The notes under the pieces: generated by a model
The model's database searches: none
What the model saw: only the letters and a program-made list of their open reading frames with translations
What the model was told of the DNA's origin: nothing
Virus record (IMG/VR): IMGVR_UViG_3300042154_001728
Span: 1-35,459 of that record
From: a virus
Reading direction: 5' to 3' (one strand)
DNA: 35,459 bases
Made by a program: the position numbers and the translations under genes
Shown here: in pieces, positions 1-35,459 of the stretch
Layout: each line of letters opens with the position of its first letter
How positions within the stretch are numbered: the first letter of the stretch is position 1

Positions 1-69
1 AATATACAATGCATTTAATTGCTCTTCTGTTATTTTATCTCCATCTATTTTAAAATCTTCTACTTGCAT
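1..69 (-). CDS. Start of a leftward gene, truncated by the window edge
   Basis: Reading leftward from an ATG at 67-69, an open frame of 23 codons runs off the window edge. It begins MQVEDFKIDGDKITEEQLNA, a charged soluble-looking start with no stop. It points away from the primase gene at 421, so the two genes would be divergently transcribed. There is no Shine-Dalgarno sequence upstream, as for most genes here. The piece is too short to assign a function, and a chance open frame of this length is possible. Confidence 0.45.
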   Translation of the reverse strand, partial: MQVEDFKIDGDKITEEQLNALYI

Positions 70-129
70 AATAGCTAGTTTAAAGGTATTTAGCCTTTTT
101 TTAGAGTGAAATTGACTTTGTTTTTCATC

Positions 130-330
130 TGTAGCTTATATCTAAAATCCTTTAGCGGACTAAACCGTCGGATACTGCCGATATTATTTTAGGTTTTCAC
201 TACTAATTATTTTTGTATACCTGAAGCATATATTGGTCTTTACTCCTGGTAGTCGTTATGCTTACTCATTCTAAAACTCACTCATGGAATTTAACCAAGC
301 TATGGCATAGAGCCTGAGTATACGACATTA
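130..330. other. Non-coding gap with clustered inverted repeats, possible structured RNA
   Basis: No convincing gene lies between 70 and 420. Two groups of perfect inverted repeats are visible. Group one: CTAAAAT 142-148 pairs with ATTTTAG 186-192 and encloses TTTAG-CGGA-CTAAA (151-164) and TCGG/CCGA (168-171/178-181). Group two: the self-complementary GTATAC occurs at 215-220 and 318-323, and encloses AAGCATA 224-230 pairing with TATGCTT 257-263, plus a GCTAT/ATAG-GC hairpin at 299-313. Both groups could fold as three-way junctions. I found no tRNA T-loop signature and no known riboswitch or ribozyme core. The strand is unknown. Confidence 0.35.
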
Positions 331-408
331 GTTTTACTAATATACAACAAATATTTGAAACAGAAAAATTTTTTTTAATAAATATTTTTTTATGTCATTT
401 TTTTGTCT

Positions 409-416
409 TATATTTG
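409..416 (+). promoter_or_regulatory. Possible Bacteroidota-type -7 box before the primase gene
   Basis: TATATTTG matches the Bacteroidota housekeeping -7 consensus TAnnTTTG. It sits 5 bases before the ATG at 421, so transcription would start nearly at the start codon (a leaderless mRNA). The surrounding sequence is a long T/A-rich run, so a chance match is quite possible. Confidence 0.25.
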
Positions 417-420
417 ATAA

Positions 421-1350
421 ATGGACAAAGAGTTACTTGTATTAGGATTATTAGAAACAGTTCTTGGTAAAGGAAAAGGATCTAAAACCACTATGGATTA
501 TGCATTCTATTGCCCAGTTTGTAAGCATCATAATCCTAAGTTAATAGTGAATATTAAGTCTGGACAATATAATTGTTGGACATGTCATCCAGCTACTAAA
601 GGTAAAACACCAGTATCACTATTAAAAAAAGTAGATGCTCCTACTGAAAAGATTATCGAAATGAAAAACTATTTTCAAGGAGATAATACAAAGATTGATA
701 CAACAAAACCAAATAAAGTAACCCTACCTGAAGAATTTGTTTCATTATCTAATCCAGATAAATCTCTTGAGTGTAGACATGCTTTAGCTTATTTAAAGAA
801 AAGAAATATTTCTATTCAAGATATACAAAAATATAATATTGGATATTGTAAAACAGGAAGATATAGAAATAGGATTATAGTCCCGTCATATGATAAAGAT
901 GGAAACGTAAACTATTTTATTGCTAGATCATTTGAACCGGACCCGTCTCGTAAATATGATGCTCCAAGTTGTAATAAAACAGAACTTATAGGTCTAGAGT
1001 ATTTTGTTAATTGGTCTATTCCTGTTATATTATGTGAAGGTATTTTTGATGCTATTGCAATTAAACGTAATGCCATTCCTTTATTTGGTAAAACTATTCC
1101 TCAATCACTCATGATGAAATTAGTAGAATCTGAAGTAAAAACAGTATATTTGGCATTAGACAAAGATGCTCTTAAAGAAGCACTAGATTATTCACAAAAT
1201 CTTCTTAACTTAGGAAAAGAAGTTTATTTAATAGAATTAGAAGGTAAAGATCCTTCTGACCTTGGTTTTAATAATATGACCAAGTTATTACATACTGCGA
1301 AGCCACTGTCTTTCGGAGACCTGCTTCTCAAAAAAATACAACTAATATGA
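421..1350 (+). CDS. DNA primase, T4 gp61-like (zinc finger plus TOPRIM)
   Basis: The 309-residue protein would make RNA primers for lagging-strand synthesis alongside a replicative helicase. A zinc-ribbon of the CHC2 primase type is visible near the N-terminus (C31-P-V-C34 and C52-W-T-C55). A TOPRIM core follows: ILCEGIFDAIA at about 203-213 with the acidic E206, DKD at 247-249, and the primase-typical GKDPSDLG at about 275-282. Length and layout match T4 gp61 (about 340 residues). The stop codon overlaps the ATG of the next gene by four bases (ATGA), so the two are probably translationally coupled. The helicase partner is not in the window. Confidence 0.85.
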   Translation: MDKELLVLGLLETVLGKGKGSKTTMDYAFYCPVCKHHNPKLIVNIKSGQYNCWTCHPATKGKTPVSLLKKVDAPTEKIIEMKNYFQGDNTKIDTTKPNKVTLPEEFVSLSNPDKSLECRHALAYLKKRNISIQDIQKYNIGYCKTGRYRNRIIVPSYDKDGNVNYFIARSFEPDPSRKYDAPSCNKTELIGLEYFVNWSIPVILCEGIFDAIAIKRNAIPLFGKTIPQSLMMKLVESEVKTVYLALDKDALKEALDYSQNLLNLGKEVYLIELEGKDPSDLGFNNMTKLLHTAKPLSFGDLLLKKIQLI

Positions 1351-2141
1351 TCGAACAAAACAAGAATGTCTATCGAGACAAGTTCTTAAAAAGAATCGTT
1401 GAAACAGATCCTGAACTTAGACAAATTACATTACATGATTCTAGATATTATCAAAGGTCGCCTGGGGTTTTTTATCCGTCTGTTACCACAATTCTTGGTT
1501 ACTTTCCGAAAGGTGTTTTTTTCGAAACTTGGATTAAAGACATGGGGCATAATGCTGATATTGTTATGCGTCGCGCTGGCGATGAGGGAACTCAAGTCCA
1601 CAATGCCGTAGAAAAATTCCTAAAAGGAGAAGAAATTAGATGGATTGAACCTGATGGTAAGGTTAATTATCATACTCATGTATGGAAAATGATCTTGGGC
1701 TTTACAGACTTTTGGACAACCTATAAGCCAACTCTTCTATTGTCAGAAGAATTCATGTTTAGTGACACCTATAAATACTCAGGAACATTAGATCTATTGG
1801 TAGATATTAAAGGAGAAAAGTGGTTATTAGATATCAAAACATCAAACTCAGTTCATGAAAGCTACTACTTACAAATGTCAGCCTACACTAAAGCTTATGA
1901 AGAAAGATACCTCCAAAAAGTGGATCGTAACGGTATCATATGGCTCAAATCTTCTAAAAGAGGGGCAGATAAGGCAGGCAAAAAAATGCAAGGCGCAGGT
2001 TGGGAAATAATTGAAGGAAAGAAGACAGTTGATGAATATTTCAATATGTTCTTACATACTTATGAGACTTATAAGATTATGCATCCTGAGTCTGAAATTG
2101 AATTACTTACTCTACCTAATACCGTTAAACTTACAGATTAA
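1347..2141 (+). CDS. PD-(D/E)XK exonuclease of the RecB/Cas4 type
   Basis: The 264-residue protein carries the full nuclease signature: a GTQVH motif with H85, GTLDL with D149, the DIKTS core with D162 and K164, and the Q176-x-x-x-Y180 motif of the RecB/AddB/Cas4 clade. Such enzymes trim DNA ends with Mg2+ or Mn2+. No helicase domain is present and I see no cluster of cysteines that would hold an iron-sulfur centre, unlike typical Cas4 or AddB. It is fused by a four-base overlap to the primase, suggesting work in replication or recombination of phage DNA. Confidence 0.8.
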   Translation: MIEQNKNVYRDKFLKRIVETDPELRQITLHDSRYYQRSPGVFYPSVTTILGYFPKGVFFETWIKDMGHNADIVMRRAGDEGTQVHNAVEKFLKGEEIRWIEPDGKVNYHTHVWKMILGFTDFWTTYKPTLLLSEEFMFSDTYKYSGTLDLLVDIKGEKWLLDIKTSNSVHESYYLQMSAYTKAYEERYLQKVDRNGIIWLKSSKRGADKAGKKMQGAGWEIIEGKKTVDEYFNMFLHTYETYKIMHPESEIELLTLPNTVKLTD

Positions 2142-2148
2142 TATTTAT
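2141..2148 (+). promoter_or_regulatory. ATATTTAT intergenic motif, copy 1
   Basis: ATATTTATT in the 14-base gap after the nuclease gene, 7 bases before the ATG at 2156. It is one of nine copies at gene borders in this window and may be a phage-specific promoter or RNA-level element. Confidence 0.4.
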
Positions 2149-2155
2149 TGGTAGT

Positions 2156-2941
2156 ATGATTAAGCTACTAGATTTATTATTAGAAGTAAAAGAAGGCAAA
2201 AAAGCTATTATAATGGCAGGTGGAGCCGGTGCCGGCAAATCTACTTTTGTTAAGCAGATTAGACCTGACTTAAAAAAAGAAAATTGGATTGAACTGAATG
2301 CAGATAAGTATGTAGAAGACAAAGACAGTCCTATGTATAATAATCTAGCAGGAGCATCTGTTCAGATTGATAAAAAAGATCTTCCTGAAACAATTCAATC
2401 TGGTAAAAATTTTTTATATGATACAACCGGTACTAATGTAGATAGGGTATCTAATATTAAAGATTCTGGATATAATATTATGATGGTGATGGTATATACT
2501 AATCCCATAGTTAGTTTCCTTCGTAATTTTTCTAGAGAACGAAAGGTTCCCACTGTTGGAGTATTATCTAGCTGGAATAACGTATATAAAAATATCGATA
2601 CATATAAAAAAATGTTTGGCGATAATTTTTATTTAGTAGAAACAGGAGTATCTGATGAGGAAAAGAAAATGGTATCTGAATTTGAAAAAGCTTATAAATC
2701 TAATAAATTAAAAGAATTTTTTGAGCAACTTTTATCTTCTGGTCAATTTAAGTCTACATTTAAAAAAGATCCTACTAAACAAAAATCTCCTGAAGAAATA
2801 GCAAAATCTAAAGCACTTGTTGATAAACAAATAGATGTATTGTCAAACCAGTTTGATACTATAGAAAAACAAGTAGAAGAGTTAAAAACTCAAGATATGT
2901 CAAGTGTTGTGTCTAAAGCAAAATCATTTATTACGTCATGA
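2156..2941 (+). CDS. P-loop kinase (zeta-toxin/polynucleotide-kinase-like)
   Basis: A 261-residue protein with a clear Walker A motif, GGAGAGKST at 22-30, followed by an NADKY segment and a DTTGTN segment. This is the layout of small P-loop kinases such as zeta toxins, adenylylsulfate-kinase-like proteins and T4 polynucleotide kinase. The C-terminal 100 residues are lysine/glutamate-rich and probably helical. The substrate cannot be deduced. The N-terminus, MIKLLDLLLE, is a short amphipathic helix ending L-L-E. It resembles the capsid-targeting peptide of T4 internal proteins and recurs in several neighbours, so the enzyme may be packaged. Its end overlaps the start of the next gene (ATG at 2938). 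Confidence 0.7.
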   Translation: MIKLLDLLLEVKEGKKAIIMAGGAGAGKSTFVKQIRPDLKKENWIELNADKYVEDKDSPMYNNLAGASVQIDKKDLPETIQSGKNFLYDTTGTNVDRVSNIKDSGYNIMMVMVYTNPIVSFLRNFSRERKVPTVGVLSSWNNVYKNIDTYKKMFGDNFYLVETGVSDEEKKMVSEFEKAYKSNKLKEFFEQLLSSGQFKSTFKKDPTKQKSPEEIAKSKALVDKQIDVLSNQFDTIEKQVEELKTQDMSSVVSKAKSFITS

Positions 2942-3528
2942 TTAACTTCGAACAACTAGGAAGGCAAATAGCAGAGGATATTTTAAAAGAAGCATCTCCA
3001 GATGTAGGACCTTGTTTTTACCCTGGTAAATTTAAACCTCCTCATAAAGGACATTTTGAAGCTGCAAAGTATTTAGCATCTCAAAATTATATTAATAAGG
3101 TATATGTTGTTATATCTAATGTTACTAAATACGGTATAACTCCACAAGATTCTTTTTATATTTGGCAAGAATATCTAAAAGCAGAACCTAATCCTAAAAT
3201 AGAAGTCTACATATCTAAAGAGTCAACACCTATAAAAGATATTTTTTCTTTTATGGCAGAGAACCCAGATATTGATCCAGTATACGTTGCATCAGGAGAA
3301 GAAGAGCAAACAGAATTAGGATACTTCGATTCTATACAAAAAAGATTCCCTAATAAAATAAGACCTGAAATTATACCAGCGCAATTTGGTAGAATATCTG
3401 CAACTCAAATGAGAGCTACAATTAAAGACGGTAATTTTGAAGAGTTTGTTAAGTTTATTCCAGACTCAGCATATAATAAAGGAGTAGCTAAAGATGTGTT
3501 TGGAAGACTATTGAAAATAATGAAATGA
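2938..3528 (+). CDS. Cytidylyltransferase-like nucleotidyltransferase
   Basis: A 196-residue protein with the two hallmark motifs of the nucleotidylyltransferase (HIGH) superfamily: FKPPHKGH with H36 and H39, and ISATQMR at 153-159 (the ISxTxxR motif). Family members join a nucleotide to a phosphorylated small molecule, for example NMN adenylyltransferase or phosphopantetheine adenylyltransferase. The real substrate is unknown; a role in NAD metabolism is an attractive guess because phages often carry NAD enzymes. The first 20 residues (MINFEQLGRQIAEDILKEAS) precede the catalytic domain and hold IAE and LKE, possible prohead-protease sites. It is packed against its neighbours with four-base overlaps. 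Confidence 0.75.
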   Translation: MINFEQLGRQIAEDILKEASPDVGPCFYPGKFKPPHKGHFEAAKYLASQNYINKVYVVISNVTKYGITPQDSFYIWQEYLKAEPNPKIEVYISKESTPIKDIFSFMAENPDIDPVYVASGEEEQTELGYFDSIQKRFPNKIRPEIIPAQFGRISATQMRATIKDGNFEEFVKFIPDSAYNKGVAKDVFGRLLKIMK

Positions 3529-4418
3529 TACCAGAACAAAGACAAGAAATAATAGAGGATTTTATACAGTTCACAAAGAACAAATTAAATATAAATCAGC
3601 TTCCTACAATTAGGTTTTTAAATGATCGTGAATGGGCTACTGAAAAAAGAAGCTTTGGACAGTATGATCCAAATCAAAAACACTTAGATGTTTATATAGG
3701 TAATAGAAACCTAGCAGATATACTTAGAACTTTATGCCATGAATTAGTTCATCATAGACAAAATGAGCTTGGTAAATTATATAATAATGCTGGAGAAACT
3801 GGTTCTAATATAGAAAATCAAGCTAATGCTTTAGCAGGAATAATGATGAGAGATTACGGTAAGAGTAATGATCTTATTTATGAGTCTCTTCTTCCTAACC
3901 TTAAACAAATCTACGAAGTAGAACAAAAAGGCGGTATTCAAATCTATTGTGATATGGATGGAGTGTTATGTGATTTTGATGAAAGGTTTGAACATTTTTA
4001 TGGAATTCCACCTAGAGAATATTATACCACAAAAGGTTCTAAAGCATTTGAAGAGGCTGTAAATAAAGCTGGTATTGACTTTTGGGCTAAGATGAATTGG
4101 ATGCCTGGAGGCCAAGAATTATGGTCTATTATAGGTAAATATAATCCTTACATTCTAACTAGTCCAAGCAAATTTGAGTTTGCTAAAGAAGGAAAAAAGA
4201 TATGGATACAAAATAATTTAAATCCTCAACCTAGTAAAATATTATTTGCACAGACAGGAAATAAGCATTCAGAAATGAAGACAGATCCTAAAAGATCCAT
4301 CTTAATAGATGACTATTGGCCAAATTTAGCTCCATGGAAAGCAGAAGGTGGTATTGCAATAATGCACAAAGATATTAATAAAACAAAAGATATATTAAGT
4401 AAATTTAGAATAAAATAG
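3525..4418 (+). CDS. Fusion: HExxH metallopeptidase-like domain plus HAD nucleotidase-like domain
   Basis: A 297-residue protein with two domains. Residues about 1-120 carry HELVH (72-76), the zinc-binding HExxH motif. E97, in the conserved-looking stretch ENQANALAGIMMRDY, is a candidate third ligand. Residues about 138-297 carry HAD phosphatase motifs: DMDGVLCDF with nucleophile D143 and acid D145, LTSPS at about 211-215 (motif II), and LIDDYWPNL at about 260-268 (motif IV). This is the pattern of 5'(3')-deoxyribonucleotidases. A linker with YESLLPNLKQIYE joins them. The nucleotidase could recycle nucleotides; the peptidase target is unknown. It starts inside the end of the preceding gene. 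Confidence 0.75.
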   Translation: MIPEQRQEIIEDFIQFTKNKLNINQLPTIRFLNDREWATEKRSFGQYDPNQKHLDVYIGNRNLADILRTLCHELVHHRQNELGKLYNNAGETGSNIENQANALAGIMMRDYGKSNDLIYESLLPNLKQIYEVEQKGGIQIYCDMDGVLCDFDERFEHFYGIPPREYYTTKGSKAFEEAVNKAGIDFWAKMNWMPGGQELWSIIGKYNPYILTSPSKFEFAKEGKKIWIQNNLNPQPSKILFAQTGNKHSEMKTDPKRSILIDDYWPNLAPWKAEGGIAIMHKDINKTKDILSKFRIK

Positions 4419-4420
4419 TT

Positions 4421-4999
4421 ATGTTACCAAAAGATTCTACTCTAAAAAAAGAGTTTAAAAAAAGCGACGTTCAAAGAATGAGAAACATTATCACTGGTAA
4501 AACTGGTGATAGAACTCAAATACTTGGAGGTTGGGAAAACAAAATAGAAGAGCACAAAGAAGGAGATACTTGGGAAGAAGACGGAAAGAAATGGACCATA
4601 AAAAATGGGATCAAACAATCTATTACCAAGCTAGATAAGTTTAAGCATCTTATATCTTTACCTCTTACTTGTCCTAGTTGTAAGAAGCCCATGAAAGCTG
4701 ATGAATTAAATAAAAAAATGTATTCAGTACATAAAGTATGTTTAAATTGTCTTATTGATATGGAGTCAAAACTCAAGCTTGAAGGTAAATATGAGGAATA
4801 TGAAAAGAATATTATTAATATGAATAAAAATGCAAGTCTTGAAGAGTTTGAACAGGCTTTAGATTCATGGCTTGAGGAAAAAGATACGTTTGTAACTGAG
4901 CAGGGAGATATTGAAAGTTGGCAAGGTGGAGACAAAAACAAGATATACAAGGAGCTCAAGGAAAAGATACAGGAGTTTAGGAAAACAGATATTTATTAG
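4421..4999 (+). CDS. Conserved T4-like phage protein with zinc-ribbon cysteines
   Basis: A 192-residue protein. Residues about 1-75 are basic and contain a WEEDGKKWTIKNG segment. A zinc-ribbon follows, with CPSC and CLNC pairs at about 84-110. The C-terminal third is acidic and helical, with the segment GDIESWQGG. From memory the same arrangement occurs in other marine T4-like phages as a protein of unknown function; I could not check this. A single zinc-ribbon suggests nucleic-acid or protein binding. It starts two bases after the preceding stop codon. Confidence 0.7.
   Translation: MLPKDSTLKKEFKKSDVQRMRNIITGKTGDRTQILGGWENKIEEHKEGDTWEEDGKKWTIKNGIKQSITKLDKFKHLISLPLTCPSCKKPMKADELNKKMYSVHKVCLNCLIDMESKLKLEGKYEEYEKNIINMNKNASLEEFEQALDSWLEEKDTFVTEQGDIESWQGGDKNKIYKELKEKIQEFRKTDIY
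4989..4996 (+). promoter_or_regulatory. ATATTTAT intergenic motif, copy 2
   Basis: ATATTTATT overlaps the last codons of the preceding gene (reading Ile-Tyr-stop) and lies 17 bases before the ATG at 5014. It shares the preceding CAG with copy 4. Confidence 0.35.
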
Positions 5000-5013
5000 T
5001 AAATCTATATAGT

Positions 5014-5652
5014 ATGCCAGCAGCATCTAAACAACAACAGAAATTAATGGGCATAGTTCATGCCCTTCAAAAAGGAGATATGAAACCATCACAAGCATCA
5101 GGAAAAGCAAAAGAAATGGCTAAATCAATGAAAAAAGGCGATGTAAAAGACTTCGCTGCAACTAAACATAAGGGCCTTCCTAAAAAGGTTAAGAAAGAAA
5201 ATATGGGCGTTGCTTCTATGTATGTAGTACGTAAGCCTAATTCTGAAATGAATGAAGCTGATTTAGTATTAGAGTTTAATCCACTTGAAGGAATTCAACC
5301 ATTAAATATTGGTATGGAAGATGTGCATTCAGTGCATATGAGTGCAGAAGATGCTCAAGAAATTGCTGCTGAAGCTTATAAATCTTGTATGGATGAAGCT
5401 TTTCAACTTGAAGAAAAGAAAGGTAAAGTTGGAGACAAGTTGAAAAAAACTATTGACCATCTTGAAAAGAAGCGTAAAGAACATGTTGATATGGCTAAAG
5501 AAGATCCTAAGAATGCTTCTAAGCATAAAGAACATATTGCTAAGATTGCTACACAAATTGATGATCTTATGAGTAAGATGGAAAAGATTGAAAAGAGTAA
5601 AAAGAATGTTGAGAAAGTAGAAGACAAGAAAGAAGAGAAAAAAGAAAAATAA
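5014..5652 (+). CDS. DUF3008-like protein with a C-terminal coiled coil
   Basis: A 212-residue protein. The first 60 residues (MPAASKQQQKLMGIVHALQKG and the following SMKKGDVKDFAATKHKGLP) match the pattern I recall for DUF3008, a short domain of unknown function common in T4-like phages. The middle is acidic. Residues about 130-212 are almost entirely Lys/Glu/Asp with heptad-like spacing, so a long coiled coil or charged single helix is likely. The stop codon overlaps the ATG of the next gene (TAATG). Its job is unknown; the high charge would suit a DNA- or core-associated head protein. Confidence 0.65.
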   Translation: MPAASKQQQKLMGIVHALQKGDMKPSQASGKAKEMAKSMKKGDVKDFAATKHKGLPKKVKKENMGVASMYVVRKPNSEMNEADLVLEFNPLEGIQPLNIGMEDVHSVHMSAEDAQEIAAEAYKSCMDEAFQLEEKKGKVGDKLKKTIDHLEKKRKEHVDMAKEDPKNASKHKEHIAKIATQIDDLMSKMEKIEKSKKNVEKVEDKKEEKKEK

Positions 5653-6023
5653 TGGAGGCTTTAGGTTTATTTCTTGGAACATTAATGCAGTCTAGAAATC
5701 AGGCTCATATATATCATTTACAAGTACAAGGTCCTGGATCATTTGCTGCGCATAAAGCTTTACAAGAATACTATGAAGATATAGTACCTTTAATAGATGG
5801 AATTGCAGAAGGTATACAAGGTCGTTATGGTATTATAACAGGATATAAAATGCCTGAAGCAATTCGTGAAGATAATAATCCTAAAATGTATTTTGAGGGA
5901 CTTTCTAAATTTGTAGAAATGATAAGACAAGATATTCCTCAAGACTCCTATATTCAAAATGAAGTAGATACTGTTGTTGATCTTATAGAATCTACTAAAT
6001 ATAAACTCAAATTCTTGCAATAA
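5652..6023 (+). CDS. Helical ferritin/Dps-like phage protein
   Basis: A 123-residue protein predicted to be all helical. The segments MQSRNQAHIYHLQVQGPGSF and KALQEYYEDIVPLIDGIAEG place His and Glu residues as in ferritin-like four-helix proteins, and I recall a phage family of this kind (DUF5856). It may bind metal or form a small shell, but iron ligands cannot be proved from sequence alone. Unlike many neighbours it does not start with a helix ending in [L/I]-x-E. It is coupled on both sides by TAATG overlaps. Confidence 0.55.
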   Translation: MEALGLFLGTLMQSRNQAHIYHLQVQGPGSFAAHKALQEYYEDIVPLIDGIAEGIQGRYGIITGYKMPEAIREDNNPKMYFEGLSKFVEMIRQDIPQDSYIQNEVDTVVDLIESTKYKLKFLQ

Positions 6024-6304
6024 TGAATACACCAGAATTTAAAAAACATGTAAAAAATCTTTTAAAAGAAGAAGTAAATATCCCAGTATCAAATAATAAA
6101 GAAACTGGAGCAAAAACTTCTGATGTAAAAAATATTGTTAAGTACATAGAGACAAAAAAAGATTTTATATCAAGAATGGAAAGAATTTCCACAGGACAAG
6201 AAGTAACAGAATTTTTATCTTTTATATTAAATAAAATTAATCCTAAAGTATCTGGAGTTAATAAGAATGCTTTAATGAATATAATAAAAGATAGGTTTAA
6301 ATAA
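6023..6304 (+). CDS. Small helical protein of unknown function
   Basis: A 93-residue protein that I do not recognise. It begins MNTPEFKKHVKNLLKEEV, an amphipathic helix ending L-K-E, like the possible head-targeting peptides nearby. The rest is Lys/Ile/Asn-rich and probably helical. Start and stop codons overlap the neighbouring genes (TAATG at both ends), which supports it as a real gene in a coupled operon. Confidence 0.6.
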   Translation: MNTPEFKKHVKNLLKEEVNIPVSNNKETGAKTSDVKNIVKYIETKKDFISRMERISTGQEVTEFLSFILNKINPKVSGVNKNALMNIIKDRFK

Positions 6305-7359
6305 TGGCTATTGAGCTTAAAACATATGGAGATTTAAAAAAAGCTATAAAATCTATTGCTTTAAAACAAAAAGGCGAAAAGGTTGGTGGAGTAGCTTTAG
6401 ATACCATAATAGGATTAGTGCCAGGATTAGATGTTGCAAGAACAACTTTTGATTTTATTAAAGCAGCAGTATCAAAACCTGATGTTAAAAAAACAAAAAC
6501 TTGGCTAGACCGTCTTGATGTTGATGATGAAATGTCTGCTATTGTAGATGATACTGTTGAAAATGGTTTTATGAAAACAATAGCCCAGACTATAGATAGT
6601 GAGCCAGATGATAAACCTTTAGAACCTGATTTTAATATGAATGCAAGAATGGTTAATTATCTTCAAGATAAGTATGAAGGAAGACATATAGCAGGTATAA
6701 AAGAATCTAAAATGGATAAAGATAAATTATCCCAAATAAAAAAGGGTATTGAAGTTGAAATGGAACATACAGATGATCCTAAAGTAGCTTTAAAAATAGC
6801 CTTAGATCATATTAAAGAAGATCCTAAATACTATGATAAATTAGTTAAGGCAGGACTTGAAGAAATGCCCGTTGAAACTCCTAAATTTAAAATAGGAGAC
6901 ACAGTTAAATGGGAAAATCAAGATTGGGAAGTAGAAGGGATTAGAGCAAATGGTGAATATAAATTAAAAAGTCTTAAAGGATTACCGTCTACAAATATAT
7001 CAATAAGAGTAATTGATAGTCAAAATAAACATAATAATATTGAAGAATTAAATGAGGGAGAATTTTGTCCTCAATGTTTAGCACAATATATAAAAGATCA
7101 TATTAATACTCTTCATGAGGCAGAGTATAAAGGTAGAAAAGTACAACTAGGAAAACCAATGGCAGGCGATGTTAAAAAGTTTAAGGTGTATGTTAAGAAT
7201 GCCAAAGGAAATGTTGTTAAAGTAAATTTTGGTCAGAAAGGAGTAAAAATAAAAAAAGGCAATCCTAAAAGAAGAAAGAGTTTTAGAGCAAGACACCACT
7301 GTGATACTAATCCTGGACCAAGATGGAAAGCTAGATACTGGTCATGTAGGAAGTGGTAA
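6304..7359 (+). CDS. Three-part phage protein with DUF5661-like and DUF6321-like domains
   Basis: A 351-residue mosaic. Residues about 1-130 form a conserved phage domain with a hydrophobic glycine-rich stretch (VALDTIIGLVPGLD) and the acidic DVDDEMSAIVDD segment. Residues about 140-187 (KGIEVEMEHTDDPKVALKIA and the following EDPKYYDKL) match the DUF5661 pattern as I recall it. A linker holds CPQC (255-258). The last 80 residues (EAEYKGRKVQLGKP, then RKSFRARHHCD and ARYWSCRKW) match a DUF6321-like domain often fused to the end of phage proteins. LNEGE and LHEAE just before that domain are candidate protease sites. Function unknown; the C-terminus is strongly basic. Confidence 0.65.
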   Translation: MAIELKTYGDLKKAIKSIALKQKGEKVGGVALDTIIGLVPGLDVARTTFDFIKAAVSKPDVKKTKTWLDRLDVDDEMSAIVDDTVENGFMKTIAQTIDSEPDDKPLEPDFNMNARMVNYLQDKYEGRHIAGIKESKMDKDKLSQIKKGIEVEMEHTDDPKVALKIALDHIKEDPKYYDKLVKAGLEEMPVETPKFKIGDTVKWENQDWEVEGIRANGEYKLKSLKGLPSTNISIRVIDSQNKHNNIEELNEGEFCPQCLAQYIKDHINTLHEAEYKGRKVQLGKPMAGDVKKFKVYVKNAKGNVVKVNFGQKGVKIKKGNPKRRKSFRARHHCDTNPGPRWKARYWSCRKW

Positions 7360-7391
7360 TTAGTTAAATTAATTTATATACTTAATAAATA

Positions 7392-8054
7392 ATGTCTTAT
7401 TTAGTAGCTAGTATACCACCAATAGAAGTTTTTATACGTAAAGAGTTTTTATACGATTTTACTAAAGATAGTAAAAATAAGTTGTTAGGCGAAAATGAAT
7501 ACGAGTCGGCTCACTGGATAACAACTAAATCAATACCCAACCAAGCTTTATATTTTGAATCTTTCTTACATGATTATGGTGCTTTATACGACAAGTTACC
7601 TATTCACGCATTTGTTTGGAAAACAGATATAGATAAAAATAATATATACCCATTAGATTGGTTACAATTATGGGATTGTTTTTCATATAATATATCTGTT
7701 ATAAAAAAACAAAGGTTGAGAAATGCCCGTTGTGAAGTAATAATGAAAGATAAATCAAAGGCTCCTGGGCAGTATTTATTTACTATAGATTCATGTTCTT
7801 CCGATCCAAATGAATTAGATGTATCTTGGTCAGAAACACCAAATGAACACAAATCATTTAATATAATTAAATTGGATAATGGTCAGTTTGCGGCCCAACC
7901 TAATAATAGAGTATTGTGGAAACACCAGTCTCAAACTCCTTCTATAGATTTAAAAACTCCATATTTTAAATTCTCAACTAAAACCTGGATCTGTGAAAAT
8001 TCAGATAGGTGGTCAGCAGCCGGATCCAGCACTTTTACGTATATAGATGAATAG
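7392..8054 (+). CDS. Conserved hypothetical phage protein
   Basis: A 220-residue, Trp/Tyr/Phe-rich, probably globular beta-rich protein. It begins MSYLVASIPPIEVFIRKEFL and contains WLQLWDCFSYNISVIKKQRL. From memory, proteins with this start occur in other T4-like phages with no known role. It has no signal peptide, membrane segment or targeting-like N-terminus, and stands apart from its neighbours by gaps of 32 and 42 bases. The 32-base gap before it holds the AT palindrome TAAATTAATTTA (7365-7376) and TAATAAATA, similar to the T4 late promoter box. Confidence 0.6.
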   Translation: MSYLVASIPPIEVFIRKEFLYDFTKDSKNKLLGENEYESAHWITTKSIPNQALYFESFLHDYGALYDKLPIHAFVWKTDIDKNNIYPLDWLQLWDCFSYNISVIKKQRLRNARCEVIMKDKSKAPGQYLFTIDSCSSDPNELDVSWSETPNEHKSFNIIKLDNGQFAAQPNNRVLWKHQSQTPSIDLKTPYFKFSTKTWICENSDRWSAAGSSTFTYIDE

Positions 8055-8070
8055 TAAACTTCCAAGTTTA
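8055..8070 (+). terminator. Short hairpin directly after a stop codon
   Basis: TAAACTT-CC-AAGTTTA is a perfect 7-bp inverted repeat with a 2-base centre, starting one base after the stop codon of the preceding gene. The loop is tight and no T-run follows, so it is more likely a 3'-end protecting structure or weak terminator than a strong one. Confidence 0.3.
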
Positions 8071-8082
8071 ATTAATAGACAG

Positions 8083-8090
8083 ATATTTAT
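8083..8090 (+). promoter_or_regulatory. ATATTTAT intergenic motif, copy 3
   Basis: ATATTTAT lies 6 bases before the ATG at 8097, directly downstream of a hairpin, which would fit a new transcript start. Confidence 0.4.
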
Positions 8091-8096
8091 ATTCAT

Positions 8097-8414
8097 ATGA
8101 CAAAGCTTTTAGATATTTTAAAGGAAATAAAAGAATCTTTCATAGAGTTTGCAGAAACTAGAATGAAGGGTGCAGAGAAGATTGCAAACAATGCAAAGGA
8201 AAAAGGTGGATTGTCTATGCTTACTTATAGCCACTTTATAGTAAAGCTTCCATATTATAAGAAAGCTAAACAAGGTGAGTTTAATATAGAAGAAGCTAAA
8301 AAAGAATATGATAAAACATATAAAAGCATATCTTTGAATATGACTCAAACAGAGTTTCAAAGAGAGGTTGGTAGACTAGAAGTATTAGGTGAACTAATAA
8401 TTAGAAATAAATGA
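8097..8414 (+). CDS. Small helical protein with targeting-like N-terminus
   Basis: A 105-residue helical protein that I do not recognise. It starts MTKLLDILKEIKES, almost the same as the kinase at 2156 (MIKLLDLLLEVKEG), with a candidate cleavage site after L-K-E. The core has conserved-looking segments FAETRMKGAEKIANNAKEKG and LTYSHFIVKLPYY. It overlaps the next start codon by four bases (ATGA). If the head-targeting idea is right, this is a small internal head protein. Confidence 0.6.
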   Translation: MTKLLDILKEIKESFIEFAETRMKGAEKIANNAKEKGGLSMLTYSHFIVKLPYYKKAKQGEFNIEEAKKEYDKTYKSISLNMTQTEFQREVGRLEVLGELIIRNK

Positions 8415-8941
8415 TCAAGCTTAAAGATATATTAAATGAAGTTATCTCAGAAATGGGAGTAATGACAATACAACCTATTTTAGATTTGTACGATCAAAAT
8501 CCTGAATTAGTATCTAAAGTAGTATTTCCTTATCACAAACTAAGATCTAAAGAAGATGTACAAGAGGAACTTTTAGGGATGGAATATGAAGAGTTTGATT
8601 CAATAAGAAGAGAATTAGATTTAAATCCTTTAGAAGAAGCTTGTTGGAAAGGATATAGACAAAAAGGATTAAAAAAGAAAGGGAATAGAATGGTTCCTAA
8701 TTGTGTTAGAGTAAGTGAAGCAAAAAAGAAAAGTAAAGTTAATCCTGCGTATCTTACTAAAGATGCAGCAGCAATGAAAAAAGAGATAGATAGAGTAAAA
8801 AAGTTAAAGTCTGATGATCCTTCAGCATACGGTAAATGGGATGCTGACTATTCAGATAAGGCTAAGACTAAGAAGTATAAGACTAAAAAGAGTGCGGCAA
8901 CTTCTGCTTACGAAAAAAGATTTGGTAAAAAAGAAAAATAA
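8411..8941 (+). CDS. DUF5872-like basic protein with targeting-like N-terminus
   Basis: A 176-residue protein in three parts. The N-terminus MIKLKDILNEVISE looks like a head-targeting peptide with L-N-E. The middle holds CWKGYRQKGLKKKGNRMVPN, a short motif I recall from many phage proteins. Residues about 113-176 (NPAYLTKDAAAMKKEIDRVK through SAYEKRFGK) match the DUF5872 pattern as I recall it. The C-terminal half is very lysine-rich, which would suit contact with packaged DNA. Its stop codon overlaps the next ATG (TAATG). Confidence 0.6.
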   Translation: MIKLKDILNEVISEMGVMTIQPILDLYDQNPELVSKVVFPYHKLRSKEDVQEELLGMEYEEFDSIRRELDLNPLEEACWKGYRQKGLKKKGNRMVPNCVRVSEAKKKSKVNPAYLTKDAAAMKKEIDRVKKLKSDDPSAYGKWDADYSDKAKTKKYKTKKSAATSAYEKRFGKKEK

Positions 8942-9216
8942 TGAAACTACAAGAACTATTACAACAACTAGTTGAAGAAAGACTTAAGTTTCATCATTCC
9001 AATGCGCCAGATGCAAAAGGTAAGTTTAAAGAGTTGTCGGCAGAAAAGTTAGCTAACTGGTTGATTAGAACAAGAAAAGGTAATATGAGTAAGATAACCG
9101 GATCATTAAACCAACAAGCTAATTTTAACCGTAAAGACGATCCTGCTTACGCAAGGAAAATGGATAGGACTAGAGAAATAGTTAAGAAAAGACTAGATAA
9201 AAAGAAAAAGAAATGA
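8941..9216 (+). CDS. Small basic protein, possible internal head protein
   Basis: A 91-residue protein beginning MKLQELLQQLVEERL, an amphipathic helix with L-V-E, and ending in a KKRLDKKKKK tail. The middle (SAEKLANWLIRTRKGNMSKI) is basic. I do not recognise a family. Small size, strong positive charge and the targeting-like start resemble T4 internal proteins in kind, not in sequence. It overlaps the next gene by four bases. Confidence 0.55.
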   Translation: MKLQELLQQLVEERLKFHHSNAPDAKGKFKELSAEKLANWLIRTRKGNMSKITGSLNQQANFNRKDDPAYARKMDRTREIVKKRLDKKKKK

Positions 9217-9500
9217 TAAATAAATTAGATATATTAAAACAATTACTCATTCTTGAGTATGATGCTGAAGTAGAAAAAGCCTTAGCAAATAAAGCAAAAT
9301 CTACTGGTATATCTAAATCAATACTTAAAAGTGTTTATTCTAAAGGTTTAGCAGCTTGGAAAACAGGACACCGTCCTGGAGTTGGTCAACACCAATGGGC
9401 AATGGGCAGAGTAAACTCATTTGTAACAGGTAAAGGCGGAGCAAGAAAAGCAGATAAAAGTTTATGGAAAAAAGCAAGTAAATCTAAAAAGAAAAAATAA
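9213..9500 (+). CDS. DUF5824-like small basic protein
   Basis: A 95-residue protein. Residues about 20-80 (KAKSTGISKSILKSVYSKG, AAWKTGHRPGVGQHQWAMGR, VNSFVTGKGG) match the phage domain DUF5824 as I recall it. The N-terminus MINKLDILKQLLILE is a hydrophobic helix ending I-L-E, ahead of the conserved domain. The C-terminus is a lysine tail. Function unknown; together with the two genes before it this makes a run of small basic proteins with similar starts. Confidence 0.65.
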   Translation: MINKLDILKQLLILEYDAEVEKALANKAKSTGISKSILKSVYSKGLAAWKTGHRPGVGQHQWAMGRVNSFVTGKGGARKADKSLWKKASKSKKKK

Positions 9501-9501
9501 A

Positions 9502-10428
9502 ATGACTAATATTTCATTCTTCAAAGCTCTTTTAATGAAAGAGTTAGATCAAAATAAATCTTCTTCAGAGTTCGATATTCCTGTAGATGTGAAGATAGCC
9601 TATAAGCTTTGGAAAGACCCAAATTTTCCGCCTGGAAAGCTTTACGGATTCAGTTCAGGAATGAAAAACCCAAAAGATATTCTGAATAGATTTGCCTCGG
9701 AGTTACAAAACTCAGGACTAATTAAAGTATCTGCTGCAGGCCATCCATATGTAGATGCACTTAAATGGTTAGATGATAATAACGAGAAGTTAAACGAAAA
9801 AGATCTTCCTGGAAATCAAGAAAAGATAGCACGAGCAGCTGAACCTAAAGACAAAATTACTGGTGCAGACTTTGCTGCACTTCGTGCAAAAAAAGATGTA
9901 AAAAAAGAAGGTGAAGACCATGAAGTATCAATGGCTCAAAATAGTCTTAAATCAATTATAAGTTCAGCAAGTCAATTAATGAATATGTTAGGCCAAGATG
10001 AGAAAAATATCCCAGCTTGGATACAAGACCATATTACTAATGCAGAAAACTTTATTAATCAAGCTTCTAAAAATTACCACGAATATAACGAAGGCAATAC
10101 TGGCGAGTATAATATGGATGAACTTCCAGATGGTACAAAAGAAGTGCCAGCAGGTGATGCAGAAGATTTAGATATGACTCTTAAATCTATGATGGAAGCT
10201 AAGTCTATTAGTCTTAAAGATTTTTCTAAAAATTTAGAACTGTACAAAAAAGAAGACATTACTAAATCTCAACTTATTACCTCTTATAATAAGTTAAATG
10301 CAAAAGATCAAGACAAAGCTAAAGAACTTGCTAAAGGTTTAGATGTATTACCTACTCCAAAAAAGATTAACGAAACTTCTCTTAAATCTATGATGGAAAG
10401 TGTTGTAAAGCATAAAAAAGCAAAATAA
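9502..10428 (+). CDS. Conserved phage protein, multi-segment with internal repeats
   Basis: A 308-residue protein. Residues about 1-100 (FPPGKLYGFSSGMKNPKDI and following) look like a small globular domain. Residues about 138-198 hold EVSMAQNSLKSIISSASQLM, IPAWIQDHITNAENFI and KNYHEY, a helical hairpin motif I recall from many phages and from Vibrio-phage proteins. A short segment, LKSMMEA/LKSMMES, occurs twice (near residues 227 and 295), each followed by a basic segment. The N-terminus MTNISFFKALLMKEL is targeting-like. Repeated M-M-E sites could be protease cut points. Function unknown. Confidence 0.6.
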   Translation: MTNISFFKALLMKELDQNKSSSEFDIPVDVKIAYKLWKDPNFPPGKLYGFSSGMKNPKDILNRFASELQNSGLIKVSAAGHPYVDALKWLDDNNEKLNEKDLPGNQEKIARAAEPKDKITGADFAALRAKKDVKKEGEDHEVSMAQNSLKSIISSASQLMNMLGQDEKNIPAWIQDHITNAENFINQASKNYHEYNEGNTGEYNMDELPDGTKEVPAGDAEDLDMTLKSMMEAKSISLKDFSKNLELYKKEDITKSQLITSYNKLNAKDQDKAKELAKGLDVLPTPKKINETSLKSMMESVVKHKKAK

Positions 10429-10431
10429 ATA

Positions 10432-12036
10432 ATGCCAGTGAGTAACCAAGATATATTAAAAACAATACTCTTACAAGAGTTAGATAGGATGGAACCTGAA
10501 CAATCAACGTTTGAGGATGATCCTATGCAGTTTATATTAAAAAAGTATGTAGGACTTAAGAATACTCTTGAGTATCTTATGACTCCTTCATTTGAAGAAT
10601 ATATTACTGGTATATATGTAGTTGCTCCTAAGCCAACAACATTTAAAATTGTTTTACATAACGGACAATTCTTTTTCTTGCAGTTCATGGGTAAAGCCTA
10701 CGAAGCAACTGTAGAAGGAAAGAAATACTATTTAATGTCTATTGGTGAGAAAGAAAGATGTATGGTTGCAATATCAAGACTTCTTAGGTTTGGTAATCCT
10801 TTAAAGACTAAAGGACCGGATGGCGCAGAGCAAGGTACTAGAGATTCAGAAGGACCTGCAGAAGAAGCAGGACCAACACCACCAGCAGAAACTAGTGCAG
10901 AAGAAGGCGGAGGAGAAGAATTAACGGAGTCTAAAATATTAGAAAGTATTCTTAGAAAAGAAGCATATACTGATTTTCCTAAATCAGAAAAAGAAATTTC
11001 TAATCCTAGTTTAAAAACTTTATATAAAGCATTAAGATCAGTGTCTGATATTGAAGATCCTATATCTTTAGATCCTTCAAAACCTAGCTTTGTAAATATT
11101 ACAAGGAAATTTCAAACAGACAAAAAAGCTTTAGACGCAATAAAAAAAGTTACAGGTCAAGATATAAGTAAGACAGGTAAAATAAAATGGAACGGATTAA
11201 ATATTAAATTTGGTGAAGGTTCTAGAGGCGGTAGAGGAGTTAAATCTAAAGGACTTGGATTTGAAGGCACGTTAGCTGGAGATCTTGAAAAATTATCTAA
11301 AGAGGGATTAACAAAACAAAACTTAGAGTCATTTAATCATCCGGTTCTTATTACTAAAATGGCTAATGAGTTAGGTCTTAAAAAAGGAAACTTTACAGTA
11401 AGTTTAGATGGAAGTGCAAATATGCCTAGACCTTTAGCATTTAGCTCATCAGGACCAACAGTATCTTTTTCAGGCGAAAGTATAGCAGCAACTTTAACTG
11501 ATATAACAATAGTAAAAGGAACTGAAACATATTATATATCAGCAAAATTTGGTGGTACGCTAACATTCTTTAATTCAGGAGTAGCAAAGACTTTACCAGC
11601 AAATGAAATTAAATCTGGGCAGATAAAAAATCCTAATGGAATAGCATTACTTAAAACATTAGGAATAGACAATAAATCTTTCTGTAATGTATTTAATTAT
11701 TATGAAAAGGGTAAAGCTGGTGAGTTTAAGCCAAAACAAATATCAGCAGATATTGCTCAATTACAAAATCTAGTTAGCTCAGGAATTGGATCTGGATATT
11801 ACTATGCACAAGCAGGTAAAGGAGAAGATCAATTTTTTAAAATAGATAGTAAATACAATAAAAAAGCATCTACTATTACATCAGAACCTCAAGTATACTA
11901 TGGAGGAATAGATGGTAAAGGTAAAAGAGTAGATGTTGTATTTGAATCTGATAAGTACTACTTTAAAGTTAATATTAGAAATAAGCAAGGCGGTCTTTAC
12001 CCTACTCACATTATGTGTGACTATAAAGCAAAATAA
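10432..12036 (+). CDS. Large two-domain phage protein with an internal targeting-like segment
   Basis: A 534-residue protein. The N-terminus MPVSNQDILKTILLQELDRM is a helix with L-Q-E. Residues about 30-125 form one domain. Residues about 126-165 are a Gly/Pro/Glu-rich linker. Immediately after it, LTESKILESILRKEA (164-178) looks like a second targeting or cleavage segment. A large domain (about 180-534) follows, containing GLGFEGTLAGDLEKL and TYYISAKFGGTLTFFNSGV. I do not know its activity; no catalytic motif is certain. The arrangement could be a precursor that is cut in two during head maturation. Confidence 0.6.
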   Translation: MPVSNQDILKTILLQELDRMEPEQSTFEDDPMQFILKKYVGLKNTLEYLMTPSFEEYITGIYVVAPKPTTFKIVLHNGQFFFLQFMGKAYEATVEGKKYYLMSIGEKERCMVAISRLLRFGNPLKTKGPDGAEQGTRDSEGPAEEAGPTPPAETSAEEGGGEELTESKILESILRKEAYTDFPKSEKEISNPSLKTLYKALRSVSDIEDPISLDPSKPSFVNITRKFQTDKKALDAIKKVTGQDISKTGKIKWNGLNIKFGEGSRGGRGVKSKGLGFEGTLAGDLEKLSKEGLTKQNLESFNHPVLITKMANELGLKKGNFTVSLDGSANMPRPLAFSSSGPTVSFSGESIAATLTDITIVKGTETYYISAKFGGTLTFFNSGVAKTLPANEIKSGQIKNPNGIALLKTLGIDNKSFCNVFNYYEKGKAGEFKPKQISADIAQLQNLVSSGIGSGYYYAQAGKGEDQFFKIDSKYNKKASTITSEPQVYYGGIDGKGKRVDVVFESDKYYFKVNIRNKQGGLYPTHIMCDYKAK

Positions 12037-12041
12037 ATTTT

Positions 12042-12069
12042 TTTGTTTCAATTATTTTTTGTATATTAG
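12042..12069 (+). promoter_or_regulatory. Possible host-type promoter before a small gene
   Basis: TTTG at 12042-12045 and TATATTAG at 12062-12069, 16 bases apart, resemble the Bacteroidota -33 TTTG and -7 TAnnTTTG boxes loosely, with a shorter spacer than usual. This 48-base gap is one of three longer gaps lacking the ATATTTAT motif. Confidence 0.25.
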
Positions 12070-12084
12070 CCATAAATTAATAAC

Positions 12085-12330
12085 ATGGCAAAAAAAGATA
12101 CAATCTATAGAATAATAAAGACTATAGAAGGAACTACAATCCACATTTACGAAGACGAAAAAGGTGTTACAAAACCCCATTGTGCCATAGGACCTGCTAT
12201 CCTTTATGGAAAAGGACATAATAAGCAGGACGAATACTATTTGTTTGGAGTTAAATACGATTATGACAGATGGCTAGAATTATCTAGACCTTTAAGGAAA
12301 GCTACTACTAAAGAAGATTTTGTTGATTAA
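12085..12330 (+). CDS. Small hypothetical protein
   Basis: An 81-residue protein with no recognised family. It reads as a compact beta-rich domain: repeated aromatic/hydrophobic alternation (IYRIIKTIEGTTIHIYEDEK) and HCAIGPAILYGKG, then DEYYLFGVKYDYDRWLELSR. It is the only gene in this stretch with gaps on both sides and a possible host-type promoter, so it may be expressed at a different time. It has no targeting-like N-terminus. Confidence 0.6.
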   Translation: MAKKDTIYRIIKTIEGTTIHIYEDEKGVTKPHCAIGPAILYGKGHNKQDEYYLFGVKYDYDRWLELSRPLRKATTKEDFVD

Positions 12331-12333
12331 TAA

Positions 12334-12341
12334 ATATTTAT
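12334..12341 (+). promoter_or_regulatory. ATATTTAT intergenic motif, copy 4
   Basis: Within the palindrome ATAAATATTTAT (12330-12341), 16 bases before the ATG at 12358. Confidence 0.4.
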
Positions 12342-12357
12342 AAGTAAATGTACGACC

Positions 12358-12708
12358 ATGTCATTTAACTTAGAAAAATATTTAGTTGAAAACAATCTTA
12401 CCATAATTTCTAGAATTAGAGAAGAGGAAGATATGGAGGTAGAACCTTCAAAAGATGATCTTAAACAATCTGAAAAAGACTTTAGATCGATAGATAAGAA
12501 AAAGAAAGAGCTTGCAAATCTTCAACAACAAGTAAAAACAATCCTTGCTAAATATACAGAAAGAGGTCCTGATGGTAATCTTAAACTTAAAGATGTAGCT
12601 GGATATAAGAATGCTGTTGGAAATATTCCTGATAGAATTAAGCTTCTTAAGGCTCAAATAGAAAAAGTAGAAAATCCTAAATTAGATTCAGATGAAGAAG
12701 ACAATTAG
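12358..12708 (+). CDS. Small coiled-coil protein upstream of the terminase block
   Basis: A 116-residue, highly charged helical protein that is likely coiled coil from about residue 35 to 75 and again near 90-105. It starts MSFNLEKYLVENN with L-V-E. By position (two genes before the large terminase subunit) it could be the missing small terminase subunit, gp16-like, which is also helical, but I see no DNA-binding motif to support this. Its 3' end overlaps the next gene by 17 bases. Confidence 0.55.
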   Translation: MSFNLEKYLVENNLTIISRIREEEDMEVEPSKDDLKQSEKDFRSIDKKKKELANLQQQVKTILAKYTERGPDGNLKLKDVAGYKNAVGNIPDRIKLLKAQIEKVENPKLDSDEEDN

Positions 12709-13381
12709 TATTATAGTAATATGCCTTTTAGCTTTAATAGCAGTATGGTACGTATTCATTTACAAAGCACCTAAATTTGATACTAAACCTTTTGAACAAA
12801 AGATTGATTCACTTGAAAATAGTATTGACTCTATACAAATAGAAAATATTCATTTAGAAGGTGCTATCAGCGTATTAGAACAAGATAATGAATACTTGGT
12901 AGTTAAAGTAGTTAAATTAAATGAAAAAGTCTTAGATTTGAAAGGTGATCTTAAAGACGCTAAAAACGCTTTAAAATACACTCCTACTCAAGTAGATAGT
13001 TTCTTTGTATCTAAGTATCCTAATGAATATATTTTAGTATCTCAAGATACAACACAACTTCCTTTAGAGGTAAGTAAAGCAGTCGTTGTTGATCTTCAAG
13101 AAGGAGAAACAAATGAGAAGTTAGTGGTAGCTCAAGATAGTATTATAGTTACTTTAGATCAATCTCTTAAAAATCGTGAAGAAGTTATTATTAAGTTAAG
13201 AGATAAAGAAGCTAACTATATCCAAATAGATAAAAATAAATCAAGCCAAATTGACAACTATAAAATACAAGTTGATGGTTTGAAAACAGAAGTAAAAAAA
13301 GCTGATCGCAAACTTAAATTTGGTAGATTCCAAAAAGTAGCATTAGGCGCTGCGATCATAGGTTTATTAATAATAAAGTAA
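12692..13381 (+). CDS. Membrane protein with a long coiled coil (possible spanin-like protein)
   Basis: A 229-residue protein with a membrane segment at about 4-24 (ISIIVICLLALIAVWYVFIY), an extended coiled coil at about 35-100, a short globular part (QVDSFFVSKYPNEYILVSQD), a second coiled coil at about 145-210, and a hydrophobic end (ALGAAIIGLLII). A helix spanning the periplasm with membrane anchors is the design of phage spanins and of some holin partners, so a lysis role is possible; there is no lipobox. No lysozyme or endolysin gene is in the window. It ends exactly where the terminase begins (TAATG). Confidence 0.6.
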   Translation: MKKTISIIVICLLALIAVWYVFIYKAPKFDTKPFEQKIDSLENSIDSIQIENIHLEGAISVLEQDNEYLVVKVVKLNEKVLDLKGDLKDAKNALKYTPTQVDSFFVSKYPNEYILVSQDTTQLPLEVSKAVVVDLQEGETNEKLVVAQDSIIVTLDQSLKNREEVIIKLRDKEANYIQIDKNKSSQIDNYKIQVDGLKTEVKKADRKLKFGRFQKVALGAAIIGLLIIK

Positions 13382-14976
13382 TGTCTGATAACCAGATATC
13401 GATAAAAGAAAAGATTAGAGAAGAGTTTGTCAAATGTGCGACAGATCCTGTATACTTCATGAAAAAGTACTATATGATCCAGCACCCACAAAGAGGTAGG
13501 CAGTTCTTTAGTCTTTATCCGTTTCAAGAAAAGGTTCTTAAACTGTTTCAGAAACATGACTATTCAATCATAAATAAGTCAAGACAGTTAGGTATATCTA
13601 CCTTAGTATCTGCTTACTCATTATGGTTAATGCTCTTTAACAAAGATAAAAACGTTCTTGTTATTGCTACTAAGCAAGACACCGCCAAAAACATGGTAAC
13701 TAAAGTAAGATTTGCTTACCAGAACTTACCAAGTTGGCTTAAGATAGGAACGGCTGAAGATAATAGACTTAGTCTAAAATTAGTAAACGGTTCTCAAATA
13801 AAAGCAGTATCTGCCGCCGGTGATGCTGGTCGTTCTGAAGCTGTGTCTTTACTGGTTATAGATGAGGCTGCGTTTATTGATCGTATTGAAGAAATATTTA
13901 CTGCTGCTCAACAAACATTGGCAACAGGTGGTGGATGTATAGCTTTATCTACTCCTAATGGTGTGGGTAATTGGTTTCATAAAACATATACGTCTGCTCA
14001 AGAAGAAAAGAATAGGTTTTTACCGATCTCTCTTCCTTGGACAGTTCATCCTGAACGTAATCAAGATTGGAGAGATGAGCAAGATACAATATTAGGTAAG
14101 CGTAATGCTGCTCAAGAGTGTGATTGCGACTTTGCCACATCAGGTAATACAGTTATAGAACCAGATGTACTAAATTGGTATGAGCAGAATATGATCTCAG
14201 AACCAATAGAAAGGCGTGGATTAGATAAAGCATTGTGGTTATGGGAATATCCCGATCCAATGAAATATTATGCCCTGGTTGCTGACGTTGCACGTGGTGA
14301 TGGTAAAGATTACTCTTCTTTTCACGTTATAGATATAGAATCTGTAACTCAAGTAGCAGAGTATAAGTCGCAAATAGATACTAGAGATTACGCTAATATA
14401 ATATTAAGTGTTGCATCTGAATATAATAATGCCTTAGTTGTAATTGAGAATGCTAATATAGGTTGGGATGTAATTCAAACAGTATTAGAAAGAGGTTATA
14501 ACAATGTACATTATAGTTATAAGCAAGATCAAAACATGGACTTTACCAAGTATGTAGATAGATTTAATACTCAGACTGGTTTAGTTCCAGGCTTTAGTAC
14601 AACAGAAAAAACTAGGCCTTTAGTTATAGAAAAGATGAGAGATTTTATAGAGACTAAATTAGCAAATATAAAGTCAATAAGACTTTTAGAAGAGTTAAGA
14701 GTCTTTATTTGGAAAAATGGTAAAGCACAAGCAATGCAAAGTTATAATGATGACTTAGTTATGTCTTTTGCTATCGCAATGTATTTAAGAGAAACAAGTC
14801 TTAGATATAGAAAGACAGCAGAAAATTTAACTTATGCTGCATTAAATAGTTTTACTAGAACTCAAGATGATAGTATTAGTTATAATGCTAATAATCAATA
14901 TAATCAAAACCCTTGGGCTATGAATATTAATACTCCTATGGGTGGCGAAACACAAGATTTAACTTGGTTAATTTAA
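13381..14976 (+). CDS. Terminase large subunit, T4 gp17-like
   Basis: The 531-residue packaging motor. The ATPase domain shows Walker A SRQLGIST (67-74), Walker B LLVIDEA (157-163) with catalytic E162, and the coupling motif ALSTPNG (188-194). The nuclease domain shows the RNase-H-fold acidic residues: D302 in VADVARGDG, E356 in VVIENANIGWD, and an Asp in YNDDLVMSFA near residue 455. This matches T4 gp17 in order, although it is somewhat shorter. It translocates DNA through the portal encoded just downstream and cuts the concatemer. No small subunit was identified with confidence. Confidence 0.95.
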   Translation: MSDNQISIKEKIREEFVKCATDPVYFMKKYYMIQHPQRGRQFFSLYPFQEKVLKLFQKHDYSIINKSRQLGISTLVSAYSLWLMLFNKDKNVLVIATKQDTAKNMVTKVRFAYQNLPSWLKIGTAEDNRLSLKLVNGSQIKAVSAAGDAGRSEAVSLLVIDEAAFIDRIEEIFTAAQQTLATGGGCIALSTPNGVGNWFHKTYTSAQEEKNRFLPISLPWTVHPERNQDWRDEQDTILGKRNAAQECDCDFATSGNTVIEPDVLNWYEQNMISEPIERRGLDKALWLWEYPDPMKYYALVADVARGDGKDYSSFHVIDIESVTQVAEYKSQIDTRDYANIILSVASEYNNALVVIENANIGWDVIQTVLERGYNNVHYSYKQDQNMDFTKYVDRFNTQTGLVPGFSTTEKTRPLVIEKMRDFIETKLANIKSIRLLEELRVFIWKNGKAQAMQSYNDDLVMSFAIAMYLRETSLRYRKTAENLTYAALNSFTRTQDDSISYNANNQYNQNPWAMNINTPMGGETQDLTWLI

Positions 14977-14980
14977 TAAT

Positions 14981-16891
14981 ATGGCAGAACAACAACCGCA
15001 AAAACAAAACAATTTATTCTCTACCTTAAGACGTCTGTTTTCTACAGATGTTATCATTCGTAATGAGGGTGGAGATATGCTTAAAGTAATTGACACAGAT
15101 ACTATACAAAGATCTGGTGTTATTCAAACCAACTCTTTAATTGATAGATTTAATAAGGTATATACTACATCAACAGCTTATGGTGTAAACCTTAACTTAG
15201 CACAGAACTACCAATCAGCAAGGGTTCAAATATATGCAGACTATGACGCGATGGATACAGATGCTATTTGTTGTTCAGCATTAGATATCGTAGCAGACGA
15301 ATGTACACTTAAAAATGAACAAGGTGAAGTATTACAAATTAGATCTTCTGATGAAAACATTCAGAAACTCCTCTACAATTTATTTTATTCTGTACTTAAT
15401 ATTGAATTTAATCTTTGGTCTTGGGTTCGTAACATGGCTAAATACGGTGACTTCTACCTTAAATTAGAGATAGCAGAAAACTATGGCGTTTATAATGTGA
15501 TTCCTTTTTCAGCATATAATATTATTCGTGAAGAAGGATACAATCCAGAAAACCCTCAAGAGGTAAGATTTAAGTATGATCCAAATGCAACTCTGGCTTC
15601 ATCTACAGGATATAGTTCACAAAAAAACAATGATACAGGTATTTGGTTCGATAACTTTGAAATGGCGCACTTTAGATTAACTGGAGATGTTAACTATCTT
15701 CCTTATGGTAGATCTTATTTAGAACCAGGTCGTAAGTTGTTTAAACAGTATGTGTTGATTGAAGATGCCATGTTGATTCATCGTATTGTAAGAGCACCTG
15801 AAAGACGTATTTTCTATGTAAATGTAGGAGCTATACCTCCAGGTGAAGTAGATAATTACATGCAGAAGATGATTCAAAAGATGAAGAAAACTCCTTTGAT
15901 TGATCCAAATACAGGTAATTATAATCTTAAATATAATCAGCAAAACCTATTAGAAGACTTCTTTATCCCTGTAAGAGGTAATGATACATCTACTAAAATA
16001 GATACTGCAAAAGGTCTTGATTATAATGGTATTGAAGACGTAGCTTATTTCCGTGAAAAGTTATTTGCAGCCCTTAAAATACCTAAAGCTTTCATGGGTT
16101 ATGAAAAAGACTTAACTGGTAAAGCTACACTTGCTGCAGAAGATATTCGTTTTGCTAGAACTATTGAAAGACTACAAAGAATTATCATTAGTGAATTAAC
16201 TAAGATTGCATTAGTTCACTTATACGCACATGGATATACTAATGAGTCTGCCGCTAACTTTAGCCTTTCATTAACTAACCCATCTATTATTTACGATCAA
16301 GAAAGGATAGCACTCTTTAAAGAGAAGATTGATTTGGCTAAACAAGCAATGGAAGGATCATTATTACCTAGAGATTTTATTTACGATAAGATATTCCACT
16401 TCTCTGAAGATCAATATGCTGAACTTGAAGATATGATTATTGAAGATAAGAAAAGAGAGTTTAGATACGCACAGATCCAAGAAGAAGGCAATGATCCTGC
16501 AGAATCAGGACAGGCATACGGAACGCCTCACCAGATAGCTAGTCTATATGGAGGCAAAGAAGATTCTATGTTGAATGTACCTTATGGTTATGATGAGAAA
16601 AAGCCTGGTCGTCCAAAAGCTGTAACTTCTATCATTGGTACTGATAATTCTAGATTTGGTCGTGATCCAATTGGTCAAGCTGCTTATAGTAAAAATGCAG
16701 AAAGAGGAGAGGATGATATGAAGCCAAACTATAAAGGAGGAAGCCCATTAGCATTGGAAGGAACAATGGCCGAATATTTAAAGAATAAAAGTACTTTGAA
16801 TGCAATGACAAAGAAACACCAAAGAAAAGTTAATTTGTTTGAGCAACCAGATCTTTTAAGTGAAGACAATATAATTAATGGTTTAGATTAA
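14981..16891 (+). CDS. Portal protein, T4 gp20-like
   Basis: A 636-residue portal (T4 gp20 is 524). The signature region is clear: YGRSYLEPGRKLFKQ (243-257) and VRAPERRIFYVNVG (271-284), followed by the clip/stem region with IPPGEVDNYMQKMIQKMKK. A second conserved block (LKIPKAFMGYEKDLTGKATL) lies about 100 residues downstream. The C-terminal 120 residues beyond the usual core are disordered-looking and Gly/Asn-rich. It forms the dodecameric DNA gate at the unique vertex. It starts four bases after the terminase stop; the sheath and tube genes that separate these two in T4 are absent here. Confidence 0.95.
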   Translation: MAEQQPQKQNNLFSTLRRLFSTDVIIRNEGGDMLKVIDTDTIQRSGVIQTNSLIDRFNKVYTTSTAYGVNLNLAQNYQSARVQIYADYDAMDTDAICCSALDIVADECTLKNEQGEVLQIRSSDENIQKLLYNLFYSVLNIEFNLWSWVRNMAKYGDFYLKLEIAENYGVYNVIPFSAYNIIREEGYNPENPQEVRFKYDPNATLASSTGYSSQKNNDTGIWFDNFEMAHFRLTGDVNYLPYGRSYLEPGRKLFKQYVLIEDAMLIHRIVRAPERRIFYVNVGAIPPGEVDNYMQKMIQKMKKTPLIDPNTGNYNLKYNQQNLLEDFFIPVRGNDTSTKIDTAKGLDYNGIEDVAYFREKLFAALKIPKAFMGYEKDLTGKATLAAEDIRFARTIERLQRIIISELTKIALVHLYAHGYTNESAANFSLSLTNPSIIYDQERIALFKEKIDLAKQAMEGSLLPRDFIYDKIFHFSEDQYAELEDMIIEDKKREFRYAQIQEEGNDPAESGQAYGTPHQIASLYGGKEDSMLNVPYGYDEKKPGRPKAVTSIIGTDNSRFGRDPIGQAAYSKNAERGEDDMKPNYKGGSPLALEGTMAEYLKNKSTLNAMTKKHQRKVNLFEQPDLLSEDNIINGLD

Positions 16892-16899
16892 ATATTTAG

Positions 16900-16907
16900 A
16901 TATTTAT
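16900..16907 (+). promoter_or_regulatory. ATATTTAT intergenic motif, copy 5
   Basis: GATATTTATT in the 40-base gap after the portal gene, 24 bases before the ATG at 16932. TAGCGGACT follows directly (16910-16918); TAGCGGACT also occurs in the structured gap at 153-161. Confidence 0.4.
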
Positions 16908-16931
16908 TACTAGCGGACTCGTAAAAAAACT

Positions 16932-17783
16932 ATGGCAATAAAACATTCCAAATATCGCAATACTGGTATTTTATTTGAACTACTAGTTAGACAGACCACT
17001 TCCGATCTTTTGAATAATCAAGATTCAAAGGCTGTTAAGATACTTAAAAAGTATTTTACAAATACAGAATTAGGTAAAGAATATGGCCTTTATAGTGCCT
17101 TTTCAACCAGTCCTAAACTATCGGAAGGTAAAGCTGAAATTTTAGTTTCTACTCTTGTTGAGCAATATAAGAAACTTGACTATGAGAAAATAAACAAACT
17201 AAAATATAACTTGATAAAAGAAATTAAGCAGAACTACGATTTAGATAATTTCTTTAAGGCCAAAATAGATAACTATAAGCCTTATGCTTCAATTTATACT
17301 ATTCTTGAGTCACAGAACTCAAAGACATCAGATACTAAACAGTTGATTATAAACAAAATTAATCTTCTTGAACACTTAACAAAGCAAGATCTTTCTGACT
17401 CTAAGGCTCCTAAGTCTATAGTAGAAGATCTTATGAAGGAAGACAAAGAGATCAGACTTTTGGCTTATAAGCTAATGGTTGAGAAGTTTAATAACAAGTA
17501 TCAAGACATGTCTGAAAAGCAGAAAGAAGTATTAAAAGAATATATTACCAACATTTCTGATACAAAAAATCTCAAAACATATTTAAATAGTCAGTTAGAT
17601 GAAATTCAAAAAGAACTAACTGAATTAAAAAAGTCTTCAAAAGACCAGGTTGTTAAAATCAAATTAGAAGAAGTATTAAAATTTGTAAGTCCTATTAAAG
17701 AAAATCAGTCTATTAAAGATGAGACTATAACAGGAATTTTACAATATTTTGATTTGATTGACGAGTTAAAAAACAACCAATAA
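16932..17783 (+). CDS. Helical protein of the prohead block
   Basis: A 283-residue, Lys/Glu/Leu/Asn-rich, almost wholly helical protein. It begins MAIKHSKYRNTGILFELLVR, a start I recall from T4-like phages in the same position. It lies between portal and protease, where T4 has its small core proteins gp67 and gp68, so a prohead core or assembly role is the best guess. It is much larger than either T4 protein and I see no direct similarity. Its stop codon overlaps the next ATG (TAATG). Confidence 0.6.
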   Translation: MAIKHSKYRNTGILFELLVRQTTSDLLNNQDSKAVKILKKYFTNTELGKEYGLYSAFSTSPKLSEGKAEILVSTLVEQYKKLDYEKINKLKYNLIKEIKQNYDLDNFFKAKIDNYKPYASIYTILESQNSKTSDTKQLIINKINLLEHLTKQDLSDSKAPKSIVEDLMKEDKEIRLLAYKLMVEKFNNKYQDMSEKQKEVLKEYITNISDTKNLKTYLNSQLDEIQKELTELKKSSKDQVVKIKLEEVLKFVSPIKENQSIKDETITGILQYFDLIDELKNNQ

Positions 17784-18649
17784 TGTCTAAGTTTAACAAT
17801 CAATTTGCTACTCAAAAACTTCGCCAAGAAATGTCTGTGACTGGTACTGGAGCTACTTTTACTCCTGGAACTGGTGAACAAACTGCTCCTAGAGCAACTA
17901 AGAAAGTAGTTAAAAAGAAGTTAACCCCAGAAGAAAAAGACGTCGAACCTAAATTGGCAGCAGGTAAAGCTAAAGTATATATGAAAGATAAATGGGGTTG
18001 GAAAGACGCTCCATCTGTTCCTAATCGTCCATCAAAAGGTGGTTTTATCTACAAACAATTATTTGAAGAGCTAAATGACTTTGTTAAAGAGAATAAACTC
18101 AATATAAAGAATATTGGAGACTTTAATTATAATATGAGTATGCTAGGTTTAGCGGCTCAACAAATGAGAGATGAACAAATGTTTAATACTCTTGCTAAAT
18201 TAAGATCTCAAACAGACTTAATGTCTGCTATAGCTATTCTTGATGAGATAAAAATGAAGATAGAAAATGCACAAAATCTAGATAGAATAACTAAAAAAGA
18301 TGCATTAAAAGCAATAGAGAATATCAGAAATGAATATGAACCTGAGGAACAAGACGGTTATGAAGATAGCTATGATTGGTTTACTAATAGTAATATAAAT
18401 GAAAGTTATTCTAAGTTTAAAACTGAAACTAAAACCAGAGGTAAATCAGATCAATTCCATCAAGCAGTTCGTGAAGTAAGAAGGAAGGTACAGGAAATTA
18501 ATAGACTATTTGAATACGTAAGCCGCCTAAAATCAGAGCTATCTGAAGGTGAAGGTGGTCTTAAATATAAAATGCATACAGAAAAAGCCCTTGCAAAAAT
18601 CAAGGAAATGGTTTCAGAACTTAATCAAAACATAAAAAAGTTTAAGTAA
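17783..18649 (+). CDS. Prohead-block protein sharing an 11-residue motif with the capsid protein
   Basis: A 288-residue protein. Residues 23-33 (GATFTPGTGEQ) are identical to residues 74-84 of the major capsid protein, although the codons differ. A basic Lys-rich stretch follows (TKKVVKKKLTPEEKD), then a domain starting KAKVYMKDKWGWKDAPSVPN and a long helical region to the end. Position and shared motif point to a head-assembly role, perhaps docking at the same site as the capsid N-arm. The family is not recognised. Its stop overlaps the next small gene. Confidence 0.65.
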   Translation: MSKFNNQFATQKLRQEMSVTGTGATFTPGTGEQTAPRATKKVVKKKLTPEEKDVEPKLAAGKAKVYMKDKWGWKDAPSVPNRPSKGGFIYKQLFEELNDFVKENKLNIKNIGDFNYNMSMLGLAAQQMRDEQMFNTLAKLRSQTDLMSAIAILDEIKMKIENAQNLDRITKKDALKAIENIRNEYEPEEQDGYEDSYDWFTNSNINESYSKFKTETKTRGKSDQFHQAVREVRRKVQEINRLFEYVSRLKSELSEGEGGLKYKMHTEKALAKIKEMVSELNQNIKKFK

Positions 18650-18777
18650 TGGCAAAAGCAAAAGGTTCAGGTGGCGCAGCTAAAGTTACATTTGGTAAAA
18701 GAAGAAAAGGAAAAGCACAAAAATCATTTAACAAACACGACCGTTCTGAAAAGAATTATCGTGGACAGGGAAGATAA
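18649..18777 (+). CDS. 42-residue very basic protein
   Basis: A small gene whose ATG overlaps the preceding stop codon (TAATG) and which ends one base before an ATATTTAT motif. The product begins MAKAKGSGGAAKVTFGKRRK and ends EKNYRGQGR, with about one residue in three being Lys or Arg. Tight coupling on the left and a full-length frame up to the motif support a real gene. It could be a DNA-binding head component; T4 has similarly small core proteins in this place, but I see no sequence match. Confidence 0.65.
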   Translation: MAKAKGSGGAAKVTFGKRRKGKAQKSFNKHDRSEKNYRGQGR

Positions 18778-18785
18778 ATATTTAT
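18778..18785 (+). promoter_or_regulatory. ATATTTAT intergenic motif, copy 6
   Basis: GATAAATATTTATT occupies the whole 12-base gap before the ATG at 18790. It also contains GATAAATA, a match to the T4-type late promoter consensus in the sense direction. Confidence 0.45.
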
Positions 18786-18789
18786 TAGC

Positions 18790-20505
18790 ATGAGAACAAT
18801 TGAATTATATCGTAAGCATAAAGCCGGTGAAGTAAGTCGTGAGAAGTTTCTTTACGAAGTACGCCGTGATAAAAATCTTCCTTGGGTAACCAATGTTACT
18901 TCTTTTGATGATGCTGTAAGAATCCTTAAAAATAAAGGCGTAATTAGTGAAGCTGAGATTAGCGAGAACTACGAAGTACATTATTCTGATGGAGTTAGAC
19001 AAGCTAAGAAGTTTAAAGATATAAATCAAGCTATGTCTTTTGCTAAGTCATTGATAAATACTAATGACAAATTACAACATGTAGATATATTTAAAGCAGG
19101 ACCTAATTTTAATTCAACAGCAGATACTGATGCAGTAGTTGCTTGGTGGGGAGATGGTTCTTTTATGGATAATAAAGCAAAGAACGATCCTAAATTAGCC
19201 GCTAAAAAAATGTATTTAGGAGAAAATGAAATTGATGAAATTTCTGCTCAAACTAAATATAATGCTGCTATGAAAGCAGTAGACAGAGGTTGGTCATCTC
19301 GTGATAGTGATTCAAAATATAAAAAAGCTATTAGTCAAGGAAATAAATTTATAGAAGAAATAGATCCGGTACTTAAAAAAACAGTAGAAGATTTTGGTAA
19401 AAGTTTAGGCTTTGAAACTAAAATTGAAAAAGGTACAACTGGATTTCAATTCGAACCTATAGTTAAAATAACTATGGGTAAAGATTTAAAAACCCCAGAA
19501 ATTAAAGTAGTTATTACAAAAGATTCTGATAAAATAGAAGGTAGCCTACCAGATGAAGTTACTGAAAGAAGATTAGCAAATTTAATCAAACAAATTCAGA
19601 AAAAAGAATTAGATGTAGAACTTGGATCAGGTTCTTTAAATGAAGTTGATAATAACATCCCTACAGATCCTGCAGTCGATAGAGTAAATCCTTACTTCTT
19701 GAAAAAAGGAGTACAGATGTTATTAGCTAAAGAAAAAGAACTTACTAATGATTCATATATTAAAGCCTTAAATAAAGCTGCATCAATGCTTGAAAAGAAT
19801 CCTCATGCATTTGATGAGGAGATGTTTGCTAATGCAAAAGATGTAGAAAAGGCAGATGCTAAGCTTGAAACTGAAGAAGTTAAGAAAGCTAATCATAAAA
19901 ACAAGGCTAATGAGATGAAGAAAGTAAAGGTTAAATCCTTAAAAGAGTCTGCTATTGAAGACCTTACTACGCATCTTAAAAAAAAAGATTTAATTAACGA
20001 AGACGGACATTGGAAACACCATGTTGGCTCAGAAGTTCATACTCCTGATGGTCAAGGTAAAGTAATTGAAATAGTAGGCGGTACATTTACTGTTGAAATG
20101 GAAGATGGATCGCACAAAGATTATCAGATCAATACAATAGATCATTTTACTCAAAAGTCACAAGAACAAGAGCCTACTCAAGGAGCTCAAGCAGAACCAA
20201 CTGTAAAAGATATGTGGGCTAATTGGGATAAAAATCAAGCAAAACCTTTTGGTGGCATGGTTGGTAGTCCTGAACAATTTAAAAAGCCTTTAGATTTGTC
20301 TAAGATCAAACAATACATGGAAATGTATAAAGGTGATAAGGAAAAAATGGGTAAGCTTAAAGAGACTATAAAAAAATTAAAAGAAGCTATTAAATTTAAA
20401 GCAGCAGGAGAAACTATATTTAAATCTGATACTGAAGCTGCTGGATATGAAACTGATCTCAAAAAAGCAGGAGTAAAATATACAAAATCAAAAGCAAGTG
20501 AATAA
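18790..20505 (+). CDS. Large multi-segment prohead protein with many candidate protease sites
   Basis: A 571-residue mosaic. The N-terminus (MRTIELYRKHKAGEVSREKF through FDDAVRILKNKGVISE) looks like a small helical domain. A domain at about 59-125 contains NYEVHYSDGVRQAKKF. A basic-helical middle follows. A small beta-barrel-like segment at about 411-452 (HVGSEVHTPDGQGKVIEIVG) recalls KOW or SH3-type folds. [L/I]-x-E sites separate the parts: ISE 52-54, IDE 148-150, LNE 283-285, LKE 384-386 and INE 402-404. A protein cut by the neighbouring protease during maturation is a reasonable idea. Length far exceeds T4 gp67/gp68. Confidence 0.6.
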   Translation: MRTIELYRKHKAGEVSREKFLYEVRRDKNLPWVTNVTSFDDAVRILKNKGVISEAEISENYEVHYSDGVRQAKKFKDINQAMSFAKSLINTNDKLQHVDIFKAGPNFNSTADTDAVVAWWGDGSFMDNKAKNDPKLAAKKMYLGENEIDEISAQTKYNAAMKAVDRGWSSRDSDSKYKKAISQGNKFIEEIDPVLKKTVEDFGKSLGFETKIEKGTTGFQFEPIVKITMGKDLKTPEIKVVITKDSDKIEGSLPDEVTERRLANLIKQIQKKELDVELGSGSLNEVDNNIPTDPAVDRVNPYFLKKGVQMLLAKEKELTNDSYIKALNKAASMLEKNPHAFDEEMFANAKDVEKADAKLETEEVKKANHKNKANEMKKVKVKSLKESAIEDLTTHLKKKDLINEDGHWKHHVGSEVHTPDGQGKVIEIVGGTFTVEMEDGSHKDYQINTIDHFTQKSQEQEPTQGAQAEPTVKDMWANWDKNQAKPFGGMVGSPEQFKKPLDLSKIKQYMEMYKGDKEKMGKLKETIKKLKEAIKFKAAGETIFKSDTEAAGYETDLKKAGVKYTKSKASE

Positions 20506-21127
20506 ACAACTCTTAATAGAATATAGTGCTTTCCAACCACTTCCTCAGTCATTGACTGAAGGTCGTCGTTTAGCTAATGGTAATATGGTAGTATCTGGAC
20601 TAGTTCAGGCTACTGATAAACCTAATGCAAATAGAAGAATATATCCTTATCAAACTTTATTTGAACAAGTACAAAAGTATATTGCTGGACCAATTGCAGA
20701 AAATAGAGCATTAGGAGAATTAGATCACCCAGAATCTTCTATTATTAATCTTAAGAATGTTAGTCATAATATAGTAAGACTTTTCTGGGAAGGTAAAGAT
20801 TTATATGGTGATGTTGAAATACTTCCTACTCCATCTGGAAATATACTAAGAGAATTATTCAAGAATAATATTACCGTTGGTATTTCATCTAGAGCTATGG
20901 GTTCTGTTACTCCAATAGGCGAAGGACTTGTTCAAGTTGAAGATGATCTAGATCTTATTTGTTGGGATTTTGTATCTACACCATCAACTTATGGTGCATA
21001 CATGAAACCAATGGGTGGACTTAGAGAATCTATAGATCATACAATAGTACACCATAAAGAAAATAAAATACACCAATTAATATCAGATATTATTTGTTCT
21101 CAATCAGGTATTTGTTGTATTAAATAA
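20498..21127 (+). CDS. Prohead maturation protease, T4 gp21-like
   Basis: A 209-residue serine protease of the herpesvirus-assemblin-like U9/gp21 family. H77 in LGELDHPE and the serine in VGISSRAMGS (S130 or S131) are the catalytic His and Ser; an Asp near 150-157 completes the site. The frame opens with GTG at 20498, inside the end of the previous gene. This start is preferred because it gives KQLLIE at the N-terminus, as in T4 gp21; the first ATG is 29 codons later and would cut into the conserved fold. It cleaves core and capsid proteins after [L/I]-x-E and may activate itself at LIE8 or LTE21. Confidence 0.9.
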   Translation: MNKQLLIEYSAFQPLPQSLTEGRRLANGNMVVSGLVQATDKPNANRRIYPYQTLFEQVQKYIAGPIAENRALGELDHPESSIINLKNVSHNIVRLFWEGKDLYGDVEILPTPSGNILRELFKNNITVGISSRAMGSVTPIGEGLVQVEDDLDLICWDFVSTPSTYGAYMKPMGGLRESIDHTIVHHKENKIHQLISDIICSQSGICCIK

Positions 21128-21609
21128 TGGATAACTCACTAGAAATATTAAGGTTAAAGAAGTTAGCAGGACTTTTATCAGAAAGTGAAGTGAATGAATT
21201 AGGTCTAAAAGATCTTGGTATTGGTGCTGCAATGGCAGCTAGTTCTATATTTGGTAGTCCTCAACAAACTAAAGCTCAAGAACCTCAACAAATAGTTCAA
21301 CAAGCTAGTGATGATATTGATATTACAAGTTCTAAGGCTGCAAAACAAATTGAAAAGCAAGGTTATAAACCTGCAGCTGGTGGATTGCCTATTGATATAT
21401 CTATAGAAAGACTACAAAATATGATAGGCAAAGGAATAAAAATAGTACAAGGTAAAGCAGTAGGTGCAAATCAATCAGCAGCACAAATGGCAGCAATTCA
21501 AAAAGCAAAATCAAAAACATCAGGCCAAATAACACCTACTAATATAACTTTCTACAAAACTCTAGATAACGGAAATATTGAAGTTATAGTATTTTTAGGT
21601 AGTAAATAA
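21127..21609 (+). CDS. Protein between protease and scaffold, possible prohead core component
   Basis: A 160-residue protein beginning MDNSLEILRLKKLAGLLSE. The KLAG segment also occurs at the C-terminus of the scaffold (WQKLAGIK), and L-S-E is a candidate protease site. A glycine/alanine-rich segment (LGIGAAMAASSIFG) and a Gln-rich linker follow, then a small beta-containing domain with IKIVQGKAVGANQSAAQMAA. I do not recognise a family. It overlaps the protease gene by one base (TAATG). Confidence 0.6.
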   Translation: MDNSLEILRLKKLAGLLSESEVNELGLKDLGIGAAMAASSIFGSPQQTKAQEPQQIVQQASDDIDITSSKAAKQIEKQGYKPAAGGLPIDISIERLQNMIGKGIKIVQGKAVGANQSAAQMAAIQKAKSKTSGQITPTNITFYKTLDNGNIEVIVFLGSK

Positions 21610-21618
21610 AAAAATATT

Positions 21619-21732
21619 TCTAAGTTTACATATTTTACTACAGACTTAGATATTTATGGTATATGCGCCATGATCTAATATGGCACTACTATAAAAAAAT
21701 CCTTATATTGCTTTCATAATCTAATAAGCAAT
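21619..21732 (+). promoter_or_regulatory. Structured leader of the scaffold-capsid unit
   Basis: The 144-base gap before the scaffold gene, the longest between genes in the head block, holds three perfect inverted repeats. They are TCTAAGT 21619-21625 with ACTTAGA 21644-21650, GCCAT 21667-21671 with ATGGC 21680-21684, and ATTGCTT 21707-21713 with AAGCAAT 21726-21732. The second and third lie between the ATATTTAT motif and the ATG and could fold in the mRNA leader of the most highly expressed phage genes. Confidence 0.4.
21650..21657 (+). promoter_or_regulatory. ATATTTAT intergenic motif, copy 7
   Basis: ATATTTAT lies 96 bases before the scaffold ATG at 21754, the largest distance of the nine copies. 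It abuts the right arm of an inverted repeat. Confidence 0.4.
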
Positions 21733-21753
21733 CCCCGACACAATCTTATAAAC

Positions 21754-22779
21754 ATGAGCAAATTGTATCAAGACGCTATCCTTGATGCTAAAGCCTTAAG
21801 AGCATCTGCTATGGCAAACGCCAAAGCTGCGCTTGAAGAAGCTTTCGAACCTAAGATTCAAGAGATGCTTCGTTTGAAGTTATCTGAAGAATTGGATGAA
21901 GTAGAAGATCTTAAAGAAGATGAGGCTGAAGTAGAACAAGATATAGCAAACATGGAAGAAACCTATTCTGAAGATGGAATGGAAGAAAACCTTGACATCA
22001 ATGAGGCCGAGTTAGAAGAAATTCTTGCTCAACTCGAAGAACTTTCTAACGTTGATGAAGTTGGCCACGATAAACCAGAAATGGAAGAGGCTAAGCACGA
22101 TGAAATGAAAGAAGAAAATTTAAACGAAGCTGAAGAAGAAGAAGAGGAAGAAGAAGAAGTTGAAGGTGGAGAAGAAGTTGGTGACGAAACTAAAATTATC
22201 GACATCACTCTTGGCGACCTTAAACAAGTTCTTCAATCTGTAATGGCCGGATCACAAGATATGGGCATGGACGTTCCTTCTGACGAAGCAGACGCTGATT
22301 CTGAAGCTGAAGCTGAAATTTCATTAGATGAAATTCTTGCTGAACTTGAAGCAGAAGGTATTGAAGAAGCTAAAGATTCTGAACCTGAGCTTGAAGAGAA
22401 AAAAGAAGAAAAAGACGAAAAGAAAGACAAAGTAGAAGAAGAGCTTGAAGAAGCTAACGCTACTATTGAAGAACTTCGTCAAAGCCTACAAGAGGTTAAT
22501 CTTCTTAATGCAAAATATCTTTACATGAATAAGTTGTTCAAAGCTAAGACTTTGACTGAATCTCAAAAAGTAAAAGTAATTAATGCTCTTGATCGCGCTA
22601 CATCTGTAACTGAGGTTAAGAATACTTTTGAAACTTTGAAAGAGTCTTTCGAATCTAAAAAGCAACTTAAAGAATCAATTGGTTTTGCTTCACAAGCAGC
22701 TGGTATAGCTCCTAAACAACCTATTATCGAGCAAGATAATATGATGAGTAGATGGCAAAAACTTGCTGGAATCAAATAA
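21754..22779 (+). CDS. Prohead scaffold, T4 gp22-like
   Basis: A 341-residue, extremely acidic, helical protein with long Glu runs (near residues 125-140) and coiled-coil stretches, as expected for the core protein around which the shell is built and which is digested before packaging. It sits directly before the capsid gene, as gp22 does in T4. Candidate [L/I]-x-E sites are frequent, including LSE near residue 44 and IIE just before the C-terminal segment QDNMMSRWQKLAGIK. That tail is short and amphipathic and may bind the capsid protein, as scaffold tails do in other phages. Confidence 0.8.
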   Translation: MSKLYQDAILDAKALRASAMANAKAALEEAFEPKIQEMLRLKLSEELDEVEDLKEDEAEVEQDIANMEETYSEDGMEENLDINEAELEEILAQLEELSNVDEVGHDKPEMEEAKHDEMKEENLNEAEEEEEEEEEVEGGEEVGDETKIIDITLGDLKQVLQSVMAGSQDMGMDVPSDEADADSEAEAEISLDEILAELEAEGIEEAKDSEPELEEKKEEKDEKKDKVEEELEEANATIEELRQSLQEVNLLNAKYLYMNKLFKAKTLTESQKVKVINALDRATSVTEVKNTFETLKESFESKKQLKESIGFASQAAGIAPKQPIIEQDNMMSRWQKLAGIK

Positions 22780-22802
22780 CAAAAAACAAAATTAATAACA
22801 AA

Positions 22803-24452
22803 ATGGCAAATTTAGTACAATCTTTATTGACTGAATCCGCTAATACAGCTTTCTCTGATCAACATGGTGTTGCTCAGCGTCTTGCTAAAAAGTGGAGCAA
22901 GTCAGGCCTTCTCGAGGGCATGCAAGATTACGACGCTAACAACATGGCGGTAATCCTCGAAAACCAAGCTAAACAGCTTGTAGTTGAATCTTCTTCTACT
23001 AACGGTAACTTAAACTCTGGCGGCGCAACCTTTACTCCTGGTACTGGTGAGCAGTGGGCTGGTGTAGCTCTTCCATTGGTACGTAAGATCTTTGGTCAAA
23101 TCGCTGCTAAAGAATTCGTTTCTGTACAGCCGATGAACCTTCCTGCTGGTTTGGTATTCTATCTTGATTTCCAATACGGAAATACTAAGAATCCTTTCAC
23201 TGCCGGTGATTCTATCTATGGTACTCCAAGTGCAAACTTTGGTAACCTTGCAGCTGGTGCTCTTTATGGTGCTGGTAAGTTTGGTTATTCTTTAAACCAG
23301 TTTACAGCTTCTGTAACTGTACTTAATGCTTCTGCATCTAATGCTACTTTCCAAGAAGTTGAATTTTCTTCAGATCTTTCTTCTTCAGTTGTAGCTGGGG
23401 CTATCAAAAAAGTGTTGATCCCAACATCTTCTTTGACTACTCCAAACTTTGATGGCGTACGTGCTTTCATTATTACTTCAGGTTCAGTAGTTTCTGCAGA
23501 TAACCTTCAGCAGTTTACTAAACTTAATGGTGGTAATATTGAATTTTTTGTAACTGCTTCTTCTGCTGAAGTTGCTGCTACATCTTCATTTGCTGTTTTC
23601 TATAATAAAGCTACTGACTTTAACAGTCGTGGTGATTTTGAAGACAGAACTGGTAACCCATCTGTTCCAAACAGTTTGTCTGCAACTTCTATCGTTATCC
23701 CTGAGATCAACGTTCAAATGAAGTCTCAAACAATCAGTGCTAAAACTCGTAAGTTGAAAGCACAATGGACTCCAGAATTCGCTCAAGATTTGAATGCTTA
23801 CCATTCTCTTGATGCTGAAGCTGAATTGACTGGTCTTCTTTCTGAGCACATCTCTCTTGAGATTGACTTGGAAGTATTGGATATGTTAATTCAAAATGCT
23901 CCAACCGTTGAATACTGGTCAGCTAAAGTTGGTAACCAAATCAACAACACAACTACAGGATTTGATCTTAATACTTCTGGTGTTTATTACACTCAAATGA
24001 GCTGGTTCCAGACTTTGGGTATCAAACTTCAGAAAGTATCTAATATCATCCATCAGCGTACTTTACGTGGTGGTGCTAACTTCATGGTAGTTTCTCCTTC
24101 TGTAGCTACAATTCTTGAGTCTATCCCAGGATTTGCTGCTGATACTGATGGTGCAGCTGATACAATGAAGTATGCTTTCGGTGTACAAAAAATCGGTCAG
24201 TTGAATAGCCGTTATAAGGTTTACAAAAACCCTTATATGCTTGAGAACGTTATCTTGCTCGGTTTCCGTGGCAATCAGTTCCTTGAGTGTGGCGCTGTTT
24301 ATTCTCCATATGTTCCATTGATCATGACTCCACTTGTGTACGATCCAAATACCTTCACTCCAAGAAAAGGTATCATGACTCGTTACGCAATGACTATGGT
24401 ACGTCCTGAATACTATGGCTTGGTAGTAGTAGCTGATCTTAACGTAGTGTAA
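22803..24452 (+). CDS. Major capsid protein, T4 gp23-like
   Basis: A 549-residue HK97-fold capsid protein. The start is placed at the ATG at 22803 (MANLVQSLLTES), because the longer frame only adds residues that lie over the end of the scaffold gene. The diagnostic region is PLVRKIFGQIAAKEFVSVQP and MNLPAGLVFYLDFQYG (91-126). The first 60 or so residues form the arm removed at maturation; candidate sites are ILE53 and VVE62 (T4 gp23 is cut after E65). GATFTPGTGEQ (74-84) is shared with the protein at 17783. Codons are visibly richer in C-ending forms than in neighbours, as expected for high expression. The leader is A-rich without a Shine-Dalgarno sequence. Confidence 0.95.
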   Translation: MANLVQSLLTESANTAFSDQHGVAQRLAKKWSKSGLLEGMQDYDANNMAVILENQAKQLVVESSSTNGNLNSGGATFTPGTGEQWAGVALPLVRKIFGQIAAKEFVSVQPMNLPAGLVFYLDFQYGNTKNPFTAGDSIYGTPSANFGNLAAGALYGAGKFGYSLNQFTASVTVLNASASNATFQEVEFSSDLSSSVVAGAIKKVLIPTSSLTTPNFDGVRAFIITSGSVVSADNLQQFTKLNGGNIEFFVTASSAEVAATSSFAVFYNKATDFNSRGDFEDRTGNPSVPNSLSATSIVIPEINVQMKSQTISAKTRKLKAQWTPEFAQDLNAYHSLDAEAELTGLLSEHISLEIDLEVLDMLIQNAPTVEYWSAKVGNQINNTTTGFDLNTSGVYYTQMSWFQTLGIKLQKVSNIIHQRTLRGGANFMVVSPSVATILESIPGFAADTDGAADTMKYAFGVQKIGQLNSRYKVYKNPYMLENVILLGFRGNQFLECGAVYSPYVPLIMTPLVYDPNTFTPRKGIMTRYAMTMVRPEYYGLVVVADLNVV

Positions 24453-24473
24453 TTTAACTCTACTATAGATTAT

Positions 24474-24504
24474 AAAAGCCCAACCCCGTAAGGTTGGGTT
24501 TTTT
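24474..24504 (+). terminator. Strong intrinsic terminator after the capsid gene
   Basis: CCCAACC (24479-24485) pairs perfectly with GGTTGGG (24492-24498). The stem is extended by a G-T pair and AAAA/TTTT flanks, and is followed by six T. It lies 20-odd bases after the capsid stop codon and should end the scaffold-capsid transcript. Confidence 0.9.
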
Positions 24505-24519
24505 ATTTACTGTTAATCA

Positions 24520-24527
24520 ATATTTAT
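24520..24527 (+). promoter_or_regulatory. ATATTTAT intergenic motif, copy 8
   Basis: ATATTTATT lies 16 bases after the terminator and 17 bases before the ATG at 24545. Because transcription must restart here if the terminator works, this copy is the best support for a promoter role. GAAAGG between motif and start may serve as a weak ribosome-binding site. Confidence 0.5.
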
Positions 24528-24544
24528 TTGAAAGGCGTTATAAT

Positions 24545-25210
24545 ATGGTTGATAAAAGTGCTAAGCGAAGACCCAAAAATGAAATTAGATTTCAAGTACA
24601 GCTTAATGAAGAACAGAAAGAAGCCAAATTAGTTATATTAAATAATAAAATAACAGTTTTAAAAGGACAGGCTGGTTCAGGTAAATCATTAGTTGCAGCA
24701 CAAATAGCACTTGATTTGCTATTTCGTAAAGAAGTAGAAAAAGTTATTTTAACAAGGCCAGCAGTTACATCAGGTGAAGATATTGGTTTTTTACCTGGTT
24801 CTAAAGACGATAAATTAGCTCCTTATACAGCAGCTATATATGATAACATGTATAGACTATACAATAAGGAAAAAATAGATAAAGAATTAGCAGAAGGTAA
24901 TATTGAAGTAATACCTTTAGCTTTTATGAGAGGAAGAAACTTAACTAATTGTTGCGTAGTAGTAGATGAAGGACAAAACATAACTCACAGACAAATGGAG
25001 TTATTATTAGGTAGAATTTGTCAAGGTAGTAAAATGATTATATGTGGAGATACTGCTCAGATAGATTTAAAAGATAAAAAAATAAGTGGTTTTAATTTCA
25101 TATGCACTAACTTTAAAGAGGTGCCAGGTTTTGCAGTAGTCACTTTGAAAACAAATCATCGTGATCCAATAGTAGAACATATTCTTGAAATATATAAAGC
25201 ACACGATTAA
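24545..25210 (+). CDS. PhoH-like P-loop ATPase
   Basis: A 221-residue protein of the PhoH family, a superfamily-1-like ATPase. Walker A is GQAGSGKS (41-48), Walker B VVVDEGQN (138-145), then GDTAQ (168-172) and the arginine-finger region NHRDPIV (204-210). The start is set at the ATG at 24545; an in-frame ATG at 24494 lies inside the terminator and would add 17 unlike residues. PhoH genes are common in marine phages; roles in RNA metabolism or phosphate stress are proposed but not settled. Its placement between capsid and neck genes, downstream of the terminator, suggests separate control. Confidence 0.9.
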   Translation: MVDKSAKRRPKNEIRFQVQLNEEQKEAKLVILNNKITVLKGQAGSGKSLVAAQIALDLLFRKEVEKVILTRPAVTSGEDIGFLPGSKDDKLAPYTAAIYDNMYRLYNKEKIDKELAEGNIEVIPLAFMRGRNLTNCCVVVDEGQNITHRQMELLLGRICQGSKMIICGDTAQIDLKDKKISGFNFICTNFKEVPGFAVVTLKTNHRDPIVEHILEIYKAHD

Positions 25211-26385
25211 TGGCATCTACAGCAACAACAGTAATATATGATGGAACTCCTGGACCAATTTCAGGTTCTACTCCATTTGGTTTTTATGATTTAGATACTG
25301 TATTCCAAGCAGATGGTCCTAAAGTAGCAAACTATTGCGCTCGTAAGTTAGGATATCCTATAATGGAAGTAGAATTACAAGATATAAATTTTTATGCTTG
25401 TTTTGAAGAAGCTGTTTCTGTTTATGCAGAAGAACTTTATCAATCTAAAATAAAAGATAATTATCTTTCTTTAGAAGGTGCATCTACAGGATCATCTTTA
25501 AATAATACTGTAGTAGTTCCTAATTTAAATTCTATAATTACTGTAGCAGGAAACTACGGTACTCCAATTCAAGTAGGCGGATATGTTGATCAATATAAAG
25601 CACCTTTATACTTAACATCTAGTCAACAAACATATGATTTACAAGCATGGGCGCTATCAGGAAGTTTAATATCAACTGGAGATAGAATCTCTATTAATAG
25701 AATATATTACGAAGGACAACCTGCAATTAATCAATATTATGATCCTTATATTGGAGGTAGTATTAACTATCAAGGTGCAACTGAAAACTTTGGTTGGGCA
25801 AGTTATTCTCCTGGCTTAAACTTTGTTTTGTTTCCTATTTACTGGGATATATCTAGAATACAAGAAATTGAAATGTCAAATAATGTTAGACGTTCAATGT
25901 ATTCTTTCTCTATAACAAATAATAAATTAACCATATTCCCTTGGCCTGATAAAGATGGTATTGTTGTATGGATTGATTATGCAAAAGAAAGTGAATTAAA
26001 AAGTATATCAGGAAATAGTCCTTATGGCGGTGATCAAAGTTTAATTGCTAATCCTGGTTTAGCTCCTTATTCAACCATAACATATAGACAAATCAATCAC
26101 CCAGGTAGACAATGGATCTATGAATATACTTTAGCTTTAGCTTCAGAACTTCTTGGTCTAATTAGAGGAAAATATTCTCAAATACCAGCACCTGGTTCAG
26201 AAGTTACTTTGAATGCTGCTGACTTGATTAGTAAAGGTCGTGAACAACAAACTGCTCTTAGAGAAAGACTTAGAGGTGATTTTGAAGACATGAGTCGTAG
26301 AGCACAGTTAGAGCGTAAACAATCTGAAAATCAATCAATATCGAGTACATTAAATGAGGTACCGATGTTCATATACATAGGATAA
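25210..26385 (+). CDS. Putative neck protein, gp13-like by position
   Basis: A 391-residue structural protein. The conserved start FGFYDLDTVFQADGPKVANY, then RKLGYPIMEVELQDINFYAC, then the helical FEEAVSVYAEELYQ, is a pattern I recall from T4-like marine phages for a protein coded after the capsid gene. The C-terminal part contains IYEYTLALASELLGLIRGKY, a helix. Order (capsid, then this, then a gp14-like and a completion-protein-like gene) matches the T4 13-14-15 cluster. The match to T4 gp13 itself is not evident by eye. It overlaps the PhoH stop codon (TAATG). Confidence 0.55.
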   Translation: MASTATTVIYDGTPGPISGSTPFGFYDLDTVFQADGPKVANYCARKLGYPIMEVELQDINFYACFEEAVSVYAEELYQSKIKDNYLSLEGASTGSSLNNTVVVPNLNSIITVAGNYGTPIQVGGYVDQYKAPLYLTSSQQTYDLQAWALSGSLISTGDRISINRIYYEGQPAINQYYDPYIGGSINYQGATENFGWASYSPGLNFVLFPIYWDISRIQEIEMSNNVRRSMYSFSITNNKLTIFPWPDKDGIVVWIDYAKESELKSISGNSPYGGDQSLIANPGLAPYSTITYRQINHPGRQWIYEYTLALASELLGLIRGKYSQIPAPGSEVTLNAADLISKGREQQTALRERLRGDFEDMSRRAQLERKQSENQSISSTLNEVPMFIYIG

Positions 26386-26386
26386 T

Positions 26387-26878
26387 ATGGCAATGTTTGG
26401 ATCAACTAGGGATGTAGCTACATTTAAGATCTTCACAAAAGAGATCGTTGAAGATATAGTATCTCAACAAGTTGGCTATTATAAAATAAAGTTAAATGAC
26501 ACCCCTGTAAACATATATGGTGAAGCTTTAACTAAATATTTTATTGGACCTGTTTTAATTCCTTGTTTAATAGTAAGAGGTGAATTTAGTAGAGTGGGTA
26601 CAGATTATGGTCCTGATACTGAAAGAACAGTTGATTTTAGATTCTTTAAAGATCATTTAATTGAAGCTAATATTGTTCCTGAAGTTGGTGATGTAGTTAT
26701 GTATAATGAAGTTTATTATGAGATAAATAATACAAATGAAAATCAGTTGATATTAGGCAAAGATCCAGACTACTCTTATTCAACTCCTGTTGAAGGATTC
26801 GGACAATCTTATTCTATTATTTTAACTGGCCACTATGCAAGTCCTGATAAACTTGGTATAACTAAAGAAAGATTATAA
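26387..26878 (+). CDS. Putative neck protein, gp14-like
   Basis: A 163-residue beta-rich protein. The segment VGDVVMYNEVYYEINNTNEN followed by QLILGKDPDYSYS resembles the part of T4 gp14 where a GD-x-V/I-Y-x-x-x-x-x-x-[FY]-E-I pattern precedes a glycine-lysine loop. It would form part of the head-to-tail connector. It starts one base after the preceding stop codon and shares its last base pair with the next start (TAATG). Confidence 0.5.
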   Translation: MAMFGSTRDVATFKIFTKEIVEDIVSQQVGYYKIKLNDTPVNIYGEALTKYFIGPVLIPCLIVRGEFSRVGTDYGPDTERTVDFRFFKDHLIEANIVPEVGDVVMYNEVYYEINNTNENQLILGKDPDYSYSTPVEGFGQSYSIILTGHYASPDKLGITKERL

Positions 26879-28140
26879 TGGCAATACAAGTAGTTAGACC
26901 TGAGAATAGAAAAGAATTTATGAGTAAACTCATTGGACCTGCTTATGCACCAAATGAGGGTACAGTACAAAAACCTTTTTCCGAACCTACTAAATTAGGA
27001 CAGCCAGAACAAAATAGAGCTTATGAAATAAGTGAAAGAAAAGATGGTGATAAAGACTTTACTATTGGCATTAAAGATGTTGATGAGGCTTTAATGTACT
27101 ATTTTAATAATCATCTTAAACTATCTGTAGTTCAAAATAATTCTAAGTTAACCGTCCCTGTAATTTATGGCACTCCTGAAAACTGGAAAAGCGTTCAAAG
27201 AGATGGTTATTATAGGGATCAGAATGAAAAGTTAATGGCTCCTCTTTTAATGTTTAAAAGAAGTTCTATAGCTCAAAATCGTGATTTAGGATATAAGTTA
27301 GATGGTAACCAAGTTTATAATGTTCAGTTATTTAAAAAATCTTTTACTCAAAAAAATATTTATAGTAATTTTAATATACTAAATAGTAGATCTCCTGAAA
27401 CAAAATACGTAGTATCAGCCACTCCGGATTATATAACGGTAGAGTATCAATGTATTGTGTGGACTTATTTTGTTGAGCAAATGGATAAGCTTATAGAATC
27501 ATTAAACTTCGCATCCAGAAGCTACTGGGGTGACCCAAATCGCTTTCTTTTCTACAGTTCAATTGAATCATTTGAAGATAGCATAACGTACGATATTGGT
27601 GATAACCGTGCGGTTAGAACAAATTTTAATATTACTTTAAATGGATATCTAATTCCTGATACTTTAAATAAAAAATTAGCCACACCATCTAATGCTTATG
27701 GAATTTCTAAAGTAGTATTTGGACTAGAAACTTCTACAGGAACTGAAGAGTTTAGTGCTAGAGTTAAAAAAGGTAGATCTGGAGGATCTAAATCTGTACT
27801 ATTAAATGATTCTGTGAATATAGTAAATAATATAACTAATAATACTGGAACTGATATAGCTGCAATAACTTATTTAAATACTAATAAAACAGTTACAGGA
27901 ACATTTGTATCAGCAGATACAGTGACATTCCCTAATGGATTTTTAACAGCGCCATCAGGAATTCCTGCTACTAGTGTAATTAACTTTACATTCTTTGTAA
28001 ATGGTCAATATGTAGAAGCTACAAGTATAACAAGCTTCACTGATAATACAACGTCTTCTACATTAATACTAAATACTACTGCTTTACAATATAATTTAGA
28101 AGCATCTGATGTTATTATAGGAGTAGGTAAATTTAACTAA
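26878..28140 (+). CDS. Putative tail completion or sheath-stabiliser protein with an added C-terminal domain
   Basis: A 420-residue structural protein. Residues about 70-265 contain LTVPVIYGTPENWKSVQRDG and LMAPLLMFKRSSI, a layout that recalls T4 gp15/gp3 terminator proteins (a P-V-x-[WY] strand, then a pressed loop of conserved polar residues). The last 120 residues are Thr/Asn/Ser-rich and beta-sandwich-like (TVTFPNGFLTAP, INFTFFVNGQYVEATSI) and look like an added decoration domain. The assignment rests on gene order and weak likeness. One ATATTTAT copy occurs inside this gene at 27356-27363. Confidence 0.45.
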   Translation: MAIQVVRPENRKEFMSKLIGPAYAPNEGTVQKPFSEPTKLGQPEQNRAYEISERKDGDKDFTIGIKDVDEALMYYFNNHLKLSVVQNNSKLTVPVIYGTPENWKSVQRDGYYRDQNEKLMAPLLMFKRSSIAQNRDLGYKLDGNQVYNVQLFKKSFTQKNIYSNFNILNSRSPETKYVVSATPDYITVEYQCIVWTYFVEQMDKLIESLNFASRSYWGDPNRFLFYSSIESFEDSITYDIGDNRAVRTNFNITLNGYLIPDTLNKKLATPSNAYGISKVVFGLETSTGTEEFSARVKKGRSGGSKSVLLNDSVNIVNNITNNTGTDIAAITYLNTNKTVTGTFVSADTVTFPNGFLTAPSGIPATSVINFTFFVNGQYVEATSITSFTDNTTSSTLILNTTALQYNLEASDVIIGVGKFN

Positions 28141-28141
28141 T

Positions 28142-28363
28142 ATGGCAAGGTTAAAATTTAAACAAATATTATCTAATCTTCAATATAATGAAGCTAATTC
28201 ACAACTAACTTTAAGTGGTAGTGGACAAAGTAATGACTTCGTTATATCAGGATCTGTCTATATAACTTCTACATCTCAAAAGACAGGTTCATTGACTATA
28301 CAAAATATTGATTCTTTTGGAGATTCTGGCAGCTTTGATACTATGGATTTAGGAGATTACTAA
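28142..28363 (+). CDS. Small structural protein with fibre-like repeat text
   Basis: A 73-residue protein (MARLKFKQILSNLQYNEANS and onward). The segment FVISGSVYITSTSQKTGSLT has the same [S/T]-G-S-[V/L]-x-I rhythm as the linker modules of the giant fibre coded next. It may be a short fibre-associated or baseplate-attachment piece, or the remnant of a related fibre gene. The gene begins one base after the previous stop and is followed by an ATATTTAT motif. Confidence 0.6.
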   Translation: MARLKFKQILSNLQYNEANSQLTLSGSGQSNDFVISGSVYITSTSQKTGSLTIQNIDSFGDSGSFDTMDLGDY

Positions 28364-28370
28364 TATTTAT
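28363..28370 (+). promoter_or_regulatory. ATATTTAT intergenic motif, copy 9
   Basis: ATATTTAT overlaps the stop codon of the preceding gene by one base, 53 bases before the ATG of the giant fibre at 28424. AAAGGG at 28415-28420 lies near that start and could act as a weak ribosome-binding site. Confidence 0.4.
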
Positions 28371-28423
28371 ACGTGAGGCTATATAGTCTTTTAGCAAGTA
28401 TATACTAAATCAACAAAGGGCAC

Positions 28424-31400
28424 ATGTCAAACCAGTTTCTTAAGCTTCGCAGATCCGCAGTACCGGGTAGAGTACCCGACACAGCGTCTTTACAATTTGG
28501 TGAGATAGCACTTAATACCTATGATGGTTTAGCATTTATTAAAAAATCTGGTTCTAATGGCGAAGAAATAGTTACAATTGGCTCTACTTCTAATTCATTT
28601 TCTGGCTCGTTTACTGGTTCTTTATTTGGAACTGCAAGTTGGGCAGTAAATGCACTTACCGCATCTAACACTCCTAATGCATTTGTAACAGCTATACAAG
28701 TATTCCCGGATACTATTCAATTAATTAAAGGTAATGGAGATACAGAAAACTATAATATTAATGATGTAGTACAGGCTCAAAATGCAACCTTAGCTTCAAC
28801 AGCATCATCAGCAGACGATTTTTTAGTTAGGGGTACATTAACAGCTCAAACTATTGTAGCTCAAGTTATAACATCGTCAATTCAATATGTAACAGGATCA
28901 ACTATATTTGGCTCTGAGTTATCTAATACACACGAGTTTACAGGTTCAGTAAATATTACTGGATCATTAACTATAAACGGCTCTTCGTTTACTGCTGCTA
29001 CTAGTGGAACTAGTGGCACTGCAGGTTCATCAGGTAGTTCAGGTACTAGTGGTTCATCAGGATCATCTGGTACAAGTGGATCATCTGGCAGTTCTGGAAG
29101 TACTGGAACATCAGGATCTTCAGGTTCATCTGGCAGTTCTGGAGAATCAGGCACAAGTGGTAGCGCTGGTTCAAGTGGAACATCAGGCTCTAGCGGTAGT
29201 TCAGGCACGTCGGGTTCTACAGGAACATCTGGTAGTGCAGGAACTTCTGGTACGTCTGGATCTAGTGGCACAAGTGGAGAAAGTGGTACAAGCGGATCTA
29301 GTGGTACTTCTGGTTCATCAGGATCAACAGGTACATCAGGATCTAGTGGTACTTCTGGTTCATCAGGCTCTACAGGAACATCAGGCTCAAGCGGATCTTC
29401 TGGTACTAGTGGAAGTTCGGGTAGCTCAGGTTCATCAGGTAGTTCAGGTACTAGTGGTTCATCAGGATCAACAGGTACATCAGGATCTAGTGGTACTTCT
29501 GGTTCATCAGGCTCTACAGGAACATCAGGATCTTCAGGTAGTTCAGGCACTTCTGGTTCTACAGGAACATCAGGATCTTCAGGTAGTGCAGGTACTAGTG
29601 GTAGCTCTGGTTCTTCAGGAAGTAGTGGCAGTTCTGGAACATCAGGAACTGGATTTAATACTATTAGCAATGCAGGTCAAGGCAGAATAATATTGTCTGA
29701 TGGTACAACAAATGCAGCAACTGCATCGTCTAATTTAACTTATACAAATAATACTTTATCTATAACCGGCTCTCTTATTCAAGGATTAGAGGGAAATATA
29801 GCAACAGGAGAACAATCACATGCTGAAGGAAGTATTACTAAAGCAATAGGAAACTACTCACATGCCGAAGGCGATTTTACACAAGCAATAGGAGATTACT
29901 CACATGCTGAAGGTCAAGAAACAATAGCATCCGGTGCATATTCACATGCCGAAGGTTATCAAACAATAGCATTAGCTAATCACCAACACGTACAGGGCCA
30001 ATGGAATGCTACATCATCCGTACCCGCAGCTTTTATTGTAGGTAATGGAACTGATGACAGCAATAGAAGTAATCTTATATACGCTGCAGGAAATGAAGTG
30101 CAGATATCAGGATCTCTACAAGTATCAGGAGGTATTACAGGAAGTTTAAATGGCACTGCTAGTTGGGCTAGAAATTCCTTAACAGCATCTTCAGCTGATA
30201 ATTTTACAGTAAGAGGCACTTTAACTGCACAAACAATTGTAGTTCAAACGATTACATCTTCTGTTGACTTTGTAACAGGATCTACTAGATTTGGATCGCA
30301 ACTATCTAATACACATCAGTTTACTGGTAGTGTTTCTGTAACTGGTTCTTTAGCTGTTAAAGACCTTACACTAAATAACTTATCTCGTTTTGTAGTTATA
30401 GACGAAACTACAGGACAATTATATTATAATACAGCTGGGGCTTCTGGCTCATCAGGTACAAGCGGTACATCAGGTTCAAGTGGAACATCTGGTAGCTCAG
30501 GTACATCTGGCCAAAATGGTTCTTCTGGTACTTCTGGCACTAGCGGAACATCTGGATCTACGGGTACTAGTGGTAGCGCAGGATCTTCAGGTTCAACAGG
30601 TACTTCAGGATCTAGTGGTAGCACTGGAACATCTGGCTCTTCTGGTACATCTGGCTCAACAGGTACTTCTGGTTCATCTGGAAGTTCTGGTACTAGTGGA
30701 GTTAATGGTACTAGTGGATCTGCAGGCACGTCTGGTTCTAGTGGAACATCAGGTAATACAGGAACTTCTGGATCTTCTGGTTCAACTGGAACTTCTGGCT
30801 CTAGTGGTAGTACTGGTACATCAGGAAGTTCTGGCTCAACAGGAACATCTGGTTCGTCAGGTTCAACTGGAACTTCTGGCTCTAGTGGTACAGCAGGATC
30901 TTCTGGTTCATCAGGTAGTTCAGGGTCTACAGGAACTAGCGGATCTAGTGGATCTTCTGGAACATCTGGAAGCTCAGGCACTTCTGGAGTAAACGGAACT
31001 AGTGGATCTTCTGGAACATCTGGTTCTTCTGGATCTACAGGTACAAGTGGATCTGCAGGCACGTCTGGTTCTAGCGGAACTAGTGGTTCAAGTGGTAGTA
31101 CTGGTACATCTGGTAGTGCAGGTACATCTGGATCATCGGGTTCGAGTGGTAGTTCTGGCACCTCAGGCACAGGATTCAATACTATTAATAATCCTGGAGC
31201 TAATAGAATAATATTATCTGATGGCACAACTAATGCTGCAACTGCCTCATCTAATTTATCTTTTTCTAATAACGTACTACAAGTAACTGGTAGCATATCA
31301 AGTAACGGAACAATAACTGCTCAGACTCTTATTGTTCAAAATATTACTGCTTCTCAAGAATATATTACTGGTTCAACAATATTTGGAAGTTTACTAACTA

Positions 31401-34400
31401 ATACGCATCAATTTACTGGTTCAGTAAACATTACTGGATCATTAACTATAAATGGAACTTCATTTACTACAGCTACTAGTGGTACATCAGGTACTTCTGG
31501 ATCTAGTGGAACTTCTGGATCTTCTGGAACCTCAGGAACTAGTGGATCTGCAGGTACTAGTGGTTCTACTGGAACATCTGGATCTTCAGGTACGTCTGGT
31601 ATAAATGGAACTTCTGGATCTTCTGGAACTAGTGGTTCATCTGGTGTAAGTGGAACTTCTGGAAGTTCAGGTAGTGCTGGTACCTCTGGTTCTACAGGCA
31701 CGAGTGGAAGTTCAGGCACTTCTGGTTCTAGCGGATCTTCTGGATCTACAGGAACTAGTGGATCAACTGGAACATCTGGCTCTAGTGGTTCTAGCGGATC
31801 TTCTGGTTCAACTGGAACTTCTGGTTCATCAGGTAGCTCTGGCACTTCTGGAACTGGATTTAATACAATCACTAACCCAGCAGACAATAGAGTAATTACA
31901 TCATTAGGTACTACTAACACAGCAAACGCAGAAGCTAATTTAATATTTGATGGATCTATACTTACTATTACTGGTAGTGCTAGTCCAAAATTAATTTTAG
32001 GTACTGTTGGTGGAGATGAAGGTGGAGAACTTTTATTAGGAAAAGCAGAAACAAATACAACACTAACTGGTAGTGGTGTAACAATAGATGTTTTTCAAAA
32101 TAGACTTAGATTTTTTGAACAAGGTGGAAATGCTCGTGGATATTTTATAGACATAACTACTGGTGCAGCAGGCGTTGGAACTAACTTAGTAGCTACAGGA
32201 ACATCTGGTACCTCAGGTAATACTGGTTCTTCAGGAACTAGTGGAGCAAATGGAACTAGTGGATCTTCTGGATCTAGTGGTACAAGTGGAGTAAGTGGTA
32301 CTAGCGGTTCAAGTGGAACGTCTGGAACTTCCGGATCGTCTGGTACTAGTGGTAGCTCTGGTACTAGTGGAGCAAATGGAACTAGTGGTTCATCAGGTAG
32401 TTCAGGTACTTCTGGTTCTACTGGAACATCTGGCTCTAGCGGAACTAGTGGTTCTACAGGTACAAGTGGATCTACTGGTACATCTGGTAGCTCAGGTACA
32501 TCAGGATCTTCTGGCTCATCTGGAACCTCAGGTTCAAGTGGTACATCTGGATCATCTGGATCAAGTGGAACATCTGGCTCTAGCGGCACGTCTGGTACAG
32601 GATTTAATACTATTAATAATGCAGCTCAAGGTAGAATAATATTATCTGATGGTACTACAAATGCTGCAACTGCATCAACAAATTTATCTTTCTTAAATAA
32701 TACTCTTAATGTAACTGGAAGTATTGTAAGTTCTGGTACTATTACAGCTCAAACACTTGTAGTTCAGACAATTACATCATCTGTTGATTTTGTAACTGGA
32801 TCTACTAGATTCGGTACTCAACTTTCTAATACGCATCAATTTACAGGATCTGTAAGCATTACCGGATCTTTAAGTATAAATGGAACATCATTTACTGCCG
32901 CTACATCTGGCACATCAGGAACTTCTGGTGCTAATGGCACATCGGGTTCAAGCGGTACTAGTGGAACATCTGGTACTTCTGGTTCAACAGGAACATCAGG
33001 TAGTTCAGGCACATCTGGTTCTTCAGGCACAAGCGGTACTAGTGGCAGTTCAGGTACTTCTGGTACTTCAGGCAGTTCAGGTACATCTGGTTCAACTGGT
33101 TCAGCAGGTTCTTCAGGTACTTCAGGTTCATCTGGAACTAGTGGTAGTTCTGGTACATCTGGCATAAATGGTACTTCTGGCTCGTCTGGAACCTCAGGAT
33201 CTAGCGGTTCTGCAGGATCTAGTGGTACAAGTGGAGCAAATGGATCTAGCGGTTCAAGTGGTACTAGCGGATCATCTGGTAGTTCTGGTACATCAGGTAG
33301 CTCTGGCACATCTGGAGCAAATGGATCATCTGGCACATCTGGTTCTAGTGGAACATCAGGCAGTTCAGGTTCAACGGGTACATCAGGATCATCTGGCACA
33401 AGCGGTTCTTCTGGCACATCTGGAAGCTCAGGTACTAGTGGTACATCAGGTAGTTCTGGTTCTAGTGGAACATCTGGTACAGGATTTAATACAATAAATA
33501 ATGCTGCAGTAGGTAGAGTTTTAGTATCAGACGGTACTACAAATACTGCAACTGCTTCAGCGATACTTACAGTCTCTGGTAATACTACTACAGTATCTGG
33601 AAGTTTAACTGTATTACAAAACTTAACTGTATTAGGATCTGCTTCTATTACTTATATTAGTCAATCTACACTTAATGTTGGTACAAATTTAATTACAGTA
33701 AATACTAATAGTCCATCAGTTAGATTTGGAGGGCTTGCCGTAATTGATTCAGGATCTAGTCCACAAGTATCAGGATCTTTTTTATATGATTCACTTCACG
33801 ATGAATGGCTCTCTGTTCATAAAGCAGATAGTGCTGCAGGAGTAACATCATCTCACTTCCTTCAAGGCCCAGAAACCTATAATAATTTAGGAAATGAAAT
33901 TTATATAGCTGCTAATGTTATCATAAAAGGTACTGGTAATGAACATGTAGCTCCATCAAATATTACAGATAATGGTTCTGTAGTTAGTATAAATAGTAGA
34001 ACATCAATAACAGGATCTTTATTTGTTTCGTCATCAGTTACTGCAAGTATATTTGCAAATCCTGGAGGAAATATTCTTTTAATACCAAGTGGTGGAGCAG
34101 GTATAAATACTGCATCCGTAGTACTTTATGGAGGTATAGATTGGGTAAGAGAACCTAATGCTACTCAAACAGAAATTGGAGATCTAGTATCCTTTGCTAG
34201 TACAATGGGTATTATTGATGGCGGTGCTCTAACTACAGCTAGTGGATTAACTATCCAAGTAGCAGAATCTGTAGGATATGTAATGACTACAGGAAACTAT
34301 CCTAATCATAATTTAAGAAAAATTAATACTAGAGGCTCTACAGATGTTTCTAGACAAATAACGCTTCCAGCAAATGCAGATAGATACGTTTATTATAATA

Positions 34401-35459
34401 GCTCAGGAAATTTAACGTCTTCAGCAACAGAGCCAAACTCTAGGTTTAATGTGCCTATAGGAAGGGTAATGACAGATAATTCATCTGTTGTTTATATAGA
34501 TAGAACTCCTTTAGATGCACATCACTATTCAAACTATGTAGATCGATTATTTAGAGACGCGTTAGGACCTATATTCCAATCAGGAGGAATAACTACTCAA
34601 GGAATAGTATCTAGAAGTCTTGATGTAACATCTGCTATATTTTTCTTTTCTGAACATAGGGTTACTACAACTGGAGCAACTCCTATAACTTTTGATGCAT
34701 TATATAGAAGTGGCTCATCAGGAACTGGTATAGGAGGTTCTGCTTTTACTAGAGTAGCAAGTCAAACAACAGCAAGCAATACTTTATATGATAGTGCTAG
34801 CTTTGGCACACTACAATCAATTCCATCTGGAAAGTATGTGAAGCATTCATTATATATGATTGGTCTTCCTACTACACAGTATTTCCTTGTCTATGGTCAA
34901 GAACTATATGATAATGTTGAAGCGGCTGAAGCAGGTAATTTACCAACTCCTCCAAGCTTTGTAACTGAACAATTTGCTCTATTTGCTTCTATAGTTGTAA
35001 CTCCAGATAGTTCTAGTATTCAATCTATAATTGATGAAAGACCTAGACTTGGTTTTGCATCTCCATCAAGAACAGGAGTTGTTACTTTACATGGCAACTT
35101 ATTAGGATTAGAAGCAGATGATCACCAACAGTATTTGTTAGTTGATGGTACTAGAGCAATGCAAGGAAATTTATCTCTTGGCGGATATGATATTACTAAT
35201 GTAGATAATATTTCTGCAACTTCTATAACAAGCTCATTGTTTGGAACAGCTTCATGGGCACAAAATTCATTAACAGCATCATCAGCAGATAATTTTACTG
35301 TTAGAGGTACTTTAACTGCTCAAACTATAGTAGCACAAACAATTACTTCATCTACTGATTTTGTAACTGGATCTACTAAGTTTGGTACTTTATTAAATAA
35401 CACACATCAATTTACCGGCTCAGTAAGTATTACTGGATCATTAACTATAAATGGTTCAT
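28424..35459 (+). CDS. Giant collagen-like tail-fibre protein, 3' end beyond the window
   Basis: The frame from ATG 28424 stays open to the edge, giving at least 2,345 residues. The start MSNQFLKLRRSAVPGRVPDT and SLQFGEIALNTYDGLAFIKK is a phage-fibre N-terminus that I recall from T4-like phages of AT-rich marine hosts, and probably docks on the baseplate. Five Gly-X-Y arrays follow at residues 195-410, 672-917, 1020-1145, 1259-1393 and 1496-1687. Each is followed by GTGFNTI. SHAEG repeats (about 462-527) recall the YadA head. Linker modules with TGSLTINGS recur. Near residue 2227, DDHQQYLLVDGTRAM is a common phage tail motif. It is probably trimeric and surface-exposed for host contact. No chaperone or S74 peptidase end is visible yet. 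Confidence 0.9.
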   Translation, partial: MSNQFLKLRRSAVPGRVPDTASLQFGEIALNTYDGLAFIKKSGSNGEEIVTIGSTSNSFSGSFTGSLFGTASWAVNALTASNTPNAFVTAIQVFPDTIQLIKGNGDTENYNINDVVQAQNATLASTASSADDFLVRGTLTAQTIVAQVITSSIQYVTGSTIFGSELSNTHEFTGSVNITGSLTINGSSFTAATSGTSGTAGSSGSSGTSGSSGSSGTSGSSGSSGSTGTSGSSGSSGSSGESGTSGSAGSSGTSGSSGSSGTSGSTGTSGSAGTSGTSGSSGTSGESGTSGSSGTSGSSGSTGTSGSSGTSGSSGSTGTSGSSGSSGTSGSSGSSGSSGSSGTSGSSGSTGTSGSSGTSGSSGSTGTSGSSGSSGTSGSTGTSGSSGSAGTSGSSGSSGSSGSSGTSGTGFNTISNAGQGRIILSDGTTNAATASSNLTYTNNTLSITGSLIQGLEGNIATGEQSHAEGSITKAIGNYSHAEGDFTQAIGDYSHAEGQETIASGAYSHAEGYQTIALANHQHVQGQWNATSSVPAAFIVGNGTDDSNRSNLIYAAGNEVQISGSLQVSGGITGSLNGTASWARNSLTASSADNFTVRGTLTAQTIVVQTITSSVDFVTGSTRFGSQLSNTHQFTGSVSVTGSLAVKDLTLNNLSRFVVIDETTGQLYYNTAGASGSSGTSGTSGSSGTSGSSGTSGQNGSSGTSGTSGTSGSTGTSGSAGSSGSTGTSGSSGSTGTSGSSGTSGSTGTSGSSGSSGTSGVNGTSGSAGTSGSSGTSGNTGTSGSSGSTGTSGSSGSTGTSGSSGSTGTSGSSGSTGTSGSSGTAGSSGSSGSSGSTGTSGSSGSSGTSGSSGTSGVNGTSGSSGTSGSSGSTGTSGSAGTSGSSGTSGSSGSTGTSGSAGTSGSSGSSGSSGTSGTGFNTINNPGANRIILSDGTTNAATASSNLSFSNNVLQVTGSISSNGTITAQTLIVQNITASQEYITGSTIFGSLLTNTHQFTGSVNITGSLTINGTSFTTATSGTSGTSGSSGTSGSSGTSGTSGSAGTSGSTGTSGSSGTSGINGTSGSSGTSGSSGVSGTSGSSGSAGTSGSTGTSGSSGTSGSSGSSGSTGTSGSTGTSGSSGSSGSSGSTGTSGSSGSSGTSGTGFNTITNPADNRVITSLGTTNTANAEANLIFDGSILTITGSASPKLILGTVGGDEGGELLLGKAETNTTLTGSGVTIDVFQNRLRFFEQGGNARGYFIDITTGAAGVGTNLVATGTSGTSGNTGSSGTSGANGTSGSSGSSGTSGVSGTSGSSGTSGTSGSSGTSGSSGTSGANGTSGSSGSSGTSGSTGTSGSSGTSGSTGTSGSTGTSGSSGTSGSSGSSGTSGSSGTSGSSGSSGTSGSSGTSGTGFNTINNAAQGRIILSDGTTNAATASTNLSFLNNTLNVTGSIVSSGTITAQTLVVQTITSSVDFVTGSTRFGTQLSNTHQFTGSVSITGSLSINGTSFTAATSGTSGTSGANGTSGSSGTSGTSGTSGSTGTSGSSGTSGSSGTSGTSGSSGTSGTSGSSGTSGSTGSAGSSGTSGSSGTSGSSGTSGINGTSGSSGTSGSSGSAGSSGTSGANGSSGSSGTSGSSGSSGTSGSSGTSGANGSSGTSGSSGTSGSSGSTGTSGSSGTSGSSGTSGSSGTSGTSGSSGSSGTSGTGFNTINNAAVGRVLVSDGTTNTATASAILTVSGNTTTVSGSLTVLQNLTVLGSASITYISQSTLNVGTNLITVNTNSPSVRFGGLAVIDSGSSPQVSGSFLYDSLHDEWLSVHKADSAAGVTSSHFLQGPETYNNLGNEIYIAANVIIKGTGNEHVAPSNITDNGSVVSINSRTSITGSLFVSSSVTASIFANPGGNILLIPSGGAGINTASVVLYGGIDWVREPNATQTEIGDLVSFASTMGIIDGGALTTASGLTIQVAESVGYVMTTGNYPNHNLRKINTRGSTDVSRQITLPANADRYVYYNSSGNLTSSATEPNSRFNVPIGRVMTDNSSVVYIDRTPLDAHHYSNYVDRLFRDALGPIFQSGGITTQGIVSRSLDVTSAIFFFSEHRVTTTGATPITFDALYRSGSSGTGIGGSAFTRVASQTTASNTLYDSASFGTLQSIPSGKYVKHSLYMIGLPTTQYFLVYGQELYDNVEAAEAGNLPTPPSFVTEQFALFASIVVTPDSSSIQSIIDERPRLGFASPSRTGVVTLHGNLLGLEADDHQQYLLVDGTRAMQGNLSLGGYDITNVDNISATSITSSLFGTASWAQNSLTASSADNFTVRGTLTAQTIVAQTITSSTDFVTGSTKFGTLLNNTHQFTGSVSITGSLTINGS
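29006..29653 (+). repeat. Gly-X-Y array 1 (72 triplets)
   Basis: I translated all 216 codons: every third residue is Gly, X is Thr/Ser/Glu and Y is Ser/Thr/Ala, with no proline. A 75-base perfect direct repeat lies within (29311-29385 and 29455-29529). Confidence 0.95.
29311..29529 (+). repeat. 75-base perfect direct repeat inside array 1
   Basis: Bases 29311-29385 and 29455-29529 are identical and begin 144 bases apart, an exact multiple of nine (16 triplets). Elsewhere in the arrays synonymous codons are shuffled, so this copy is likely recent. Confidence 0.9.
29807..30004 (+). repeat. SHAEG repeats resembling the YadA head
   Basis: Four repeats of [S]HAEG spaced by 14 residues (SHAEGSITKAIGNY, SHAEGDFTQAIGDY, SHAEGQETIASGAY, SHAEGYQTIALANH), then a decayed copy HVQG. 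This is the left-handed beta-roll head repeat of trimeric autotransporter adhesins, also used in phage fibres. Confidence 0.85.
30437..31174 (+). repeat. Gly-X-Y array 2 (82 triplets)
   Basis: Longest of the five arrays. The glycine register is kept from GAS to the final GTG. Rare triplets GQN, GVN and GNT break the Ser/Thr pattern. Confidence 0.9.
31481..31858 (+). repeat. Gly-X-Y array 3 (42 triplets)
   Basis: Same composition, with GIN and GVS variants. It ends in the GTGFNTI cap. Confidence 0.9.
32198..32602 (+). repeat. Gly-X-Y array 4 (45 triplets)
   Basis: Contains GNT, GAN and GVS variants. Unlike the others it is preceded by a different module (segment LILGTVGGDEGGELLLGKAE), not by the TAQT...TGSLTINGS linker. 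Confidence 0.9.
32909..33484 (+). repeat. Gly-X-Y array 5 (64 triplets)
   Basis: Contains GAN and GIN variants and ends in GTGFNTI. The sequence after it switches to a long non-repetitive region. Confidence 0.9.

Follow-up and report, generated by a model that had tools for sequence, protein, structure and literature searches.

The gap upstream of the leftward operon

The window, that is, the whole stretch of 35,459 nucleotides analysed here, is a full IMG/VR virus record (IMGVR_UViG_3300042154_001728), and its genes for a Gp23 capsid protein and a T4-type portal and terminase mark it as a fragment of a T4-like phage. The closest named relative by primase is the Flavobacterium phage immuto (41.8% identity), which suggests a Bacteroidota host. 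Elsewhere in the window, a P-loop kinase gene matching Pfam Zeta_toxin and CPT (2156-2941, plus) adjoins a cytidylyltransferase-like gene, a 144-base gap amid late genes (21610-21753) holds short inverted repeats visible by eye, and an open frame of at least 2345 amino acids (28424-35458) continues past the window end.

At the left end, a DNA primase gene and a small acidic ORF diverge from a stretch that is gene-free, as the sequence-only reading had stated. The features of this region, including the predicted helices of a minus-strand RNA in its 5' to 3' order, are as follows; the evidence named is described in the next section.

421-1350, plus: divergent DNA primase gene (phrog_47, E 1e-43)
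339-344, minus: -10-like box TATATT of a putative leftward promoter, with A/T tracts and TTTCAA upstream (355-375)
81-332, minus: structured RNA of about 250 nt; 5' end placed from the promoter, 3' end at the distal PKb strand
322-326/252-256, minus: helix P1 (pair counts, swap test)
315-319/264-268, minus: P1b (pair counts, swap test)
308-311/270-273, minus: P2 (pair counts, 37 rows)
303-304/279-280, minus: P2b (pair counts, 37 rows)
295-299/283-287, minus: T-loop-like hairpin (pair counts, 37 rows)
248-251/218-221 and 243-246/223-226, minus: P3 hairpin; contains an A.A mismatch and one conserved G.U (100% of cells paired, swap test)
236-238, minus: PKa loop strand GAC, in the P3 loop (88% of cells paired, swap test)
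200-203/131-134, minus: P4 (pairing in 69% of cells; 4/4 pairs with two-sided changes)
186-192/142-148, minus: P5 (pair counts, swap test)
178-181/168-171, minus: P6 (pair counts), in a three-way junction with P5 and P7
165-167/156-158, minus: P7 (pair counts), in the same junction
149-154, minus: PKb proximal strand, between P7 and P5 (pair counts, swap test)
114-116, minus: PKa 3' strand GUC (pair counts, swap test)
94-98/82-86, minus: local hairpin (82-98) sharing the distal PKb strand
81-86, minus: PKb distal strand, 11 nt 5' of the AUG
1-69, minus: small acidic ORF with its AUG at 67-69, truncated by the window edge; complete relatives exist

P1, P1b, P2 and P2b form a stack that leads up to a hairpin, and the loop of this hairpin reads U-(G/U)-N-R-A in the 37-row alignment, which we take to be a T-loop-like motif. 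A GGUAUA-AAAUA linker lies between P3 and P4/P5, and the covarying pseudoknot PKb ties the segment preceding the AUG to the core. The PKb helix occurs in variants that include UAAAGG/CCUUUA, UAGGG/CCCUA, CAGGG/CCCUG, UAGAG/CUCUA, UAAGGG/CCCUUA and UAUAG/CUAUA. The local hairpin was 5 bp or longer in 38/55 rows, shorter in the other 17 and absent from several clades; its mean length was 4.91 bp vs 3.59 bp in shuffled sequences, a modest excess, with p ≤ 0.05 in 20/55 rows. RNA length across the homologues ranged from 224 to 260 nt.

Covariation and coding strand

A primase scan yielded 63 loci, and the conserved element was found in the gap of 51 of them. The other 12 comprised one locus cut 57 bases upstream (L022), one with differing upstream sequence (L011) and ten with primases of 31-39% identity. 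Four pattern scans of IMG/VR added more distant members, giving 63 distinct full-length RNAs in phage contigs after duplicate removal from 130 locus entries, many of which repeated the same contig; L210 and L213 joined the set later as two more members. Primase identity to L001, a near-twin of the window, extended down to 53%, and RNA identity to the window down to 52%. The 63 RNAs were reduced to 55 rows at 97% identity and to 37 rows at 90%, and pairs were counted in an unsupervised MAFFT alignment of the 37 rows. Because T-loop and P3 anchors belonged to the search patterns, the invariance of these two elements is partly built in.

Standard pairs occupied 88.8% of the cells of the 55 proposed pairs, falling to 30-45% when the partner was slid by 1-3 columns. 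Two-sided changes occurred in 35/55 pairs, the covariation score was 0.344 vs at most 0.108 when slid, and none of 500 shuffles reached any of five measures. Under a tree-based null of our own design, five of 30,876 column pairs passed E ≤ 0.1, all of them base pairs of the proposed structure (one each in P2b, P3 and P5, two in PKb); the PKb register was set there by complementarity, and this test leans towards PKb since its strands were chosen by best helix. In a swap test, windows were placed by conserved anchors alone, blind to the helices, and each row's own partner strand was compared with the partners of distant rows. The own strand did better than the median in 55/55 rows for P1, 53/55 for P1b, 49/55 for P3, 55/55 for P5, 52/55 for PKb and 40/55 for PKa, a pseudoknot of moderate support. 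P2 (22/55), P4 (30/55) and P6 (13/55) gained no support, either because their strands hardly vary or because the windows suit them poorly; P4 is thus a weakly supported helix proposed from its pair counts.

The minus strand was favoured by RNAalifold (-88.8 vs -67.0 kcal/mol for the plus strand with 46 rows; -69.7 vs -59.6 with 63 rows), and its pair cells held 139 G.U vs 49 A.C. The P3 pair 245/224 is G.U on the minus strand in 35/37 rows, where the plus strand would give A.C. A plus-strand RNA was ruled out by the folding energy and the G.U/A.C balance, despite a TTGAC..TTATAT-like stretch on that strand at 111-143. By this comparative evidence, the gap is shown to encode a conserved structured RNA on the minus strand.

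The sequence-only reading had pointed to nested inverted repeats at this place, and these are present as letters (CTAAAAT at 142-148 with ATTTTAG at 186-192; GTATAC at 215-220 and again at 318-323). It read them as consistent with two three-way junctions, of which one was borne out. The outer pairing of the first (142-148/186-192, our P5) was paired in 87% of cells with two-sided changes in 7/7 pairs among the 37 homologues, and since it encloses the adjacent hairpins 168-171/178-181 and 156-158/165-167, the segment 142-192 is a true three-way junction. The second (215-323) was not supported: its outer pairing was formed in 153/251 cells by the minus-strand rule and 145/251 by the plus-strand rule, one arm being near-invariant while the opposite arm drifts. 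The arm at 218-221 pairs instead with 248-251 in P3 in 100% of cells, and the bases of the claimed junction fall in P1, the T-loop-like hairpin and P3. The minus strand, both pseudoknots and the full extent of about 81-332, longer on the left, had been missed. Both conservation and covariation of pairings, whose absence from relatives would have told against a structured element, were found in them, and this part of the proposal therefore stands.

The covariance model R1 matched the window at 82-333 (minus) with 242.8 bits, the window itself being one of the 37 model rows. The RNA occurred once per record in 12/12 IMG/VR records searched whole, with no convincing copy elsewhere; one additional weak match in each of seven records (E 0.1-1) was taken as noise. 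Rfam 15 gave no match in the window at gathering scores, in agreement with the earlier remark that no known RNA class could be recognised, and a lax search (E ≤ 10) of the window gap and the homologue L046 returned chance matches only (E 0.8-7). A group I intron, RNase P and a cobalamin riboswitch were considered and dropped, Rfam giving them no support, and ARAGORN found no tRNA or tmRNA gene in the window.

As to a cellular origin, 84,980 species genomes were scanned with a pattern; none of the 17 stretches recovered showed the flanking RNA, and several were one identical coding stretch, presumably of an Mrp-type ATPase. A longer pattern had no match in 295 genomes, all from one class (that of genome G013), and R1 found nothing in four bacterial genomes, a result that shows little because only 150 candidates were scored in each. 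Among named phages, four queries gave no meaningful DNA match, and R1 gave nothing convincing in immuto, LR756508 and Mel-JY01 (best E 0.95). A different leader-like stretch directly 5' of an ATG (L169:4600-5000) matched the short P6-P7 pattern in another context; it has its own GCGGGAG/CTCCCGC stem and no Rfam match, and may be a chance match or another RNA. No paper describing the RNA was found in searches of an open-access library.

Promoter, operon and phages lacking the RNA

A TATATT-like box (TANWTT) stands 8-17 nt before the first P1 base in 51/55 rows, most commonly at 12-13 nt, and one of the four rows without it (L070) is cut by the contig end. At the other end, the nearest ATG follows PKb by 8-31 nt in 54/55 rows and by 69 nt in L051; when the sequences of L153, L161 and L183 were read, the true ORF start lay about 31-36 nt behind PKb. 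This layout strongly suggests that the RNA starts at the promoter and runs on into the small ORF. The stretch 12030-12069 (plus), before the gene at 12085 and ahead of the terminase gene, is a 90% copy of the RNA promoter region (337-376, minus) and a candidate for the same promoter class. The motif (A/G)ATATTTAT stands just 5' of many genes (2140, 4988, 8082, 12333, 16899, 18777, 21649 and 28362, plus; 378-386, minus), with 13 matches vs 3.35 expected and none of 100 shuffles as high; it could represent a late promoter or a start-site motif in this phage, and its copy at 378-386 lies upstream of the RNA on the same strand.

Synteny was examined in 28 loci. The divergent primase was present in 27; L167, the exception, begins too close. 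Clustering recovered the small acidic protein in 24 loci, and a glutaredoxin-like protein was present in 26, an HD-like protein in 25 and the protein c4 in 20, the last count being affected by several loci that are cut before c4. A PHROGs search connects the HD-like protein with metal-dependent phosphohydrolases, whereas the labels "glutaredoxin-like" and "membrane-like" for operon proteins are our reading of the letters. The Foldseek matches of c4 (model pLDDT 72, pTM 0.42) were mostly sigma factors, none with E < 0.001, and a PDB sequence search did not find a sigma identity; for both reasons, "sigma-like" is a weak assignment for c4.

A search with c4 gave 80 loci, and R1 matched 13 of the 79 scored. 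In 11 loci, the same divergent primase and operon flank a gap of only 138-182 bases that lacks the RNA and retains promoter-like sequence and a short leader. The short leaders of all 11 (L217, L244, L203 and eight others) contain a G-rich stretch such as AGGGGGAAAA, which in L217 and L244 stands shortly after a TATATTAG box. When 39 primase rows were placed in a tree, those without the RNA formed two supported groups, and the presence label needed 3 changes vs 11.7 in shuffles; gain and loss of the RNA look alike in this tree, as its backbone is unresolved and the outgroups sit on long branches. The RNA thus occupies precisely the leader and may be missing from it, and since two clades keep the operon without it, operon expression does not require it.

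A probable leader RNA and its alternatives

Precedents exist for each element of this RNA, and none of them is the present RNA. The manA and wcaG motifs are structured RNAs found by comparative genomics in T4-like cyanobacterial phages and are discussed as regulating the genes next to them (Weinberg et al. 2010, PMC2864571). They resemble our RNA in discovery, in phage type and in the proposed regulation of neighbours, but they differ in fold and sequence, Rfam having given only chance matches to other families here, and accompany varied metabolic genes rather than one fixed operon site. The T4/RB69 gene 32 operator, bound by gp32, consists of a pseudoknot of about 28 nt and then a less structured stretch of more than 40 nt that contains UUAAA repeats; the pseudoknot is missing in RB49 (PMC535899). 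It too is a pseudoknotted leader before a start codon in a T4-like phage and is missing in some relatives, whereas our RNA spans about 250 nt and has PKb near the AUG; a short pseudoknot plus a spacer of more than 40 nt does not describe RNAs of 224-260 nt with an ATG within 8-31 nt in 54/55 rows. The T4-like methylophage Melnitz has a predicted glutamine riboswitch that is common but not universal among relatives (PMC9004378). It is likewise an RNA of a T4-like phage that some relatives lack, but it belongs to a known class with a known ligand, and Rfam gave no glutamine riboswitch match here. GOLLD, ROOL and OLE are large, highly conserved, ornate RNAs, described as forming homo-oligomeric complexes (PMC12286853); they share size, conservation and structure with our RNA, which differs from these homo-oligomers in having no Rfam match.

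Our preferred reading, with a probability of about 0.6, is that the RNA represents a new family of 5' leaders acting in cis on translation of the leftward operon that includes the sigma-like protein. Of the three roles offered by the sequence-only reading (an ncRNA, a replication origin and a regulatory leader), the leader is favoured by the site of the conserved, covarying RNA found here, which directly precedes a conserved ORF on the same strand. The RNA would be transcribed from the conserved promoter at 339-361 jointly with the small ORF and would control translation of that ORF and, through coupling or message stability, that of the downstream genes (glutaredoxin-like, HD hydrolase-like, small membrane-like and sigma-like). 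The core might fold and bind a partner (a metabolite, a phage protein or a host factor), whereupon 149-154 would capture 81-86; without the partner, the latter strand would be free or, in the window's clade, held in the local hairpin 82-98. The two states may differ in ribosome access near the AUG, with PKb as the moving part. An exchange between hairpin and PKb would not be general, given the several clades that lack the hairpin.

A more specific version, which we consider tentative and rather unlikely, is a riboswitch-like class, so far confined to uncultured T4-like phages, whose double-pseudoknot core would sense a metabolite or protein of the infected cell and time expression of the operon, the phage's own late sigma factor included. 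Promoter, RNA and AUG follow one another on one strand, as expected for a co-transcribed leader, and the pair counts in 37 rows reveal a conserved, covarying, aptamer-like fold. Equally doubtful is a stand-alone phage ncRNA that acts in trans by binding RNA polymerase, the ribosome or a phage protein and acquires its 3' end by processing, its gene just happening to precede the operon. As leaders go, the fold is large and its conservation tight, the T-loop, P3 and the junction being exact in sequence; it begins a few bases behind a strong-looking promoter and can be missing while the operon persists. Yet the close spacing of PKb and the ATG leaves no room for a terminator, and none of the whole-searched records has a copy at another place. 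With one RNA per record and fixed synteny, cis and trans action are inseparable in these data.

A role in replication, as an origin transcript or as primer RNA next to the primase gene, would suit a single-copy element lying between divergent replication genes and another operon, but this is improbable given a pseudoknot and G.U-tolerant covariation that reach down to the start codon, and sister phages that share the gap and the primase lack the RNA. Those sisters also manage without the RNA as a ribosome-recruiting substitute for a Shine-Dalgarno sequence, a still less probable role, although the RNA most often stops about 10 nt short of the AUG. Inverted repeats arising by chance in A+T-rich DNA would explain why single-sequence folding of 130-330 and of both its halves was unremarkable (energy z-scores of +0.3 to -1.3, at chance level), but they do not account for covariation in 37 diverse homologues or for the swap-test results of P1 and P5, and we give this explanation almost no weight. 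Chance is refuted for P1, P3, P5 and PKb; individual weak helices, P4 among them, may be due to it.

An RNA of 250 nt with two pseudoknots, strong covariation and no Rfam match constitutes a new RNA family. Its covariation model makes structure probing and ligand searches directly testable, and the sister phages that miss just the RNA provide a natural, ready-made comparison. Because the operon behind it encodes a sigma-like protein, the RNA could be a control point for the turn to late genes in these phages.
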